Part shown: piece by piece, positions 1-64,000 of the stretch
How positions within the stretch are numbered: position 1 is the first letter of the stretch
Layout: each line of letters opens with the position of its first letter
Assembly (NCBI RefSeq): GCF_000420465.1
Contig: NZ_ATUZ01000018.1
Span: 62,001 to 126,000, forward strand
Length of the DNA: 64,000 bases
From: Desulfovibrio desulfuricans DSM 642
GTDB lineage: Bacteria; Desulfobacterota; Desulfovibrionia; Desulfovibrionales; Desulfovibrionaceae
Reading direction: 5' to 3'
Notes under the pieces: generated by a model
Seen by the model: the letters and a program-made list of their open reading frames with translations, nothing else
Database searches by the model: none
What the model was told of the DNA's origin: nothing
Position numbers and translations under genes: made by a program

Positions 1-609
1 CAAGGCGGCCTTGAAAATGTTGGGCCGCTCTTTTCCTTTCTTCTGCTCGGCCCCCAGACCATGCACCGCGCCGCTGTTGCGCTGGGGCAGGTAACGGCGC
101 GCCTGATGCAGGAACAGCCGGAATCGGCCAGGAATATCATCCGCCGCCTCATGTGGCACCTCAACGAAGAATCCGGCAACATCGGCTGGGGCATCCCCGA
201 GGCCTTTGCAGAAATCCTCGCTGCCAGCGAATCTCTGGCCAAGGATTTTCACCGCATTCTTATCAGCTACATCATTGATCTTGGCCGCGACGACAACTAT
301 TGCGACAACGACACCCTGCGCCGCTCCTGCTACTGGGCCATCGGGCGTCTTGCCCATACCCGCCCGCAGTTGTGCCTGACCGCCCGCCCCTGGCTGCTGA
401 AAGGGCTGGAAGACGTTGACCCTGTCTGTCAGGGCATGGCCGCATGGGCGCTCAGCCAACTGCCGCCCGACCTCATGGACGCCCCTGCTTTGCGCCGTCT
501 GGCCGAAGCGGGCAACACAGCCCCCTGCGAACTTTTTGACGGCGAAGATGTTTACGAAAAAACCGCCAGCCAGATTGCTGCCGAGGCCCTTGAGGGCAAG
601 CTGAAGTAA
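1..609 (+). CDS. HEAT-repeat-like protein, 5' end outside the window
   Basis: The frame is open from the first base of the window, so the gene starts upstream and only the C-terminal ~202 residues are visible; the first internal ATG (position 61) is probably not the start. The visible part is all-helical, with repeated helix-pair units such as MHRAAVALGQV, LRRSCYWAIGRLA and CQGMAAWALSQLP, which is the pattern of HEAT/PBS-lyase-like repeats. Such repeats are protein-protein scaffolds, so no reaction can be assigned. There is no signal peptide or membrane segment in the visible part. It converges with cstA across a strong hairpin. The DVCR-type Cys residues seen in the middle show no recognisable metal motif. 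Family assignment is by pattern only. Confidence 0.6.
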   Translation, partial: QGGLENVGPLFSFLLLGPQTMHRAAVALGQVTARLMQEQPESARNIIRRLMWHLNEESGNIGWGIPEAFAEILAASESLAKDFHRILISYIIDLGRDDNYCDNDTLRRSCYWAIGRLAHTRPQLCLTARPWLLKGLEDVDPVCQGMAAWALSQLPPDLMDAPALRRLAEAGNTAPCELFDGEDVYEKTASQIAAEALEGKLK

Positions 610-660
610 CGTTCTTCTTGGCGCACCCCGCAAGCCATTGTTGACCTTTGCCATAAATAG

Positions 661-698
661 AAAGCTCCCCCGGAACCGCGAGATTCCGGGGGAGCTTT
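661..698. terminator. Bidirectional intrinsic terminator between the HEAT gene and cstA
   Basis: A perfect 15-bp inverted repeat (AAAGCTCCCCCGGAA at 661-675 and its complement at 684-698) encloses an 8-nt loop. The A/T ends of the stem give a U-tract on both strands, so it can end both convergent genes. Confidence 0.85.
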
Positions 699-739
699 GT
701 TATGCCAGCCGCAAGCGGCGGCTTTCAGTTATTCTTCTG

Positions 740-2581
740 CTATTCTTCGGCCAGGGCGCGCACGGGTTCGCCGTAAGCGTCGTTCACTGTTCCCTTGATA
801 TTCATAAGCTCAATCCAGCGGCGGATGGTGCCCACAAGCACGAAGACCATCAGCACCATGACCAGGCAGGCCAGGAAGGCAAGCAGATACTTGCCGCCGG
901 GGATGTAGGTCGTGGTGACCTGCAAATAACCAGCCCAGAAAGTCACGGCGGTCAGGAAGATACCAGGGATGGCCGTAACTAGGCTGAGCTTGCCGCGGTT
1001 CATGCGCAGCAGCATGGAGGTGCACACGATCAGGGCGCAGCCCGCAAGCAGCTGGTTGCTCAGACCGAACAGGGGCCAGATGTTGCTGATGTTGCCGGTG
1101 TACATCAGATAGCCCCACATGGACGTGAAGATGAAGCTGGTGATGTAGACGCCGGGCATCCAGTTCTTGTCGCCAAAGGGCGCGTACACCTTGCCCAGCA
1201 TTTCCTGCAGGAAGAAGCGGCCAACGCGGGTACCGGCGTCAATGGCGGTCAGGATGAAGACGGCTTCAAACATGACGGCAAAGTTGTACCAGTAGGCCAT
1301 CAGGTGATCCATGTAGGGGATCTTGTGGAAAATGTGGGCCATGCCCACGGCCAGAGAAACTGCGCCGCCGGGGCGGGCATGCAGGTTCAGGCCGATCTTT
1401 TCTTCAAAAAAGCCCAGGTCGACAGTGTTCAGCGCGGGGTGCGCCGCAACCAGTGAGCTGAACTTGTCAGGGGTGGAGTTGATGGCAAAATAGTCGCCGG
1501 GCATCAGGGTGCAGGCGGCGATCAAAGCCATGATGGCAACAAAGCCTTCTGTAAGCATTGCGCCGTAACCCACAAAGAGGATATCGCGCTCGTTGCCGAT
1601 CATTTTGGGCGTTGTGCCTGTGCCGATGATGGCATGAAAGCCGGACATGGCGCCGCAAGCGATGGTGATGAAGATAAAGGGCAATGCAGGCCCGCCGATC
1701 ACGGGGCCACCGCCGTTAATAAAGGGGGTAACGGTGGGCATGAGGAGGATGGGCTGCACAAATATGATGCCCACGGCCAGCATAAGGATGGTGCCGATCT
1801 TGAGATAGGTGGAAAGATAGTCGCGCGGCACCAGCAGGAACCACACGGGCAGAACAGAAGCGAGAAAGCCGTAACCGGCGATGGCCAGAGCCACGGTGTT
1901 GCGGTCCCAGTCAAATGCCCAGCCCAGCACGTCCTTCTGCATGAGGTCATGACCGCTCAGAATACCCAAAACCAGCAGAACCAGGCCCACAAGGCTGGCA
2001 AGCAGAACGCTGTTCTGCTTGAAGCGCATGATCAGGCCCATGAGCATAGCGATAGGCATGGTGATGACCACGATAAACAGCGACCATGGCGCGTTGTGCA
2101 TGGCGCTGATGCAGGCCAGCGAAAGACCCGCCAGAGTCAGAATAAGAATGCACAGCACGGCGATGCCCGCCACGGTACCCGTAACGGGGCCGACCTCGCG
2201 CTGGGCGATGGCCGAAAGGCTCTGGCCCTTGTGCCGTACGGAGGCGAACAGCACCACCATATCGTGCACCGCGCCGCCGAGCACGCAGCCAATCAGGATC
2301 CACAACGCGCCGGGCAAATAGCCGAACTGCGCGGCAAGCACAGGGCCAACCAGCGGCCCGGCAGCCGCGATGGCGGCAAAATGATGCCCGTAGAGAACAA
2401 ATTCGTTGGTTTTGACGTAGTCGTGACCATCAGCAAAACGAACCGCTGGCGTAATACGGCCCGCGTCCAGTTTCAGAACCTTGTTTGCCAGAAAAATGCC
2501 ATACACCCGGTAGGCAATGGCAAATATGCACAATGCCGCAAACACTAGCGTGATGGCATTAATGTGCTCCAAGCTTTCCAT
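740..2581 (-). CDS. cstA: Carbon starvation protein A family transporter (CstA/BtsT type)
   Basis: A 613-residue polytopic inner-membrane protein with about 16 hydrophobic segments. The N-terminal half carries the block conserved in the CstA family: the DGHDY-x-KTNEF-VLYGHHF stretch followed by the AAAGPLVGP and GCVLGGAVHDM segments. Family members import peptides or pyruvate; the substrate here cannot be told from sequence. It is shorter than the ~700-residue E. coli CstA and BtsT, as in many anaerobes. The ATG at 2581 has GGGAGAG just upstream. It is a single-gene unit, ending at the shared terminator at 661-698. A possible sigma-54 site and a 12-bp palindrome lie upstream. Confidence 0.9.
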   Translation of the reverse strand: MESLEHINAITLVFAALCIFAIAYRVYGIFLANKVLKLDAGRITPAVRFADGHDYVKTNEFVLYGHHFAAIAAAGPLVGPVLAAQFGYLPGALWILIGCVLGGAVHDMVVLFASVRHKGQSLSAIAQREVGPVTGTVAGIAVLCILILTLAGLSLACISAMHNAPWSLFIVVITMPIAMLMGLIMRFKQNSVLLASLVGLVLLVLGILSGHDLMQKDVLGWAFDWDRNTVALAIAGYGFLASVLPVWFLLVPRDYLSTYLKIGTILMLAVGIIFVQPILLMPTVTPFINGGGPVIGGPALPFIFITIACGAMSGFHAIIGTGTTPKMIGNERDILFVGYGAMLTEGFVAIMALIAACTLMPGDYFAINSTPDKFSSLVAAHPALNTVDLGFFEEKIGLNLHARPGGAVSLAVGMAHIFHKIPYMDHLMAYWYNFAVMFEAVFILTAIDAGTRVGRFFLQEMLGKVYAPFGDKNWMPGVYITSFIFTSMWGYLMYTGNISNIWPLFGLSNQLLAGCALIVCTSMLLRMNRGKLSLVTAIPGIFLTAVTFWAGYLQVTTTYIPGGKYLLAFLACLVMVLMVFVLVGTIRRWIELMNIKGTVNDAYGEPVRALAEE

Positions 2582-2687
2582 CGTGTCTCTCCCTGTTTTG
2601 TTCTTCTGGTCGCAGCCTGCAAATCATTCCAAAGCACACAGCCGCTACCTCAGAAAAACGCTACTGAATCCCGCGGAACAATGCACA

Positions 2688-2708
2688 GTCTGCTTCCTCC
2701 TTGCCAAT
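2688..2708 (-). promoter_or_regulatory. Possible sigma-54 (-24/-12) promoter for cstA
   Basis: On the minus strand the sequence reads TTGGCAAGGAGGAAGCA. GG and GC are separated by exactly 10 nt, as in sigma-54 promoters, and the -24 half TTGGCA is a full match, but the -12 half is AAGC instead of TTGC. It lies about 110 nt before the cstA ATG. Weak evidence. Confidence 0.3.
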
Positions 2709-2743
2709 GCGTCGGGCATTACAACCGCGACAAACCAGAACCC

Positions 2744-2755
2744 CCAGTTAACTGG
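2744..2755. promoter_or_regulatory. 12-bp palindrome, possible operator
   Basis: CCAGTTAACTGG is a perfect palindrome about 165 nt upstream of cstA. It could be a regulator site for cstA; no regulator gene is adjacent. Confidence 0.3.
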
Positions 2756-3153
2756 TCAACATTGCTAATCATAAACTTTCCTGCTTTTCGCGTACCCCCA
2801 TTAAATTGCGCTGTCCATACAAATTGTTTGCGCAAGGCCAATGCCGCACTTTCGGCCAAACGCCAATCACCATATATCTTGCACAGTTTAATGGAAAAGG
2901 CTTCTGGTGCACTCTGTTTATACAGTACTTTGCTCGGTTACCGAAGACAGATTGCCTGCATTCACAAAGGCCCCGCAGCGATGTGAAAATTTTCACTCTT
3001 TTCGTGAATCCATGCAAGAACTTTGTTGCGGGCTTGTCTGTACCGCGCAAACCCGCCCCATCGCGGCAATCGGAATGTAGTAGCGCCGGGTTGCTGCCTA
3101 TCGTTGGCGCGTTTTGCTTGCATTCCTCCCGGCCTGGGCCTAAAGTCGAAAAA

Positions 3154-3268
3154 CCGGCTGGGGGAGCCTCAAAGGCTGAGAAAGGGTGATAGCGCCCTGA
3201 CCCCTAGAATCGCGCAAAACAACGCGGTTCTGCACCTGACGCGGATAGTGCCGACGAAGGGAAGCTGG
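3154..3268 (+). ncRNA. TPP (THI-box) riboswitch
   Basis: All conserved THI-box parts are present in order: GGGG-AGCC before CTGAGA (3176-3181), ACCC at about 3200, CCTGA at about 3235, then GCGGATAGTGCC and GAAGGGA. P1 closes between CCGGCT (3154-3159) and AGCTGG (3263-3268) with one G-U pair. A normal P3a hairpin (GGG...CCC) follows CTGAGA. An extra 9-bp hairpin (AGAATCGCG pairing with CGCGGTTCT) sits between ACCC and CCTGA, where most examples have only a few bases. It senses thiamine pyrophosphate and lies in the leader of thiSGHF, so it should repress thiazole synthesis when TPP is plentiful. Confidence 0.93.
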
Positions 3269-3299
3269 CCAACCTGCATTTATTTGCAGGATTGTGCTC

Positions 3300-3338
3300 G
3301 CCCGCAGCCGTAATGGTTTTTGCGGGCATTTCTGTTTT
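3300..3338 (+). terminator. Candidate riboswitch-controlled terminator
   Basis: GCCCGCA (3300-3306) pairs with TGCGGGC (3321-3327) and is followed by the U-rich ATTTCTGTTTTA. A second small hairpin, CCTGCA/TGCAGG at 3273-3290, lies between it and the aptamer and could be part of an antiterminator. The placement between the TPP aptamer and thiS suggests control by premature termination. The loop is long and the U-tract imperfect. Confidence 0.5.
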
Positions 3339-3426
3339 ATGCCGTCCGGCATCAACCGCCCCGCAGGACCATTACAACCTCAACCTCGGAAAGCAGCCCC
3401 GCGGCTGTTTTCCTCTGGAGGCGCGT

Positions 3427-3627
3427 ATGGATGTCACAGTCAACGGGGAAACCGAAGCCATTGCCGAACCATGCAGCGTTGCCGAACTTCTGACGGCGCG
3501 CGGACATGATACGGCACGGGTTGTCGTTGAACGCAACGGAGAAATCCTGCCCCGCGAGCGTTTTGCCCAAACCCTGCTCTGCGGGGGCGACAGTCTGGAG
3601 ATCGTGCACTTTGTGGGCGGCGGATAA
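3427..3627 (+). CDS. thiS: Sulfur carrier protein ThiS
   Basis: A 66-residue ubiquitin-like protein starting MDVTVNGE and ending in the diagnostic -VGGG. The terminal glycine is adenylated by ThiF and converted to a thiocarboxylate that gives sulfur to the thiazole ring built by ThiG. The length is typical for ThiS. I chose the ATG at 3427, preceded by TGGAGG; the frame is open further upstream but that part is leader. It is the first gene of thiSGHF, directly under the TPP riboswitch. Confidence 0.93.
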
Positions 3628-3693
3628 GAGGCCAAACCTGTTTCCGGCCCAGCACACCATCCTTTTACCAGCACATCCCAGACGGAGAGCACA

Positions 3694-4482
3694 ATGAACG
3701 ATCCCTTCATTATTGGCGGCGTCACCCTTACAAGCCGTCTTTTCATTGGTACCGGCAAATACGGAGCCGACAGCCTCATTCCTTCAGTGGCCGAAGCCAG
3801 CGGCGCGCAAGTCATCACCGTGGCCATGCGCCGTGTGGACAAACAGGGCGAAAAGCAGGCTTCCAGCCAGGGCATCATGGGGCATATCCCCGCCCATATG
3901 CGGCTGTTGCCCAACACCTCGGGCGCGCGAACCGCTGAGGAAGCCGTGCGTCTGGCCCGGCTGGCCCGCGCTGCGGGTTGCGGCGACTGGATAAAAATCG
4001 AGGTCATTTCCGACACCCGCCATCTGCTGCCCGACGGCTACGAAACCGCCAAGGCCACGGAAATCCTCGCTAAAGAAGGCTTTACCGTTCTGCCCTACAT
4101 CAATCCAGACCTGTACGTGGCGCGGGCCTGCGCCAATGCCGGCGCGGCTGCCGTCATGCCGCTGGGTGCGCCCATCGGCACCAACAGGGGCCTGCGCACC
4201 AAGGAGATGGTGGGCATCCTGATTGAAGAAATCGACCTGCCCATTGTGGTGGATGCGGGCATTGGCCGCCCCTCGCAGGCATGCGAGGCCATGGAAATGG
4301 GCGCGGCGGCCTGTTTGGTAAACACGGCCATTGCCTCGTCCAGCGATCCCGTCAGCATGGCCCGCGCATTCGGCGCGGCGGTTCGGGCCGGGCGCGATGC
4401 ATGGCTGGCTGGCCCCGGCGCGGTCAAAGCGCAGGGCCAGGGCGCGGAAGCGTCTTCACCGCTGACGGGATTTCTCCGCTAA
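3694..4482 (+). CDS. thiG: Thiazole synthase ThiG
   Basis: A 262-residue TIM-barrel enzyme that condenses 1-deoxy-xylulose 5-phosphate, dehydroglycine and ThiS-bound sulfur into the thiazole phosphate of thiamine. Family signatures are clear: FIGTGKY near the N-terminus, ITVAMRRVD, the Schiff-base lysine in WIKIEVI, and phosphate-binding glycine stretches such as [11 protein letters not shown]. Length is standard. The start has GGAGAG upstream. It follows thiS by 66 nt and precedes thiH by 70 nt, with no terminator between. Confidence 0.95.
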
Positions 4483-4552
4483 CGCTTGCAATACATTGCC
4501 ATGTTGACCGCCAGCCAAACCGCTGGCAGCCGACCGCTTATAAGGATCACAC

Positions 4553-5671
4553 ATGGAAACTTTTCAGGAATATTTGCAGGCGTGGCCTTCAGCCCGCCGG
4601 GCAGAGGGAGCCGCGCGCGCCACAGAAGCGGATGTGCTGGCCGTGCTGCAAAAGGAAATTTTGCAGCCAGCCGATCTCCTTACCCTGCTTTCGCCTGCGG
4701 CTGCCCCGCACCTTGAGGCCATGGCACGCCGCGCACGCGATCTGACCCTGCGCTTTTTTGGCAAGGCCGTGAACATCTTCACGCCGCTCTACATCTCCGA
4801 TGTCTGCACCAACCAGTGCCGCTACTGCGGATTCAATGCCAAAAACAAGCAGCCACGCCGTCATCTGAGTATTGATGAGGCCGCTGCGGAGGCGGACGTT
4901 ATCGCCGACAAGGGCTTTCAGCACATCCTGCTGCTGACGGGCGATGCGCGGCATTTGTCCTCGCCGCAATATATCGCGGATGCGGCTCGCCGCATCAAAC
5001 CCCGCTTTGCCTCGGTGGGCGTGGAAGTCTATTCGCTCACCACCGAGGAATATGAACTGCTGGTGGACGCAGGCGTGGACAGCATGACCATGTTTCAGGA
5101 GACGTATAATCCGGAACTTTACGCATGGCTGCACCCCGTTGGCCCCAAGCATGATTATGGTTTCAGGCTCAATGCGCCGCAGCGCGCGGCAGAGGGCGGC
5201 ATCCGCTCCATCGGCGTGGGCGCCTTGCTGGGGCTGGAATCTTTTGAGCAGGATGCCTTTGCCACCGGCCTGCACGCATGGTGGCTGCAAAGGCGCTATC
5301 CCGGCGTGGACATAAGCGTTTCCATCCCGCGCATCTGCCCGCATGAAGGCAACTTTGACGTGCAGCACGGCGTGGACGACCGGCATCTTGTACAATATGT
5401 TACGGCCATGCGCTGCTTCTTGCCGCGCGCGGGCATCACCTGCTCCAGCCGCGAAAGCGCCTTTATGCGCGATCATCTGGTGCCTATCGGCGTAACCCGT
5501 GTTTCCGCCGGTGTTTCCACTGCCGTGGGCGGCCGCGCAACCGAGGATTTGCACAATCCCGGCCAGTTTGAGATCACCGACCGCCGCAGCCTTGAAGAAA
5601 TGGCGGCCTCCCTCGCTGGCATAGGCTATCAGGCTGTGCTTAAAGACTGGGAAGACCCGGTGGCTGTATAA
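4553..5671 (+). CDS. thiH: 2-iminoacetate synthase ThiH (radical SAM tyrosine lyase)
   Basis: A 372-residue radical SAM enzyme. The [4Fe-4S]-binding motif CTNQCRYC (CX3CX2C) sits around residues 86-93 in YISDVCTNQCRYCGF. It cleaves tyrosine to dehydroglycine (2-iminoacetate) and p-cresol, the anaerobic route to the glycine unit for ThiG, which fits an anaerobe better than the oxygen-dependent ThiO. The ATG has AAGGAT upstream. It lies in the thiSGHF operon. Confidence 0.94.
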   Translation: METFQEYLQAWPSARRAEGAARATEADVLAVLQKEILQPADLLTLLSPAAAPHLEAMARRARDLTLRFFGKAVNIFTPLYISDVCTNQCRYCGFNAKNKQPRRHLSIDEAAAEADVIADKGFQHILLLTGDARHLSSPQYIADAARRIKPRFASVGVEVYSLTTEEYELLVDAGVDSMTMFQETYNPELYAWLHPVGPKHDYGFRLNAPQRAAEGGIRSIGVGALLGLESFEQDAFATGLHAWWLQRRYPGVDISVSIPRICPHEGNFDVQHGVDDRHLVQYVTAMRCFLPRAGITCSSRESAFMRDHLVPIGVTRVSAGVSTAVGGRATEDLHNPGQFEITDRRSLEEMAASLAGIGYQAVLKDWEDPVAV

Positions 5672-5777
5672 AAACACTGTTTGCAGTTATGGCGCGGCGG
5701 TCTGGTGCACACCGGGCCGCCGTTTGGACACATGCGGAAAAATCCGCACCAGAACATTCAACGTACGGATCCACGCC

Positions 5778-6392
5778 ATGCACAATGCACTTCACAACGG
5801 CCTTGCCCGCTACCTCAGCCCCGACCAACTGGAGGCCCTGCGTGCCGCCCGCGTGGGCATTGCCGGGGCGGGAGGGCTTGGCTCAAACGCAGCCCTGATG
5901 CTGGCCCGCAGCGGCGTGGGCAATCTGGTGCTGGTGGACGATGACGTGGTGGACGCCTCCAATCTCAACCGCCAGCAGTACTGGCCCCGGCATGTGGGCC
6001 GCCCCAAGGTCGAAGCCCTGGCAGAGCTGCTGCTGGAACTGAACCCCGAAATTGGCGTGGAGGCGCGGCGTATGCGCCTTGACCAGAACAACATGGCCGA
6101 GGTGCTGCCCGCCTGCCCCATCTGGGTGGAAGCCTTTGACGGGCCGGATGACAAGACCCTGCTGGTGGAAACAGCCCTGCTCGGCGGCTACCGCATAGCC
6201 AGCGCATCGGGCATGGGCGGCTGGGGCGGCAAAGCCATGGGCAAACGCTACCTTGGCAATCTGGTACTGGTGGGCGACTTTAGCACAGATATCCTGCTGG
6301 CCCCGCCGCTTGCCCCCCGTGTGACCGAAGCTGCCGCCCTGCTGGCTGACGCCGTGCTTGAGATGGTGCTGGGCGTGAATGAGCAAACATAA
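5778..6392 (+). CDS. thiF: ThiS adenylyltransferase ThiF (short family)
   Basis: A 205-residue E1-like enzyme that adenylates the C-terminal glycine of ThiS. The nucleotide-binding loop GAGGLGSN occurs near residue 33, followed by the acidic strand LVLVDDDVVDASNLNRQ typical of ThiF/MoeB. It lacks the C-terminal part with the zinc CxxC pairs of E. coli ThiF and so belongs to the short ThiF type often found next to thiSGH in anaerobes. I prefer the ATG at 5778 to a TTG at 5724; neither has a strong ribosome site. It is the last gene of the riboswitch-controlled operon. Confidence 0.88.
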   Translation: MHNALHNGLARYLSPDQLEALRAARVGIAGAGGLGSNAALMLARSGVGNLVLVDDDVVDASNLNRQQYWPRHVGRPKVEALAELLLELNPEIGVEARRMRLDQNNMAEVLPACPIWVEAFDGPDDKTLLVETALLGGYRIASASGMGGWGGKAMGKRYLGNLVLVGDFSTDILLAPPLAPRVTEAAALLADAVLEMVLGVNEQT

Positions 6393-6416
6393 GAACTGCC
6401 AGACATTTTTGGCCAC

Positions 6417-6479
6417 AAAAGACCCGTTCCAGACAGATATTACGCGCTTATCGCTCTATCCGGCTGCAACGGGTCTTTT
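6417..6479. terminator. Terminator between thiF and the chemoreceptor gene
   Basis: A perfect 12-bp inverted repeat (AAAAGACCCGTT at 6417-6428, AACGGGTCTTTT at 6468-6479) with a 39-nt apical region. It ends in T's on both strands and separates convergent genes. The 5' arm continues into a CCCGTTCCAG motif that resembles sequences in other intergenic elements of this window. Confidence 0.65.
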
Positions 6480-6502
6480 ACTGCCTTGAGGCAAAAATTC
6501 TG

Positions 6503-8041
6503 CTACACTTTCAGTTGCGCTGTCAGGTCTTCCAGCTTGTCGGTCAGCTCCTGAAGCTTGTCGGTTTCCATGCTGGCCTGGCCCATGGATTGGGACGTGT
6601 CGGCCACCATATGGTTGACCTGATCAATGGTGTGGGTGATCTGTTCGCTGGCGGCTGACTGCTCTTCACTGGCAGCGGCGATGGCCTTGACCTGCCCCAC
6701 GGTATTTTCCACCGTACCCACGATGGCGTCCAGCGCCTCGCCAGACTGCTTGGCATAATCTGTGGCCTGCTCCACCTGCTGCACGGCATTATCCATGGAT
6801 GACATGCTCTTGGCGGCGCTTTGCTGAATGGCCTCAATGGCTCGGCCCACATCCGTGGTGGAAGCCATGGTTTTTTCTGCCAGTTTGCGCACTTCATCGG
6901 CCACCACGGCAAAACCGCGTCCGGCTTCGCCAGCACGGGCCGCTTCAATGGCGGCGTTGAGAGCCAGCAGGTTGGTCTGGTCGGCAATATCCGAGATAAC
7001 GTTCATGATCTCGGTAATGGCTCTGGCATGCGATTCCAGCGTGGCCATATCCGTACGCAGTTCAAGCGTGACACGGTGCACGTTTTCAATGCCGTGCAGG
7101 GCGTTCTGCACAACTTCCGCCCCTGTGGTGGCCTTGGACATGGTGTGGCCTGAAGCTTCGGCGGCCTTATCCGCATTGCCGGCAACTTCCTGCACTCTGG
7201 CGTTCATGTGGCCCATGGAGGAGGCGGCCTCTTTAAGCTGCCCCGCGGCAATGGCGGCATTTTTGTCCGACTGCCGGATGCTGCCGGTAAGGGCCACCAC
7301 GATCTCGGCCAGTTCATCCATGGTTTCTTCCAGCGCCTGGGCCACTTCGGCCATACGCTGGTTCTTCTCCGTGATCTGCCGCTGCGCCTCGTTAAGCGCG
7401 GTCATGTCCACATACACGCACATGCCGCCAATACAGGCCCCTTCGGCATTGTAGATGGGGAACACGTTGGCGAGCACGTTGACCTTGCCGCCCTTGTGTC
7501 CGCCGATGGTCACTTCAAGATTCTTGAAGCACTCGCCCGTGGCCATGCTCTTGCCCACGGCGGTTTTGCGAGTGGGATCGTTATAAAACAGATGGGCCAG
7601 GGTTTTGCCAAGGCAGGACTCAATGCTGTCGTCGATTTCCAGCATGTTCAGACATGCCTTGTTGGTGCTGAGCGCGCGCTCGTTGGTGTCCACCAGCAGG
7701 AACGGCATGGGCAGGCCACGCAGAATGCCGTCTTTGTATTCCCTGTCGTTTTTAAACGCCTGCCGCAGGTCTTCAAGGCTTGTAAACAGCGGAGCAAGTG
7801 AGGGGTCGGTATTGTTCAGGCCTCGGCCTGGATTGGCTGCCACGGCGCAGACAGCTTCACCAGCCTGACGCAAAGCCCCGCCAGCAAGCGCACGCCCGGC
7901 AGCAAACGCGCCAAAAGCCGCCACAAGGGCGCTCACTATAACAGCCAAAACGGGCAAACCCGCCAGTTGAGTTACGCCAAAGCCAAGACCCGCTGCCAGC
8001 AGCGCTGATGCGCAACTGTACAAAAGGAATTTACCGTTCAC
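6503..8041 (-). CDS. PAS-domain methyl-accepting chemotaxis protein
   Basis: A 512-residue chemoreceptor. Two hydrophobic segments fill residues ~5-55 with almost no periplasmic loop between them. A PAS domain follows (~105-220, starting [15 protein letters not shown]), then the signalling coiled coil. The hairpin tip carries the near-invariant [19 protein letters not shown] stretch that contacts CheA and CheW. With no periplasmic sensor it probably detects an internal signal, such as redox or energy state, through the PAS domain; whether it binds a cofactor is not visible. Start codon is GTG at 8041, preceded by GAGGTGG. A candidate FliA promoter lies ~130 nt upstream. Confidence 0.9.
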
Positions 8042-8173
8042 AGAGCCACCTCGCTTTTAAACGCAAAAACTTTTTATGCGTGGCAAAAACTTGCCGTCAG
8101 CATGCCATCGTTTACAAAAAGGTACAGCAGCCCCCTAATGCCGCTGTCCCGGACTATTCTCTTCTCACTCTGC

Positions 8174-8200
8174 ATTTCGGCAGTTTTTTGAAAAAAATTA
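8174..8200 (-). promoter_or_regulatory. Candidate FliA (sigma-28) promoter for the chemoreceptor
   Basis: On the minus strand TAATTTTT, then 11 nt, then GCCGAAAT. This matches the enterobacterial FliA consensus TAAAGTTT-N11-GCCGATAA in spacing and at most positions. It would link the receptor to the flagellar/chemotaxis regulon. The T-rich -35 lowers specificity. Confidence 0.45.
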
Positions 8201-8308
8201 GTTTTCAGAAAAAAAAGGGCCATTTTTACCATTTGGTGGTATCCATACTTCATCAATCAAGGTACGACAACTCGCCTTGGTATATCTTGCCCGCATTGCA
8301 CAAACATC

Positions 8309-8335
8309 TTGACAATTTTTTTTCACCAAGATAAT
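8309..8335 (+). promoter_or_regulatory. Candidate sigma-70 promoter of the rimP-pnp operon
   Basis: TTGACA (8309-8314) and GATAAT (8330-8335) are separated by 15 nt, a little short of the ideal 17. Transcription would begin near 8342, just before the structured leader at 8341-8431. Confidence 0.5.
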
Positions 8336-8340
8336 GAAAC

Positions 8341-8431
8341 TCATTCAAAGCGGCTGGCGTTCGCGCCACTGCTACATCCTGATGCGGAACGCAGTTCCTG
8401 CGGGGTGGCCTGAATGGGCCCCCTTTTTTTT
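8341..8431 (+). ncRNA. Structured leader RNA or small RNA upstream of rimP
   Basis: Three consecutive hairpins fill the ~90 nt after the predicted start site. TGGCG-TTCG-CGCCA (8355-8368) has a UUCG tetraloop. GGAAC-GCA-GTTCC lies at 8386-8398. The last is the GC-rich terminator hairpin at 8403-8423, followed by eight T's. The RNA would end ~70 nt before rimP, so it is either an attenuator of the operon or a stand-alone small RNA. I do not recognise it as a known family. Confidence 0.5.
8403..8431 (+). terminator. Intrinsic terminator inside the rimP leader
   Basis: GGG-(T)-GGCC pairs with GGCC-CCC around a TGAATG loop, with one bulged T, and is followed by eight T's (8424-8431). It stands between the predicted promoter and rimP, so the operon must be expressed by readthrough, by antitermination or from another promoter. 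Confidence 0.7.
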
Positions 8432-8499
8432 GTCCTTGTGACAGGGCAAACCCGCCAGGCAAGCGCATTTTCAGCGCAAAGGAATGCTCTAAGAAACGA

Positions 8500-9222
8500 A
8501 TGACCGACGACGTACTCAAAGAAACCATCACCCGTTTGGCCGAGCCCCTCGCAACATCGCTGGGCCTGGTTATCTGGGGAGTGGAAATCGTCCGCGCCGG
8601 GCGCACAGTGGTTCGGCTCTTTGTAGACGTGCCGTTTTCTGCGGAATCCGACACCCAGCCCACCCCCGTCGACACCGACGACATTGATGCGCCAGCCCTG
8701 GTCGCGCTTTCTGCCACCCTTGAGCAGTGCGAGCATATCTCGCGCCATATCGGCCTCGCCCTTGAGGTGGAAGATACCATTCCCGAGGCGTACGTGCTGG
8801 AGGTTTCCACCCCCGGCCTGACGCGACTTTTCTTCAGCCTTGATCAGATGCGCCATTATATTGGCGATGTGGTGGAAGCCCGTCTGCTCAGGGCCGTTGC
8901 CATCAACGAGGGTGCGCCCGAAGGGCCCAACCCCTCCCACGGCGGCCCCCGCCGCCTGTGGCGCGGCACCCTGCTTTCCATTGAAGAAAATGCTTTCACC
9001 CTGGCGCCAGCCACCATCTCGCCCGAGGGCGAGGTGACACCCGAAAACCTGCCGCCGGTCAGCATCCCCTGGGATTCCGTGCGCAGGGCAAGCCGCATGT
9101 ATATTTTCAGGCAGCCGCAAAAGCCTGGCAAGGGCCGCGCAAAAGCGCCCGCCGCCAAGGCTGCGACCAAGCCCCGCAAGGAAAAGAAAACAAAATCCAG
9201 TGGTTCTGAAGAGAACCAGTAA
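8500..9222 (+). CDS. rimP: Ribosome maturation factor RimP
   Basis: A 240-residue cytoplasmic protein needed for late 30S subunit assembly. The N-terminal alpha/beta domain (residues ~1-110, ending in the conserved LEVSTPGLTRLFF) and the C-terminal SH3-like domain (~115-200) are both recognisable. Two features lengthen it beyond the usual ~150-170 residues: a low-complexity insert near residue 50 and a Lys/Ala-rich tail (PGKGRAKAPAAKAATKP). The start lacks a strong ribosome site; AAAGGA is too far upstream. Its place before nusA is the standard gene order. Confidence 0.9.
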   Translation: MTDDVLKETITRLAEPLATSLGLVIWGVEIVRAGRTVVRLFVDVPFSAESDTQPTPVDTDDIDAPALVALSATLEQCEHISRHIGLALEVEDTIPEAYVLEVSTPGLTRLFFSLDQMRHYIGDVVEARLLRAVAINEGAPEGPNPSHGGPRRLWRGTLLSIEENAFTLAPATISPEGEVTPENLPPVSIPWDSVRRASRMYIFRQPQKPGKGRAKAPAAKAATKPRKEKKTKSSGSEENQ

Positions 9223-9331
9223 AACCTGACGCAACTGCACACTCGCTTGGCATGGCCAGAAGAACTGGCCGCCGTGAACAGGGCAGGAACCAGAGATATT
9301 TTCGCCGCAGCGCCAGCAGCCGGAGGCACCC

Positions 9332-10645
9332 ATGAATCTTGAACTTAAAAAGGCCATTGACCAGATCAGCAAGGACAAAGGCCTTGACCGCAACATGCTC
9401 ATCGACACGCTCGAAGACGCGGTGCGCACTTCTGTGCTGCGCCGCTTCAGCGAAGATATGGACGTGGAAGTTACCTACAATGACGAAACAGGCGACATTG
9501 AGGTCTACCAGTTCAAAATCGTCATGGCCGACGACGACTTTGCCAATCCTGACACGCAGATCGAATACTCTGAAGCGATCAAGCATGATCCTTCCGTGCA
9601 GGTGGACGACGAAATGGGCTTCCGCGTCAAGGTCGAAGACCTTGGCCGCATTGCCGCCCAGTCTGCCAAGCAGGTTATCATCCAGCGCATGCGTGATGCG
9701 GAGCAGGAAATCATCTACACCGAATACAAGGACCGCGTGGGCGAAATTGTATCCGGCATCGTGCAGCGCCGCGACAAGGGCGGCTGGGTTGTAAACCTTG
9801 GCCGCACCGAGGCCATACTGCCCCGTGAGGAACAGATTCCCCGTGAACATTACAAGCGCGGCGACCGCGTGCAGGCCCTCATCATTGAGGTGCGCCAGGA
9901 AGGGCGCGGCCCGCAGGTTGTTGTTTCGCGTTCGCACCGCGACTACATGGCCGCCCTGTTCCGCCGCGAAGTGCCCGAAGTTGACGATGGCGTGGTGCAG
10001 ATCATGGGCGTTGCCCGCGATCCCGGCTCCCGCGCCAAGGTTGCCGTGCTCTCGCGAGAGCGCGATGTGGACCCCGTGGGCGCATGCGTTGGCGTGCGTG
10101 GTTCGCGCATTCAGAACATCGTGCAGGAACTGCACGGCGAACGCATCGACATCGTTGTCTGGAGCGCAGACATCGCCACCTATGCCCGCAACTCCCTGGC
10201 CCCGGCCCTGGTTTCACGCATTGTGGTGGACGAAGAAGAAAATCTTCTGGAAGTCATCGTGCCTGACGATCAGCTCACCAACGCCATCGGGCGCAAGGGA
10301 CAGAACGTCAAGCTTGCCGCGCGCCTGCTGGGCTGGAAGGTCGATATCTTTACTGAAACCCGCTACAATGAGGCCAATGCCATCGGGCACGGCCTTGAAC
10401 AGGTTGCCAGCGTGGCGGAAGTTTCCATTGAAGCGCTTCTGGCCGCGGGCTACAGCTCGCTGGACAACCTGCGCGAGGCCACGGACCAGGAACTGTCTGA
10501 CAAGCTCACTATCAGCGCATCGCGCATTGCCGACCTGCGCTCGGCCATCAACTTCCTGGCCCCGATTGTGGAGAGCACTCCCGAATCCTCGGCAGTGGAG
10601 CTGAAAATGCCCGCCGCCACGGAAAGCGGAGATGCAAAAGAATAA
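9332..10645 (+). CDS. nusA: Transcription termination/antitermination factor NusA
   Basis: A 437-residue RNA-polymerase-binding protein that controls pausing, termination and antitermination. Domains in order: N-terminal domain (~1-125), S1 domain (~132-200, YKDRVGEIVSGIVQ), KH1 and KH2 (~230-345, with IGRKGQNVKLAARLLGW), and a short helical C-terminal repeat (~360-410, EALLAAGYSSLDNLREA). The ATG is preceded by CGGAGG. The stop overlaps ylxR by 14 nt, indicating translational coupling. NusA often acts on its own operon leader, which is relevant to the terminator at 8403-8431. Confidence 0.96.
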   Translation: MNLELKKAIDQISKDKGLDRNMLIDTLEDAVRTSVLRRFSEDMDVEVTYNDETGDIEVYQFKIVMADDDFANPDTQIEYSEAIKHDPSVQVDDEMGFRVKVEDLGRIAAQSAKQVIIQRMRDAEQEIIYTEYKDRVGEIVSGIVQRRDKGGWVVNLGRTEAILPREEQIPREHYKRGDRVQALIIEVRQEGRGPQVVVSRSHRDYMAALFRREVPEVDDGVVQIMGVARDPGSRAKVAVLSRERDVDPVGACVGVRGSRIQNIVQELHGERIDIVVWSADIATYARNSLAPALVSRIVVDEEENLLEVIVPDDQLTNAIGRKGQNVKLAARLLGWKVDIFTETRYNEANAIGHGLEQVASVAEVSIEALLAAGYSSLDNLREATDQELSDKLTISASRIADLRSAINFLAPIVESTPESSAVELKMPAATESGDAKE

Positions 10646-10895
10646 CGCTGCGCCCGTTGAAGTCGGGGAGCAGGCCTGTGACGGGCCGGAGCGCATGTGC
10701 GTCATCTGCCGCCGCCGCTTTCCCAAGGCCGATCTCGACCGCCACGTATTGGCGGAGCAGGGAATTTTGACTTTAGACGCAGAAAAAACCAGACCGGGCA
10801 GAGGCTGGTATGTATGTTCCGATCCTGTCTGCGCGGCCAAGTTCGCGAAATTCAGACCCGGAACACGGCGCAAGGGGGGAAAACATGTCCGATGA
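10632..10895 (+). CDS. ylxR: YlxR/RnpM family RNA-binding protein (DUF448)
   Basis: An 87-residue basic protein between nusA and infB. The family hallmark [10 protein letters not shown] (residues ~23-32) and the later GRGWYVC motif are present. The B. subtilis homologue (YlxR, recently renamed RnpM) binds RNase P RNA; other reports describe a nucleoid-like role. The start (CGGAG upstream) lies inside the end of nusA, and its own end overlaps infB by 11 nt, so the three genes are translationally coupled. Confidence 0.9.
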
Positions 10896-13875
10896 TAAAA
10901 TTAAAATTAAGGATCTTGGCGGGAATATCTCGCAGGATCCCAAGGATATACTGCGTGTCGCGCGTGAGCTCGGCCTGCCGGTAAAATCCGCTACTGGTTC
11001 CGTCACCTCAGAGGAGGCCACTCGCTTGCGCGACTACTTTGCCGAACAGAAACAGGTTGATGCGGAGCGCGCGGGTTCGCAGCGCGACGTCATCGTGCGC
11101 CGCCGCCGCAAGGACTCCCCGCAGGAAGCCGAAACCGCAGCGCAGGAAACCCCCGTTGCCGCATCGGTTGAAACCGAAGCGCCCAAGGAAACTGCCCCGG
11201 TGGTAGAAGCCGTGGCCGAAGCGGCACCTGCCGCTGCCGAGCCAGTTGCGCCCAAGGCTTCCAAGCCCGCGCAGGAAACGGCCCCCGCCGCCGAACACAA
11301 GGCCCGCAGCGTCAAGCCTGCCAAGGTTGTCTCGCCCGCTCGCGTCATCAGCCGCCCCAGCGATCAGAAAGAACCCGAGGTTGTGGAAGCTCCGGCTCCC
11401 GCCGCTGCGGAGTCTGCTCCTGCGCCTGAAGCAGCGCCAGCCGACACTGTGGTGGAAACAGCAACGACGGCAAAGGCTCCGGTTGAAAAGTCCCACGCCG
11501 ACAAGGCTGAAGCCCAGGACAAGGCCGCCAAGGCTCGTGTGGCGCGCCCCGATGCCTCGGCCATGCCCGAAGGCTCGTCCGCGCCTACCCTGCCCCAGCG
11601 TCCTGCCGAAGCCCGCGCCGGTGAAGACGGAGAGGAAGGCGCCGCGCCCCGCCGCGCGCCCCGTGCAGAAGCCCCGGCAACGCCGCAGGTTCGCATTATT
11701 TCCCGTCCTGTTCCCGGCGCTACGCCCTCGCAGGATGCCCGCCCCGCCCGCACTGGCGACAGCCGCCCCGGCGGCTATCCGCCCAGAGACGGCGCTGGCA
11801 GGCCTCCCCGTCCCGGCGGTCCCCGTCCTGGCGGCCCCGGTGGCCCCGGCGGCGCACCGCGCTCTGCTGGCGGCCCCCGCCCCGGCGGCCCCGCAGGCGG
11901 CTTTGGGCAGCAGGCAGCGCCTGCTTCCCCTTCCGACACCCGTGATGGACAGAGCAAGAAAAAGCGTCTCAAGGGTCGCCGTACAGTTGATTTTCAGCAG
12001 GGTGATTTTGGTCGCCGCAGCGATGATGACGACAGTGGTCGCCTGAACAGGGGCAAAGGCCGCCGCAAGTCGGGCCGTTCTTCTGTGGTGCAGCAGTCCA
12101 CCCAGCCGCTCAAGGCCGCCAAGCGCAAGATCCGGATTACCGAAGCCATCCGCGTTGCCGACATGGCCCACCAGATGGGCCTCAAGGCCAACGAGATCAT
12201 CAAGGTACTTTTTGGTCTTGGCATCATGGCGACCATCAACCAGACGCTGGATATCGACACCGCCACCCTGGTGGCCGCCGAATTTGGCTACGAAGTTGAA
12301 AAAGTCGGCTTTTCTGAAGACGATTATCTGGTTCCCAAGGAAGTGGACGCGCCTGAAACTCTCAAGCCGCGCCCGCCTGTTGTTACCATTATGGGTCACG
12401 TTGACCACGGTAAAACCTCGTTGCTCGACGCCATACGCAAGTCCAACGTCACCAGCGGCGAAGCCGGCGGCATCACCCAGCACATCGGCGCATACCACGT
12501 GAAGACCAAGCGCGGCGAAATCGTGTTCCTCGACACGCCCGGCCACGAAGCCTTCACCGCCATGCGCGCCCGAGGCGCTCAGGTCACCGACCTTGTTATC
12601 CTTGTGGTCGCCGCCGATGACGGCGTCATGGAGCAGACCCGCGAAGCCATCAACCACTCCCGCGCCGCCAATGTTCCCATTATGGTGGCCGTGAACAAGA
12701 TGGACAAGCCCGGGGCCGAGCCTGACCGCGTGTTGCGCGAACTGGCCGAGCTTGGTTTGCAGGCCGAAGAATGGGGCGGCGACACCATCGTTGCCAAGGT
12801 CTCGGCCAAGAGCCGCATGGGTCTGGACGAACTGCTCGAAATGGTGGCCCTCCAGTCTGAAATCATGGAGCTCAAGGCCAACCCCGACAAGCCCGCTCGC
12901 GGTCATATCGTGGAAGCCAAGCTTGATAAGGGCCGTGGCCCCATCGCCACAGTGCTCATTCAGGAAGGCACCCTGCGCCAGGGCGACAGCTTTGTGTGCG
13001 GCACCTTCTCGGGCCGTGTGCGCGCGCTCATGAGCGACCAGGGCAAGAAGGTCAAGGACGCCGGTCCCTCGCTGCCTGTGGAAGTGCAGGGTTTTGAAGG
13101 GGTGCCGGAAGCCGGTGAAGAATTCTTTGTGGTGTCCGACGAAAAGGTCGCCCGCCGCATCGCCGATTCCCGCGCTGTGAAGCAGCGTGAACGCGATCTG
13201 GCCTCCGAATCGCGCGTCACCCTTGAAACCTTCCTGTCGCAGCGCAAGTCCGATCAGGAAACCCTGACCCTCAACCTTGTGGTCAAGGCGGACGTGCAGG
13301 GCAGTCTGGAAGCCATCACCGAAGCTCTGAACAAGCAGAGCACGGAAAAGGTGCGCATCAATGTGGTGCACGGCGGCACAGGCGCGATCACGGAATCCGA
13401 CATTCTGCTGGCTTCTGCATCGCAGGCCATCATTATCGGCTTCAACGTGCGTCCCACTTCCAAGATCAAGGATGTGGCCGACCACGAAAACGTGGATATC
13501 CGCTTCTACGAGATCATTTACAAGCTCGTGGACGATATCAAGTGCGCCATGGCTGGCATGCTCGCCCCTGTGCAGCGTGAAGTGTACCTCGGCCAGGCCG
13601 AAGTGCGCGATACCTTCAGCGTGCCCAAGGTCGGCGTCATCGCCGGTTCCTACGTGGCTGACGGCAAGATCGCCCGTAATGCCGGTGTGCGCCTGCTGCG
13701 CGACGGCGTGGTGGTCTACACTGGCAAAATCTCTTCCCTCAAACGCTTCAAGGACGACTCCAAGGAAGTGGTTAAGGGCAACGAGTGCGGCGTAGGCCTT
13801 GAAAACTTCAACGACGTGAAGATCGGCGACATCATTGAAGCCTTTGAAACCGTCGAAGAAGCCGCCACTCTTTAA
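10885..13875 (+). CDS. infB: Translation initiation factor IF-2
   Basis: A 996-residue GTPase that brings initiator tRNA to the 30S subunit and promotes subunit joining. A short N-terminal helical domain ([10 protein letters not shown]) is followed by a long low-complexity linker (~50-400) of Ala/Pro/Glu and then Gly/Pro/Arg repeats ([13 protein letters not shown]). A second IF2_N domain lies before the G domain. GTPase motifs are intact: G1 GHVDHGKTS (~504-512), G3 DTPGHEAF (~550) and G4 NKMD (~605), followed by the beta-barrel and tRNA-binding C-terminal domains. I chose the ATG at 10885 (AAGGGGGGA upstream); the frame is open further 5' but that part overlaps ylxR. Confidence 0.96.
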
Positions 13876-13890
13876 ATATTGATCTATGGG

Positions 13891-13925
13891 AAGGGAGGCC
13901 GCGAACTGGCCTCCCTTCTTTTTTG
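13891..13925 (+). terminator. Terminator after infB
   Basis: GGGAGGCC (13893-13900) pairs with GGCCTCCC (13908-13915) around GCGAACT, followed by TTCTTTTTTT. This is a strong intrinsic terminator in the middle of the ribosomal operon, so ylxP and later genes need readthrough or an internal promoter. Confidence 0.85.
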
Positions 13926-14079
13926 CATACATGCCTTTGACAGCCAGCCCAACAGGCCATATCTGTAGTTCTCGGCTATGCCGGAAAGTGCCCGTGGGGC
14001 CAAAAGCACGCCGCCTACCCCTTGCCGCCACAAGGCGACAAGCCTGCAAAAAGCCTTTCGCCCGGCAGGAATCCAGCCT

Positions 14080-14376
14080 ATGGCCATGTTTATGGCGGTT
14101 CTTACCGTAGAATTCAGCCTGGAAGGCAACGATAATCTCAAGGCCAAGCGCCGTGTTGCCAACAGCCTGAAACAGAAGACCAGAAACAAATTCAATGTAG
14201 CCATAGCCGAAGCGGGAACAGAAGACAGCCTCTCCCGTCTGCGGCTTGCAGTGGTATCCATTTCCAACAGCGAGAGCCATCTGCGAAGCCGCATGGACAA
14301 ATGCGCGCTCATGATGGAAGCGGTCTGCCCCGAGGAAATGACGGATAGCCAGGTGGAGATATATGCAGCGGACTGA
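14080..14376 (+). CDS. ylxP: YlxP-like protein (DUF503)
   Basis: A 98-residue protein starting MAMFMAVLTVEF, with the conserved block LEGNDNLKAKRRVANSLKQK and a second conserved region LAVVSISNSESHL. DUF503 (YlxP) proteins are small ferredoxin-fold proteins whose genes recur in the nusA-infB region; the function is not firmly established. I chose the ATG at 14080, with AGGA just upstream, because the upstream frame resembles no protein. Its stop overlaps nrnA by 14 nt. In many bacteria this slot holds rbfA, which is not present here. Confidence 0.82.
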   Translation: MAMFMAVLTVEFSLEGNDNLKAKRRVANSLKQKTRNKFNVAIAEAGTEDSLSRLRLAVVSISNSESHLRSRMDKCALMMEAVCPEEMTDSQVEIYAAD

Positions 14377-15391
14377 ACTCATTCCCCCGCAATTCCGTGA
14401 AGGTGCGGAACGCATGGCCGAAGCTTTTCGCCATGTGGATCAGGTTATTGTGGCCGCCCATGTGAACCCTGACGGCGATGCAGCTGGCGCGGTGGCGGCT
14501 GCTGGGCATATCCTGCGCTCCATGGGCAAGGAATTCATGCTCTACGCCCAGCCAGGCCTGCCAGGATATCTGGATTTTTTTTCCACGCCGGGCGTTGTGC
14601 ACACTACGCTTGAGCATCCGCCCTTCAAGCCGCGCTGCGCGGTGCTGCTTGACTGCGGCGAACCCGAGCGCCTTGGCCGCGAGCTGGCGGGCCGCCTGCC
14701 GGATCTGCAAACCCTGAATATTGACCACCACCTCGGCGGCAACGGCATGGGGAGCATGGCAAACTGGGTTGACCCCCAGGCAGCGGCCACTGCCCAGCTC
14801 ATGGCCTATGTGGCTCTGGCCGCAGGCCTTCCCCTCACTGGCGAGCTGGCAAACGGCCTGGCCCTTGGCATCATTACCGACACCGGCGGCTTCTGCCACG
14901 GTAATACCAGCGCCGAGGTGCTCTACCTCACGGCCCATCTGGTTGAGCATGGCTGTAATATTGCCCAGTTGCGCGAACATCTTGAAAACAGCTGGAGCCG
15001 TGGCCGCCTGACCCTCTGGGGCCAGCTTTTGCAGCGGGCGCAACTTGAGCGCAACGGCAGCGTCTGTTTTTGCCCCGTGTATCTTGAAGACCTGCGCAAA
15101 TGCGGCGCGCTGAAGGAAGACCTTGAAGGCTTTGTGGAGCAACTGCGCCGTTTGCGCGGCGTTCAGGTGGCCGCAGTGCTGCGGGAGGATTCCCCGGCCT
15201 GCTGCAAGTTCAGCCTGCGCTCTTACGGCGCGGTAGACGTGCGCGCGGCGGCGGCCAGACTTGGCGGCGGCGGGCACCGCAATGCCGCAGGCGGCACTGT
15301 GCGGGCCGATATGGATGCGGCAAGCGCCCAGTTGCTGGCTGCCATAGCTGAAGAACTGGATGCCGAAGAGCTGGGTTCGACCTGCGAGTAA
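14363..15391 (+). CDS. nrnA: DHH-family phosphoesterase, NrnA-like oligoribonuclease/pAp phosphatase
   Basis: A 342-residue cytoplasmic enzyme. The metal-binding DHH motifs are present: HVNPDGDAAG (~32-41), LLDCG (~95), NIDHHLGGN (~118-126) and TDTGGF (~173). A DHHA1 domain at the C-terminus ends with the GGGGHRNAAGG substrate-binding loop. NrnA enzymes degrade short RNA fragments and dephosphorylate 3'-phosphoadenosine 5'-phosphate, a product of sulfur metabolism. It is coupled to ylxP by a 14-nt overlap and sits upstream of truB, a common arrangement. Confidence 0.88.
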   Translation: MQRTELIPPQFREGAERMAEAFRHVDQVIVAAHVNPDGDAAGAVAAAGHILRSMGKEFMLYAQPGLPGYLDFFSTPGVVHTTLEHPPFKPRCAVLLDCGEPERLGRELAGRLPDLQTLNIDHHLGGNGMGSMANWVDPQAAATAQLMAYVALAAGLPLTGELANGLALGIITDTGGFCHGNTSAEVLYLTAHLVEHGCNIAQLREHLENSWSRGRLTLWGQLLQRAQLERNGSVCFCPVYLEDLRKCGALKEDLEGFVEQLRRLRGVQVAAVLREDSPACCKFSLRSYGAVDVRAAAARLGGGGHRNAAGGTVRADMDAASAQLLAAIAEELDAEELGSTCE

Positions 15392-15493
15392 CGGTTTTCT
15401 GCTTTTTTCTCGGTTTTGAGGCTCGCCAGGGGGCTTTGCCGCCGATATTTTTTTGACTTATGCCCGCTCTGCGGCTATGGTTACAACTTGCAT

Positions 15494-16507
15494 ATGAGTA
15501 TGACCAAAGCGGCTACTGCCGCACCCAGCACCCCAGACCAGCAGCCGGAAAAAAGCACCGGGGCGGCCCAGTTGCCCCAGCAGCACGGCATTCTGGTGCT
15601 GCGCAAGCCCTCCGGCCCCACCTCGGCCCGTTGTCTCACGGCTATCAAACGACTTGGGCAAAAAAAGATCGGGCATGCGGGCACTCTTGATCCTTTGGCA
15701 TCAGGGGTTCTGCTTGTTTTGCTGGGGCAGGCCACCAAACTTTCAGGCCATCTGCTGGCTGGCGGCGGCAAGGTTTACAGCGGCACGTTGCGGCTGGGCC
15801 AGACCACCGACACCTGGGATATTGAAGGCAAGGTAGTGGCCGAAGCGCCGTGGGAGCATGTGCGCGAAGCTGACGTGCGCCGCGAAGTTGCCGCGTGGCT
15901 TGAGCTTGCCGAGCAGGCCGTGCCGCCCTATTCAGCGGCCAAGCACGAAGGTCAGCCGCTCTACAAACTGGCGCGCAAGGGCGTAGAAGCCCCTGCCAAG
16001 GTCAAACGCATTAAAATTTCGCAGGCGGAAACACTCAAGGTGAGTCTTCCGTTTGTGAGCTTTCGGGTCGCTTGCAGTTCTGGCACCTATATACGCTCCC
16101 TGGCCCACAGCTTGGGGACGCGCTTAGGGTGCGGAGCCGTGCTCACAGAACTGACCCGGGAGTATAGTCACCCCTTCGGCCTCGATGTGGCCCGCGATCC
16201 TGCGGATTTCACGGCTGATCCCACCCTGTTGCCCGGTTGCGTGCGTCCCATTGCGGAAGCACTGCCCCACTGGCGCAAGGTGGAACTCACGCCGGATGAA
16301 GCCGCTCGTGTGCGCAACGGCATAGCCGTGCCTTGCCGCCCGGAAGCACCCGCGCAAGCGGATGCCCCCGAGCAGGGCGCGACAGGTGTCGAGCCTGCGG
16401 AAGGCTTTGCGCTGCTGCTTGAACAGGGCACTGCCCTGGCTCTGGCGCAGCTCGAAACCACGCCCGCTGGCTCATGTTGGACCGTGTTGCGGGGACTTTG
16501 GAACTAA
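15494..16507 (+). CDS. truB: tRNA pseudouridine(55) synthase TruB
   Basis: This enzyme makes the pseudouridine at position 55 of the T-loop of nearly all tRNAs. The catalytic aspartate lies in GHAGTLDPLASG (~64-75), preceded by the conserved KPSGPTS. Later motifs (VPPYSAAKHEGQPLYKLAR and CSSGTYIRSLAHSLG) are also present. The 337-residue length is near normal, with a ~30-residue low-complexity N-terminus. I chose the ATG at 15494; a TTG at 15416 in the same frame would add 26 unlikely residues. It precedes rpsO by 24 nt. Confidence 0.92.
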   Translation: MSMTKAATAAPSTPDQQPEKSTGAAQLPQQHGILVLRKPSGPTSARCLTAIKRLGQKKIGHAGTLDPLASGVLLVLLGQATKLSGHLLAGGGKVYSGTLRLGQTTDTWDIEGKVVAEAPWEHVREADVRREVAAWLELAEQAVPPYSAAKHEGQPLYKLARKGVEAPAKVKRIKISQAETLKVSLPFVSFRVACSSGTYIRSLAHSLGTRLGCGAVLTELTREYSHPFGLDVARDPADFTADPTLLPGCVRPIAEALPHWRKVELTPDEAARVRNGIAVPCRPEAPAQADAPEQGATGVEPAEGFALLLEQGTALALAQLETTPAGSCWTVLRGLWN

Positions 16508-16531
16508 CCCCGACTATCAAGGAGTACTGCT

Positions 16532-16801
16532 GTGGTAATGGATGCCAGCGACAAGAAAACGGTTATTGATGCCCACGCCAAACACGAAGGCGATACCGGT
16601 TCCCCGGAAGTTCAGGTAGCTCTGCTCACCGCCCGTATTGAAGACCTCACCGGTCACTTCAAAGAACACAAGAAGGACTTCCACTCCCGCACCGGTCTGC
16701 TCAAGCTGGTTGGCCGCCGTCGCAACATTCTGAACTATCTGAAGAAGAAAGACGTTCAGCGTTACCGCGCTCTTATCGAAAAGCTCGGTCTGCGCAAGTA
16801 A
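16532..16801 (+). CDS. rpsO: 30S ribosomal protein S15
   Basis: An 89-residue primary 16S rRNA-binding protein. The conserved [15 protein letters not shown] and [15 protein letters not shown] blocks and the basic tail are present. AAGGAG (16519-16524) is ideally placed for the GTG at 16532; an ATG two codons later (16538) is the alternative. It is followed by a hairpin and then pnp, the usual rpsO-pnp order. Confidence 0.95.
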
Positions 16802-16814
16802 GACTTCTGTCGCG

Positions 16815-16840
16815 CAAGGGGGAGCCAGCGCTCCCCCTTG
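16815..16840 (+). terminator. Hairpin terminator after rpsO
   Basis: CAAGGGGGAGC (16815-16825) and GCTCCCCCTTG (16830-16840) form a perfect 11-bp stem with a CAGC loop. The U-tract is weak, so partial readthrough into pnp is likely. In E. coli a similar rpsO-pnp structure is an RNase processing site. Confidence 0.7.
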
Positions 16841-16971
16841 TTGCTTGAATCAACCCCATCGAGGGTACAAAACGCGAAGAAGGGGGGTCCGGGAAAATCA
16901 GGCAGAGGCCACAGGCCGATGATCTGCCCGCTTTTGCCGGAATCCCCTTCGCACTACGCAAAGGAATTTTT

Positions 16972-19212
16972 ATGTATCAAGATATTTTTGAACCCATCAG
17001 GGTTACAGCCATGGTCGGCGGCAAGGAAGTTATCCTTGAAACAGGTCGTATGGCCAATCAGGCCCACGGTTCTGTGTGGATTCAGTGCGGCGGCACCGTG
17101 GTGCTCGTCACCGTGTGCTCACAAACGCTTGAATTCGACAAGGGTTTCTTCCCCCTTACCGTGGAATACTCTGAAAAAATGTACGCCGCTGGCCGCATCC
17201 CCGGCAGCTTCTTCCGCCGCGAAATCGGCCGCCCCTCCGAGCGTGAAACCTTGGTTTCCCGCCTGATTGACCGCCCGCTGCGCCCGCTTTTTCCCAAAAA
17301 AGGCCTGAACGAGGACGTGCAGGTTCTTGCCAGCGTCATCTCTGCCGATCAGGTGAACGACTCCGACGTGCTGGCCCTCACGGGCGCTTCCGCCGCGGTC
17401 ATGCTTTCGCCCCTGCCCTTTGACGGCCCGGTGGCCGGTGGCCGCATTGCCCGCATCAATGGTCAGTTTGTGCTGAACCCCACCTTTGAGCAGCAGGAAC
17501 AGAGCGACCTCAACATCGTGTTTGCCGCCTCTGCCGATGCGCTCACCATGGTGGAAGGCGAAGCCCGCTTTGTGCCCGAAGAAGTCATCATCGACGCTCT
17601 TGAATGGGGCCGCCAGCAGATTCAGCCCCTGGTTGAAGCCCAGCTCAAGCTGCGCGAACTGGCTGGCAAGCCCAAAATGACCTTTACCCCCCACGCCGAC
17701 GACCCGGTTCTGGTTGCCCGCGTGAAGGAACTGGCCCTTGCCGCCGGTCTGGAAGAAGCCCTGCGCGTGCCTGAAAAAATGGCCCGCAAGGACGCCCGCA
17801 AGGCAGTGAAAGAAAAGGTCATGGAAAACCTCAAGAACGATCCGGCCTGGGCCGAAAACGACGCCGCGCTCAAGAGCGTGGGCGACATGCTCTCCGACCT
17901 GGAAAAGAAGCTGGTGCGCGCCCGCATTGTCAACGAAGGTACGCGCATTGACGGCCGCGACACCAAGACCGTGCGCCCCATCCAGATTCAGACCGGCCTG
18001 CTGCCCCGCGCCCACGGCTCTGCCCTGTTCCGCCGCGGCGAAACCAAGTCCCTGGTTGTGACCACCCTTGGTTCTTCCACCGATGAACAGCGCATGGATT
18101 CGCTCACTGGCGACGTGACCAAGCGCTTTATGCTGCACTACAACTTCCCGCCTTTCTCTGTGGGCGAGGTCAAGCCCGTGCGCGTTTCGCGCCGCGAAAT
18201 CGGCCACGGCGCCCTGGCTGAAAGGTCCCTGCGCCCCGTGCTGCCCGCTGACGCTGATTTTCCCTTTACCCTGCGCGTTGTGTCCGAGACTCTCGAATCC
18301 AACGGCTCTTCCTCCATGGCTGCCGTGTGCGGCGGTTCGCTTTCGCTCATGGATGCGGGCGTGCCCATCAGCGCCCCTGTGGCCGGTGTGGCCATGGGCC
18401 TCATCAAGGAAGGCGACAAGTTCATCGTGCTCACCGATATTCTTGGTGACGAAGACGCCCTCGGCGACATGGACTTCAAGATCGCTGGTACCGCAGAAGG
18501 CGTGACCGGCGTGCAGATGGACATCAAGATCACCGGCCTCACCACCGAGATCATGCGCGCCGCCATGAAGCAGGCCCACGAAGGGCGTCATCACATTCTG
18601 GAAGAAATGGCCAAGGCCATTGGCGAACCACGCAAGGAACTTTCGCGCTTTGCTCCCCAGCATGCCGAAGTGTTCGTGAACCCGGACATCATCCGCCTCA
18701 TCATTGGCCCCGGCGGCAAGAACATCAAGGCCATCACTGCGGCTACCGGCGCTTCAGTGGATATCGAAGACACTGGCCGCGTTTCCATCTTCGCCCCCAC
18801 GGCTGAAGCTCTGGAAAAAGCCCGCGAAATGGTTTCGTACTATGACCAGCGCCCCGACCTCGGCAAGAACTATCTTGCCAAGGTGCGCAAAATCATGGAA
18901 ATCGGCGCCATCGTGGAAGTGCTGCCCAATGTGGAAGCCCTTGTGCACGTGTCGCAGCTTGACGTTAACCGCGTGGAACAGCCCGGCGACGTGGCTCGCC
19001 TTGGCGAAGACATGATGGTCAAGGTCATTGAAATCAACGGCGACCGCATCCGCGCCAGCCGCAAGGCCGTGCTGCTTGAAGAGCAGGGCCACCCCTGGAA
19101 TCCCGAAGAAACCGCCCGTCCTCCCCGTTCCGACAGGGGCGACCGTGGCGACAGAAATGGCCGTGGTGACCGTGGCGGGCGTGACCACCGCGACCGTGGC
19201 GACAGACGTTAA
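16972..19212 (+). CDS. pnp: Polyribonucleotide nucleotidyltransferase (PNPase)
   Basis: A 746-residue phosphorolytic 3'-5' exoribonuclease. Two RNase PH-like domains flank a helical segment; the catalytic acidic cluster is in DILGDEDALGDMDFKIAG (~488-505). A KH domain (~567-600, with IGPGGKNIKAI) and an S1 domain (~630-700, IGAIVEVLPNVEALVHVSQ) follow. Beyond S1 there is an Arg/Gly/Asp-rich tail of ~30 residues made of RGD- and RGG-like units, which is uncommon. AAAGGA lies 6 nt before the ATG. The protein is expected to assemble as a trimer. Confidence 0.97.
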   Translation: MYQDIFEPIRVTAMVGGKEVILETGRMANQAHGSVWIQCGGTVVLVTVCSQTLEFDKGFFPLTVEYSEKMYAAGRIPGSFFRREIGRPSERETLVSRLIDRPLRPLFPKKGLNEDVQVLASVISADQVNDSDVLALTGASAAVMLSPLPFDGPVAGGRIARINGQFVLNPTFEQQEQSDLNIVFAASADALTMVEGEARFVPEEVIIDALEWGRQQIQPLVEAQLKLRELAGKPKMTFTPHADDPVLVARVKELALAAGLEEALRVPEKMARKDARKAVKEKVMENLKNDPAWAENDAALKSVGDMLSDLEKKLVRARIVNEGTRIDGRDTKTVRPIQIQTGLLPRAHGSALFRRGETKSLVVTTLGSSTDEQRMDSLTGDVTKRFMLHYNFPPFSVGEVKPVRVSRREIGHGALAERSLRPVLPADADFPFTLRVVSETLESNGSSSMAAVCGGSLSLMDAGVPISAPVAGVAMGLIKEGDKFIVLTDILGDEDALGDMDFKIAGTAEGVTGVQMDIKITGLTTEIMRAAMKQAHEGRHHILEEMAKAIGEPRKELSRFAPQHAEVFVNPDIIRLIIGPGGKNIKAITAATGASVDIEDTGRVSIFAPTAEALEKAREMVSYYDQRPDLGKNYLAKVRKIMEIGAIVEVLPNVEALVHVSQLDVNRVEQPGDVARLGEDMMVKVIEINGDRIRASRKAVLLEEQGHPWNPEETARPPRSDRGDRGDRNGRGDRGGRDHRDRGDRR

Positions 19213-19222
19213 AATATATTGC

Positions 19223-19251
19223 GCGCAGGCCGGATACCCTCCGGCCTGCGC
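19223..19251 (+). terminator. Hairpin after pnp
   Basis: GCGCAGGCCGG (19223-19233) and CCGGCCTGCGC (19241-19251) form a perfect 11-bp stem. There is no U-tract, so it may protect the 3' end or act as a weak terminator before the next gene. Confidence 0.5.
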
Positions 19252-19279
19252 CCTGACCGCGCGATGAAAGGAATATTTC

Positions 19280-20263
19280 ATGGCCAAAAAAGCTGAAAAC
19301 AAAATTCAGGCTGCCGAAACCGAAGCCGAAGAATGGGTTAGGGTTGACAGCGAAGGCAATCCTCTTGCCGATCAGGCTCCTACTGCCGAAGAGCTGGAAG
19401 CCAAACTGGCTGCCGCCAACCGTGGGCATACAGAAACCCTGGGCGATGCCTGGGCTGTGCTGACGGGGCAAAACCCCGCCGCCATCATGGGCCAGATTGC
19501 CACCACCGTCATGCACGACGGCGGAACCCGCCCCTCCTGGCAGTGGAAACGCGACGGCAAGGATCACATTCTGCTGGCATGGCCGCAGGATCAGCCCGTC
19601 AGGGCTGCCGTGCTTGTGGCTGGCGTGGAAGGGGAAAAGCTTGCCCCTGTTACCGCCACCCCCCTGCTTGAAGGGCTGCCCAACGACCTCACGGTCGACA
19701 AGGTGCACCCCTGGCAGACCGGCGTTGAGGCCAACGTGGCCGTGACCATGCTTGAGGGCAAAAACCCCATGTGGTTTTACGACCCTCTGTATGGACGCGA
19801 CAAGGACGACCTCACCCCCGGCGTCATGCACACTTTTTTGCTGGCTGGCCTCGCCCTTGGCCTGCGCAAGGCCCTGCTTGACGAAATCACAATCACCCAG
19901 GGCGTGCGTTACGAGGCCTATGCCGAGGCATGGCTTGCCGAAAACCCCGGCAAAACCCGCCTGGACGTGCCGCCTCTCAAGGTGAGCGTCAGCAATCGTC
20001 ACCTCATCATGCCTGGCCGCAACTTCTGCGAATACCAGATGCGCGCCACCATTGAAGAAGTGAAAGACTGCCAGCTTGAAAAAATGCCCGTAAAGCTGCT
20101 CTACCTCAGCTTTCCCTTTGAGGACAGGCAGCCCATGCGTCTGGCTGTTTACGCCTCCAAGATGGTTCTGGGCGACTACGAACCTGAAGCGGGACACGAG
20201 ATTGATGCCTATGTGTGGCTGCAAGGCCGTATCATTGACATTGACCAGGGACCGCAGCAATAA
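19280..20263 (+). CDS. Conserved protein of unknown function next to pnp
   Basis: A 327-residue soluble, acidic protein with no signal peptide or membrane segment. I do not recognise a named domain. The first ~45 residues are Ala/Glu-rich and probably helical (EAEEWVRVDSEG, EELEAKLAAANRGH). The rest looks like a compact alpha/beta protein with many aromatic residues (GKNPMWFYDPLYGRDKDD). The ATG is preceded by AAAGGA at good spacing, and the codon usage matches its neighbours, so it is a genuine gene. It lies 67 nt after pnp and is closed by a hairpin; co-transcription with pnp is possible. Confidence 0.75.
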   Translation: MAKKAENKIQAAETEAEEWVRVDSEGNPLADQAPTAEELEAKLAAANRGHTETLGDAWAVLTGQNPAAIMGQIATTVMHDGGTRPSWQWKRDGKDHILLAWPQDQPVRAAVLVAGVEGEKLAPVTATPLLEGLPNDLTVDKVHPWQTGVEANVAVTMLEGKNPMWFYDPLYGRDKDDLTPGVMHTFLLAGLALGLRKALLDEITITQGVRYEAYAEAWLAENPGKTRLDVPPLKVSVSNRHLIMPGRNFCEYQMRATIEEVKDCQLEKMPVKLLYLSFPFEDRQPMRLAVYASKMVLGDYEPEAGHEIDAYVWLQGRIIDIDQGPQQ

Positions 20264-20268
20264 TCTTC

Positions 20269-20299
20269 TGAAGGGCCGCGCCACGGGCGTGGCCCTTCA
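20269..20299 (+). terminator. Hairpin terminator after the unknown gene
   Basis: TGAAGGGCC (20269-20277) pairs with GGCCCTTCA (20291-20299); the loop contains an alternative CCAC/GTGG pairing. There is no clear U-tract. Confidence 0.5.
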
Positions 20300-20630
20300 A
20301 CACTCTGTGGCGGAGCCGCCCTGCCGCCAGCTATGAAGCGGCCCGTTTCAGAACAATCAGCCCCACAGGGGCCACTGTGGCCTGGGATTGCACCATCTGC
20401 AAGCCGACAACAGGTCAGACCATATCCGCATCTTCCCCCTCAGTCTGCATCAGCGGGCACCATTTGCCGCGATGCCTGATGTGCCGTTCCGTATTGCAGC
20501 AATTTTACTTGAGATTGCTCATGTTACTGCGTGAGCAGATGCCCGCCACCAAGGCGTAACGCAGCTATGGACAATGTTCGGCAACTTCGGAAAACAGCGC
20601 CGTACTCACGCCGCATTGAGCAGGGGACAT
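20300..20630. other. Intergenic region before the sigma-54 activator
   Basis: About 330 bases with no convincing gene. A GGCCCGTTTCAG motif near 20340 recurs in the paired repeat elements at 39.2 and 44.3 kb. TGCTCA/TGAGCA at about 20516-20537 is an inverted repeat near the start of the activator gene and could be an operator. I see no clear promoter. Confidence 0.4.
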
Positions 20631-22199
20631 ATGCAAGAAGCCCATTTCGCAGCGCCCTTCATGGGCACAGGGCAGTGCCTCGACACCCTTAACCGGGTGT
20701 TGGCCGCCCTATCGCCGGGCCATTCCTTTCGTGATTCTCTACAGGAGCTGCTGGCGGCTCTTGCAGAAGACATGCACTTCGACAGACCCCACATTGTGGT
20801 TCAGGATCCCGAAAGCGGCGAGCTCAAGCTCTCGCTTTCATACGGCCCTGCGGACGCGCCCGAGGCCGCCTATGAGCCGGGATCAGGCATCACTGGTCAG
20901 GTTTTTGCCGAGGGCAGGCCCATTATTGTTTCATGCATGCAGGGGCGGCCCGACTTTCAGAACCGCCTTTTTGGCCGCAGTCAGGAAGAAATGGCGCGGC
21001 TGGCATTCATAAGCGTGCCGGTGCGCGTTGAAAATGCCGACCAGACGGAAGTTATCGGCACCCTGAGCGCCGATACCCCCACCGCGCCAGAATCTGAACT
21101 GGATCTGCGCTGCCGCTTCCTCGAAACAGTAGCCACTCTTGTGGGCCGACAGGTGGCCCGTTTGCAGGAGGAAATGGCGCGCCAGCATTTCTGCATGCTG
21201 CCCGATGAACCGCTTGTCAGCGGCACGCCAGCCTCGGTCATTGCCACCTCCAAGAGCTTGCGGCACGTGCTGCGCCGCCTTACCCAGGCCGGGGCCAGCC
21301 GCGCAACCGTGCTGTTGCGCGGGGAGTCGGGCGTGGGCAAAGAACTGATGGCCCAGGCCCTGCACACAGCAAGCCCTCGGCGCACGCAGCCGCTGGTCAT
21401 GCTCAACTGCGCCGCCCTGCCCTCAGAACTCATTGAAGGCGAGCTTTTTGGCTGGCGCAAAGGCGCATTCACTGGCGCGGTGCAAAACCGTGCTGGCCTT
21501 TTCCGCCAGGCAGACAAGGGCACGCTGTTTCTGGATGAAATCGGCGACCTGTCCACCACCGCCCAGGCAAAGGTGCTGCGCGCCCTTCAGGAAGGCGAAA
21601 TCCAGCCTCTTGGCGATGAACGCCGCTACAAGGTGGACGTGCGCCTTGTCTGCGCAACCAACCGCCCGCTGGAAGAACTGGTGGAGCAGGGGCTGTTCCG
21701 CGAGGATCTGTACTACCGCATCAATGTCTTTCCCGTGTTCATTCCGCCGCTGCGCGAAAGGCCGGAAGATATTTTGCCCCTCACGGAGCATTTTCTGCGC
21801 ATGTTCAGCAAGGAATACGACCGCCCGGTACGGCGCATTTCCACGCCTGCCATCGACCTTTTGCTGCAATACCACTGGCCCGGCAACGTGCGTGAACTGA
21901 AAAACGTCATGGAACGCGCCGTGCTCATCTGCGAGGATGCCGTGCTGCGCGCCCATCACCTGCCCAGCACCCTGCAAAGCGCAGAGAGCAGCAGCACCGG
22001 CCCCACGGGCGGCGACCTCGGCTTTAACGAAACCATCGCCCGGGTGGAGCAGGAATTTATTGTGGACGCCCTCAAAAACGCCCGTGGCAACATCCATCAG
22101 GCCGCGCGCGATCTGGGCATCACCTACCGCATCATCTATTACAAGATGAAAAAATACGGCATAGACCACCGCCGTTTTGCGCCTTCCACGCCAGCATAA
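20631..22199 (+). CDS. GAF-domain sigma-54-dependent transcriptional activator (NifA/NtrC type)
   Basis: An enhancer-binding protein. A GAF sensor domain occupies residues ~15-185. The AAA+ domain has Walker A GESGVGKE (~231-238), the sigma-54-contacting GAFTGA loop (~278-283) and Walker B LFLDEIGD. A Fis-type DNA-binding helix-turn-helix ends the protein (NIHQAARDLGITYRIIYYKMKKYGI). The domain order resembles NifA; there is no phosphoacceptor receiver domain. I prefer the ATG at 20631, which has AGGGGA upstream; an ATG at 20574 without a ribosome site would add 19 residues. It stands directly before the sigma-54 promoter of the urea island, so it is the likely activator; the ligand is unknown. 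Confidence 0.88.
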   Translation: MQEAHFAAPFMGTGQCLDTLNRVLAALSPGHSFRDSLQELLAALAEDMHFDRPHIVVQDPESGELKLSLSYGPADAPEAAYEPGSGITGQVFAEGRPIIVSCMQGRPDFQNRLFGRSQEEMARLAFISVPVRVENADQTEVIGTLSADTPTAPESELDLRCRFLETVATLVGRQVARLQEEMARQHFCMLPDEPLVSGTPASVIATSKSLRHVLRRLTQAGASRATVLLRGESGVGKELMAQALHTASPRRTQPLVMLNCAALPSELIEGELFGWRKGAFTGAVQNRAGLFRQADKGTLFLDEIGDLSTTAQAKVLRALQEGEIQPLGDERRYKVDVRLVCATNRPLEELVEQGLFREDLYYRINVFPVFIPPLRERPEDILPLTEHFLRMFSKEYDRPVRRISTPAIDLLLQYHWPGNVRELKNVMERAVLICEDAVLRAHHLPSTLQSAESSSTGPTGGDLGFNETIARVEQEFIVDALKNARGNIHQAARDLGITYRIIYYKMKKYGIDHRRFAPSTPA

Positions 22200-22230
22200 C
22201 GCCCCAAACCGATGCAGGACATACACACTT

Positions 22231-22280
22231 CACCCCCGGCCCGGCAGATTACAAGTCTGCCGGGCCGGGGGTGCTTTTTT
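22231..22280 (+). terminator. Strong terminator after the activator gene
   Basis: An 18-bp perfect stem (22231-22248 with 22256-22273) rich in G+C has a 7-nt loop and is followed by CTTTTTT. It insulates the activator gene from the urt promoter region. Confidence 0.92.
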
Positions 22281-22331
22281 GCGTGGACGTTCGGAGCTGT
22301 GGGCCGGACAGACAGCACCACTCCGAAGTCG

Positions 22332-22376
22332 TACAAAAATGTTTTAAAATCTCCAGATTTTACAAAAATGTTTTAA
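22332..22376 (+). promoter_or_regulatory. Paired upstream activator repeats for urtA
   Basis: The 16-mer TACAAAAATGTTTTAA occurs exactly twice, at 22332-22347 and 22361-22376, 29 bp apart (close to three helical turns). The second copy extends into the palindrome AATGTT-TT-AACATT (22367-22380). The position, 60-105 bp before the -24 element, is right for an enhancer bound by the adjacent sigma-54 activator. Confidence 0.65.
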
Positions 22377-22399
22377 CATTAGCGTGCCCATAAAAAATT

Positions 22400-22412
22400 T
22401 ATCAAATTATTA
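22400..22412 (+). promoter_or_regulatory. Candidate IHF binding site
   Basis: TATCAAATTATTA matches the IHF consensus WATCAANNNNTTR at every defined position. It lies between the activator repeats and the -24/-12 promoter, where IHF bends DNA to bring activator and polymerase together. Confidence 0.6.
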
Positions 22413-22436
22413 CGCAATATTACGCAAAATACGGTC

Positions 22437-22454
22437 TTGGAACGCCTCTTGCTT
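22437..22454 (+). promoter_or_regulatory. Sigma-54 (-24/-12) promoter of the urea island
   Basis: TTGGAACGCCTCTTGCTT has GG and GC separated by exactly 10 nt and the full TTGCTT -12 element, close to the consensus TTGGCACG-N4-TTGCW. Transcription would begin near 22465, about 77 nt before urtA. Confidence 0.8.
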
Positions 22455-22541
22455 AACTATGTGCTGTAGCAAGCAGCGCGGCAACCATGGGGGTGCGCCG
22501 CGTCACGTACAGCCATACAGACAGTTCCAAGGAGGCTCCAC

Positions 22542-23828
22542 ATGTTCAAGAAAACGTTGGCGGCGTTGGCTCTCATGCTCGTCACCCTGTGCGGTTCGCT
22601 GAACGCAAAGGCAGCAGAAGACACCATAAAGGTGGGCATTCTGCATTCGCTCTCCGGCACCATGGCCATCAGCGAAACAACGCTGAAAGACGTCATGCTC
22701 ATGCTCATTGAAGAGCAGAACAAAAAAGGCGGCCTGCTGGGCAAGAAGCTGGAACCCGTGGTGGTAGACCCTGCCTCCAACTGGCCCCTCTTTGCAGAAA
22801 AGGCCCGCGAACTGCTGAGCAAGGACAAGGTCGCCGCTGTTTTCGGCTGTTGGACCTCGGTTTCGCGCAAGTCCGTGTTGCCCGTGTTTGAAGAACTCAA
22901 CGGCCTCCTCTTCTACCCCGTGCAGTACGAAGGCGAAGAATCCTCGCGCAACGTCATCTACACCGGCGCGGCCCCGAACCAGCAGGCCATCCCCGCTGTG
23001 GACTACCTGATGAACGACCTCGGCGTGAAGCGCTGGGTGCTGGCCGGTACGGACTACGTGTTCCCCCGCACCGCCAACAAGATCATCGAAGCCTACCTGA
23101 TCTCCAAGGGCGTGAAAAAGGAAGATATCCTCATCAACTACACGCCCTTCGGTCATTCCGACTGGCAGTCCATCGTTGCTGAAATCAAAAAGTTCGGCAA
23201 CGCGGGCAAAAAGACCGCCGTGGTTTCCACCCTCAACGGTGATGCCAACGTGCCTTTCTACAAGGAACTTGCCAACCAGGGAATCACTGCCGCCGACATT
23301 CCCGTCATGGCTTTCTCCGTGGGGGAAGAAGAACTTTCCGGCATAGATACCAAGCCTCTGGTGGGCCATCTGGCCGCCTGGAACTACTTCATGAGCGTGG
23401 ACAATCCCGCCAACAAGACCTTCATCAAAAGATGGCACGACTTCACCAAGAATCCCAAGCGCGTGACCAACGACCCCATGGAAGCCCACTACATCGGTTT
23501 CAACCTGTGGGTGAAGGCTGTTGAAAAGGCCCAGAGCACCGATGTGAACAAGGTTCTGAAGGCCATTGTGGGCCTTGAGACCCCCAACCTCACCGGCGGC
23601 ATGGCCAAGGTCCTGCCCAACCACCACATCACCAAGCCCGTGCTGATTGGCGAAATCCAGGCCGACGGCCAGTTCCAGGTGGTCTGGGAAACGCCCTCCG
23701 TGGTTCCCGGCGAAGCGTGGTCGCACTACCTGCCCGAATCCAAGGATCTGATCGGCGACTGGACCGACCCCATCAACTGCGGCAACTACAACACCAAGAC
23801 CAAGAAATGCGGCGGTGCTTCCAAATAG
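22542..23828 (+). CDS. urtA: Urea ABC transporter substrate-binding protein UrtA
   Basis: A 428-residue periplasmic receptor for urea or short-chain amides. An N-terminal signal peptide (~1-25, MFKKTLAALALMLVTL...NAKA) precedes the Leu/Ile/Val-type binding fold starting IKVGILHSLSGTMAISE, which is diagnostic of UrtA. The conserved YPVQYEGEESSRNVIYTGAAPNQQ region is also present. AAGGAGG lies 7 nt before the ATG. It is the first gene after the sigma-54 promoter and is followed by a hairpin, which suggests higher expression than the membrane genes. Confidence 0.96.
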   Translation: MFKKTLAALALMLVTLCGSLNAKAAEDTIKVGILHSLSGTMAISETTLKDVMLMLIEEQNKKGGLLGKKLEPVVVDPASNWPLFAEKARELLSKDKVAAVFGCWTSVSRKSVLPVFEELNGLLFYPVQYEGEESSRNVIYTGAAPNQQAIPAVDYLMNDLGVKRWVLAGTDYVFPRTANKIIEAYLISKGVKKEDILINYTPFGHSDWQSIVAEIKKFGNAGKKTAVVSTLNGDANVPFYKELANQGITAADIPVMAFSVGEEELSGIDTKPLVGHLAAWNYFMSVDNPANKTFIKRWHDFTKNPKRVTNDPMEAHYIGFNLWVKAVEKAQSTDVNKVLKAIVGLETPNLTGGMAKVLPNHHITKPVLIGEIQADGQFQVVWETPSVVPGEAWSHYLPESKDLIGDWTDPINCGNYNTKTKKCGGASK

Positions 23829-23851
23829 CCCCCGTAACCGTCTGAACCTGC

Positions 23852-23876
23852 TGCGGGGGCCCCAGCGGCCCCCGCA
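23852..23876 (+). other. Intercistronic hairpin between urtA and urtB
   Basis: TGCGGGGGCC (23852-23861) and GGCCCCCGCA (23867-23876) form a perfect 10-bp stem with no U-tract. Such structures after binding-protein genes often block 3' decay and raise the level of the binding-protein mRNA over that of the permease genes. Confidence 0.6.
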
Positions 23877-23946
23877 ATCCCCCCACGGCACGTCGGCCAG
23901 GGTCAGCCCCGTGCAGACCCGGCAGACCAGACTAAAGGATATTCCC

Positions 23947-25629
23947 ATGCGCACGGCGCTCTTGCTCTGCTGCCTCATAATTTTCAGCCTGCCTCCCGCA
24001 GTGCTGGCGTCCGGACCGGAACCGGACGGGAATGCCGGGGGCGCGGTTTCGACTCCTTCCGCGTCCCCGGTGCAAACTTCGCCATCCATTATTCCAGCCG
24101 ATCTGCTCAAGGCTCTGGTGAGCCCCAAGGTAGCGGACAGGGATGCGGCCATTGCCGCACTGGAAAAGGATGACAGCAGCCTTGCCGCGCCACTGCGCGA
24201 AAAACTGCTGGAAGCCCTGCTGCGCAACACCCTGCTGGCCGATGCAGCTGCCGGAGCGCTTTTTGTGAGCGACGATGCAGGTCAGGCGCGGCCCCTCAAC
24301 GCCAAGGGCGAACTTGGCACGGCACAGAGTGCCGACAGCCTGCGCAAGGTGGGCACAAGCAACCGCCAGCGCCAGCGTATTACTGATATCCTCAACGCTC
24401 AGGCCCTTACCTCCACAGACACGGTCAAGCGCCGTCAGGCTTCGGCGGCCCTCATGGACAGCGCCACCCCGCCCCTCAAGGCGGAGGCCCTGCACAAGCT
24501 GCTGGATGGGGAAAAGGACGAAGCCGTGCGCGCGAACCTCAGCGCGGCACTGGCTCTCTACGTGGCAGCTGACCCGGCCTCCGTGCGCTCAGACCAGCTT
24601 GCCGCCGTCAAGGCCCTGAACAGCAACGGCAGCCCCGCCGCCCTCAACGCCCTGCGTACGCTTGCCGCCTCATCCGACACGGCGGTGGCAAAAGCGGCGG
24701 ACGATGCCCTGTATTCCCAGCGCGTTTCCGCCCAGTGGGCGCAGTTTTTTGAAATGCTCTTCTTCGGCACGAGTCTGGGATCCATTCTTGTACTGGCCGC
24801 CATTGGCCTTGCCATCACCTTTGGCGTCATGGGCGTTATCAACATGGCCCACGGCGAGCTGATCATGCTTGGGGCCTATACGGCCTGGGGCATGCAGCAG
24901 CTCTTGCCGGGCCAGCCCGGTCTTGCGCTCATTCTGGCTGTTCCCGCCGCCTTTCTGGTGAGCGGCGGCACGGGCGTACTGCTTGAAAAAACTGTTATCC
25001 GCTTTCTCTATGGCCGCCCGCTGGAAACCCTGCTGGCAACATTCGGCATCAGCCTTGTGCTGCAACAGGCCGTGCGTACCGTGTTTTCGCCCCTCAACCG
25101 CGCCGTGCAGAACCCGGAATTCATGAGCGGCGTGTGGCAGATAACCCAGCATTTCAGCCTGACCTGCAACCGCGTGTATATCATCCTTTTCTGCCTCGGC
25201 GTGTTTGCCCTCATCCATGTGGCCATGCACCGCACCCGGCTGGGGCTTGAAGTACGCGCCGTATCGCAAAACAGAGCCATTGCCCGCTGCATGGGCATAC
25301 GCGCCTCGCGCGTGGACGCGCTGACCTTCGGCCTTGGCTCCGGCGTGGCTGGCATGGCTGGCGTGGCCTTGAGCCAGGTTTCCAACGTTGGCCCCAATCT
25401 GGGCCAGACCTACATTGTGGATTCCTTCATGGTTGTGGTGTTTGGCGGGGTGGGCAACCTCTGGGGAACGCTCACGGGCGGGCTGGCCCTAGGCATTGCC
25501 AACAAATTTCTGGAGCCTGCCAGTGGGGCCATGCTCTCCAAGATCATCATTCTGGTCTGCCTTATCCTGTTCATCCAGAAGCGCCCGCGCGGCTTGTTTC
25601 CGCAAAAGGGCCGTGCGGTGGAGGCGTAA
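23947..25629 (+). CDS. urtB: Urea ABC transporter permease UrtB
   Basis: A 560-residue LivH-type inner-membrane permease. A signal-like segment (~1-22) is followed by a ~230-residue extracytoplasmic extension of helical repeats, as in proteobacterial UrtB. The permease domain (~265-555) begins near FGTSLGSILVLAAIGLAITFGVMGVINMAHGE, and NMAHGE is the family signature. I chose the ATG at 23947 (AAAGGAT upstream); the frame is open upstream into the urtA end. The stop is immediately followed by the urtC ATG. Confidence 0.95.
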   Translation: MRTALLLCCLIIFSLPPAVLASGPEPDGNAGGAVSTPSASPVQTSPSIIPADLLKALVSPKVADRDAAIAALEKDDSSLAAPLREKLLEALLRNTLLADAAAGALFVSDDAGQARPLNAKGELGTAQSADSLRKVGTSNRQRQRITDILNAQALTSTDTVKRRQASAALMDSATPPLKAEALHKLLDGEKDEAVRANLSAALALYVAADPASVRSDQLAAVKALNSNGSPAALNALRTLAASSDTAVAKAADDALYSQRVSAQWAQFFEMLFFGTSLGSILVLAAIGLAITFGVMGVINMAHGELIMLGAYTAWGMQQLLPGQPGLALILAVPAAFLVSGGTGVLLEKTVIRFLYGRPLETLLATFGISLVLQQAVRTVFSPLNRAVQNPEFMSGVWQITQHFSLTCNRVYIILFCLGVFALIHVAMHRTRLGLEVRAVSQNRAIARCMGIRASRVDALTFGLGSGVAGMAGVALSQVSNVGPNLGQTYIVDSFMVVVFGGVGNLWGTLTGGLALGIANKFLEPASGAMLSKIIILVCLILFIQKRPRGLFPQKGRAVEA

Positions 25630-26781
25630 ATGGCGACCGATATCTTTGAACACGAAAGGCTGCTCAACGCGCCTACCCGCAACTTTCTGGCTATTACCGC
25701 CCTGCTGTCGCTGGCTGTGGTTGCAGGCAGCCTGCTGCCCGCAGGCAGCGCCCTGCATGTGCCGGGCTACATGGTCACCCTGCTTGGCAAATACCTGACC
25801 TACTCCCTGCTGGCTCTTTCCGTTGATCTGGTGTGGGGTTTCATGGGTGTGCTCAGCCTTGGGCACGGCGCGTTTTTCGCCCTTGGGGGCTACGGCTTCG
25901 GCATGTACCTCATGCGGCAGATAGGTGCGCGCGGCGTATATGGAAATGCCAACCTGCCGGACTTCATGGTTTTTCTTAACTGGAGGGAACTTCCCTGGTT
26001 CTGGCAGGGCAGCGAATACTTTGTGGTGGCACTGCTGCTGGTCGTGCTGCTGCCCGGCCTGCTGACCTATGTGTTTGGCAGATTGGCCTTTGGTTCGCGG
26101 GTTTCGGGCGTGTATTTCTCCATTATGAGTCAGGCCATGACCTATGCCCTCCTGCTGGCCTTTTTCCGCAACGAAATGGGCTTTGGCGGCAACAACGGCC
26201 TCACGGACTTCAAGACCCTGCTGGGCTTTGAATTGCAGACAGACGGCATGCGCACAACCCTGTTTGCCTGCTCCGCCGTGGCGCTCATGGCTGGCTACCT
26301 TCTGTGCAGGGCTGTCACCGCGTCGCGCCTTGGGCGCGTGTGCGTGGCCGTACGCGATGCGGAAAGCCGCGTGCGCTTTATCGGCTACAGGGTGGAGCGT
26401 TATCAGGTGGCGGTGTTCACGCTGTCCGCCATTCTGGCGGGCATTGGCGGCGCTCTGTATGTGCCGCAGGTGGGCATCATCAACCCCGGAGAATTTTCGC
26501 CCCTCAACTCCATTGAAATTGTGGTCTGGGTGGCGCTTGGAGGCCGTGGGCGGCTCTATGGCGCGGTGCTTGGAGCGTTTGCCGTCAATGCCTTCAAAAC
26601 GTGGTTTACGGCGGTCATGCCCGAGGCCTGGCTGTTTGCCCTTGGCGGCATGTTTGTGCTGGTGACCATCTTCCTGCCGCAGGGTCTGGCGGGCTTGCCC
26701 GATCAGTGGCGCAACCGCGCAACACGGGGCGCAAGGCCGGATTCCCCTGCCGATTCCGCCAGAGAAGGAGGCGCAGCATGA
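25630..26781 (+). CDS. urtC: Urea ABC transporter permease UrtC
   Basis: A 383-residue LivM-type permease with about 10 hydrophobic segments. The LWGFMGVLSLGHGAFFALGGY-like region near residue 75 (seen as WGFMGVLSLGHGAFFALG) and the ILAGIGGALYVPQVGIINP block are typical of UrtC. It pairs with UrtB to form the membrane channel. GGAGG ends the upstream gene and serves as the ribosome site. Its stop overlaps urtD (ATGA). Confidence 0.95.
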   Translation: MATDIFEHERLLNAPTRNFLAITALLSLAVVAGSLLPAGSALHVPGYMVTLLGKYLTYSLLALSVDLVWGFMGVLSLGHGAFFALGGYGFGMYLMRQIGARGVYGNANLPDFMVFLNWRELPWFWQGSEYFVVALLLVVLLPGLLTYVFGRLAFGSRVSGVYFSIMSQAMTYALLLAFFRNEMGFGGNNGLTDFKTLLGFELQTDGMRTTLFACSAVALMAGYLLCRAVTASRLGRVCVAVRDAESRVRFIGYRVERYQVAVFTLSAILAGIGGALYVPQVGIINPGEFSPLNSIEIVVWVALGGRGRLYGAVLGAFAVNAFKTWFTAVMPEAWLFALGGMFVLVTIFLPQGLAGLPDQWRNRATRGARPDSPADSAREGGAA

Positions 26782-27674
26782 AGACCCAGCAGGATATTTT
26801 GCACGGGCGCAGCCTTGAGGACGTGGCAGAAGCCGCCCGCGCCTACGAAGAAACGCACGCCCCCTTTGACAAGCGCCCCATGAAGATGCGCGCCCGGCCC
26901 CCGCGCCCCATGATGTCCAAGCCAGATATTGCGCTGTACATGGAAAAAATCAGCGTGAGCTTTGACGGCTTCAAGGCGCTCAATGACCTGACCTTCTATG
27001 TGGACAAGGGCGAACTGCGCTGCGTCATCGGCCCCAACGGCGCTGGCAAAACCACCATGATGGACGTCATCACCGGCAAAACCCGGCCCGACAGGGGTTC
27101 CGCATGGTTTGGGCGCACCTGCAACCTGCTGCAAATGGATGAGGTCGCCATCGCCCAGGCTGGTATTGGCCGCAAATTCCAGAAGCCCTCGGTGTTCGAG
27201 GCGTTGAGCGTGCTGCAAAATCTGGAGCTGGCGCTGGCTGGCGACAAGCGGGTATGGCCCACGTTCCGCGCGCGGCTCTCTACGGACAACAGGGTCTTTA
27301 TCGAAGAAGTGCTGCACCGCATCCGCCTGACGGAACTGGCCCGCTTGCAGGCGGGCAAGCTCTCGCACGGGCAAAAGCAGTGGCTTGAAATCGGCATGCT
27401 GCTCATGCAGAAGCCGCAACTCCTGCTGCTGGACGAACCCGTGGCGGGCATGACGCCTGAGGAAATGGACCGCACTATTGACCTGCTGCACGACCTTGAG
27501 GGCGAGCAGAGCATCATGGTGGTGGAGCACGACATGGAATTTGTGCGGGCCATTGCCCACAAGGTCACAGTGCTGCATCAAGGCAGCGTGCTTGCCGAGG
27601 GCACCATGGACGAAATGCAGAACCACCCCGCCGTGGTTGAAGCCTATCTGGGCGAACCGCTGGGCGCGGCCTAG
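26778..27674 (+). CDS. urtD: Urea ABC transporter ATP-binding protein UrtD
   Basis: A 298-residue LivG-type ATPase. Walker A is GPNGAGKTT (~83-91), Walker B LLLLDEPVAGM, and the ABC signature is degenerate (KLSHGQKQW), as is usual for UrtD. A ~55-residue N-terminal extension rich in Arg/Pro precedes the ATPase domain. I chose the ATG at 26778 (AAGGAGG upstream), overlapping the urtC stop by 4 nt; the open frame extends further 5' inside urtC. It energises urea uptake with UrtE. Confidence 0.94.
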   Translation: MKTQQDILHGRSLEDVAEAARAYEETHAPFDKRPMKMRARPPRPMMSKPDIALYMEKISVSFDGFKALNDLTFYVDKGELRCVIGPNGAGKTTMMDVITGKTRPDRGSAWFGRTCNLLQMDEVAIAQAGIGRKFQKPSVFEALSVLQNLELALAGDKRVWPTFRARLSTDNRVFIEEVLHRIRLTELARLQAGKLSHGQKQWLEIGMLLMQKPQLLLLDEPVAGMTPEEMDRTIDLLHDLEGEQSIMVVEHDMEFVRAIAHKVTVLHQGSVLAEGTMDEMQNHPAVVEAYLGEPLGAA

Positions 27675-27777
27675 CGCCTGCACGCCCCCTGGTCAGCCGT
27701 GGCTGATCTCGGGCTGATCACGGACTGGACCACTGCAAACTGCCAATTTTCGAGCCTCATGCTCCAGGAGGAGCGTA

Positions 27778-28473
27778 ATGCTGCATATCAAAGGTCTCAA
27801 TCAGTATTATGGCGAAAGCCACATCCTGCGCGACGTCAACCTTGAGGTAAAGGCCGGTTCGTGCGCCTGCCTCATGGGCCGCAACGGCGTGGGCAAAACC
27901 ACATTGCTTCAGTGCATCATGGGCGTGCTGCCCGCGCGCTCCGGTCATATTCTCCTTGAAGGAACGGACTTGCTTCCTCTGCCTGTGGAGCGCCGTGCGG
28001 CCCTGGGCATCGGTTATGTGCCTCAGGGCCGCCAAATCTTCCCCCTGCTGACCGTGCGTGAAAACATGGAGCTTTCCCTGCCCATGCGCAAGGACAAGGC
28101 CGGGGCCATTCCTCCGTTCATCTTTGACTTTTTCCCCGTGCTGGGCGAAATGATGCATCGGAGGGGCGGCGATCTTTCCGGCGGGCAGCAGCAACAGCTT
28201 GCCATTGCCCGGGCGCTCACGCTGGAGCCGCGTCTGCTCATTCTGGACGAACCAACCGAGGGCATCCAGCCCAACATTGTGCGCGACATCGCCACAACCA
28301 TTCGCAGACTCAACGAGGAAATGGGCCTCACCGTGCTGCTGGTGGAGCAGAAAGTGCCTTTTGCCCGCCGCATGGCAGATACCTATATGATTATGGATCG
28401 CGGGCACATCGTTTCGCAGGGCGGCATGCACGGCCTGGACGATGCAACCGTCAAAGCCTTTCTGAGCGTCTGA
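27778..28473 (+). CDS. urtE: Urea ABC transporter ATP-binding protein UrtE
   Basis: A 231-residue LivF-type ATPase. Walker A is GRNGVGKTT (~36-44), the signature is LSGGQQQQLAIARAL, and Walker B is LILDEPTEGIQP. The start MLHIKGLNQYYGESHIL is characteristic of UrtE. AGGAGG lies 6 nt before the ATG. The 103-nt gap after urtD holds no clear terminator, so it should be co-transcribed; ureD follows after 29 nt. Confidence 0.95.
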   Translation: MLHIKGLNQYYGESHILRDVNLEVKAGSCACLMGRNGVGKTTLLQCIMGVLPARSGHILLEGTDLLPLPVERRAALGIGYVPQGRQIFPLLTVRENMELSLPMRKDKAGAIPPFIFDFFPVLGEMMHRRGGDLSGGQQQQLAIARALTLEPRLLILDEPTEGIQPNIVRDIATTIRRLNEEMGLTVLLVEQKVPFARRMADTYMIMDRGHIVSQGGMHGLDDATVKAFLSV

Positions 28474-28502
28474 TTCCCGCCACGGAATCCAAGAGGAACT
28501 GC

Positions 28503-29561
28503 ATGTCTGCCAACACCGCAAACCCTGCCGGCAATCTCCACGGTCACTGCTTTACGCCTGACCGCCGCTGGAGCGCGCGCATGGAGCTGGATTTTGCGGT
28601 GCGGCAGGGACGTACCACGCTGGCAAAAATGCAGTTCAGCGGGCCTTTGCGCGTGCAGCGGCCCTTCTATCCCGAAGCTGCGCCAGCCAATGCGCCGGGC
28701 CGGGCGCAGGCGTTCCAGCCCTGCCACTGCTGCCTGCTGCACCCGCCGGGCGGCCTTGTGAGCGGCGACGATCTGAGCCTTGCCGTGCGGCTTGCGCAAG
28801 GCGCGCACGCCCTGCTCACCGCCCCTTCTGCCTCCAAATTCTACGCTGCGGATGAACATAATGTGGCGCAGCGTCAGACCACAGACCTGAACGTTGCGGG
28901 CGGCATGCTGGAATGGCTGCCGCGTGAAACCATCATCTATGACGGGGCGCGGGCCGAGATGCGCACATCGGTGGAGCTGGACAATGCCAGCGCCTGTATT
29001 GGCTGGGAAATGATCTGCCTTGGCCGCCCTGCCGCCAACGAGAGCTTTACCCACGGCAGCGTGCGCCAAAGCCTCATCCTCACTCGCGAGGGCCTGCCCC
29101 TGCTGCATGAAGTGCTGCGCTTTGAAGGCGGCGATGCCCTGCAAAAATGCGCCTGTGGTCTGGATGATCAGGCGGTCTCCGCCACCCTCTTTGCCGTGGG
29201 ACGCGGAGCGGATGACGGGCAAGACCTTGCCGCGCTGGAAGCATGCTGCACCACGCTGCAAAACATGCTCTCGCCCAACTGCGACTTTGATGATGCGCCA
29301 GATGGCACTCCTGATGATGCATCTGGAGGGCAAAGCCCCGCTGCAAGCGATATTTCCGTCCAGGCCAAGCCCGTTCCCCTGTCTGCCCACATGGGGGAAC
29401 GGGCCGGAGCCACCGTGCGCGGCGGGGTGCTTGTGGTGCGCTATCTGGGGCCGGATATGGAAGAAGCGCGCAGCCTGTTGCTGACAACCTGGAACCTGCT
29501 GCGGCCCGCGCTGACCGGTTGCCCGCCGCACATGCCGCGCATCTGGTACGGAGCTTTTTAA
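28503..29561 (+). CDS. ureD: Urease accessory protein UreD
   Basis: A 352-residue cytoplasmic chaperone that binds apo-urease and, with UreF and UreG, delivers nickel. Recognisable parts are LLHPPGGLVSGDDL near residue 80, TAPSASKFY, and EWLPRETIIYDGA. It is longer than the usual ~270-300 residues because of an insert at ~255-300 (DDAPDGTPDDASGG region), which looks like an unstructured, Asp-rich loop. AGAGGA precedes the ATG. First of the ure genes, in line with urtE. Confidence 0.92.
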   Translation: MSANTANPAGNLHGHCFTPDRRWSARMELDFAVRQGRTTLAKMQFSGPLRVQRPFYPEAAPANAPGRAQAFQPCHCCLLHPPGGLVSGDDLSLAVRLAQGAHALLTAPSASKFYAADEHNVAQRQTTDLNVAGGMLEWLPRETIIYDGARAEMRTSVELDNASACIGWEMICLGRPAANESFTHGSVRQSLILTREGLPLLHEVLRFEGGDALQKCACGLDDQAVSATLFAVGRGADDGQDLAALEACCTTLQNMLSPNCDFDDAPDGTPDDASGGQSPAASDISVQAKPVPLSAHMGERAGATVRGGVLVVRYLGPDMEEARSLLLTTWNLLRPALTGCPPHMPRIWYGAF

Positions 29562-29634
29562 GGGTGTTTTTCACAGCCGGGCTGCTATTGAGACTGCTAG
29601 CCGAGCTGCGCCAATATAAATTTCAAGGAACTCT

Positions 29635-29648
29635 TGCGGCATGCCGCA
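29635..29648 (+). other. 14-bp palindrome between ureD and ureA
   Basis: TGCGGCATGCCGCA is fully self-complementary and lies 15 nt before the ureA ATG in the only sizeable gap (102 nt) of the ure cluster. It could be an RNA hairpin or a protein site; the role is unknown. Confidence 0.35.
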
Positions 29649-29663
29649 TATACTGGAGGCAAC

Positions 29664-29966
29664 ATGGAACTTCTGCCCAGAGAAAAAGACAAGCTGCTGC
29701 TTTTCACCGCCGGGCTGCTGGCAGAGAGGCGCAAGGCCCGGGGCCTCAAGCTCAATTACCCCGAGGCTGTGGCCTACATCAGCCTGGCCGTGCTTGAAGG
29801 CGCGCGCGATGGGCAAAGCGTGGCCGAACTTATGGGTTCGTGCCGCAACCTGCTCACGCGCGAGGACGTCATGGACGGCGTACCCGAGATGATCCACGAA
29901 GTGCAGGTGGAGGCCACCTTTCCTGACGGCACCAAGCTTGTGACGGTGCACGACCCCATTCTGTAA
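29664..29966 (+). CDS. ureA: Urease gamma subunit UreA
   Basis: A 100-residue structural subunit, starting [21 protein letters not shown] and containing [11 protein letters not shown] and the conserved [12 protein letters not shown] end. Length is typical of separate gamma subunits. I chose the ATG at 29664, with TGGAGG upstream; a TTG at 29634 is in frame but lacks such a site. It is part of the ureABC structural set. Confidence 0.96.
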
Positions 29967-30038
29967 TCAGGGCCGACCACGGGCAAGCCGTACACGACAA
30001 CGAACGCGGCAACGTACACGAACACACAAGGGGGACGC

Positions 30039-30380
30039 ATGATTCCCGGTGAATTTCATATCGCTGAGGGCGAAATAACCCTCAACGCACTCTCGGAAGG
30101 GCAGGAAGTTGTGCTGGAAGTTTCCAATACCGGCGACAGGCCCATTCAGGTGGGTTCGCACTACCATTTTTTTGAAGTAAACCCGGCTCTTACCTTTGCC
30201 CGCGAATCCGCGCGCGGCATGCGGCTCGACATACCCGCCGGAACCGCCGTGCGTTTTGAGCCGGGGCAGAAACGCGAGGTGCGCCTTGTGCCCTACGCCG
30301 GGGCACGGCGCGTGTTTGGCTTTCGCGCCCAGATCATGGGGGCGCTTGATGCCGAAGCCCCCAGGGAGGAAAAAGCATGA
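30039..30380 (+). CDS. ureB: Urease beta subunit UreB
   Basis: A 113-residue structural subunit starting [13 protein letters not shown], with the conserved [11 protein letters not shown] and [15 protein letters not shown] blocks. AAGGGGGA precedes the ATG. Its stop overlaps the ureC start (ATGA), ensuring equal synthesis of the two subunits. Confidence 0.96.
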
Positions 30381-32098
30381 TCCGCATTCCCAGAAGCCAG
30401 TATGCCGAACTCTACGGCCCCACCACGGGCGACCGCATCCGCCTTGCGGACACGGAACTGTGGATCGAAATTGAGCGCGACCACACAGTCTATGGCGATG
30501 AAGTCTGTTTTGGCGGCGGCAAGGTCATTCGCGATGGCATGGGCCAGAGCCAGATCAGCAATGCTGACGGCGCTATGGACACCGTCATCACAAATGCCGT
30601 CATCATGGATGCGGCGCTGGGCATCATCAAGGCTGATCTTGGCATACGCGACGGGCGCATTGCCGCCATCGGCAAGGCTGGAAACCCCGATGTGCAGCCC
30701 GATGTGGACGTGATCATCGGCCCCGGCACGGAAATCATTGCAGGGGAAGGCTGCCTGCTCACCGCTGGCGGCATGGACTCGCACATCCATTTTATCTGCC
30801 CGCAACAGGTGGAAGAAGCCCTGGCCAGCGGCATCACCACCATGCTTGGCGGCGGCACCGGCCCCGCCACGGGCACCAACGCTACCACCTGCACCCCCGG
30901 CCCCTGGCATCTGGAACGCATGCTGGCCGCCACAGACGCACTGCCCATGAACTTTGGATTTCTGGGCAAGGGCAATGCCGCCATGCCCGATGCCCTGCGC
31001 GAGCAGCTCGAGGCGGGCGCCTGCGGCCTGAAACTGCACGAAGACTGGGGCACCACCCCCGCTGCCATCGACACCTGCCTTACCGTGGCTGACGAATACG
31101 ATGTACAGGTCGCCATCCATACCGACACGCTCAATGAGGCGGGCTTTGTGGAAGACACGCTGGCCGCGTTCCGTGGCCGCACCATCCACACCTACCACAC
31201 GGAAGGCGCAGGCGGCGGCCACGCACCCGACATTCTGCGCGCCTGCTCCCTGCCCAACGTGCTGCCCTCGTCCACCAATCCCACCCGACCCTATACCGTG
31301 AACACCGTGGACGAGCATCTGGACATGCTCATGGTTTGCCACCACCTCAACCCCTCCCTGCCAGAGGACGCGGCCTTTGCCGATTCGCGCATCCGGCGCG
31401 AAACCATTGCCGCGGAGGATATCTTGCAGGACATGGGCGTGATCTCCATGATTTCCTCAGACTCGCAGGCCATGGGCCGCGTGGGCGAGGTCATCACCCG
31501 CGCGTGGCAGACCGCCCACAAGATGAAGGTGCAGCGCGGCCCCCTGCCCGAAGACCGAGGGCACGGCAACGACAACTTTCGCGTGCGCCGGTATCTGGCC
31601 AAGTACACCTGCAATCCTGCCGTTACCCACGGCCTTTCCCACGCCATTGGCGCAGTGGCCCCCGGCCTTCTGGCCGACCTCGTGCTGTGGAAGCCCGCCT
31701 TCTTTGGGGTCAAACCTTCGCTGGTCATCAAGGGCGGGCAGATAGCCGCCGCGCCCATGGGCGATGCCAACGCCTCCATCCCCACGCCGCAACCCATGCA
31801 CTACCGGCCCATGTTTGGCGCGCTGGGGCAGGCTGCGGCTGCCGCCAGCCTGAGCTTTGTTTCGCGTGCCTTCATGGAAAACGGCGGCGAGGGACGGCTG
31901 CGGGAGCTGGGTCTGCTGCGCGGGCTTTCCTCCTGCCGGGGCACGCGCACACTGTGCAAGAGCGACCTTTTGCTCAACAGCGCCACCCCGGCCATTGCCG
32001 TGAATCCGCAAACCTATGAAGTCCGCGCTGACGGCGAAATACTCACCTGCGCTCCGGCAGAAGTGCTGCCGCTGGCGCAACGGTATTTTTTGTTCTAG
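30377..32098 (+). CDS. ureC: Urease alpha (catalytic) subunit UreC
   Basis: A 573-residue nickel amidohydrolase that splits urea to ammonia and carbamate. The metal-binding HIH is in [10 protein letters not shown] (~136-138), the carbamylated lysine in GLKLHEDWG (~219), and the flap cysteine/histidine in [20 protein letters not shown] (~322). All catalytic elements appear intact and the length is standard, so the enzyme should be active. It forms the (alpha-beta-gamma) unit with UreA and UreB. Confidence 0.97.
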
Positions 32099-32120
32099 GC
32101 AAACCACCCAAGGAGCGACC

Positions 32121-32564
32121 ATGCTGGAATTTACCGAAAACATGGGGCAGCGCAACAACCTGGAGCCTACGGCCACCCTCACCCTGACCTGGGAGCAACG
32201 CGGCAAATGCCGTCAGCGGCTGCGGTTGGACAGCGGCGAAGAAGCGGGCCTGTTTCTCACGCGCGGGCAGGTTCTGCGCGAGGGCGATATTCTGCGCGCC
32301 GGGGACGTGCTGGCAATTGTACGCAACGGCGCGGAACCCGTGGTGACGGGCATTGCCCCCAACTGGGAAACCCTGGCACGCGCCTGCTATCACATTGGCA
32401 ACCGCCACGCCGCCTTGCAGCTTGGGCACAAATGGCTGCGCTTCATGCCCGACCACGTGCTTGAAGAACTGGCGGAAAATCTGGGTCTGCGGCTGCGGCG
32501 CGAAAATCTCCCCTTTGTACCCGAGGGCGGAGCCTACGGCGGGCACGGTCACAGTCATGGCTGA
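32121..32564 (+). CDS. ureE: Urease accessory nickel chaperone UreE
   Basis: A 147-residue metallochaperone. The C-terminal domain contains the conserved CYHIGNRH metal-site region (~90), and the end is a short His tail (GGHGHSHG) for nickel. I chose the ATG at 32121, preceded by AAGGAG; the upstream open frame lies inside ureC. Its last 8 nt overlap the ureF start. Confidence 0.92.
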   Translation: MLEFTENMGQRNNLEPTATLTLTWEQRGKCRQRLRLDSGEEAGLFLTRGQVLREGDILRAGDVLAIVRNGAEPVVTGIAPNWETLARACYHIGNRHAALQLGHKWLRFMPDHVLEELAENLGLRLRRENLPFVPEGGAYGGHGHSHG

Positions 32565-33459
32565 ATTGGCTACCGGACTGGCGACTGACTTGGCATCCGA
32601 GCTGCCGCCTCCGGCAAGGGCTCTGGCAGGCGGAACCTGCCTTGCTCAACATGTTCAACAGTGTGCGACACATGCGCAGGCGGAGGATGCCGCAGGGCAA
32701 ACCGGGCCGCATGCTGGCCGTGGCTGTAGCCACCCGGCATGGAATGGGCCGCAGTTTGGCCTGACAGCCCTGCTCTATCTGGCGGGGCAATCCCTGCCCG
32801 TGGGCGGCTTTGCCTGGTCGCAGGGCCTTGCCGCCGCTGTGGAACGGGGGCAGGCAGGCACTGCGGAAGGCGTGCGCCGCTGGCTTTGGGGCGTGCTGCG
32901 CCTCGGCCTTGCGCGCAACGACCTGCCCCTTTTGCTGCGCATGCACGGGGCAGCAAGCAGTGCAGATGCCGGTGCGCTGGCCCACTGGAACGCCCTTATG
33001 CTTGCCGGACGCGAAAGCCGTGAACTGTGGCAGGAAGAAATCCAGATGGGCCGCGCCCTGCGCCGCATTTTGCACGATCAGGACATGCTGCCGCACTGGC
33101 CGCTGCCTGACAACGCGGGATACACGGCCTGTTTTGCTGTTGCCGCCGTCATGCTCGACCAGCACGTCCGCAGCATGGAGCCTTATTGCGATCCTGCCGC
33201 GCTGCAGCGCGCCGGGATGGACGCGGCCTGCGCCTATGTGTGGAGCTGGCTGCAAAATCAGGTGGCCGTGGCCTGCAAAACAGTGCCTCTGGGCCAGACC
33301 GCCGCGCAAAAACTTTTGCTGGAGTTCATGCCTGCCGTGCCGCAACTGGTGGCTCAGGCAGCGGCCCTGCCCGATGAGGACATAGGCTCCAGCCTCCCCG
33401 GCCTTGCCCTGTGCAGCGCCGGGCACGAACGACAATACACCCGACTTTTCAGGAGTTGA
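32557..33459 (+). CDS. ureF: Urease accessory protein UreF
   Basis: A 300-residue all-helical chaperone that joins UreD and UreG and gates nickel insertion. The UreF core begins at about residue 70 ([19 protein letters not shown]), with a typical end near [22 protein letters not shown]. The first ~65 residues are an extra Ala-, His- and Cys-containing stretch not seen in standard UreF, so the true start could be later. The ATG at 32557 overlaps ureE by 8 nt and fits translational coupling. Confidence 0.88.
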
Positions 33460-33464
33460 ACGTC

Positions 33465-34094
33465 ATGACCAATAGACCCTGCCTGCGTGTGGGCGTTGGC
33501 GGCCCTGTGGGTTCCGGCAAAACGGCCCTCTTGCGCCACCTGTGCATGCGCCTTCGCAAGCACTACAACATGGCTGTCGTCACCAACGACATTTATACCC
33601 GCGAAGATGCGGAATTTCTGCTGCGTCATAACGCCCTTGAGGCCGACCGCATCATCGGCGTTGAAACGGGCGGCTGCCCGCACACTGCCATCCGCGAAGA
33701 CGCCTCCATGAATATTCAGGCCATTGAAGAGCTTCAGGCGCGCCATCCCGGCCTTGAGCTGGTGCTGGTGGAAAGCGGCGGGGACAACCTCTCCGCCACG
33801 TTCAGCCCGGAACTTGCAGATCTGACCATCTATGTCATAGACGTGAGCGGCGGGGACAAAATCCCGCGCAAGGGTGGCCCCGGTATCACCAAGTCCGACC
33901 TGCTCATCATCAACAAGGTTGACCTCGCGCCCATGGTGCATGCCTCGCTGGATGTGATGGAGCGGGACACCCGCCGCATGCGCGGCGAACGCCCCTATGT
34001 TCTCACCGAAATGCTTTCCGGCGCCGGCATTGAGGCCGTGATCGCCTTTATCATCCGCGAGGGCATGCTGCGGCTGCCCGACCAGTCAGCATAA
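33465..34094 (+). CDS. ureG: Urease accessory GTPase UreG
   Basis: A 209-residue SIMIBI-class GTPase. The P-loop GGPVGSGKT is at residues 12-20, the nickel-binding CPH at 71-73 ([14 protein letters not shown]), and the base motif INKVDL is present. GTP-driven dimer opening passes nickel to apo-urease. I chose the ATG at 33465 (AGGAG upstream). Last gene of the urea island, closed by a terminator. Confidence 0.96.
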
Positions 34095-34134
34095 GTGCAT
34101 TGCCTGCCGCGTGGATGCCCGCCACGCAGACGCA

Positions 34135-34163
34135 AAAAACGCCCGCAAATTGCGGGCGTTTTT
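34135..34163. terminator. Bidirectional terminator between ureG and prfA
   Basis: AAAAACGCCCGCA (34135-34147) pairs with TGCGGGCGTTTTT (34151-34163) around a 3-nt loop, giving a U-tract on both strands. Confidence 0.9.
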
Positions 34164-34191
34164 AGTAGCTAGCCATACTAAGGCGGGACGA

Positions 34192-35262
34192 TTAATCAGA
34201 AGCCTGCGCCTTGAGTGCATCGGCTTGCGCCACCGTGCTCAGGGCCTCAATCAGAGGATCGATTTCGCCTTCCATGATGCGGTCCAAAGAATACAGGGTC
34301 AGGTTGATGCGGTGATCCGTGCAACGCCCCTGCGGGAAATTGTAGGTGCGGATGCGCTCGGAACGGTCGCCGGAACCCACCTGCGACTTGCGGTCGGCGG
34401 AAATTTCCGAATTATAGCGTTCACGCTCGGCGGCCAGAATGCGCGAAGCAAGCACCTTCATGGCGCGGGCCTTGTTTTTGTGCTGCGAGCGTTCGTCCTG
34501 ACAGGTCACAACGGTATTGGTGGGCAAGTGCGTGATGCGCACCGCCGATTCCGTCTTGTTGACGTGCTGGCCGCCAGCGCCGGAAGCCCGGTAAATATCA
34601 ATGCGCAGGTCTTCGGGGCGGATTTCCACGTCCACTTCTTCCGCTTCGGGCATAACGGCCACTGTGGCGGCAGAGGTGTGGATGCGTCCCTGGGCTTCTG
34701 TGGCGGGCACGCGCTGCACACGGTGGGTGCCAGCCTCGAACTTGAGGCGGCTGTACACCTTGTTGCCGCTGATAAGGCAGATAACTTCCTTGAGGCCGCC
34801 CGACTCAGAGGGCGATTCGCTCATGAGTTCCACCTTCCAGCCCTTTACTTCGGCATAGCGCGAATACATGCGGAACAGATCGGCGGCAAACAGGGCCGCT
34901 TCTTCGCCGCCAGTACCGGCGCGGATTTCAAGAATGGTGTTCTTTTCGTCCAGCGGATCCTTGGGCAGCAGCATGAGCTTGAGCTCCTGCTCCACCTCGG
35001 GCAATTCCTTTTCAATGCGACGCAGGTCTTCATGGGCAAGCTCGCGCATTTCCGGATCTTCATCGCGCAGCAGCAGCTTGTTTTCGGCCTGCTCCTGCAA
35101 CAGCGCCTTGTGACGGCGGTACATTCCCACAATGTCGCGCAGATCGGCATGGGCCTTGGTGAGCTTGCGGTAGTGTTCCTGATCGTTGAACACGTCCGGC
35201 TCAGCCAGGGAATGCTCCAGCTCCATGAATTTCTTTTCCAGACCTTCCAATTTGGCGAACAT
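34192..35262 (-). CDS. prfA: Peptide chain release factor RF-1
   Basis: A 356-residue release factor for UAA and UAG. The PAT tripeptide that reads the stop codon is in [17 protein letters not shown] (~186), which marks RF-1 rather than RF-2, and the GGQ motif that triggers peptide release is in [13 protein letters not shown] (~231). I chose the ATG at 35262, with GGAG upstream; 42 further residues in frame upstream do not resemble RF-1. It is the last gene of rpmE-DUF1385-prfA; the methylase gene prmC, often next, is absent. Confidence 0.96.
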
Positions 35263-35394
35263 AGGTGTCTCCAACACGCTGTGGGCGGAAAAAACGGAAA
35301 TCGGGCGCGCAGCCATGCCGCAAGCAGCATGCCAGGCAACAGGCCCATGTACAGCATCTGCCGCAAAGGCGGCAGAAAAAGACGGCAATAAGCG

Positions 35395-36441
35395 CTATTC
35401 CGTGGTGTAGGCTACGGTGCGCACCTTCGCGCCATCATCCGGGCCAAGGGCTTCACGCAGGGCCACCACGGCCACCTCAAGCTGGCTTTCGTCAGGCTCG
35501 TAGGTGGTGAGCCGCTGGAGGGCCAGCCCCGGCGCGCGCAGCACCGTTGCCAAAAGCCCTTCGGGCAGTTTGGCAGCGTAGCGTATAAGCTCATAGGCCA
35601 ACGCGCTGATGGGCACCATCAGCAGCAGCTTGACGCCAATTGTGAGGGCATGCTTGGCAACCTCGCCCTGCGGCGTGTAAATGCTCAGCATCAGGGGAAC
35701 CAGCACCGCATGCAGCAATATGGAAATGCTGATGACAAACAGCAAAAACGTGGTTCCGCAGCGCGGATGCAGGCGGCTTTTGCCCATGGCGGCGGCAGCA
35801 TCCACATCCCCCCCAGCTTCGTAGGCGTGGATGGTTTTGTGTTCTGCCCCGTGATACTGAAAAACACGGCGAATATCAGGCACATACGAAATTGCCTTGA
35901 TATACCCCATGAAGATGCAGCACTTGAAAAAGCCGTCCCAGAGGTGGAACGAAAGCCCTTCCACATCGCCGCCAAGCCGCGCCCAGAGCATCACCAGCGA
36001 GAGCAGGTGCGGCACAACCACAAAAAGGCCCACTGCCATCAGCAGGGCCAGAATCAGCGTAAGCACCAGATGCCAGCCGGAGATTTCCTCCTGCTCGCTC
36101 TGGGCCACAGCTTCAACCGAGCGGTTGAGAGCCTTGATGCCGTTGACCAGCGTTTCCAGCAGCACAGGGAAGCCCCGCACAAAGGGCTTTTTGAGCCAGG
36201 GGCTGCGGGTAAGCGAAAACCACGGACAGCGCATGGCACGAATGACGCCGTCGGTCTGGCGAACAGCCAGTCCGTAGACATCACCGTGACGCATCATCAC
36301 GCCTTCCATGACGGCCTGCCCGCCCACCGGGGCGCATTCCGCATTCAAAAGAGCGAGGGCAAGCTGCAACACACCGCTCGCGCGCTTTGCGCGCGGGGCG
36401 ATTTGCTGCGAGCCTGCCCACCGCGAACTTTCGGGCGTCAT
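35395..36441 (-). CDS. DUF1385 membrane protein
   Basis: A 348-residue inner-membrane protein with four to five hydrophobic segments. Family hallmarks are VGGQAVMEGVMMRHG near the N-terminus, the YHGAEHKTIHAYE motif in the middle and RLHPRCGTTFL after it. The His and Glu residues suggest a metal site, but the function of DUF1385 is not established. The gene often sits between rpmE and prfA, as here. I chose the ATG at 36441, 40 nt after rpmE; no strong ribosome site is visible. Confidence 0.85.
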   Translation of the reverse strand: MTPESSRWAGSQQIAPRAKRASGVLQLALALLNAECAPVGGQAVMEGVMMRHGDVYGLAVRQTDGVIRAMRCPWFSLTRSPWLKKPFVRGFPVLLETLVNGIKALNRSVEAVAQSEQEEISGWHLVLTLILALLMAVGLFVVVPHLLSLVMLWARLGGDVEGLSFHLWDGFFKCCIFMGYIKAISYVPDIRRVFQYHGAEHKTIHAYEAGGDVDAAAAMGKSRLHPRCGTTFLLFVISISILLHAVLVPLMLSIYTPQGEVAKHALTIGVKLLLMVPISALAYELIRYAAKLPEGLLATVLRAPGLALQRLTTYEPDESQLEVAVVALREALGPDDGAKVRTVAYTTE

Positions 36442-36481
36442 GCCAGTGCTGGAGTCCCGGTAAAGGCCCGACCCAAGCTTA

Positions 36482-36691
36482 CTACTGATCAAACTTGGCG
36501 TACTTCTTGCGGAAGCGGTCAATACGACCAGCGGTATCAAGAAAGCGCTGCTTGCCGGTGAAGAAAGGATGGCAAGCGGAGCAAACTTCCACGCTAACCT
36601 GTTCGCCCTTGGTGGAGAGCACATGCTCTTCATTGCCGCAGGCGCAGGTGATGGTGGCGTTGAACACTTTGGGATGGATATCATTTTTCAT
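36482..36691 (-). CDS. rpmE: 50S ribosomal protein L31 (zinc-binding type)
   Basis: A 69-residue protein starting [10 protein letters not shown]. The zinc-binding cysteines CACG and CSACHPF mark it as the C+ form, and the end [21 protein letters not shown] is typical. GAGGT precedes the ATG at 36691; upstream in-frame residues are not part of L31. A good promoter lies ~100 nt upstream. Confidence 0.96.
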
Positions 36692-36791
36692 GGCAGCTAC
36701 CTCGTGAACGCGGCATAATCCAGCTTTTACAGCAATTCGGACGCCCGCGCGTTTTACCCTTGGCGCGGCGCAGTACCGCACAAGGGCAAGC

Positions 36792-36820
36792 TATATAGCC
36801 CTCTTTTGCGGCTTTGGCAA
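36792..36820 (-). promoter_or_regulatory. Sigma-70 promoter for rpmE-DUF1385-prfA
   Basis: On the minus strand TTGCCA, 17 nt, TATATA. This is near-ideal in spacing and sequence. A G/C-containing stretch (GCTTGCCC) follows the -10 element, as in growth-rate-controlled promoters. Confidence 0.7.
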
Positions 36821-36889
36821 GTCCGCCGGACGGGGTTGAGCATAAAATGGCTTTACAGCCTCTTGCGATGGGCCTGCCGCAAGCCTTTT

Positions 36890-36922
36890 GACTGCCCCTT
36901 ACGGGGCAGGCTTGGGGCAGTC
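36890..36922 (+). other. Alternative hairpins before tlyA
   Basis: CTGCCCC (36892-36898) can pair with GGGGCAG at 36903-36909, or, extended as GACTGCCCC, with GGGGCAGTC at 36914-36922. The two pairings exclude each other. They lie just upstream of tlyA and may affect its translation or termination; the function is not known. Confidence 0.3.
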
Positions 36923-36957
36923 TTGTGGTTGATGCGGCAAGCAGCTATAAGACCCCC

Positions 36958-37734
36958 ATGCCTAAATCACCCAGACAACGCGCCGACCAGCTTGTATTTG
37001 AGCAGGGCCTTGCGGAAAGCCGCGAACAGGCCCGCCGCCTTATCATGGCGGGCAAAATCATCCTTGAGCAGACAGTTCCCGGCGCGCCGCCGCAGGTTGT
37101 GCCCAAGCCGGGGCATCCTTTTGCCGCGGACACGGTTTTTGCCCTGCTGGAGCCGGAACGCTACGTGAGCCGTGGCGCTTACAAGCTTTTGACCATCCTC
37201 GAGCATTTCACGCTGGACGTGACCGGCTTTGTGTGTCTGGACGCGGGCGCTTCCACCGGCGGCTTTACGGACTGCCTGCTGCAAAGGGGGGCCAAACGCG
37301 TCTATGCCGTGGATGTGGGCAAAAACCAGTTGCACGAACGCCTGCGCGCCGATGATCGCGTAGTGAACCTTGAAGGCGTCAACCTGCGCCATGCGGAGCA
37401 GAGCCTTATCCCCGAGATGGTTGATCTGGTGGTCGCGGACGTTTCCTTTATTTCGCTCACCCTCGTGCTGCCCTCGTGCATGCCCTGGCTCAAACCCGGC
37501 GGCATGCTCGCCACGCTCATCAAACCCCAGTTTGAGCTTGGCCCCGGCGAAACCGTCAAGGGCGTGGTGCGCGATGAGGCCGCCCGCCAGCGTGCGGTGG
37601 ACAAAATTCTGCTCTTCACCCAGGCCAATCTGGGCCTTGCCTGTCAGGGTGTGCTGCCCGCAGCCATCAAGGGGCCCAAGGGCAATCAGGAATACATGGC
37701 CCTGTTTGCGCGGCAAGGTCAGGCAAACGCTTAA
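36958..37734 (+). CDS. tlyA: TlyA-family rRNA 2'-O-methyltransferase
   Basis: A 258-residue protein with an N-terminal S4 RNA-binding domain (~8-60, RADQLVFEQGLAESREQARRLI) and an FtsJ-like methyltransferase domain (~75-250). The SAM-binding motif is LDAGASTGGFTDCLL. TlyA enzymes methylate ribose in rRNA and some also act as hemolysins. I chose the ATG at 36958; a GTG at 36925 with a better ribosome site would add 11 residues. It converges with dinB, 6 nt away, with no terminator between. Confidence 0.88.
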   Translation: MPKSPRQRADQLVFEQGLAESREQARRLIMAGKIILEQTVPGAPPQVVPKPGHPFAADTVFALLEPERYVSRGAYKLLTILEHFTLDVTGFVCLDAGASTGGFTDCLLQRGAKRVYAVDVGKNQLHERLRADDRVVNLEGVNLRHAEQSLIPEMVDLVVADVSFISLTLVLPSCMPWLKPGGMLATLIKPQFELGPGETVKGVVRDEAARQRAVDKILLFTQANLGLACQGVLPAAIKGPKGNQEYMALFARQGQANA

Positions 37735-37740
37735 AGCCGC

Positions 37741-39003
37741 CTACTCCTCACGATCAGATTCGTTTGCATCCGCCGCATCGGCATCCCCAGCGCTGCTCTG
37801 GACAGGCGCGGCAGCGGTCTTTTTTTCCGCAGGCGTAAACAGCCGCCCGCGCTGCACGGCCTTTTTGCCAAAGCGGCTGCGCAGATCGTCCAGCGCGGCA
37901 TCAAGTTTTTGCCTTCTGGCCTCGACCTGCGGGTCCAGCCCCTGCGTTGCGGGCTTGACCGCGCCCGGCAAGACCAGTTGCGCCACAGGCGCGTCAAAAC
38001 CTGAAACCCCAAGGCCGATAAGCCGCACAGGCTGCGGCAGGGGCAGCTCGCGCAGCAGGGCGCAGCCCACCTCAAAAATGGTTTCCGTGGCGTTTATGCC
38101 CTCCGGCAGGGTGCGCGATCGGGTAACCTGCCTGAAATCCGTATACTTGACCTTGAGCGTCACCGTGCGGCCCCTGTAGCCATGCCGCCGTAGCGAGGCA
38201 CCCACGCGCTCTGCATGGGCCAGCAACATGCGCTGCAAAAAATCCCGGTCGCGCGTGTCCTCATTAAAGGTGCATTCGGCGCTTTCGCTCTTGGCGGCGC
38301 GCTCGGTTTCTATGCCGCGCGGGTCGCGCCCGTGCACGCGCTCATACAGCACACCGCCCCACTTGCCGTATTTGCGCAGCATGAAATCCAGACTGTAGCG
38401 GCGCAACTGCCCCACCGTTCTCACGCCCAGACCTTGCAGACTCTCAACCATGCGCTTGCCCACGCCGGGAATCTTGCCCACGGGCAGGGTCGCCAGAAAG
38501 GCGTCCACTTCTTCGGGACGCAGGATAAAGATGCCATCGGGCTTGTTGATGTCTGAACATATCTTGGCAAGGAATTTCACCGGCGCGGCCCCGGCGGAAC
38601 AGGTGAGTCCGCCTGTGGCCTCACGCACACGCTCCTTGATGCGCAAGAGCAGCTCTTCCAGCGAGCCGAACAGACGTTCAAGGCCTGTGGCATCCACGTA
38701 GGCCTCATCCACACTGGCCTGTTCCACAAGAGGCGAAAACTCGCCAAGGGCCGCCATGACCGCCCGCGAAAGCTCGGCATAGCGCGCGTATCGCCCACGC
38801 ACCACAATGGCCTGCGGGCAAAGCCTGCGCGCCGTTGCCATGGGCATGGCCGAATGCACCCCAAAAATGCGCGCCTCGTAAGAACAGGTGGAAACCACGC
38901 CCCTCTGCTCGCCGCCCACAATAACGGGCTTGCCGCGCAGGGACGGGTCGTCCATCTGCTCTACCGATGCAAAAAAGGCATCCATGTCGATATGGATAAT
39001 CAT
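37741..39003 (-). CDS. dinB: DNA polymerase IV (Y-family)
   Basis: A 420-residue translesion polymerase. Catalytic acidic residues are D6 and D8 in IIHIDMDAFFASVEQ and D99-E100 in EQASVDEAYVD. Thumb and little-finger domains follow, and the ~40 residues at the C-terminus are Ala/Asp-rich. I chose the ATG at 39003, at which the family normally starts; the frame is open for 73 more codons upstream, which resemble no polymerase. No LexA-type site was recognised. Confidence 0.94.
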   Translation of the reverse strand: MIIHIDMDAFFASVEQMDDPSLRGKPVIVGGEQRGVVSTCSYEARIFGVHSAMPMATARRLCPQAIVVRGRYARYAELSRAVMAALGEFSPLVEQASVDEAYVDATGLERLFGSLEELLLRIKERVREATGGLTCSAGAAPVKFLAKICSDINKPDGIFILRPEEVDAFLATLPVGKIPGVGKRMVESLQGLGVRTVGQLRRYSLDFMLRKYGKWGGVLYERVHGRDPRGIETERAAKSESAECTFNEDTRDRDFLQRMLLAHAERVGASLRRHGYRGRTVTLKVKYTDFRQVTRSRTLPEGINATETIFEVGCALLRELPLPQPVRLIGLGVSGFDAPVAQLVLPGAVKPATQGLDPQVEARRQKLDAALDDLRSRFGKKAVQRGRLFTPAEKKTAAAPVQSSAGDADAADANESDREE

Positions 39004-39152
39004 GACAACATTCCGGGCGCTGGCTTCACTGCGGTGTAAGGCGGTGAAGATGATTGAAGTCTTGTGATTTTTCTTTGCGATGCACGTTAATACACTACAA
39101 TTTCGGCGTAATTTTTTCTCTATCAAAGATTTACGTTTAAAAAGATGGCTTT

Positions 39153-39353
39153 TGTCCTTTAACAAGGAAAAGGCCCGTTTCAGGACAGCAACCAACAGTA
39201 ACGGCAGTCGCGGTTCACACAAGAGAAATTTTGCTCTCCGGCAAGGAAGAACGTTTTTTTGCGCAAGGAGTGTACAAAAAAGGTACTCGACTGAAGCTAA
39301 AAAACGTTCTGACGCAGCCAGAGAACAAAAGAGCCTTGTGCGAACCGCGACTA
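39153..39353 (-). repeat. Paired structured repeat element, copy A
   Basis: A ~200-bp element between the antiporter gene and dinB. A small hairpin (TGTCCT at 39153-39158 with AGGACA at 39182-39187) is followed by a ~145-nt imperfect dyad at 39207-39351 whose two arms align along their whole length around a 7-nt loop (39276-39282). Its core has CCGGCAAGGAA (39238-39248), GGAGTGTAC (39267-39275) and GGTACTCGAC (39282-39291), identical to copy B at 44290-44500. The outer end of the dyad enters the stop codon of the antiporter gene (39351-39353). In the direction of that gene it would be the 3' untranslated region. Confidence 0.7.
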
Positions 39354-41039
39354 GTCGAGCTTCTCGCGCACACGTTCCAGTTCCGTCTGCACATACGCTT
39401 CCGGCGCACCCGCCGAACGCAGCAAGTACTCCGCCATGGCCAGCGCAACTTCACGCTCGCCGCTGAACACAGCATCCACGCCTTTCTCGCGCAGTGAGCG
39501 GGCCTCGCTCACAAAAGCTGTGTGCGCCAGAATGCGCGCATGCGGATTGACCGCGCGCGCTATGGGCGTCACTTCGCCAGCAGGGATGCTGGGGGTTGTC
39601 AGCAGCAGCGCCTCGGCCTTTTCCAGGCCAGCTTCGCGCAGCACTTCGGCCTGCATGGCATCGCCGTGCACCACGGGTACCCCTTCGCTGCGCAAAAGCC
39701 GCACAGTGTCGATATTCATTTCCACAACCACGGGCAGCATGCGGCTGTCCTGCAAAATGCGGCAGCAACTGCGGCCAACGGGGCCGTAGCCCACCACAAC
39801 CACCCGCCCTCGGGTGCCTTCGTCCGGCACGATCAGGCAGGCCGAAGGTTCGGCAACGTTGCCGCGCTTGCGCTTCTCCCACCACAGCCCCAGATCCTTG
39901 GCCTTGCGGTACAGCATGGGGTTGAACGTGATGGAAATGATGGCCGCAGGAATGAGCGCATTGTTCACCCTCTGGTCAAAAACCCCAAGGCTGATGCCAA
40001 GACCCGCAAGAATAAAAGTAAATTCACCCACCTGCGACAGGGAGGCGGCCACGGGCAGCCCCAGCTTGAGAGGCTTGCGGAACAAACTTGTCATCAGCAG
40101 CGCCCCAAGGGGCTTCACAATCATGATGACAAAAAGAGTCGCCAGCATGAGGGGCCAGTCCTGCGCCAGCGAGGCGGGATCAAAGAGCATGCCCACAGAC
40201 ACAAAAAACAGCACGGCAAAGGCATCGCGCAGGGGCAGGGCTTCGGCGGCGGCACGGGCGCTGAACTCGGACTGCCCTACAACCATGCCAGCCAAAAAAG
40301 CGCCAAGCGCCATGGACGCTCCAAAAAACTCCGCCGCCGCCACGGCAATGCCAAGGGCCAGAGCCAGCACCGCAAGGGTAAACAGATCGCGGGTTCCCGT
40401 GCGGGCAACATAGCCCAGAAACAACGGGATAAGCTTTTGCCCGGCCACAAGCGTAAACACGGAGAGCGCCGCCAGTTTGAGCAGGGTCATGCCCAGGGCG
40501 CTCCAGAATTCGCCGCCCGGAGAAAGAACCGAAGGCAGGAGCACAAGCAGCAGGATGGTAAAGATATCTTCCACCACCAGCCAGCCCAGGGCCACATGCC
40601 CGGTGGTATTGTGCAGGTCATGGTTATCGGCAAGTACACGGGTAAGCACCACGGTGCTGGCAACAGAAATAGCCATGCCGTAGACCGCGCCGGACAGCAG
40701 ATCAAAGCCGAAAAAATGCAACAGCCCCATGCTTGCCAGCGTTGCCAGCGATATCTGCGCCGCTGCGCCGCCAGTGGCAATGGCCCCCACGGCCAGCAGA
40801 TCCTTGAGGTGAAAATGCAGGCCCACGCCAAACATCAGCAGGATAACGCCGATCTCCGCGCACTGGGCCGCCGTGGACGCATCGGCCACAAAGCCGGGGG
40901 AGTGAGGGCCTACGATGATGCCTGCGAGCAGATAGCCCACAAGCGGGGAAAGGCGCAGTTTCTGCGTGATAAAACCAAGAACCAGAGCGGCGGAAAGCCC
41001 CCCGGCAAGCGTAAGAATAAGATCTACGTCATGGGGCAT
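39351..41039 (-). CDS. CPA2-family monovalent cation/proton antiporter with TrkA-N domain
   Basis: A 562-residue inner-membrane transporter of the KefB/YbaL type. About 12 hydrophobic segments fill residues 1-390, with the family region LVGYLLAGIIVGPHSPGF near the start and ISVASTVVLTRVL. A cytoplasmic TrkA-N (NAD-binding) domain at ~410-535 has the GYGPVGRSCC nucleotide loop. It probably exchanges K+ or Na+ for protons, regulated by a nucleotide. AAAGGAG precedes the ATG. Its stop codon lies in the repeat element copy A. Confidence 0.88.
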   Translation of the reverse strand: MPHDVDLILTLAGGLSAALVLGFITQKLRLSPLVGYLLAGIIVGPHSPGFVADASTAAQCAEIGVILLMFGVGLHFHLKDLLAVGAIATGGAAAQISLATLASMGLLHFFGFDLLSGAVYGMAISVASTVVLTRVLADNHDLHNTTGHVALGWLVVEDIFTILLLVLLPSVLSPGGEFWSALGMTLLKLAALSVFTLVAGQKLIPLFLGYVARTGTRDLFTLAVLALALGIAVAAAEFFGASMALGAFLAGMVVGQSEFSARAAAEALPLRDAFAVLFFVSVGMLFDPASLAQDWPLMLATLFVIMIVKPLGALLMTSLFRKPLKLGLPVAASLSQVGEFTFILAGLGISLGVFDQRVNNALIPAAIISITFNPMLYRKAKDLGLWWEKRKRGNVAEPSACLIVPDEGTRGRVVVVGYGPVGRSCCRILQDSRMLPVVVEMNIDTVRLLRSEGVPVVHGDAMQAEVLREAGLEKAEALLLTTPSIPAGEVTPIARAVNPHARILAHTAFVSEARSLREKGVDAVFSGEREVALAMAEYLLRSAGAPEAYVQTELERVREKLD

Positions 41040-41096
41040 GGATTGTGCTCCTTTGAGGCCATGAAAAGGCAGGCCGCAAACAGCTGAATGCCCGCT

Positions 41097-41175
41097 CTAG
41101 AGCTGTTAACGAATGGAATGGGTTAACTGCTCCGCAAGGATTTTCCTGAAAAATCCTTGCCACGAAATGCTCTAG
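41097..41175 (-). repeat. Two-hairpin element enclosing the yjbQ stop codon
   Basis: CTAGAGC (41097-41103) pairs with GCTCTAG (41169-41175) and encloses two hairpins. One is GAGCTGTTAAC (41100-41110) with GTTAACTGCTC (41122-41132), with one mismatch. The other is GCAAGGATTTT (41134-41144) with AAAATCCTTGC (41150-41160), a perfect 11-bp stem. The first hairpin and the outer stem compete for a few bases. The yjbQ stop codon (41172-41174) is inside the outer stem. There is no U-tract beyond the structure, so it is not a standard terminator. Confidence 0.55.
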
Positions 41176-41585
41176 TCGTCGGACTTCAGCCATTGCAGCC
41201 ACAGGTTGCGTCGGCGGGGGCCGTCGCCCTCGCACAGGTAAACAGATTGCCAGGTGCCAAGGCACAGTTCGCCCTTCTCCACAATCAGCAGGAGGGATGG
41301 CCCATGCAGGGTGGTTTTTATGTGGGCATCACTGTTGCCCTCAGCGTGGCGGTAATCGCCATGCTCCGGAGCAAGGCGGCTAAAAAAGGCCAGCATGTCG
41401 CGCCGCACGTCAGGGTCTGCGCCTTCGTTGACCGTGAGGCCGCAAGTGGTGTGCGGGCAAAACAGAGCCAGAGCGCCGCTCTGCCAGCGGCCATCTGCGG
41501 CCTTGCGACGCACCAGCGAGCGTAGCTCCGCCGTGATGTCGACCATCTCGCAACGGCTGCGGGTGCTTATTTCGAGAGTTTCCAC
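41172..41585 (-). CDS. yjbQ: YjbQ family protein (UPF0047)
   Basis: A 137-residue protein with the conserved HTTCGLTVNEGADPDVRRDM segment, the HAEGNSDAH histidine cluster and the LGTWQSVYLCE-DGPR end. Structures in this family form trimers with a bound metal; weak thiamine-phosphate synthase activity is reported for E. coli YjbQ, but the true role is uncertain. It begins 7 nt after the ATP-grasp gene ends, in the hom-ATP-grasp-yjbQ unit. The ATG at 41585 lies within good overlap spacing. Confidence 0.88.
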   Translation of the reverse strand: METLEISTRSRCEMVDITAELRSLVRRKAADGRWQSGALALFCPHTTCGLTVNEGADPDVRRDMLAFFSRLAPEHGDYRHAEGNSDAHIKTTLHGPSLLLIVEKGELCLGTWQSVYLCEGDGPRRRNLWLQWLKSDD

Positions 41586-41592
41586 GGCTGCC

Positions 41593-42780
41593 TCAACTTG
41601 TGAATTCCAGCAGGTCGGAGCGGGCTATGCGGCCCAGCTCTTCACGCTGGTTTTCCGGCGTTTCGGTAAAGAGAAAACCAAACAGCCCGTAGCGCGTGAA
41701 ATCGCTTTTGCGCACATGCAGCACACGGGCAAAGCCCCGGCTCAATGCCTCGTAATCAAAGTTGCGCACGGGCGGGCAGTTTTCCGGCTTGTTCAGCACA
41801 ATGAGGGTGTAGAGCTTGCCTTCGCGCCCTGCCAGAGCCTTGTCCCAATCAGGCCGCCGCCCTTCCAGAAAGCAGCCGTAGGTGTGGAAGCCCCAGGAAA
41901 ACAGGGTGACGTCCGTGCAGCACCAGCCCGCAAAACGCAGGGCATTGAATTCTATGGGCCGTATACGTCCCTGGGCGTCACGCCGCAGCTCCACATGGGT
42001 GGGAAAATTCCGCAGACCCAGCAAGGAGTTAACCTTGTTGAACCATGCCTCGAACTCCGCAAGGTGTGAGCGTACCACAGAAGCGCCCGTGTAGTACAGG
42101 CGGTCGCTCACGTCCGAAGCGGAAGCAAATTCGTGCCGCAGGATGTTGCAGATCACGGCCTGCCCCTGTGCGTCAAAGTACACATCCACGGCGTATTCAT
42201 CGCCGTCAATGTATTCCTCGATGAGCCAGTCTTCGCTGTCCACCACGCTGTCTGGATACTGCTCGCGCCAGTGCGTTGCTTCCTGCTCAATGACGGCAAG
42301 GGCGGCCTGCCAGTCTTCGCGGGTGCGCACAATGCGCACGCCCAGGCTGAAAAAGCCCACAGAAGGCTTGACCACGCAGGGCAGGCGCAGTTCTTCAAAA
42401 GGCAGGTGGCGCAGGGCATCAAGGCTGAGTCTGCGATAGAAATAATCATCGTAGAGGGGGCGCAGCAACTCGCGGGTCCTGGCCTTGTTCTTGAGCTTTT
42501 CAATGCCGCTGACAAGCTCGGCATTGTCCACATGGTCGCAAACCCAGGCCAGGGAATTTTCCGAGCAGGTATAGATGCGCGGGGGCGCGCAGTCCGGGCA
42601 GGGCTTCCGGCCCTGGGCCGCAAATTCCGCTTCCGGTATGAGGTTCAGGGGCGCTGCGCCAGAAAGCGCGCGGGCGCGGGACAAGTCCCGCGCCACAGCA
42701 TTGTCGAGCACCGGTTCCCGCCGGGCTGCCGCGTAGTCGAGCAGCTCTGGCGAGACGTATGGTTCATCAAAAATTATCAT
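41593..42780 (-). CDS. ATP-grasp domain protein of unknown substrate
   Basis: A 395-residue cytoplasmic protein. The central ATP-grasp region (~110-310) shows LPCVVKPSVGFFSLGV (lysine and glycine loop), WLIEEYIDGDEYAVDVYFD (nucleotide and metal contacts) and IRPIEFNALRFAGW (metal-binding Glu/Asn). Such enzymes join a carboxylate to an amine or thiol through an acyl phosphate. A CPDC motif near residue 62 (KPCPDCAPPRIYTCSENS) is unusual. The start overlaps the hom stop by 4 nt (ATGA), so it is translationally coupled to homoserine dehydrogenase; the substrate may be an amino acid, but this is inference. Confidence 0.8.
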   Translation of the reverse strand: MIIFDEPYVSPELLDYAAARREPVLDNAVARDLSRARALSGAAPLNLIPEAEFAAQGRKPCPDCAPPRIYTCSENSLAWVCDHVDNAELVSGIEKLKNKARTRELLRPLYDDYFYRRLSLDALRHLPFEELRLPCVVKPSVGFFSLGVRIVRTREDWQAALAVIEQEATHWREQYPDSVVDSEDWLIEEYIDGDEYAVDVYFDAQGQAVICNILRHEFASASDVSDRLYYTGASVVRSHLAEFEAWFNKVNSLLGLRNFPTHVELRRDAQGRIRPIEFNALRFAGWCCTDVTLFSWGFHTYGCFLEGRRPDWDKALAGREGKLYTLIVLNKPENCPPVRNFDYEALSRGFARVLHVRKSDFTRYGLFGFLFTETPENQREELGRIARSDLLEFTS

Positions 42781-44111
42781 GCTCCTCCCAACACGCGGAA
42801 GTACACCGCGGGTTCCTTGAGCAGGCCGGCGTCCATGGTGCGCTGGAGGGCGTCGCTCATGGCGCGGGCCGTGGTTTCGTGGGTCATGAAGACCAGCGGC
42901 ACGCCGTTGCCTTCATCGCTCTTCTGGATGACCTGAGCCATGCTGATGCCCTCGGCGGCCATGCAGCCCGAAAGATCACGCAGCACGCCGGGGGTGTCCT
43001 GCACCATGACGCGCACATAGTAGCACGAGCGCCATTCTTCCGGCGGCACGATGGAGGCCTTGGGCAATTCCTTGCCCACAAAGCCGGTGTTGTTGGGGCG
43101 TTCATCGCGGGCAACAGCCAGCAGATCGCCCAGCACGGCCCCGGCTGTGGGCAGATCGCCCGCGCCGCGCCCGTGGAAAAACAGCGGGCCGGAAGCGTTG
43201 GCGTCCACCCGCACGGCGTTGTACACGCCGCCCACGCGGGCAAGCAAAAATTTGTGGTACACTAGGGCGGGGAACACCCCGGCCTCAAGCCGGATGTTGC
43301 CTTCACCCTCAGCACCCTCGGCGCCGGGCACCTCGCGCACCTGACCAATGAGCTTGATGCGGTAGCCAAATTCGCGCGCAAGGCGGATATCCATGCCAGA
43401 AAGCCCGCGAATGCCGCGCACCGAAAGGGCCGTGTAGGGATAGTGCACCCCGTAGGCCAGACGGATAAGCAGAATAAGCTTGTGGGCGGCATCATGACCG
43501 TCAATGTCCAGCGTGGGATCGGCCTCGGCATAGCCCAGCTGCTGGGCCTGCTTGAGCGCAACGTCAAAATCCATGCCATTGCTGGTCATTTCAGACAAAA
43601 TATAGTTGCTGGTGCCGTTGAGAATGCCCATGAGCGATTCAATCCGGTTGCCCGTGAGGCTTTCCTTCAGCGTTTCCACAATGGGGATGGCCCCGGCCAC
43701 GCTGGCTTCGTAGCGCAGGATGCGCTTTTTGCGGTCAGCCTTCTGGAACAGGGCCAGACCTTCCTCGGCCAGCAGGGCCTTGTTGGCGGTGACGATGTGC
43801 TTGCCCTGATCAAGGGCGCGGTCGATGATGGTGCGGGCATTGTCGATGCCGCCGATCAGTTCCACCAGCACGTCAATTTCAGGATCATCGGTAAGCGCGC
43901 GGTAATCGGTGGTTAGCTCGGTTCCGGCTGGCAACGGGGCGCTGCGGGCCTTGGTGGCGTTGCGCACAAGCACCTTTTTGAGCACGATGTCGCGCCCGCA
44001 ACGGCGGCGAATAAGATCGGCGTTTTCGTCAAGCAGACGCACAAGGCCGCCGCCCACGGTGCCGAATCCGGCAAGGCCCACTACCAGGGGTTTATCGCTG
44101 TTCTTTGTCAT
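42777..44111 (-). CDS. hom: Homoserine dehydrogenase
   Basis: A 444-residue oxidoreductase that reduces aspartate semialdehyde to homoserine, the branch-point to threonine and methionine. The nucleotide loop GFGTVGGG is at residues 15-22, the catalytic domain has GILNGTSNYILSEM and YAEADPTLDIDGHDAAHK, and a C-terminal ACT domain (~355-440, VRVMVQDTPGVLRDLSGCM) allows feedback by threonine. TTCGGAGG precedes the ATG. thrC lies elsewhere in the window (58.9 kb). Confidence 0.96.
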   Translation of the reverse strand: MTKNSDKPLVVGLAGFGTVGGGLVRLLDENADLIRRRCGRDIVLKKVLVRNATKARSAPLPAGTELTTDYRALTDDPEIDVLVELIGGIDNARTIIDRALDQGKHIVTANKALLAEEGLALFQKADRKKRILRYEASVAGAIPIVETLKESLTGNRIESLMGILNGTSNYILSEMTSNGMDFDVALKQAQQLGYAEADPTLDIDGHDAAHKLILLIRLAYGVHYPYTALSVRGIRGLSGMDIRLAREFGYRIKLIGQVREVPGAEGAEGEGNIRLEAGVFPALVYHKFLLARVGGVYNAVRVDANASGPLFFHGRGAGDLPTAGAVLGDLLAVARDERPNNTGFVGKELPKASIVPPEEWRSCYYVRVMVQDTPGVLRDLSGCMAAEGISMAQVIQKSDEGNGVPLVFMTHETTARAMSDALQRTMDAGLLKEPAVYFRVLGGA

Positions 44112-44289
44112 GTCGCCTCCGAATCTGCTGCCTAACCCCGGTCTGTCCGCCGCGGGCCTGCGCGGTTGTTGGCCATGTGCGGCCTTATGGTTGCTGCGGC
44201 GGGGCCGGAAAACCTCCCGACCCCGCCGATTTCAGTAATTCGGACCTCGCTTCTTACCGTCCGAAAAAACGGCTTTTGAAAGCGAAATT
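44112..44289 (-). promoter_or_regulatory. hom upstream region with hairpins
   Basis: About 180 bases before hom. CGGCGGGG (44197-44204) pairs with CCCCGCCG (44221-44228), and TTCGGAC (44239-44245) pairs with GTCCGAA (44259-44265). On the minus strand both would be in the 5' untranslated region or promoter region. I saw no leader peptide with a run of Thr or Met codons, and no clear promoter. Confidence 0.35.
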
Positions 44290-44500
44290 TTGTTCCCTGG
44301 CAAGAAAACGACCCGTTTCAGGCTGTCCAGGGGACAAATGATGCTTCCAAAACCTGTTTTGCCATCCTGCGGATTTTTGCCTTCCGGCAAGGAATGCGGG
44401 CTTTTTATGCAGGGAGTGTACTCTGATGGTACTCGACCGGAATAAAAAGACCGCCTGACGCCGCCGGAAGCAAAAAGGCGCGGAGTGCGAAACAGGTTTA
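44290..44500 (-). repeat. Paired structured repeat element, copy B
   Basis: The second copy of the element at 39153-39353. A hairpin of TTGTTCCCTGG (44290-44300) with CCAGGGGACAA (44327-44337) precedes a ~150-nt dyad at 44350-44499, whose ends are AAACCTGTTT and AAACAGGTTT. The core CCGGCAAGGAA (44384-44394), GGAGTGTAC (44413-44421) and GGTACTCGAC (44428-44437) is identical to copy A, while the stems differ in sequence and stay paired. The end enters the stop codon of the aminotransferase (44498-44500). Confidence 0.7.
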
Positions 44501-45679
44501 GTCGGAGACGCCCGACAACAACCGCCGCATACTGCTAATAGCCTGCCGCGTGCGTTGATCGTTTTCAATCAGGGCAAAACGCACGTATTCGTCGCCGTAG
44601 GAGCCGAAGCCCAGGCCAGGCGAAACAGCCACGTGGGCCTCCTGCAACAGCAGCTTGGAGAATTCCACGGAGCCCATCTTGCGGAAGGGTTCGGGAATGT
44701 GCGCCCACACAAACATGGTCGCCTTGGGCGAAGGTGTTTCCCAGCCGATGCGGTTCAGGCCTTCGATGAGGCGGTCGCGCCGTTCCTGATATACATCGCG
44801 GATCTGGTGCACGCAGTCTTCGGGGCCGTTGAGGGCCACGGTGGAGGCAATCTGGATGGGCTGGAACATGCCGTAATCCAGATAGCTCTTGATGCGCGCC
44901 AGGGCATGAATAAGATCCTTGTTGCCCACGGCAAACCCCACGCGCCAGCCTGGCATGGAATAGCTCTTGGACAGGGAGTAGAATTCCACGCCCACATCCT
45001 TGGCGCCCTTGGCCTGCAAAAAGCTGGGGGCCTTGTAGCCGTCAAATACCAGATCGGCGTAAGCCAGATCATGCACAACCCAGATGTGGTTTTCCTTGGC
45101 GAAGTCCACAATCTTCTGGAAGAATTCCAGATCCGTCACTTCGGTGGTGGGGTTGTGCGGATAGCAGATGAAAAGCACCTTGGGCTTGGGCCAGGCCTGA
45201 CGCATGGCGGCCTCAAGGTCTTCAAAAAAGTTGCGGCCAGGGCCGATGGGCACGCTGCGCACGTCCGCGCCTGCAATGATGGGCGCGTACTTGTGGATGG
45301 GGTAGGTCGGGTCGGGTGCGAGCACCACATCGCCGGGCTCAAGAATAGCCAGCGAAAGGTGGGCCAGGCCTTCCTTGGAACCCAGGGTCACGATGGCTTC
45401 GCTGTCAGGGTCGAGCTGCACGCCGTAGTGGCGGGCATAGCGATCACAGATGGCTTTGCGCAGGTTCGGAATACCGCGCGAAAGCGAGTAGCGGTGGTTC
45501 ACCGGCTTCTGTGCTGCCTCAACAAGCTTTTCGACGATGGGTGCGGGCGTTGCGATGTCCGGATTGCCCATGCTGAAGTCCACGATGTCGATATTCTGCC
45601 GACGCAGCCGCATTTTGAGGTCTCCCACCACCGCAAAAACATAGGGGGGGAGGCGGCGAATCCGCGAAAACTCTTCCAT
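44498..45679 (-). CDS. PLP-dependent aminotransferase (AlaC/alanine type)
   Basis: A 393-residue fold-type I aminotransferase. The PLP lysine is K238 in [13 protein letters not shown], with [13 protein letters not shown] (PLP-contacting Asn/Pro) and the [13 protein letters not shown] start region. The sequence resembles AlaC-type alanine-pyruvate transaminases and the aminotransferases often found next to hom in delta-proteobacteria. A role in aspartate or methionine-related metabolism is possible because hom follows. TAGGAG precedes the ATG. Its stop lies in repeat copy B. Confidence 0.85.
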
Positions 45680-46011
45680 GTCTGATAGCTCCTAAGTTGA
45701 TCGACATGCAGTCTGTCCCATGCGCTCGCAACAGGTCACGCCCGCACCATGCAGGCATGGACTCCACCCTGCCGCGCAGCCCCACAGGAAGCCCGTGCGT
45801 TTACCGGGCGCTCACATCGCGCCGGAAACGATTTTGTCAAGCCGCAGCATAGCCAGCCGCGCGCCTGTTTGTAAAGCATTGCGGGCCGCAGAACCCCTTG
45901 AGGGGGCATGTTTTTTATATGGTTTACGGCGAAATGCCGCCAACTGCGCTTTGCCTTCAGCGCATAGTTGTGTATCCTTGATAAATATCTCGAATCCTGC
46001 GGAGGCAAACC
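45680..46011. other. Divergent region between the aminotransferase and mtnA
   Basis: About 330 bases with no convincing gene. The hairpin CCCC-TTGA-GGGG near 45893 is followed by a run of T's (CATGTTTTTTA), and TGCGC/GCGCA at about 45946-45965 forms a second hairpin before mtnA. It should hold the promoters of both divergent genes; none is clear. Confidence 0.45.
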
Positions 46012-47100
46012 ATGGAAGATCATATTCGCTTTGACAGGCAAAATCTTGCGCTGCACCTGCTTGACCAGCGCTTGCTGCCAGAGCAGGAAACCGAAGTGAT
46101 CTGCCGCAATACAGACGACATTGTATCGGCGTTACAAACCATGGTTGTGCGCGGGGCTCCGGCCATTGGCGTCACTGCGGCCTGGGGCTGCGCCCTTGCG
46201 CTGAACGAAACCAGCGGCCCCGGCTGGGCCACCCAGCTTGAAGAACTGCTCGACCGCATTGCCAATGCCCGACCCACCGCCGTAAACCTGCGCTGGGCCG
46301 TTGAACGCATGCGCAGATGCTGGTGGAAGGGCATGAACAGCGGACGCGGCGACCGCGCCCCCCTGCTCGCGGCCTTTCTTGACGAGGCCGCCAGAATGCA
46401 GGCCGAAGATGTGGAAGCATGCAAGACTCTGGGCCGTTTTGGCGCGGATTGCCTGAAAGACGGCGACACCGTGCTCACCCACTGCAATGCTGGCGCCCTG
46501 GCCACTGCGGGCTATGGCACGGCGCTTGGGGTTATTCGAGGTGCTGTGGAGCAGGGCAAACGCATCAAGGTTATTGCCGATGAAACACGGCCCTTCCTCC
46601 AGGGCGCGCGCCTCACGGCCTGGGAACTGCACAAGGACAATATCCCCGTTACTGTTGCCTGCGACAATGCCTGCGCGCTGCTCATGAGCAAGGGGCTCGT
46701 GCAGTCTGTGGTGGTTGGGGCAGACCGCATTGCCGCCAACGGCGACGCGGCCAACAAGATCGGCACCTATGGCGTTGCCCTGCTGGCAAAGCACTTCAAT
46801 ATTCCTTTCTACGTGGCTGCCCCGCTCTCCACCATTGACCCCACAACGTCCGACGGCAGCGGCATTCCCATTGAGCAGCGCCCGGAACGCGAGGTCACCC
46901 ACGTGGGTGATACGCGCCTTACGCCCGCAGATGTGCCCGTATACAATTTTGCTTTTGACGTAACCCCGGCAGAACTCATCACCGGCATCATCACCGAAAA
47001 AGGCGTGTTGCAGCCGCCCTACGGGCTTGCCATCTGGGCAGCCCTCAACGAGGCCAGCGCCGCGCCCGAGGTGGATGACGCCGGGATTATTGAGCGTTAG
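46012..47100 (+). CDS. mtnA: S-methyl-5-thioribose-1-phosphate isomerase
   Basis: A 362-residue isomerase of the methionine-salvage pathway that turns methylthioribose 1-phosphate into methylthioribulose 1-phosphate. The catalytic cysteine is in [18 protein letters not shown] (~160) and the aspartate in [20 protein letters not shown] (~240). It is homologous to the eIF2B family; MtnA signatures [15 protein letters not shown] and RPEREVTH are present. GCGGAGG precedes the ATG. No other mtn genes are nearby; in many anaerobes MtnA serves alternative routes from methylthioadenosine. Confidence 0.93.
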
Positions 47101-47109
47101 GGGTTCAGC

Positions 47110-49134
47110 ATGAAAGAGCTTGTTCTTGTTATTGGCCCGGCACTGCCGGATGCGGCACGCGCGCTGTGCACGGCCCCGGGCTACAGCCCCAGCGGCAAAG
47201 CCGAAACAGAGTCGGGTCAGGCCCTGCCCGAACGGCTTGTTGCCCACTGGGACGGGTGGGAAGCGCCCAATGGCGAAATTTCGCTGTCTGCGCGCCTGCG
47301 CGATGAACTGACGACCATCCGCGCCGAGCATATGGCCTGGGCACACGATTTGGGACGCATGCGCGTTGGCGGGCGCGAAGTGCAGCAGCATCTGCGTTGC
47401 GGCGAAAAGCTCTCCATGTGGTGGTGTTCGCTGCTGTACGAGCGCCATCCCAAAATGACGCCCGGCCTCTACACTGTTTACAAGCTGCGCACCCTTGAGC
47501 GCCTCATGGACGAGGGCGGATTTGCCTCCCTGCGCGTTTTTGGCGGGGATGAAGACCTGCGCGATGCGCTGGCCCGCATGTGCAAGTCAGGCCACAGGCT
47601 GTTTGCAGAAAACAGCGAAGCTCCGGTTCCGCTTGAGCCAGCCCGCAGTCTGCTGCGCAAGGTTTATGACGCAACGCCTCCCCCCTTGCGCGCGCTGGCC
47701 CGCTACGCCCACTGGTGGTGGACTGTACGCCGCCACATGCCGCCCGTTTCGGCCAAAAGCCCGTTGCCGCCAGCTCAGGGGCAGGCTGCCACCATCGCCA
47801 CCTACTTTCCCAATGTGGACATGAAGGCAGCGGAAAATGGCCGCTATCGTTCCCGCTATTGGGAGAGCCTGCACGATGCGCTGAACGCGACCGCCGGGGT
47901 GGAGGCGCAAGAACAGGGGAGCGCCGGGAAGCATGCCCAGACCGCCGGGCACTTTGTGCGCTGGCTTTTCATCCGCTTTCCCGCGCCCCAGCTCAGTCTG
48001 GCCCAGTGCATTGCCCTGCGCGACCGCTTTCGCCGAGAAGGCAGGGACGGCGCGAGTTTTCATTATCTTGAAGAATTTCTGACCACAGGCGACCTCATAG
48101 CCGCCCTGTTCCGCTACGCGCGCCTGTGCCTTGCCAGCCTGCGGCTGGAAAAAGAAGCCCGCGCGGCCTTTCGTTTTGCAGGCTCGCAGATTGATTTCTG
48201 GGCCTACCTCGGCCCCTACTGGGCGGAATCGTTCCGGGGCTGGCGTTGCCTTGAGCGCTGCCTGCAACACCGGGCATTCAAGCGATATGCCGCTACGGCC
48301 GGCCCGCAGCGCTGGACGCTCTTCCCGCTGGAGAACTGCCCGTGGGAACGCATGCTCACTCAGGCCATGCACGAGGCAGACAACGGCCCCGTCATCGGCG
48401 CGCAGCACTCCACCATCCGGCCCACAGACTTTCGCTATTTTGACGACCCGCGCACCTTTACGGGAGAACTGGCAGAATTTCAGCCCGATATGGTGCGGGG
48501 CAACGGGCAGTCCGCCTGCTCGCAGTGGCGCGAGGCAGGAGTGCCCGCCGAACGGCTGGGCGAAGTGGAAGCCCTGCGTTACCTCTATCTGGCCCACAAT
48601 GACGCGCAAAATGCCACTGCTGCGAGCCATAATTCCACGCCTGCTCCCCGGCGATTGCTGGCCGTAACCAGCTTTTTTGCGGACGAAACCGAGGCCCATC
48701 TGGCCCTGCTTGCCCGTTCGCTGCATGCAGGCCTGCTTGACGGCTGGGAAATCCGCGTAAAGCCGCACCCCTACCTGCCGGTTCAGGAAAGGCTGCACGC
48801 CCTGCTGGGCCGCCGTGCGCTGGACGTGCAGGTCGTGGACGGCCCCATTGCCGACCAGCTTGCCCCCGGCGTGGTGGTCTGGGCCTCCAATTCCACCACC
48901 GTGGCGCTTGAAGCCGCCATCAAGGGGCTGCCCGTGGTGGCCATGCTGCCCACAGACGACTTTGACCTCTGCCCCCTGCAAGATGTAGCCAGCCTGCCGC
49001 GCACCGGCAGCGTGGATGATGTGGCCTGCGCGCTGCGAACTGCAGCGCCTCTGCACCTTCCACCTGAATATCTTGACCTGAACGTCGATCTTCCCAGATG
49101 GGAAACACTGCTGCACCTGAGAGGAAAACCATGA
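47110..49134 (+). CDS. Large surface-carbohydrate biosynthesis-type protein
   Basis: A 674-residue soluble protein starting 9 nt after mtnA. The C-terminal ~170 residues resemble GT-B-fold glycosyl- or polysaccharide-transfer enzymes: IRVKPHPYLPV, then VVDGPIADQLAPGVVVWASNSTTVALEAAIKGLPVV, with the NSTTVALEAAIKGLP loop typical of nucleotide-sugar/CDP-polyol sites. The N-terminal part includes EKLSMWWCSLLYERHPKM, reminiscent of the TIGR04326 surface-carbohydrate family; I recognise this only tentatively. A helical, Arg-rich middle follows. Substrate unknown; no other polysaccharide genes are nearby. Its stop overlaps the next gene (ATGA). Confidence 0.65.
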   Translation: MKELVLVIGPALPDAARALCTAPGYSPSGKAETESGQALPERLVAHWDGWEAPNGEISLSARLRDELTTIRAEHMAWAHDLGRMRVGGREVQQHLRCGEKLSMWWCSLLYERHPKMTPGLYTVYKLRTLERLMDEGGFASLRVFGGDEDLRDALARMCKSGHRLFAENSEAPVPLEPARSLLRKVYDATPPPLRALARYAHWWWTVRRHMPPVSAKSPLPPAQGQAATIATYFPNVDMKAAENGRYRSRYWESLHDALNATAGVEAQEQGSAGKHAQTAGHFVRWLFIRFPAPQLSLAQCIALRDRFRREGRDGASFHYLEEFLTTGDLIAALFRYARLCLASLRLEKEARAAFRFAGSQIDFWAYLGPYWAESFRGWRCLERCLQHRAFKRYAATAGPQRWTLFPLENCPWERMLTQAMHEADNGPVIGAQHSTIRPTDFRYFDDPRTFTGELAEFQPDMVRGNGQSACSQWREAGVPAERLGEVEALRYLYLAHNDAQNATAASHNSTPAPRRLLAVTSFFADETEAHLALLARSLHAGLLDGWEIRVKPHPYLPVQERLHALLGRRALDVQVVDGPIADQLAPGVVVWASNSTTVALEAAIKGLPVVAMLPTDDFDLCPLQDVASLPRTGSVDDVACALRTAAPLHLPPEYLDLNVDLPRWETLLHLRGKP

Positions 49135-49604
49135 GTACGCATGACAGAGTGGCCGCCCTGGTGCGCCACTACTATTGGGACAGAGATCTCAACTGCGCCC
49201 GCACAACCCTGCGCTGCCTGGAAAACGTTCTCAAAGAACCGCTGCACCCGCAGATATACACTGCCACAGTGGGTTGCCACGGCGCTGGAGGCACTGGCGG
49301 GCAGTGCGGCCTTGTGGAGGGCGGCTTGCTGCTTATCGGCCTGCGCGGCGCAGAACTGGGCAAGGAAGAATCAGAAATTGTTGATCTGTGCGCGCAGTTT
49401 GCCGCCCTGTTCACTGAACGCTTCGGCAGCCTCTCCTGCAAGGCTTTGCGGCCCGGCGGCATCCACCCCAATGATCCACCGCATCTTTGCGAATCCGTTT
49501 CGGTAGACGCCATATGTTTTTTGCATGACTTTCTTGACGAAATGGCACAATCCGCCGAGCCAAACCGCAGAAAACCTGGATTTGAAGCCGATACGGCAGA
49601 GTAG
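49131..49604 (+). CDS. C_GCAxxG_C_C family protein
   Basis: A 157-residue protein with the spaced cysteine/glycine pattern of this family: CARTTLRCLENVL, then VGCHGAGGTGGQCGLVEGG, and later cysteines near CKALRP and C-FLHDFLDE. The family is thought to be redox-related, but the function is unproven. The ATG at 49131 overlaps the upstream stop by 4 nt, with GAGAGGAA before it. Third gene of the mtnA unit; its link to the other two is not clear. Confidence 0.8.
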   Translation: MSTHDRVAALVRHYYWDRDLNCARTTLRCLENVLKEPLHPQIYTATVGCHGAGGTGGQCGLVEGGLLLIGLRGAELGKEESEIVDLCAQFAALFTERFGSLSCKALRPGGIHPNDPPHLCESVSVDAICFLHDFLDEMAQSAEPNRRKPGFEADTAE

Positions 49605-49621
49605 AGTTCAAATCCCACCCT

Positions 49622-49650
49622 TTGACAACAATGCCCGGAGCGAATAGGTT
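49622..49650 (+). promoter_or_regulatory. Candidate promoter for the mgtA leader
   Basis: A perfect -35 TTGACA (49622-49627) is followed after 17 nt by TAGGTT, a weak -10. An alternative -10 is GAATAG closer by. It lies just after the upstream gene and before the structured leader. Confidence 0.4.
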
Positions 49651-49659
49651 CCGCGCAGA

Positions 49660-49706
49660 TGGCCTTTTGCGGCCATACGCTTTTTATGCGTCTGCCCTCT
49701 GGCAGA
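49660..49706 (+). other. Three tandem hairpins in the mgtA leader
   Basis: TGGCC/GGCCA (49660-49675), ACGC/GCGT (49677-49691) and TCTGCC/GGCAGA (49691-49706) form three adjacent stem-loops upstream of a short reading frame. They do not match the M-box magnesium riboswitch as I know it. They may be a sensor or processing region. Confidence 0.4.
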
Positions 49707-49741
49707 CGGTCACCCTCAAACCTATGGAAGGAGCATCCTAC

Positions 49742-49831
49742 ATGTCGTCCGACAGTTGCCACAGTTCCCCTTCGGAACCTGACAGTTTACGTCGCACCAC
49801 TCTTTCCACGCCATTCCGTTCCCGTAGCTGA
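49742..49831 (+). CDS. Candidate leader peptide upstream of mgtA
   Basis: A 29-codon reading frame, MSSDSCHSSPSEPDSLRRTT..., with an excellent ribosome site (GGAAGGAG, 8 nt before the ATG) and a stop 47 nt before mgtA. It contains Glu-Pro-Asp (residues 12-14) followed by Leu-Arg-Arg. The Salmonella MgtL leader, which senses low Mg through ribosome instability at acidic/Pro codons, also has Glu-Pro-Asp near its start and an Arg run. The similarity is short. The first half is Ser-rich and does not look like a folded protein. A sequence-based guess that it controls mgtA. Confidence 0.5.
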   Translation: MSSDSCHSSPSEPDSLRRTTLSTPFRSRS

Positions 49832-49878
49832 ATATCTTCCTGCGGGTAACGCGTTGCGCGTGCTCCCAGGAGGATTTT

Positions 49879-52638
49879 ATGGTTCTGCGCTCTTTTCTGC
49901 CGCACGGCCTTGTTGTGCCGCTTGCCCGTTTTTTTGGCCGCAAAGGCCACGCCGCCTCACATACCGTCAGTACGGAACTGGTTCGCCAGGCTGCAACCCG
50001 CCTGCTTGATGCCGCCCGCGTTGAAACGGACGAAGCCTTGCAGACGTTCAACTCCTCACCCGATGGTCTTACCCGCCATCAGGTGCATGAGATGCGCCAG
50101 CAGTACGGGGCCAATATCCTTGCCGCCAAGGACAGGGACAGCCTGCCCAAACGCCTGTTCACCTCGTTTATCAATCCCTTCAGCGTTGTGCTCCTTCTGC
50201 TGGCCTGCATTTCTTTCTTTACCGACTATCTGCTGGCAGCTGCCGGAGAAAAAGACCTCACCGCCGTTATTATCGTGACGGTCATGGTCTGCATAAGCGG
50301 CGTGCTGCATTTCGTGCAGGAGGCCCGCTCCGGCAATGCCGTGTCCCGCCTTGAATCGCTGGTCAAAACCACCATTGAAGTGGTGCGCGAGGGCGAGGGC
50401 AAGGAACTGCCCATCAATTCCTTGGTGGTGGGCGATGTGGTGCGCCTGGCCGCAGGCGACATGATCCCCGCCGACATACGCATCCTGCGGGCCAAGGATC
50501 TTTTTGTCAGCCAGTCTTCCCTCACGGGCGAAAGCGAACCTGTGGAAAAGTTCCCCCATGCCCAGCCCTCCGGCACTGCCGCCGCCTCGCCCCTTGATTG
50601 CGACAATCTGGCCTTCATGGGCAGCAACGTTGTCAGCGGCGCGGCCTACGGCCTTGTGCTGGCTGTTGGCGGGGCCACCCTTTTCGGCTCTCTGGCGCGC
50701 CAGATCGCGGCCACCACCACGCCCACCAGCTTTGACAAAGGCGTGAATTCCGTTTCCTGGCTGCTTTTGCAGTTCATGATCTGCATGGCCCCGGTGGTGC
50801 TTTTTATCAACGGTTTCACCAAGGGCGACTGGGTGGAAGCCGCATTGTTTGCCCTTTCCATTGCCGTGGGCCTTACACCCGAGATGCTGCCCACTGTTGT
50901 ATCGGCCAATCTTGTGCGCGGAGCCATGTTTATGGCCCGCAAAAAGGTTATTGCCCGCCGCCTCAACGCCATCCAGAATCTCGGGGCCATGGATGTGCTG
51001 TGTACCGACAAGACGGGCACCCTCACGCAAGACAGGATTGTGCTTGAGTATTCGCTCGATATTCACGGCACGGAAGACGCCCGAGTGCTGCGCCACGCCT
51101 TTTTGAACAGCTGGTTTCAGACCGGCCTCAAAAACCTGCTGGACGCCGCCATCGTCAACCACGCCGACGAACTGAGCATGCAGCCTCTGCGCAAGGAATA
51201 CAGCCTTGTGGACGAAATGCCCTTTGATTTCAGCCGCCGCCGTATGAGTGTTGTGGTGGCCGACACCACGGGCAAGACCCAGATCATCACCAAGGGCGCG
51301 CTGGAAGAAATGCTGACCGTATGCGCCTATGCCGAATACCACGGGCAGGTCGAACCGCTCACGCCCGAGCTCCAGGCCGAAATACTCGAGCGCGTGCGCC
51401 GTTACAATAACGACGGCATGCGTGTGGTGGGCGTGGCGCACAAAACCATGTCCGCGACGAGCGGAGTTTTTTCTGTGGCGGACGAAAAAGACATGGTGCT
51501 GCTGGGCTATCTGGCCTTTCTTGATCCGCCCAAGGATTCCGCATCAAAGGCGCTGGCCGCGCTCAACGAGCACGGCGTGCGCGTAAAGGTGCTGACAGGC
51601 GACAACGATGCCGTTACCCGCAGCGTATGCCGTCAGGTGGGGCTGCCGGGCAAAAATATTCTGCTGGGCGCAGAAATAGAGGCTATGGACGACGCGGCCC
51701 TGAAAGCCGCCGTTGAACAAGCCGACATTTTCGCCAAGCTCAGCCCGCGCCAAAAAGCCCGCATTGTGACCTGCCTGCGCGGCAACGGCCATGTGGTGGG
51801 CTTTATGGGCGACGGCATCAACGATGCCCCGGCCATGAAGAACGCCGATGTGGGTATTTCCGTCGATTCCGCTGTGGACGTGGCGCGGGAATCCGCGGGC
51901 GTCATCCTGCTGGAAAAAGACCTCACAGTGCTTGAAGCCGGTGTAATGGAAGGCCGCCGCACCTATGCAAATATAATAAAATATATAAAAATTACGGTTA
52001 GTTCAAACTTCGGCAACATGTTTTCCGTGCTGGCGGCCAGTGTATTTCTGCCGTTCCTGCCCATGACGCCCCTACAGATTCTGGTGCTCAACCTGCTCTA
52101 CGATGTCTCCTGCACGGCCATGCCCTGGGACAATGTGGATGAGGAGTTTCTGCGCAAGCCCCGCAACTGGAACACGGACAGCATCCGGCGGTTCATGTTC
52201 TGGCTCGGGCCTACCAGCTCGGTCTTTGACCTCACAACCTACGCCTTGCTGTTCTGGGTAATCTGCCCTGCAGTAGTGCCTCTGCCAGCAGGCGGCTGGC
52301 AGGCCATGAGCAGCACCGACCAGGCAAGCTTTACCGCCCTGTTTCAGGCGGGCTGGTTTGTGGAATCGCTGTGGACGCAGACAATGGTCATCCACATGTT
52401 GCGCACCCCGGGCATTCCCCTGCTGCACAGCCGCGCCGCATGGCAGGTGACCCTGCTCACGGGCCTTGGCGTTGCCGTGGGCACGGCCATTCCCTTTACC
52501 GCGCTGGGTCAGGGGCTGGATATGGGCGCGCTGCCCGCCAGCTACTTCCCCTGGCTGGCTGCGGTGCTCGCGGGCTATCTTGCCCTGGCCACGTTGGTAA
52601 AGGGGGCCTTTATGCGCCGCTACAACACATGGTTATAA
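49879..52638 (+). CDS. mgtA: Magnesium-transporting P-type ATPase (MgtA/P3B)
   Basis: A 919-residue inner-membrane ATPase that imports Mg2+. The phosphorylated aspartate is D377 in CTDKTGTLTQD, TGES (~216) is the actuator motif, and GDGINDAP (~644) closes the P domain. About ten hydrophobic segments are present, with the MgtA-type N-terminus (DGLTRHQVHEMRQQYGANIL). AGGAGG lies 6 nt before the ATG. It is preceded by a ~230-nt leader with hairpins and a short peptide frame. A hairpin follows the gene. Confidence 0.95.
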   Translation: MVLRSFLPHGLVVPLARFFGRKGHAASHTVSTELVRQAATRLLDAARVETDEALQTFNSSPDGLTRHQVHEMRQQYGANILAAKDRDSLPKRLFTSFINPFSVVLLLLACISFFTDYLLAAAGEKDLTAVIIVTVMVCISGVLHFVQEARSGNAVSRLESLVKTTIEVVREGEGKELPINSLVVGDVVRLAAGDMIPADIRILRAKDLFVSQSSLTGESEPVEKFPHAQPSGTAAASPLDCDNLAFMGSNVVSGAAYGLVLAVGGATLFGSLARQIAATTTPTSFDKGVNSVSWLLLQFMICMAPVVLFINGFTKGDWVEAALFALSIAVGLTPEMLPTVVSANLVRGAMFMARKKVIARRLNAIQNLGAMDVLCTDKTGTLTQDRIVLEYSLDIHGTEDARVLRHAFLNSWFQTGLKNLLDAAIVNHADELSMQPLRKEYSLVDEMPFDFSRRRMSVVVADTTGKTQIITKGALEEMLTVCAYAEYHGQVEPLTPELQAEILERVRRYNNDGMRVVGVAHKTMSATSGVFSVADEKDMVLLGYLAFLDPPKDSASKALAALNEHGVRVKVLTGDNDAVTRSVCRQVGLPGKNILLGAEIEAMDDAALKAAVEQADIFAKLSPRQKARIVTCLRGNGHVVGFMGDGINDAPAMKNADVGISVDSAVDVARESAGVILLEKDLTVLEAGVMEGRRTYANIIKYIKITVSSNFGNMFSVLAASVFLPFLPMTPLQILVLNLLYDVSCTAMPWDNVDEEFLRKPRNWNTDSIRRFMFWLGPTSSVFDLTTYALLFWVICPAVVPLPAGGWQAMSSTDQASFTALFQAGWFVESLWTQTMVIHMLRTPGIPLLHSRAAWQVTLLTGLGVAVGTAIPFTALGQGLDMGALPASYFPWLAAVLAGYLALATLVKGAFMRRYNTWL

Positions 52639-52682
52639 AAAAACTGCGGTCAGGGGGCTGATTTTCAGCCTCCTGACCGCAG
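52637..52682. terminator. Terminator between mgtA and the hydrolase gene
   Basis: CTGCGGTCAGG (52644-52654) pairs with CCTGACCGCAG (52672-52682); the apical part adds CTGA/TCAG. Seven A's at 52637-52643 give a U-tract for the minus strand, ending the hydrolase gene; it can also stop mgtA transcription weakly. Confidence 0.8.
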
Positions 52683-52731
52683 GGCCAAAAATCCCGTCAG
52701 CAGAGCAATCCTGTCTTTTGAATTGTCTTTT

Positions 52732-52774
52732 GTTCCCGGCAAGGCTGTTTTAAACAACCAGCGGACAAGGGAAC
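52732..52774 (-). other. Two-step hairpin just after the hydrolase stop codon
   Basis: GTTCCC (52732-52737) pairs with GGGAAC (52769-52774); inside, GGCTGTTT pairs with the AAACAACC stretch. It follows the stop codon by 3 nt on the minus strand. Its TTGTTCCCGGCAAG start resembles part of repeat copy B. Confidence 0.4.
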
Positions 52775-52777
52775 TGC

Positions 52778-53980
52778 TTAGCGTTTGCTGTCAAAAAAAT
52801 CCTTCTGATCCCCCACCCCATACAAAAACGCACCCCGGTGGTCGGCGGTGTCGCCAGCATACACGGCCTCAGCCCTGGCACCCCCGGCGGTGATGGTGTA
52901 GCCCACTGCAAGGGTGGACACGTAGGGCGGCATGACCTCATCCACCTTGCCGTAATAGTAGCGGCAAGGTGTTGCCGAGCGCCACATGAAGGCCTGATTG
53001 TCGCGCAATCTGCGAAAAAATGTGTCCATACCCGCCGAGGATTGCGCCATAACTTCCTCTTGCACCAGATCGGCAACCTTGGCGGGTAGTTGCGGTTTCA
53101 GCTCTTCCCAGCCGATATTGTTTTCGTAAAAATCACGGCAAGCAGCCTGATACTCTGGCTTGATGATGGTCTGGGGCAGGCCGGGCATGTCGTAATAGTA
53201 GGCGTAGGAATAGGTAAACAGAATAACGCTGCCCGCGAGCCACGTGGCATCAAGCGATGAGGGGTTGTTTATCCAGCGGGTCAGCAACAGGTACAGATCG
53301 GCTGGCGTAGCCGCCGTTGCCGCCGCCTTGACGGGCATGCTCAGGGATTCGAGCCGATGGCGGAACTGCTGGGTGCTCCAGCTGCCCTGCGACCAGCCGC
53401 TGAGATACAGGCCATCCTCTTCAATACCCATATCCGCCAGCACTGCGCGGGCGGCAAAAAGCATATCCATGCAGGCCTGCACTGTTGCCTCGCGCACCAT
53501 GTAGCTGTCCGGCTCTGTGGAATCCCCCTTGCCGATGTAGTCCGCACCTATCACCACATAACCGTTCCCCGCCAGCCGCGCGGTTACAATGCGCGTTTCA
53601 TCCGATTCCTCGGGGCGGGAGGGCACCGCCGTGCGGGTAAATACCGTGCCATGCTGGTATGAAACCACGGGCAGCTTCTTTTGCGTGGTTTGCGGCACCG
53701 CCACAAGACCGGAAGCAAGCGTGGGCCGATTGCCCTGTTCCGGAATCATGGTTGTATACAGCACCTTGTACAGGCTCACGCCATTGGCGGCTTCCGGGTA
53801 CGGCATCTTGAAATTGCTGAATGCCGCCACTTCTGACGTAAGAATTTTGTTCAGCCGTTCAACGCTGTAGTCGCCGATGTGCGTATAGCGCACGCCGGAG
53901 GCAACGTCCTTGTAATCTGCCGCGCTGGCAGTTACCGCCAGCAGCATGAACAAAAAAACAATGATTGTGGTCTGCCGCAT
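52778..53980 (-). CDS. Exported alpha/beta hydrolase (lipase/esterase-like)
   Basis: A 400-residue protein with a signal peptide (~1-20, MRQTTIIVFLFMLLAVTASA) and an alpha/beta-hydrolase body. The nucleophile elbow is GWSQGS (S197), a likely aspartate is in KVDEVMPP (~346) and a histidine in DTADHRGAF (~382). The VSYQHGTVF and YVVIGADYIGKGDS blocks resemble secretory lipases. The substrate is unknown. GGAGG precedes the ATG. It is a single-gene unit, closed by the terminator at 52637-52682. Confidence 0.78.
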   Translation of the reverse strand: MRQTTIIVFLFMLLAVTASAADYKDVASGVRYTHIGDYSVERLNKILTSEVAAFSNFKMPYPEAANGVSLYKVLYTTMIPEQGNRPTLASGLVAVPQTTQKKLPVVSYQHGTVFTRTAVPSRPEESDETRIVTARLAGNGYVVIGADYIGKGDSTEPDSYMVREATVQACMDMLFAARAVLADMGIEEDGLYLSGWSQGSWSTQQFRHRLESLSMPVKAAATAATPADLYLLLTRWINNPSSLDATWLAGSVILFTYSYAYYYDMPGLPQTIIKPEYQAACRDFYENNIGWEELKPQLPAKVADLVQEEVMAQSSAGMDTFFRRLRDNQAFMWRSATPCRYYYGKVDEVMPPYVSTLAVGYTITAGGARAEAVYAGDTADHRGAFLYGVGDQKDFFDSKR

Positions 53981-54082
53981 GGAGCCTCCGGGTTTGCTGG
54001 TGTTTTTTCCACACTACTGATGCAGCGTTCTTTTGCAAGCATCTGTGGGCAGCCCAAAAAGCTGACCCGGAAAAACCATATG

Positions 54083-54112
54083 AAAAGGGGCCCTGCCATG
54101 CGGCAAGGCCCC
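54083..54112 (-). terminator. Terminator after the first tandem chemoreceptor
   Basis: On the minus strand GGGGCCTTGCC, GCAT, GGCAGGGCCCC and TTTT. The stem has one mismatch. Confidence 0.7.
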
Positions 54113-54141
54113 CCCCGTATTGGTTACGTACAGCCGGGCGG

Positions 54142-56184
54142 CTAATGCCCGGATTTCAAATTGCTGATAAGCCCGCGCAGCACCTGGGCCTGCTGGGCCA
54201 TGTCGGAAACCGCCCCGGCAGAATGCTGCATGGCGGAACTGGTTTCGAGCGAAATACGGTTCACATCTTCAATGGAGCGGTTAATCTCCTCGCTGGTCGA
54301 AGACTGTTCTTCCGCAGCTGTGGCGATGGATTGCACCTGCTGGGCTGTGGCGTCCACCAGATTCACAATTTCATGCAGGGCCTCGCCCGAGGTGCCCGCA
54401 AGCGTGGTGGCGGTGTCAATCATACCCACTACCTGCTCCACGTTGCCCACGTTCTTGCGGGTGCCGTTCTGGATATCGCGGATGGCGTCGCCCACTTCCT
54501 TGGTGGCGGTCATGGTCTTTTCCGCCAGTTTGCGCACTTCATCAGCAACCACGGCAAACCCACGCCCGGCTTCGCCAGCGCGCGCCGCTTCAATGGCCGC
54601 ATTGAGGGCCAGCAAATTGGTCTGGTCGGCAATATCCGAAATAACGCCCAGGATCTGCCCCGTACTCTCGGCCTGCTTGCCGAGCGTGGTCATTTCCGAT
54701 TTCAGTTCCACGGCGCTGGTCTGGATGCGGCTGATATCCGTTATCACGCTGGCCACCACATCCGCGCCGCTTTCAGCCTTGCTCTTTGCGGCCTTGGCGG
54801 ATTCCGCCGCCTGCCCGGCGTTGCGCGCAACTTCAAGCACGGTGGCGTTCATTTCTTCCATGGCTGTGGCTGTTTCGCCCACGCGGACAGTCTGGCTTTC
54901 AGCGCCACGGCTGGCCTGTTCCACCTGCGCCGAAAGTTCTTCCGAAGCCGTGGTTACGGCCTCCACAACGCCTTCAAGCTCGGTGGCGGCATGCAGCATG
55001 CCATCGGCCTTGGCCTTTTCCGCAGCCATGCGGGCGGCTTCGGCCTCTCTGGTTGCGCTGGCTGCGCGTTCCGATTCTTCTTGCGCCAGACGGCTTTTTC
55101 CGTCAGCCTCGGCTATCTTGTCTTTAAGGCTGCCCACCATGCTGCGCAGGCTGTCTGCCAGATGACCAATTTCATTACGCCGCACAAGCGTCAGGCTGCG
55201 CTCAAGCTCACCCGCCGCCACCGACCGGGCATAGGATTCCAGCTCTTGCAGGGGTTTGACGATGATCTTTTCAAGGGCCAGCAGGGTAATACCCACAAGC
55301 AGCAGGATTGCGGCAAAGCCAGCGCAAACCATGATGTTGCGCTGGTTGTTGGCCGAGGCTTCGATCTCCGCGCGATCCATGGTGATGACAACCTTCCAGT
55401 TCCAGCCCGGAACCGGCGCCCACGCCAGCATTTTTTCCACGCCGCCACGGGTGAAGGATTCCACGCCCGACGGCGTGGCAAGAATATGGGCAATCCCTTC
55501 TTCCTTGGAAACATCCTTAAGCACGCGCTCACTGTCGGGGTGGCCGACCATGACGCCCGTGGGCGCGACAATAAACGGATAGCCCGTTTTGCCCAGATGG
55601 ATGTCGTTAATGTAGTTTTCCATCAGGCCGTCAATGGCATAGGCCATGCCCACGCCGCCAATGACTTTGCCGCTGTCGTCCACTATGGCATCGGCAACGC
55701 CCACAATGGCCTTGCCCGTGATCGAGCTCTTTGACGGTGTGTCGCTCAGGCCGGGCTTGCCCTTGAACGTCTGGCGAATGTACTCGCGGTGGGCAAAATT
55801 TTTGAGGCTGCCTTCCTTGCCGTGAACACGGTTGATCAGCTGGGTGCCTTCCGTGTCAAACAGAAAGAAGGAGTTTACTTCGTCTGCCGAGCGCGACATG
55901 GCCGAGAGAAAACCTGCGGCCTCGCCATTATCGTGCCGGTTACGCAAATATTCCTTGAGGGCAGGTTGCAGCACCGCTCCGTGCAGCACCATCTGCTGCT
56001 GTTCGCCAAAGTCGCCCAGCGACTTGGCAATGGTGCCAGCCAGGAGGCGCATCTGATCAACGCTTGACGTCAGGCTGGCCTCATAGCTGTAGCGGGCGAC
56101 CACGACAATCAGGGCCGACTGCACCGCAAATACTACCCCGCCCACAAGAAGCATCATTGCCATTCTGATGCTGCGTACCGACAT
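54142..56184 (-). CDS. Methyl-accepting chemotaxis protein with Cache sensor (tandem copy 1)
   Basis: A 680-residue chemoreceptor. A transmembrane segment at ~8-30, a periplasmic double-Cache (dCache_1-like) sensor at ~40-280 (with [15 protein letters not shown] and [16 protein letters not shown]), a second membrane segment at ~286-306, a HAMP domain, and a long cytoplasmic signalling coiled coil whose tip is [19 protein letters not shown]. There is no C-terminal CheR-binding pentapeptide. The ligand is probably a small organic acid or amino acid, which is inferred from the sensor type only. GAGGAGG precedes the ATG. Confidence 0.92.
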
Positions 56185-56464
56185 AAACTAGCCTCCTCAC
56201 TGCAAAACAGATCATTTCAATTCAGGCTGTCCACTGCGATCTTGCTAAAAACATCAAAATGAAGGCGAGTGCAATATATATTCCAATATATCAAGATATT
56301 TTATTTTTTGTTTATTATTTGAAATAACTAAGTATTTATTATTATCTGGCTCTTGATTCCTTCACGCCACGTCCCCATATGTTCACATTTGTTAACACTG
56401 ATATTAAAATAATTAACAGTGATGCCTAAACGTGCGCCTTGTGGATAGGGGCAAAAACAGGGTG
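56185..56464. other. A+T-rich region upstream of tandem receptor copy 1
   Basis: About 280 bases with no gene, unusually rich in A+T. It should hold the promoter of the receptor at 54142-56184. The 16-bp near-palindrome ATATATT-CC-AATATAT (56276-56291) is a possible regulator site. I see no confident -35/-10 pair. Confidence 0.4.
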
Positions 56465-56497
56465 AAAAAAGCGGCCCCCACATCAGCAGGAGCCGCT
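56465..56497 (-). terminator. Terminator after the second tandem chemoreceptor
   Basis: On the minus strand AGCGGCTCC pairs (one T-G) with the GGGGCCGCT arm and is followed by six T's. Confidence 0.7.
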
Positions 56498-56589
56498 TCC
56501 AGTCAGGTAGCAAGGACTGATTTTAAAACATTTCAGCAACAAATTCAGTCCGGCAGAGCATATCTGCCTCTGCTTTTCTTCGCCCCTGG

Positions 56590-58632
56590 CTAATTTCCGG
56601 ATTTCATACTGGCGATAAGTCCGCGCAGCACCTGGGCTTGCTGGGCCATTTCTGAAACCGCTCCGGCGGAATGCTGCATGGCGGAGCTGGTTTCGAGCGA
56701 AATACGGTTCACGTCCTCAATGGAGCGGTTGATCTCCTCACTGGTGGAGGATTGCTCTTCCGCAGCCGTGGCGATGGACTGCACCTGCTGGGCAGTGGCG
56801 TCCACCAGCTCCACAATTTCATTCAGGGCTTCGCCCGAGGTGCTTGCAAGCGTGGTGGCGGTGTCAATCATACCCACTACCTGCTCCACATTGCCCACGT
56901 TTTTGCGGGTGCCGTTCTGGATATCGCGGATGGCATCGCCCACTTCCTTGGTGGCGGTCATGGTTTTTTCCGCCAGTTTGCGTACTTCATCGGCTACCAC
57001 GGCAAATCCACGTCCGGCTTCGCCAGCGCGCGCCGCTTCAATGGCCGCATTGAGGGCCAGCAGATTGGTTTGGTCGGCGATATCCGAAATAACGCCCAGG
57101 ATCTGCCCCGTACTCTCGGCCTGCTTGCCGAGCGTGGTCATTTCCGTTTTCAGTTCCACGGCGCTGGTCTGGATGCGGCTGATGTCCTTTACCACGCTGG
57201 CCACCACTTCGGCACCGCTTTCAGCCTTGCTCTTGGCGGTTTTGGCGGATTCCGCCGCCTGCCCGGCGTTGCGAGCCACTTCAAGCACGGTGGCGTTCAT
57301 TTCTTCCATGGCGGTGGCTGTTTCACCCACACGGGCAGTCTGGCTTTCAGCACCACGGCTGGCCTGTTCCACCTGGGCCGAGAGTTCTTCCGAAGCCGTG
57401 GTTACGGCTTCCACAACGCCTTCAAGCTCGGTAGCGGCATGCAGCATGCCATCGGCCTTGGCCTGTTCGGCGGCCATGCGCGCGGCTTCGGCCTCTTTTG
57501 TTGCGCTGGCTGCGCGTTCAGATTCTTCCTGAGCCAGACGGCTTTTCCCATCGGCCTCGGCTATCTTGGCCTTGAGGCTGCTCACCATACTGCGCAGGCT
57601 GTCTGCCAACTTGCCGATTTCATTGCGCAGGTTGATTGTCAGAGAGGATTCAAGATTGCCGTCCGCAACGTCTGAAGCAAAAGCCTGCAACTGCCGCAAG
57701 GGGCGCACAACAACCTTGTCCAGCGCAAACAGGCAGATGCCCACCAAGGCCAGAATAGTAACAAAGCCGAGCACCAGCATGACGTTGCGCTGCTCGCGGG
57801 CCGGGGCTTCTATTTCATCAAGGGCCATGGTCACGCCTACGCGCCAGTTCCAGTTGGGAGCCACATCCCAGGCCAGCATGCGCTTTTCGCCTTCACGCAT
57901 AAATTCCACGCCGCTGCCGGAATCAACCTTGACCATATCGCTGACGCCCGGTTCACCGGCCATATTCTTGAGGATGTAATCGCTGTTTACGTGGCTGATC
58001 ACAACGCCCTGGGGCGAAACAACAATGACGCGGCCCGTCTTGCCAATACTGATTGCCTTGAGATTTTTTGTCAGGCTGTCGATGTCGTATGACATGCCCA
58101 CGCCGCCCACGACCTTGCCTTTATCGTCAAGGATGGGTGCGGTCACGCTGACGATAAGCTTGCCCGTGGCTATACTTTTTGTAGGTGCGGAACTGAAGCC
58201 CGGCTTGTTGGCCAGGGCGGCCTTGATGTATTCGCGGTCGGCAAGGTCGCTGAGCTTGCCGGCCTGCCCCTGCGCGTAGGTAATGAGCTGTTTCCCGGCG
58301 GTATCAAAGAGGTAAATGGTGTTGATTTCAGGCGCGGCTTTGGACATGGCAGCAAGAAAAACTTCCGCGCCTTTTTTGTCTTCGCCCGTGAGCAGGAAGT
58401 CACGCAGTCGTGGCGGTTTGGAAACACCGTTGATGAACATGCTGAGCTGGGTTCCAAAATCGCCCAGGGATTTGCTTACCGTGTCCGCGGTGAGATCCAT
58501 TTCGTGAGTGCTTGCCTTAAGGTTCGCCTCATCCCCCATGCGCGTTACGACAACAACCAGAGCCGACTGCACCGCCAGTACCACGATGCTGATGACCAGC
58601 AACATGGCAGTTCTGATACTGCGTGAAAACAT
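56590..58632 (-). CDS. Methyl-accepting chemotaxis protein with Cache sensor (tandem copy 2)
   Basis: A 680-residue paralogue of the receptor at 54142-56184, the same length and domain order. The cytoplasmic half (from about residue 340) is almost identical to copy 1, with only scattered changes. The periplasmic sensor (~40-280) is clearly diverged, e.g. [17 protein letters not shown] against [17 protein letters not shown], so the ligand may differ. GGAAG precedes the ATG. Terminated separately at 56465-56497; not obviously co-transcribed with copy 1. Confidence 0.92.
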
Positions 58633-58827
58633 AACAGCTTCCTTTACGTAATAAAACTAGTCACCTGAACACCTTGATTCATAGCATTTCATATGCGGCA
58701 TTCCCTCATTTCTGAAGGACGATAATTCTCCATGGGGACACGCCAAGACAGGCCGCAGCGTGGCTGTTATCCGCATAATGCCATCAACGCGGCGTTCCCT
58801 GCGCTGGCGAGGTATTGCCGCACAGCA

Positions 58828-58870
58828 AAAAAGAAGCGGCAGCGCAACAGACCTGCGCTGCCGCTTCTTT
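58828..58870. terminator. Strong bidirectional terminator before the tandem receptors
   Basis: A perfect 17-bp stem (58830-58846 with 58854-58870) has a 7-nt loop. On the minus strand it ends in a run of T's and closes thrC. Confidence 0.92.
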
Positions 58871-58896
58871 GATTATCGGCTTCTATAATATAAACT

Positions 58897-60342
58897 TTAC
58901 TTTTTTTGTAAAGAAAGTCGATTTGCCACGGCATCCGCCCCCATGCGGGCAAATTCGGCCACTTCGCGCCCCTGACGCGCGCTTTCTGGCAGGAGCAGCT
59001 CCGGCTTGTTGGCCAGGCTCTTGTCGGGCGTGACGCCGTACTCCGCCGGGAAGGAATCGTTGAAATACATGTCCTGAAAACCTGCGAACTTGAGGGCATG
59101 GGCCGTTGCGTCAAGCACGGCATGCTCCTTGTTGCTGATCAGGCCAAGGGCCTTGGCGTTCATGAGGCCCGCGAGGCACTCGCCGCCCTGGGTGCAGGCA
59201 ATGTGGCCGTGACGGTTGGCAACAATCATGGCATCCATGATCTGCTGCTCGGTCACGCGCACCACCTGAAAGGCCCCTTCGCCGCCCTTTTCGATAAACA
59301 TCTCCGCCAGCTTGCGCACACGCGGGAAGGAAACGGGGTTGCCGATCATGGCGGCCTGCGCCACGCTGGGCGTGACGGTCACTGGCTGCCAGTGGCGGGC
59401 ATCCTTGGGCGCATCGTAATAACGCCACACCGGGTCGGCATGCTCGGACTGCACGCCAAACACGCGGGGCAGCGAGGTGATGATGCCAAGCTCAAGCATT
59501 TTCAGGAAGCCGCACATGATGGCCGTGATGTTGCCCGCATTGCCGATGGGCACAAAGAGGCACAGATCGGTCATGTCCCACCCGTACCACTGGGCTGTTT
59601 CATACGCGTAGGATTCCTGCCCGAGGATGCGCCAGCTGTTCTTGGAATTGAGCAGGGCCACGCGGTAATTTTCTGCCAGCAGCTCGACCACCTTCATGCA
59701 GTCGTCAAACACGCCGGGCAGTTCAAGCACTGTTGCTCCGCTGCCAAGCGGCTGCGAAAGCTGCTGGGGCGTTACCTTGCCGTGGGGCAGAAGCACCACG
59801 CTCTTGAGGGGCGCGCCCACATACGAGGCGTAGAGGGCCGCCGCCGCCGAGGTGTCGCCAGTGGAGGCGCACACGGTCAGCACTTCGTCCCACTTGTTGC
59901 GGCGGCACAGCCACTTGAGGTAGCTGAACGCGCAGGCCATGCCGCGATCCTTGAAGGACGCGCTGGGGTTCTGACCATCGTTCTTGTAGGCAAAGGGCAC
60001 GCCCACGCGGTCACGCAGGGCCGGGGCCGCTTCAATAATCGGCGTGATGCCTTCGCCCAGATACACGATATCGTCTTCGTCCAGCAGGGGAGCAAGCAGC
60101 TCGTAAAAACGGAATATCCCCCGAAGCGCGGTGCTGCGGCTGGCGGAGCGGGCGTCAAAAAGCTCGCGCCACTCTGCGCCGCTGCGCTCTTTCAGTTTGT
60201 CGAAATCCAGGTTTTCCAGCAGAAACACGCCGCCGCACTGCGGGCAGGTGTACAGCAGGCTGTCGCCGGGATGACGCGCGCCACAGTCAAGACAAACATA
60301 CTCCATGCGGCCGCGATAGGCCGGAAAATCCGCATGCGCCAT
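58897..60342 (-). CDS. thrC: Threonine synthase
   Basis: A 481-residue PLP enzyme that converts O-phosphohomoserine to threonine. An N-terminal zinc ribbon (C17, C20, C33, C36) is followed by the fold-type II core with the PLP lysine K131 in NPSASFKDRGM. STGDTSAAA and PIGNAGNI are PLP-phosphate loops. AAGGAG precedes the ATG. hom, the enzyme two steps earlier, is 15 kb away. It is the last gene of the rnb-type/plsY/thrC series on the minus strand. Confidence 0.95.
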   Translation of the reverse strand: MAHADFPAYRGRMEYVCLDCGARHPGDSLLYTCPQCGGVFLLENLDFDKLKERSGAEWRELFDARSASRSTALRGIFRFYELLAPLLDEDDIVYLGEGITPIIEAAPALRDRVGVPFAYKNDGQNPSASFKDRGMACAFSYLKWLCRRNKWDEVLTVCASTGDTSAAAALYASYVGAPLKSVVLLPHGKVTPQQLSQPLGSGATVLELPGVFDDCMKVVELLAENYRVALLNSKNSWRILGQESYAYETAQWYGWDMTDLCLFVPIGNAGNITAIMCGFLKMLELGIITSLPRVFGVQSEHADPVWRYYDAPKDARHWQPVTVTPSVAQAAMIGNPVSFPRVRKLAEMFIEKGGEGAFQVVRVTEQQIMDAMIVANRHGHIACTQGGECLAGLMNAKALGLISNKEHAVLDATAHALKFAGFQDMYFNDSFPAEYGVTPDKSLANKPELLLPESARQGREVAEFARMGADAVANRLSLQKK

Positions 60343-60500
60343 GAGAGAAACTCCTTGATAATTGCATCAGGAAGGGGCTTTGCAATCCCCATCCTCACCC
60401 CCGGTTCACAAAAACATTTTGCGGCCAGGGGCGCTTGTGGCTCTGACAATGGCGGCACAGCAGGCCGCAGCATTGCCGAAATCTGCGGGAAAGCCAGGGG

Positions 60501-61115
60501 CTATCCCTTGTCTTCCTGCTTTTCCGAATGCTTGCCCTTGAGCCAGCTTTTTTCGGTGCCTGCGCGCAAGCGCGCGATATTTTCCTTGTGCTTCCAGACC
60601 ACCACGGCCAGCACGCACAGGGAAAGAGGCAGCCACACCCATTGGCCTGTAACCGCCAGAGCCACAACCAGCGCGGCAACGAGGCTCAGGGAACCCAGCG
60701 AAACAAAGCCGCTGCGCCAGATGATCAGACAGCACAGGGCAGAAGCTGCCAGCAACTGCCAGAAAGCCAGGGGCATGAACACGCCTATGCTGGTGGCAAC
60801 AGCCTTGCCGCCCTTGAACTTCATGAAGCAGGAAAACACATGTCCAAGCACGCAGGCCAAGCCCACTACGCTGACAAATAGGGGCGAGGGATTGATGCGG
60901 AACGCAAGCCACACCGGCAGCGCGCCCTTGCAGACGTCGCACGCAAGGGTTGCCACACCCCAGCCAAAGCCGCACAGACGCGCCACATTGGTGGCCCCGG
61001 TGTTGCGGCTGCCGCTCTCACGCGGGTCCAGACGGCAAAAGGTCTTGGCGATAACAAGGCCCCACGGCACGGAACCAAGCACATAGGCCAGAGCAATCCA
61101 CAATACTTCCAGCAT
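60501..61115 (-). CDS. plsY: Glycerol-3-phosphate acyltransferase PlsY
   Basis: A 204-residue integral membrane enzyme that acylates glycerol 3-phosphate from acyl phosphate, the first step of phospholipid synthesis. Five to six hydrophobic segments are present; motif 1 is SGSRNTGATNVARLCG and motif 2 KFKGGKAVATSIGVF. The length is typical. CGGAG precedes the ATG. It lies between the exonuclease gene and thrC, with gaps of ~150 nt. Confidence 0.94.
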   Translation of the reverse strand: MLEVLWIALAYVLGSVPWGLVIAKTFCRLDPRESGSRNTGATNVARLCGFGWGVATLACDVCKGALPVWLAFRINPSPLFVSVVGLACVLGHVFSCFMKFKGGKAVATSIGVFMPLAFWQLLAASALCCLIIWRSGFVSLGSLSLVAALVVALAVTGQWVWLPLSLCVLAVVVWKHKENIARLRAGTEKSWLKGKHSEKQEDKG

Positions 61116-61266
61116 ATAGTTCTCCGCTGCAACTCTCTGAAAATACGGACAGATATGCCCGCAAACCCAAACAGTCCCCTAAAAAAACACCACTGCATGG
61201 CAGCGCAAGAGGCTGCTGGCGCGCATGCCGGACCGGGATGCTGCCCGACGGAAACGAAAGGCCGGT

Positions 61267-63417
61267 CTAGCCCGCCGTAACCGCTTCCAGAATCATGATT
61301 TCATTATACAGGGGCTGCACCTTGCCAATACGCACATCCACGGCAAGGCCGGGGTGCGAGCGCTCGTCAAAGAGCCGCCTTTTACCGCGCACAAACATGC
61401 CCTGATCAGGCAGGCTCACAGTAATAAAAGCATCGTTTTCTTCAGTGATAACGCCGTTCCACCAGACCTTGTCGCCCTTCTGGCGGAAGAACAGCAGCTT
61501 CCAGTAGCGCGGGCGGAAGCGCTGCACCTGCCCCGCCGCGTCCAGCGCGGGCGAAAGCACGTTGAGCAGGTCTGTCAGCTCGGCTTCTGTCCAGCGCGGC
61601 GCGCCAGTGCGGAAAAAATGCACCAACTGTTCTTCGTTGACAAGGTCGGGATAACGCCTGAGCGGCGAGGTCACAGGGGTGTAGCGGGCAAGCCCGAGGG
61701 CCGCGTGGGGCCGGGCCTGCACCTCAAGGCCTGAGGGCGTGAGCGCGCGCATGATGCGCGTCATGTCCTGCGGACTTGTCCAGATGCCCGCGTATTCCCT
61801 GGGCAGGGCCACATCCTGCACACGGTGCAGCATGGCGACGCCGTGATCGGCGGCCCACTGGGCCACAGCGGCGCTGGCAAGGATCATCATTTCCGCCACC
61901 AGCATCTGCGCGTCCGAGGCCTGATAATCCAGCCCAACTTCCACGCGCACATCTGCCCCTTCGCCCTCAAGACGTATCACAGGGTCGGGCCTGTCCATAA
62001 TTACCGCTCCGTCCGCAATGCGGGCGGTCTGCCGCTGACGGGCAAGTTCAAGGCCCAGACGCAGCTGTCCGGCATAGGGGGTGGCAGCATTCTGCGGCAG
62101 GGGTTCGCCTGCGGCCTGCGCGTCAAGCACGGCCTGGCTGTCCACATAGGTCAGGTTGGCGGCAAGGCTGGTCTGCACAACCGAAATTTCACACTCGCCA
62201 AGGGTGCCATCCGCCGCCACATGCACGAGCACGCTCAGTGCGGGACGCGTCTGGCCCGCCAGCAGCGAGTAGGCGTCAGTGCCCAGTACTTCGGGCAGCA
62301 TGTGGCAGTCGCCTTCCGGCAGATAGATGCTGGTGCCGCGGTGCAGCACCATCTTGTCCAGCGGCCCGCCAAAATTCCAGAACAGCGAGGGGCAGGCCAG
62401 CATGAGGGTCAGGGCCCAGCCATCGCCCTCCGCCTCCACATGAAAGGCATCGTCCACGTCGCGCGTAGTTGCGCTGTCTATGCTGATGCAGGGCAGATCG
62501 CAGACATCAAGGCTGCCTTCCTGCCCATCGTTGACAAGGGTAGTCAGGGGGTCGCGCCCTGCGGCGGCAAGGGAGTCTACCTCATCGGCGCAGGCCTGCC
62601 ACCATGTGTCGCCCGAGGCATAGCCCGCACGGTCAAGCCAGAAATTATAGTGCGGCGGCACCTTGCCCCAGGCCACCAGCAGTTGCAGGGGCAGATGCGG
62701 CACATCCGGCATGCCCTTGCTCAGGGTGCGCCAGATGTTTTCCCATTCCTGACTTTCAGGATCAATCATGCGGGAAAAAAGAACTTCTTCCAGGCGCTCG
62801 GCCACTTCCTGCGAGGGCCATTCGCCAAGGGCAGCGCCCTCGCGCGGGGGCTGGGGCAGCTCGCGCTTGCGGCAGGCAACATCCCACAAAAGGCGTAGAA
62901 AGGCGGCTCCGCCTGCAATGAGCGATTCGCGCTCAAGGCGGATTTTCTCCTCGGCCATGCGTTTTTCAACCATGTCGGCAGAAAAAACCTGAAAATCCGG
63001 GGGCTGAAAACGAAAATGACTTTTGCAGGCCAGCAGGGCGCGGCCATAGGCAGCCACATGATCGGTGGTGGGATCGCTTTCAAAAAGCTCGGCAAACCAG
63101 CTTGCCGGGGCCGCTTCCACCTCTCCCTGGGCGAGTTCCCACACGTCCATGACAGGAATTTGGGCGGCCATGTCTTCGCGGGTTTTTCTGTGCGCTTCAA
63201 GCACGCGCACGGCGTCTTCCCGTCCCATGTCCGCCCCGTGCATGGGCCCTATCCAGGGCAGCAGGCGCGAAGAATTGAGCCGGGTTTCCCTTCTGTTGGG
63301 CAACAGCAGCCGCAGCCTGCCCCCGACCTCTTCAGTGACCAGGGCAATCTGCACGGCATTGCCTTCCATATATTCCACCACGCAACCCGGCGCCGGGTAG
63401 CGCACACAATCAGACAT
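61267..63417 (-). CDS. RNase II/R-type exoribonuclease (RNB domain)
   Basis: A 716-residue 3'-5' exoribonuclease. The RNB catalytic core (~300-620) has the acidic motif SIDSATTRDVDDAFHV with its metal-binding aspartates, and YTPVTSPLRRYPDLVNEEQL near residue 550. The N-terminal ~200 residues are helical and do not show clear cold-shock domains; an S1-like segment may end the protein. It is closer to the cyanobacterial/chloroplast type (RNB with a degenerate N-terminus) than to E. coli RNase R. GAAGGAG precedes the ATG. Confidence 0.85.
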   Translation of the reverse strand: MSDCVRYPAPGCVVEYMEGNAVQIALVTEEVGGRLRLLLPNRRETRLNSSRLLPWIGPMHGADMGREDAVRVLEAHRKTREDMAAQIPVMDVWELAQGEVEAAPASWFAELFESDPTTDHVAAYGRALLACKSHFRFQPPDFQVFSADMVEKRMAEEKIRLERESLIAGGAAFLRLLWDVACRKRELPQPPREGAALGEWPSQEVAERLEEVLFSRMIDPESQEWENIWRTLSKGMPDVPHLPLQLLVAWGKVPPHYNFWLDRAGYASGDTWWQACADEVDSLAAAGRDPLTTLVNDGQEGSLDVCDLPCISIDSATTRDVDDAFHVEAEGDGWALTLMLACPSLFWNFGGPLDKMVLHRGTSIYLPEGDCHMLPEVLGTDAYSLLAGQTRPALSVLVHVAADGTLGECEISVVQTSLAANLTYVDSQAVLDAQAAGEPLPQNAATPYAGQLRLGLELARQRQTARIADGAVIMDRPDPVIRLEGEGADVRVEVGLDYQASDAQMLVAEMMILASAAVAQWAADHGVAMLHRVQDVALPREYAGIWTSPQDMTRIMRALTPSGLEVQARPHAALGLARYTPVTSPLRRYPDLVNEEQLVHFFRTGAPRWTEAELTDLLNVLSPALDAAGQVQRFRPRYWKLLFFRQKGDKVWWNGVITEENDAFITVSLPDQGMFVRGKRRLFDERSHPGLAVDVRIGKVQPLYNEIMILEAVTAG

Positions 63418-63623
63418 GCCCGCTCCTTCAGAAAAAGCGCGTCCGCTCTCCCATAGACCGTCGCGCTTGCAGCCAAAGACATTCCTTTATTTTTGGCCTT
63501 CTGGCAAGTGCCACCGGGGGCGCAGCGCCAGACATACTGGACGCAAGGGCTGTAAACCGCTATATTAGCGGCTTACGGCAACAATTTTTACCACTCGCAT
63601 AGCGCGAGCAGGGCGGACACCCA
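63418..63623. other. Divergent region between the exonuclease and the last gene
   Basis: About 200 bases. GTAA-A-CCGCTA and TAGCGG-C-TTAC at about 63552-63576 form a good hairpin before the last gene and could be part of its leader. CTCGC/GCGAG follows near 63594. No confident promoter. Confidence 0.4.
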
Positions 63624-64000
63624 ATGAGCAACATTATTCACCAAACTGGAGGCAGCCGTACCCTGGTCATGCAGGAGCCGGAAAAACCGCAGCTCTACCG
63701 TGAGCTTTTCCCTTACACCAGCGTTTGCCGCACCTCGTTTGACGAGGTTCTGCTGTCCCCCCGGCCGGCAGATCAGATGCGCATTACCGACACGACCTTT
63801 CGCGACGGCCAGCAGGCCCGCCCCCCCTATACGGTCAAGCAAGTGGCAAAGATGTTCGATTTTCTGCACCGACTCGGCGGAAAAACAGGACTCATCACGG
63901 CTTCGGAATTTTTTCTGTACTCGGCCAAAGACCGCAAATGCATTGATGTATGCCGCGCCAGAGGCTACCGCTTTCCGCGTGTGACCGCCTGGATACGCGC
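63624..64000 (+). CDS. LeuA/homocitrate-synthase-like acyltransferase, 3' end outside the window
   Basis: The frame starts at the ATG at 63624 (weak ribosome site GGGCGGA) and remains open to the end of the window, so only ~125 residues are visible. The DRE-TIM motif RITDTTFRDGQQARPPYT (~53-70) places it in the 2-isopropylmalate/homocitrate/citramalate synthase superfamily, with the TFRDGQQ variant. A Re-citrate synthase, known from Desulfovibrio, is one possibility; others cannot be excluded without the rest of the gene. Confidence 0.7.
   Translation, partial: MSNIIHQTGGSRTLVMQEPEKPQLYRELFPYTSVCRTSFDEVLLSPRPADQMRITDTTFRDGQQARPPYTVKQVAKMFDFLHRLGGKTGLITASEFFLYSAKDRKCIDVCRARGYRFPRVTAWIR

Follow-up and report, generated by a model that had tools for sequence, protein, structure and literature searches.

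What kind of element keeps the same scattered letters in two places of the Desulfovibrio desulfuricans DSM 642 genome, differs between those letters, and still pairs arm to arm? A preliminary description of the window (the whole 64,000-nucleotide stretch of DNA analysed here) had reported two such copies that share CCGGCAAGGAA, GGAGTGTAC, GGTACTCGAC and a TGACGC segment, with arms that differ yet remain complementary (AGAACGTTTTTTT/AAAAAACGTTCT in one copy, a GCGG-CTTTTTAT/ATAAAAAG-CCGC type in the other), and all of this is real in both copies. Each unit is a hairpin with the architecture P1-P2-loop1-P3-loop2-apex, and its refined bounds (Table 1) include the neighboring stop codon. A covariance model built from 13 copies (R1) had no match in the window besides these two, of 111.6 bits at 39226-39333 (+) for copy 1 and 108.4 bits at 44372-44479 (+) for copy 2, whereas the opposite strand scored 46 and 40 bits, respectively.

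Table 1. Positions of the hairpin elements, their parts and the adjoining stop codons in the window
Feature	Position	Strand	Basis
Copy 1, entire hairpin P1-P2-P3-apex	39206-39353	+	R1 match, folds; conserved tandem G.A loops on + strand
Copy 1 P1 5' arm	39206-39223	+	Sequence, fold
Copy 1 P1 3' arm, overlapping the neighbor gene's stop codon	39335-39352	+	Sequence, fold
Copy 1 P2 5' arm TTTTGCTCTCCGGC, partner 39317-39330	39229-39242	+	R1 match
Copy 1 internal loop 1, 5' side AAGGAA; tandem G.A with TGACGCA at 39310-39316	39243-39248	+	
Copy 1 variable stem P3 (39249-39262 with 39296-39309), GCA/GAA 3x3 loop, apex GGAGTGTAC-N-GGTACTCGAC	39249-39309	+	R1 match
Stop codon TAG of KefB-like gene (39351-41039, -), directly at copy 1 end	39351-39353	-	ORF list
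Copy 2, entire hairpin	44350-44500	+	R1 match, folds
Copy 2 P1 5' arm, partner 44478-44499	44350-44372	+	Sequence, fold
Copy 2 P2 5' arm TTTTTGCCTTCCGGC, partner 44463-44476	44374-44388	+	Sequence, R1 match
Copy 2 internal loop 1, 5' side AAGGAA; 3' side TGACGCC at 44456-44462	44389-44394	+	
Copy 2 apex: tandem G.A, U.U mismatch, GTAC stem	44410-44441	+	
Stop codon TAA of aminotransferase gene (44498-45679, -), directly at copy 2 end	44498-44500	-	ORF list
Remnant half of second, tandem element (CCCGTTTCAGG type) beside copy 1; bounds approximate	39136-39188	+	Comparison with form in ortholog L207
Deletion derivative of second, tandem element beside copy 2; bounds approximate	44286-44338	+	Comparison with full form in ortholog L180

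Either strand of both window copies folds far better than shuffled sequence, as DNA and as RNA, and no shuffle folded equally well (z of -6.9 to -9.7 for the + strand as RNA; -6.5 to -7.6 as DNA). Among the 13 copies, double changes were found in 23 of 37 pairs, compared with 11.1 in shuffles. An alignment of 55 diverse copies, made from the sequence without reference to the fold, had 91.7% of pair cells paired and double changes in 34/37 pairs; covariation was 0.533, against 0.178 (sd 0.008) when shuffled and at most 0.18 when slid. A tree-based null, simulated by ourselves on a FastTree tree and approximate in that simulated divergence was 0.28 versus 0.34 observed, gave 0.051 (sd 0.008, maximum 0.070 in 200) against an observed 0.497. 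The tandem G.A was kept in 49 of the 55 copies in loop 1 and in 51-52 at the apex, the G.A / A.G flanks of the 3x3 loop (type G-N-A/G-R-A) in 44 and 42, and the U.U mismatch in 45. Structure is kept although the letters of the arms change completely. The earlier proposal that selection maintains a structure in which compensatory changes surround fixed unpaired bases was borne out by these covariation tests, and the arms covary far beyond the nulls, as expected of neither a chance repeat nor a simple recent duplicate.

The count of two copies was too low. A covariance-model search of the genome and of other Desulfovibrionaceae, as the preliminary description had proposed, returned 36 R1 matches at E < 1e-4 in the DSM 642 assembly and matches in 47 of 149 genomes drawn from the family, with none in one genome of the same genus; across the phylum, 37 of 345 genomes had matches, some of them from other families. 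The exact apex pattern occurred in 78 stretches over 85,000 genomes, mostly Desulfovibrionaceae, and also in Lentisphaerae, Opitutales, Bacteroidaceae and Ruminococcaceae, where it likewise comes with the long hairpin. Both window copies belong to subfamily sf1 (apex GGGAGTGTAC..GGTACTCGACCG); a second subfamily, sf2, has the apex GCGCAGCGTAC..GTACGTGAGC. At 1080-1130 of L149, from a Lentisphaeria MAG, an apex variant (GGGAGTGGAC-N-GTCCTCGACC) adjoins standard apex copies, which indicates that the apex stem itself covaries. Carriage by phages or plasmids was rejected, as viral contigs gave one match to the apex pattern and one more to a variant pattern, and the phage, plasmid and E. coli collections gave none. 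These hairpins are a real, widespread structured repeat family of Desulfovibrio-type and some gut bacteria. The family is apparently undescribed so far: no description was found in the main text of open-access papers, and Rfam gave no credible match at any element under gathering or permissive thresholds, only spurious miRNA matches. Elsewhere in the window, at 30526-30818 (-), Rfam 5_ureB_sRNA matched with 87 bits antisense to a urease alpha-subunit-like ORF (30377-32098, +), probably through coding conservation rather than as a Helicobacter sRNA.

Neither this high-copy dispersed family, spread over several phyla, nor its placement at stop codons in one orientation had been foreseen by the preliminary description. 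The placement is independent of the gene caller. An ORF in sense orientation, 80 or more codons long, ended within 57 nt of P2 in 86 of 112 copies, compared with 23 on the other side, and in the same 112 copies the stop lay 19-21 nt from P2 in 36 and in 1 on the other side. A simple, codon-usage-based caller, applied to 142 distinct copies, placed the stop of the right-hand gene on the side of the element in 109 and the start in 18 (median distance, 19 nt); of 2,064 random positions, 19 fell within the 19-22 nt window. The stop lies at the P1 edge and is TAG in 58, TAA in 19 and TGA in 8 copies (called genes: 230, 182 and 154, respectively), with CTG (13) or CTA (5) as the mirrored triplet in 18 of 47 TAG cases. 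All of these context counts take in orthologous copies and are in part interdependent. Element-free orthologs of both window genes end at the same codon, and the protein is therefore unchanged by the element. On the left, gene direction is inconsistent and the flanking sequence is not shared from copy to copy. Only 6 copies had a '-+' gene arrangement, compared with 52 '--' and 47 '+-', meaning that divergent promoter regions are avoided. No recurrent neighboring protein was found; common neighbors were orthologous housekeeping loci such as rpmI-rplT and polA. In Nitratidesulfovibrio (L066, L085, L092, L100, L112, L151) the element separates rpmI from rplT in a ribosomal-protein operon, and its P1 arms differ between species at the same position.

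This position suggests a function at the stop codon. One account, which we regard as rather unlikely, is a cis-acting 3'-UTR RNA element of the sense transcript, which would stall or release ribosomes, block exonucleases or Rho, or set the expression of the next gene in the operon, and would have spread through its usefulness. It is consistent with the fixed distance and orientation to stop codons, with copies inside operons (e.g., rpmI/rplT in Nitratidesulfovibrio), with the avoidance of divergent promoter regions, and with E. coli, in which some REPs are no more than 15 nt away from a stop codon and REPs near the stop codon downregulate translation (PMC12306157). The conserved non-canonical motifs, however, make sense on the opposite strand: they define the + strand, which is antisense to the abutting gene and shows G.A where the sense strand has U.C. 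The antisense strand was also the better RNA fold in 118/124 copies, and orthologs often lack the element with the gene unchanged. A trans-acting or antisense small RNA made from the structured strand, binding protein via the G.A motifs, would agree with the fixed G.A, U.U and tandem U.G on that strand, and two P2 columns are often U.G there (52 wobbles versus 1 A.C). We nevertheless consider it very improbable, since wobbles outside those two columns favored no strand (46 G.U versus 32 A.C, p 0.14), the unconserved left flank shows no common promoter, and the left-hand genes follow no consistent direction. The wobble strand bias is weaker than expected of an RNA family, and for this reason it is possible that the acting molecule is single-stranded DNA.

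The reading we favor, with about half of our confidence, is a non-autonomous, REP/MITE-like family of mobile hairpins that is kept as a 3'-UTR element. Mobility is demonstrated in one Lentisphaerae genome, MAG SIG93, where the hairpin lies within a ~275-bp transposon-like unit with inverted-repeat ends (GTTATTGTCCC..., GGTTTTGTCTC...) and the units are near-identical, four copies having 8-bp target duplications. Mobility may likewise explain the Desulfovibrio copies. The Desulfovibrio MAG Mgla_MAG_47-bin_26 has near-identical units at eight unrelated sites, bin_3 contributes a ninth unit, and near-identical units at different sites also occur in other Desulfobacterota families. Tandem arrays with periods of ~150 bp were found behind polA in genome G087 (L163) and at L091. 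Arrays of sf2, with periods of ~355 and ~386 bp, were observed at L337 (G040:C1:887000-903000) and L338; sf2 copies also lie at contig ends (L049-L051), suggesting larger repeats.

Tandem placement also accounts for the smaller CCCGTTTCAGG hairpin, previously included in the element. It lies outside the unit and, by ortholog comparison, is what a deletion has left of a second element in tandem, one that belongs to a third subfamily (sf3) and is complete at the aminotransferase-gene ortholog of G040 (L180); at the other locus, the G146 ortholog (L207) has a CCCGTTTCAGG-type element beside a truncated first element. Half of an Mgla-type unit (AATCCTAAAAAATAAGATTTTTAGG plus GGAGCGAAGCGGAAGACGG hairpin), without the core, was seen 3' of the aminotransferase ortholog at L196 and L197, implying that deletion derivatives are common. 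One polymorphic site was occupied in G146, degenerate in G159 and a scar in the present genome (G000); this is probably a loss that left a deletion scar.

Near-identical copies also reveal stem segments that are specific to each copy. Copies of the Mgla unit diverge by 57% over the five bases that open the P2 arm but by 4.5-8% in the outer flanks and the interior, and the P2 arms are perfectly complementary in 8/9 copies; a six-base P3 segment of sf2 is likewise variable between near-identical copies yet complementary. Hypervariable but complementary segments were noted at L086, L120, L121, L125, L129, L135 and L143, and in sf2 at L044-L053, L337 and L338. Copying of the variable segment from the insertion site was rejected, as flank matches were in no excess over shuffles. 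We can offer only two explanations, strong constraint on the rest of the unit or copying by a mechanism that alters the two arms together. In another view the repeats are palindromes, selfish or neutral, and it is template switching at hairpins during replication, not selection on the fold, that maintains the match between their arms; the joint change of entire stem segments on both arms, even at 4-8% divergence elsewhere, speaks for this view. Template switching would erase the asymmetric loops too, yet these are fixed in 49-54/55 copies, which already weakens this view, and it leaves the orientation unexplained; we judge it very unlikely.

The mobile-hairpin reading has its own difficulties. 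Among Desulfovibrionaceae, no clean pair of insertion and empty site was found, and no target duplications are established: TA on both sides of some Desulfovibrio copies is suggestive, but was not accepted as a target duplication because the mirrored end is more often TG. The Y1 transposase (RAYT, PF01797) is absent from G000, G040, G087 and G102, all copy-rich, and the IS630 DDE_3 transposase (PF13358) from G000, G040, G087, G126 and G146; both tested families are thus missing here and from several further copy-rich genomes. RAYT was rejected as an extant mobilizer for the present genome on this ground, and IS630 on the absence of PF13358 and a mirrored TA end in only 5/47 TAG copies. Neutral mobility alone, moreover, predicts neither one orientation nor a fixed distance to the stop codon.

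Several known systems resemble the family in part. Integron attC sites lie behind a stop codon, fold on the strand antisense to the gene, and combine variable arms with conserved unpaired bases. The present hairpins share all of these traits, but the abutting genes are ordinary chromosomal genes rather than cassettes, and the stop-proximal profile contains no conserved 7-mer or 7-nt end boxes of the R-box kind. In REPINs, two REPs in inverted orientation are tied to a RAYT. Like them (PMC3116915), the family would be a non-autonomous hairpin repeat moving within genomes; unlike them, it has no REP doublet and, in the present genome, no Y1 transposase. Bacterial MITEs (ERIC, NEMIS, Nezha and others; 70-300 bp) are also non-coding, with inverted-repeat ends and positions near genes, and the SIG93 unit with its 8-bp duplications is MITE-like; MITEs have conserved termini and free interiors, whereas here interior loops are conserved and outer arms vary. 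REP/BIME palindromes, tagged GTAG or CGTC, are dispersed, extragenic and mostly downstream of genes in many phyla, and CGTC REPs have no known transposase (PMC3733652). The present family is similarly dispersed, extragenic and palindromic, 3' of genes, in several phyla and with no mobilizer found, but a REP is a 20-40 bp unit with a short stem and an unpaired tag, and ours is a single ~150-nt rod whose stems change freely around several fixed internal loops. No conserved tetranucleotide was found in the stop-proximal profile, and GCGTC is confined to an internal loop on the sense strand. By reading, no T-run of an intrinsic terminator follows the outer stem in the sense sequences. The family is best described as REP/MITE-like, yet those defining features of REPs, REPINs and IS630 MITEs that were looked for were not found in it. 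The initial impression of no known family, REP or terminator therefore stands for Rfam, REPs and terminators, while REP/MITE-like behavior, not that of a single regulatory RNA, has to be added to it.

Support for mobile hairpins comes from dispersed copies that are patchy among relatives and reach unrelated phyla, from near-identical units and tandem arrays, from the SIG93 units with 8-bp duplications, from covariation with fixed loops, and from stop-codon adjacency and orientation with the coding sequence unaltered in element-free orthologs. Under this reading, one strand would fold into a ~150-nt rod in which stems may take nearly any sequence and internal loops are fixed. The fixed loops (tandem G.A in loop 1 and the apex, the G-N-A/G-R-A 3x3 loop and U.U) may be recognition marks for a putative trans-acting enzyme or binding protein acting on the folded single strand. 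Copies would land, or be retained, directly behind the stop codons of resident genes in one orientation; the sense transcript would then carry the hairpin as a 3'-UTR structure, by analogy with E. coli REPs, with a possible influence on stability or on the final step of translation. A more tentative alternative, possible but doubtful, is a new class of hairpin, with copy-specific complementary stems set in fixed G.A loops, at stop codons and in one orientation, which would owe its upkeep to a putative dedicated protein that recognizes the folded strand and either inserts it where translation ends or acts on it at that place.

In the variable yet complementary stem segments, the co-evolution of palindromes can be tested on natural material. 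Should the stop-codon rule stem from insertion, it would point to a mobilizing enzyme whose target is unusual; should it stem from selection, a widespread 3'-UTR element missing from RNA databases would be shared by sulfate reducers and gut bacteria.

Follow-up and report, generated by a model that had tools for sequence, protein, structure and literature searches.

The approx. 220-base leader that separates the gene for a C-GCAxxG-C-C protein (49098-49604) from mgtA in the window, i.e., the whole 64,000-nucleotide stretch of Desulfovibrio desulfuricans DSM 642 DNA analyzed here, raises the question of whether expression of this Mg2+ importer gene is controlled by translation of a small frame within its own leader. 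The standard example of the ribosome as a Mg2+ sensor is control by MgtL, which has been described in enteric bacteria; a preliminary description of the locus had proposed a parallel system here, with a leader peptide and a structured leader RNA (Table 1). The identity of the downstream gene is clear, as its product matches TIGR01524 with 1149 bits. Overall, the explanation that we favor, with somewhat better than even confidence in it as a whole, is a translated leader gene (uORF) that acts on mgtA in cis, and cis-regulation of mgtA by leader translation is likely.

Table 1. Features of the mgtA leader region (window coordinates)
Feature	Position	Strand	Remarks
Candidate promoter	49622-49650	+	TTGACA (49622-49627), 17-nt spacer, TAGGTT
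5' hairpin 1	49659-49676	+	ATGGCC/GGCCAT, followed by a T-run (terminator-like)
5' hairpin 3	49689-49708	+	CGTCTGCC/GGCAGACG
Leader ribosome site	49725-49733	+	TGGAAGGAG; predicted pairing with 49800-49808 within the frame
Leader frame, 29 codons	49742-49831	+	MSSDSCHSSPSEPDSLRRTTLSTPFRSRS; ATG 49742-49744, stop TGA 49829-49831
Frame codons 20-22, candidate anti-leader-SD	49800-49808	+	CTCTTTCCA
Anti-SD strand	49834-49842	+	ATCTTCCTG; begins two bases past the leader stop codon
mgtA ribosome site	49867-49875	+	CAGGAGGAT; occluded by 49834-49842 in a predicted hairpin
mgtA, Mg2+-importing P-type ATPase, 919 aa	49879-52638	+	TIGR01524 and PRK15122 above cut-off

The small frame noted in the preliminary description between the promoter candidate and mgtA is present with a strong ribosome site (SD AAGGAG, 8 nt 5' of the ATG), and the Glu-Pro-Asp and Leu-Arg-Arg motifs reported for it occupy codons 12-14 and 16-18, respectively. 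An additional in-frame ATG lies six codons 5' of the leader ATG (49724-49742), where relatives carry TTG or GTG; it overlaps the leader ribosome site, and no separate ribosome site is evident for it. Among 288 genomes of the family that were searched, the window-type leader was present in four genomes of the same genus, and frame, ribosome site and stop position are common to these four species and to a fifth (G041, locus L018). Conservation at synonymous sites, which the preliminary description had singled out as informative, is pronounced: in comparison with G037, 87 of 88 bases are the same from the leader ribosome site to codon 22 (49725-49812), and the first 23 codons are identical, including 13 of 13 four-fold sites, against only 66% identical four-fold sites in mgtA (P = 0.0045). 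The leader of L018 (MgtA 74%), i.e., MSSDSPDFPAPEPGTHNPAGLPAPALSR, has 56% nucleotide identity to the window leader and 28 codons, and retains the ribosome site, the start, MSSDS, an acidic/proline-rich sequence and the stop position. No leader frame was found upstream of mgtA in two further genomes (G049 and G050, loci L019 and L020; MgtA 72-73% identical). Since L019 and L020 are closer to the window than L018 in the MgtA tree, i.e., nested within the leader-bearing group, loss is the simplest reading of this absence.

The remaining leader elements are conserved to different degrees. TTGACA and the GCGAATAGGTT region are conserved in the four genomes with the leader; a consensus sigma-70 scan found no site at 49622-49650, and the -10 element of the candidate promoter must thus be regarded as weak. 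Two of the three adjacent hairpins originally described are strong (hairpins 1 and 3 together, z = -3.82, with 0/200 shuffles as stable), while the middle one (ACGC/GCGT) overlaps hairpin 3 and is absent from the predicted fold. One pair in the stem of hairpin 3 varies consistently among relatives (T-A, T-G, C-G) and other pairs are broken, each in single genomes; in G037, hairpin 1 is replaced by a different sequence. The suggestion that a CCTGCGGG/CTCCCAGG pairing masks the mgtA ribosome site was borne out on a larger scale than described, as the predicted ATCTTCCTG/CAGGAGGAT hairpin covers the whole mgtA SD (z = -4.75; 0/200 shuffles). This hairpin is kept, with differing sequences, in all five leader-bearing genomes (L014-L018), and in L018 a different sequence forms it with equal strength.

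Pairing between the leader SD and codons 20-22 was predicted with a probability of about 0.94-0.99 in three genomes and 0.74 in the fourth. The fold of this domain is not exceptional when compared to shuffled sequences (z = -1.49), and covariation of a pairing internal to the frame cannot show among window-type leaders, which comprise four near-identical sequences. The possibility that a junction in the frame, with the leader ribosome site as its closing strand, serves as a Mg2+ sensor was rejected, given this z value and a pairing that is not kept in L018. When ribosome footprints were included in the folding, the mgtA SD of L015, L017 and L018 opened only with the ribosome at the last codon or the stop (unpaired 0.18-0.37, against 0.05 or less elsewhere); in L014 and L016 it was partly open (0.1-0.3) in other ribosome states too, and the footprint effect was modest.

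A search for related MgtA proteins in named genomes yielded 80 loci, mostly from Bacillota, with others from Lactococcus, spirochaetes, Coriobacteriia and metagenome bins (labels as deposited). Small frames with strong ribosome sites were often found about 60-400 bases 5' of mgtA. Upstream sequence was long enough for a comparison at 66 mgtA loci; 45 of these have such a strong-SD frame, as compared to 3 of 165 other genes in the same regions. Thus, a frame of this kind is not expected at chance level, and the parallel outside enteric bacteria envisaged in the preliminary description appears to extend much further than had been guessed. An acidic codon 2 was found in 38 mgtA frames and 0 control frames (Fisher P about 1e-26). 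An earlier ranking of candidates had favored acidic residues at position 2, but neither comparison made use of it. The class consensus is M-[DE]-x-G-S-S-x-[GS]-x-[DEK]-P-[DE]-G-R (short form M-[DE]-x-G-S-S-x-G-x-x-P-[DE]-G-R), with a frame length of about 27-50 codons; in 57 of 58 loci, frame 0 runs for 24 codons or more before a stop, as compared to 16 and 4 loci for the other two frames.

Many of these frames follow an M-box; a scan of 29 class loci revealed one in 19. In the genus of the window, the mgtA genes of G053 and G057 and the second mgtA copy of G039 are preceded by an M-box and then by a frame starting MEPDSRHGPRSDAPPRRR or MEPDSRYSPNSDFVPRRC, and at L023/L024 the peptide of the frame behind the M-box starts MEPD. 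G039 has two mgtA genes (C4:123218-125974 and C3:190897-193545; L015 and L050), one with a window-type leader and the other with an M-box and a MEPDS-type leader. Six leader-bearing loci (L105, L115, L125, L139, L153 and L154), each with several kilobases of upstream sequence, have no M-box, so that, as judged from sequence, the leader is a module separate from the M-box. NiCo riboswitches were detected at L119 (108-207) and L082 (1550-1645), at distances from class leaders that range from some hundreds of bases to approx. 2 kb. The leader examples tested match no family in Rfam, Pfam or NCBIfam, and an Rfam scan of the window leader at gathering and permissive thresholds gave no family, only a chance 7SK score; elsewhere in the window, Rfam RF02514 (5_ureB_sRNA) was found on the minus strand at 30526-30818 (87.2 bits, well over the cut-off). 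A description of this leader class was not found in the open-access papers searched, which does not prove novelty.

Other small frames precede mgtA genes as well. At L026 (G176), a 10-codon frame (MDPDDGLWPP) made up mostly of acidic and proline codons lies 125 bases before mgtA, with an AAGGAGG ribosome site. L027-L031, from the same genus and with a more distant mgtA, carry a different conserved leader family (MDHPPS...) located 164-174 bases before the gene, and an mgtA SD hairpin was predicted in most of them. At L033 and L036, MDAGDS[HT]PRPETDHP... precedes a much more distant mgtA and resembles the Clostridia-type MDAGSS leaders.

The pairing pattern across the class centers on an anti-SD strand before mgtA, typically GTACTTCC against GGAGGTAC, with which frame codons 4-14 also pair, together with the bases just 5' of the strand (e.g., GGAAGTAGC...GGCATAAAACC with GGTTATGCCTTACTTCC in L123). 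As the null obtained by shuffling the 3' region was weak for the helix between codons and anti-SD strand (median z = -1.4; the duplex search tolerates large internal loops), arm-swap and independent-anchor tests were used in its place; RNAalifold on spliced arms was unusable with anchors that shift between subtypes. When the anti-SD strand was placed once by way of the mgtA SD and once, independently, by way of the frame, the two placements coincided at 24 of 51 loci, as compared to 11.4 expected (P = 1.4e-5). Native codon and anti-SD arms paired at -20.1 kcal/mol, against -13.8 kcal/mol for swapped arms (0/20,000 permutations), and native SD and anti-SD arms likewise paired far better than swapped ones across the class. 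Footprint folding predicted for seven loci (L077, L084, L098, L105, L109, L119 and L123) an mgtA SD that is more open without a ribosome and that closes when a ribosome occupies codons 3-18; for many further class loci, little change was predicted. In the class, frame codons and the mgtA ribosome site would thus compete for one anti-SD strand. Given the acidic/proline start of these leaders and by analogy with MgtL (PMC11552253, PMC11282234), we infer that leader translation would repress mgtA in these loci and that loss of the ribosome would induce it.

We also assessed whether the window belongs to this class. Its peptide aligns without gaps to the M-box leader of G053 (L023), MEPDSRHGPRSDAPPRRRVT, with a score of 32; none of the 1572 control frames reached it (P = 3.5e-4 from shuffles). 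On the class profile it scores 9.1 bits, above all control frames, although the match is weak and 4 of 2000 shuffles did equally well. The window shares two class traits, i.e., a strong-SD frame shortly 5' of mgtA and an mgtA SD occluded by an anti-SD strand, and in the MgtA tree its clade is sister to the clade that contains the class members. Codon 2 is Ser in the window, whereas it is Asp or Glu in the class. The helix between codons and anti-SD strand is missing both in the window (L014; native -12.5 against swapped -12.2 kcal/mol) and in L018 (native -11.5 against swapped -12.8 kcal/mol), and no M-box (RF00380) was found in the window at the gathering threshold or at 49550-49950 at E up to 10. 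Overall, these data suggest that the window leader probably shares descent with the widespread class of mgtA leaders and is probably a diverged, rewired member, in which leader translation to the stop opens mgtA.

Under the explanation that we favor, the presence of a ribosome on the leader and the distance it travels would decide translation of mgtA. A ribosome at the leader stop would cover the anti-SD strand and release the mgtA site, so that reading the leader to its end would switch mgtA on; conversely, with the leader ribosome site paired inside the frame, the leader and hence mgtA would be off. The signal may be low Mg2+, acting through a looser RNA fold or through altered ribosome progress over acidic and proline codons. 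The function of the downstream gene, the M-boxes of related loci and the abundance of acidic and proline codons suggest Mg2+ as the signal, and both it and the sign of the response are to be read as conditional. Frame conservation, the mgtA SD hairpin, the footprint folding, the class-wide evidence and the likeness of the peptide to the G053 leader speak for this explanation; the leaderless L019 and L020, the missing helix between codons and anti-SD strand, the modest footprint effect and the weak profile match speak against it. Moreover, were early ribosome drop-off at low Mg2+ the sensor, stop-codon coupling would have the wrong sign for a Mg2+ importer. An arrangement like that of MgtL would have the opposite sign: low Mg2+ would cause ribosome drop-off at acidic/proline codons and turn mgtA on, the freed leader RNA pairing with the anti-SD strand or changing Rho access, and efficient leader translation would repress. 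The strong arm covariation across the class, the predicted closure of the mgtA SD by early ribosomes in seven class loci and the EPDP-driven ribosome loss reported for E. coli MgtL (PMC11282234, PMC11552253) all speak for such an arrangement, as does the share of Asp, Glu and Pro in codons 2-14 of leaders from the genus (0.54 in L018, 0.67 in L026, 0.46 in L023 and 0.38 in the window, against 0.13 in controls). In the window itself, however, the value of 0.38 is equalled by 3% of random small frames, the acidic/proline cluster comes late (codons 12-14), and the anti-SD strand has no alternative pairing partner in the folding and arm-swap analyses. For the MgtL mechanism originally suggested for the window, the folding model gives no alternative pairing that would free the mgtA site upon early ribosome loss, and we regard this mechanism as unlikely here, at roughly one chance in four.

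Two further explanations assign the frame no such role. Conservation relative to G037 acts at the nucleotide level, third positions included, and the frozen block begins and ends near the two strands of the predicted helix between the leader SD and codons 20-22, as would be expected if a Mg2+-responsive leader RNA were conserved and the ATG and ribosome site were by-products or folding elements. The fold of the block gains little stability over shuffles (z = -1.49), though, L018 has kept the coding features of the leader, acidic/proline-rich sequence included, at 56% nucleotide identity, and the class frame is open in 57 of 58 loci; control by RNA alone therefore appears improbable. The lack of a leader in the two close mgtA relatives (L019 and L020) would fit a chance frame in an ordinary structured leader without Mg2+ regulation and with at most basal translational coupling. 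Against this stand the background rate of such frames (3/165), the frozen leader frame in relatives and the fact that such frames turn up repeatedly upstream of mgtA in diverse bacteria, and we consider it very improbable.

Taken together with the class data, translation of the leader to its stop codon in the window lineage would be one outcome of a broader history, which we put forward tentatively and at slightly less than even probability: a leader class of Bacillota and further phyla, in many cases downstream of an M-box, in which the fate of the ribosome at an acidic/proline start chooses the partner of the anti-SD strand and Mg2+ is sensed twice (once through RNA, once through the ribosome), with a window lineage that lacks the M-box and the codon helix and was rewired to stop-codon coupling. 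If this is true, sensing of Mg2+ by the ribosome would be superimposed on the M-box, and lineages could lose or rewire it. Leader-peptide control of Mg2+ uptake may extend far beyond enteric bacteria and, with the frame found in Clostridia, Lactococcus, Desulfovibrio relatives and further groups together with covarying arms that compete for the mgtA ribosome site, ribosome-based Mg2+ sensing would seem general. Lineages with and without an M-box make the question of Mg2+ sensing by RNA or by ribosome directly testable.

In the enteric mgtA leader, leader translation controls mutually exclusive stem-loops, and Rho-dependent termination responds to Mg2+. The window leader resembles MgtL of E. 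coli and Salmonella in having, within the leader of a P-type Mg2+ importer gene, a small frame with its own ribosome site, acidic and proline codons, and structured RNA. The likeness proposed in the preliminary description thus stands for the conserved frame and the SD-masking structured leader, and falls short in the late motif and the peptide itself: the EPDP that is reported to drive ribosome loss in E. coli (PMC11282234, PMC11552253) is at codons 2-5 of MgtL, whereas the window has D4 and P10-S-E-P-D14, and direct homology of the window peptide to E. coli MgtL was rejected, as none could be detected. On the class profile, E. coli MgtL reaches 3.4 bits, a score that 83 of the 2233 scored controls equalled or exceeded. 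Unlike in MgtL, the SD-occluding hairpin of the window abuts the leader stop codon; mutually exclusive stem-loops were not found in the window, and in the class they take the form of alternative codon/anti-SD and anti-SD/SD pairings. M-box (RF00380) mgtA leaders share the downstream gene, and the M-box lies 5' of many class frames, but not of that in the window. In Mycobacterium tuberculosis, an M-box and a conserved uORF precede pe20, with a peptide called mycobacteria-specific by the authors (PMC12810186); that system likewise has a uORF between a Mg2+-linked leader and an operon, and SD/anti-SD/anti-anti-SD pairings, but there the uORF is itself the target of the M-box, and the gene is one other than mgtA. 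The corL frame, which belongs to corA in Salmonella and E. coli (PMC11552253), is also a uORF in the branched leader RNA of a Mg2+ transporter, but it serves a different transporter and involves Rho termination.
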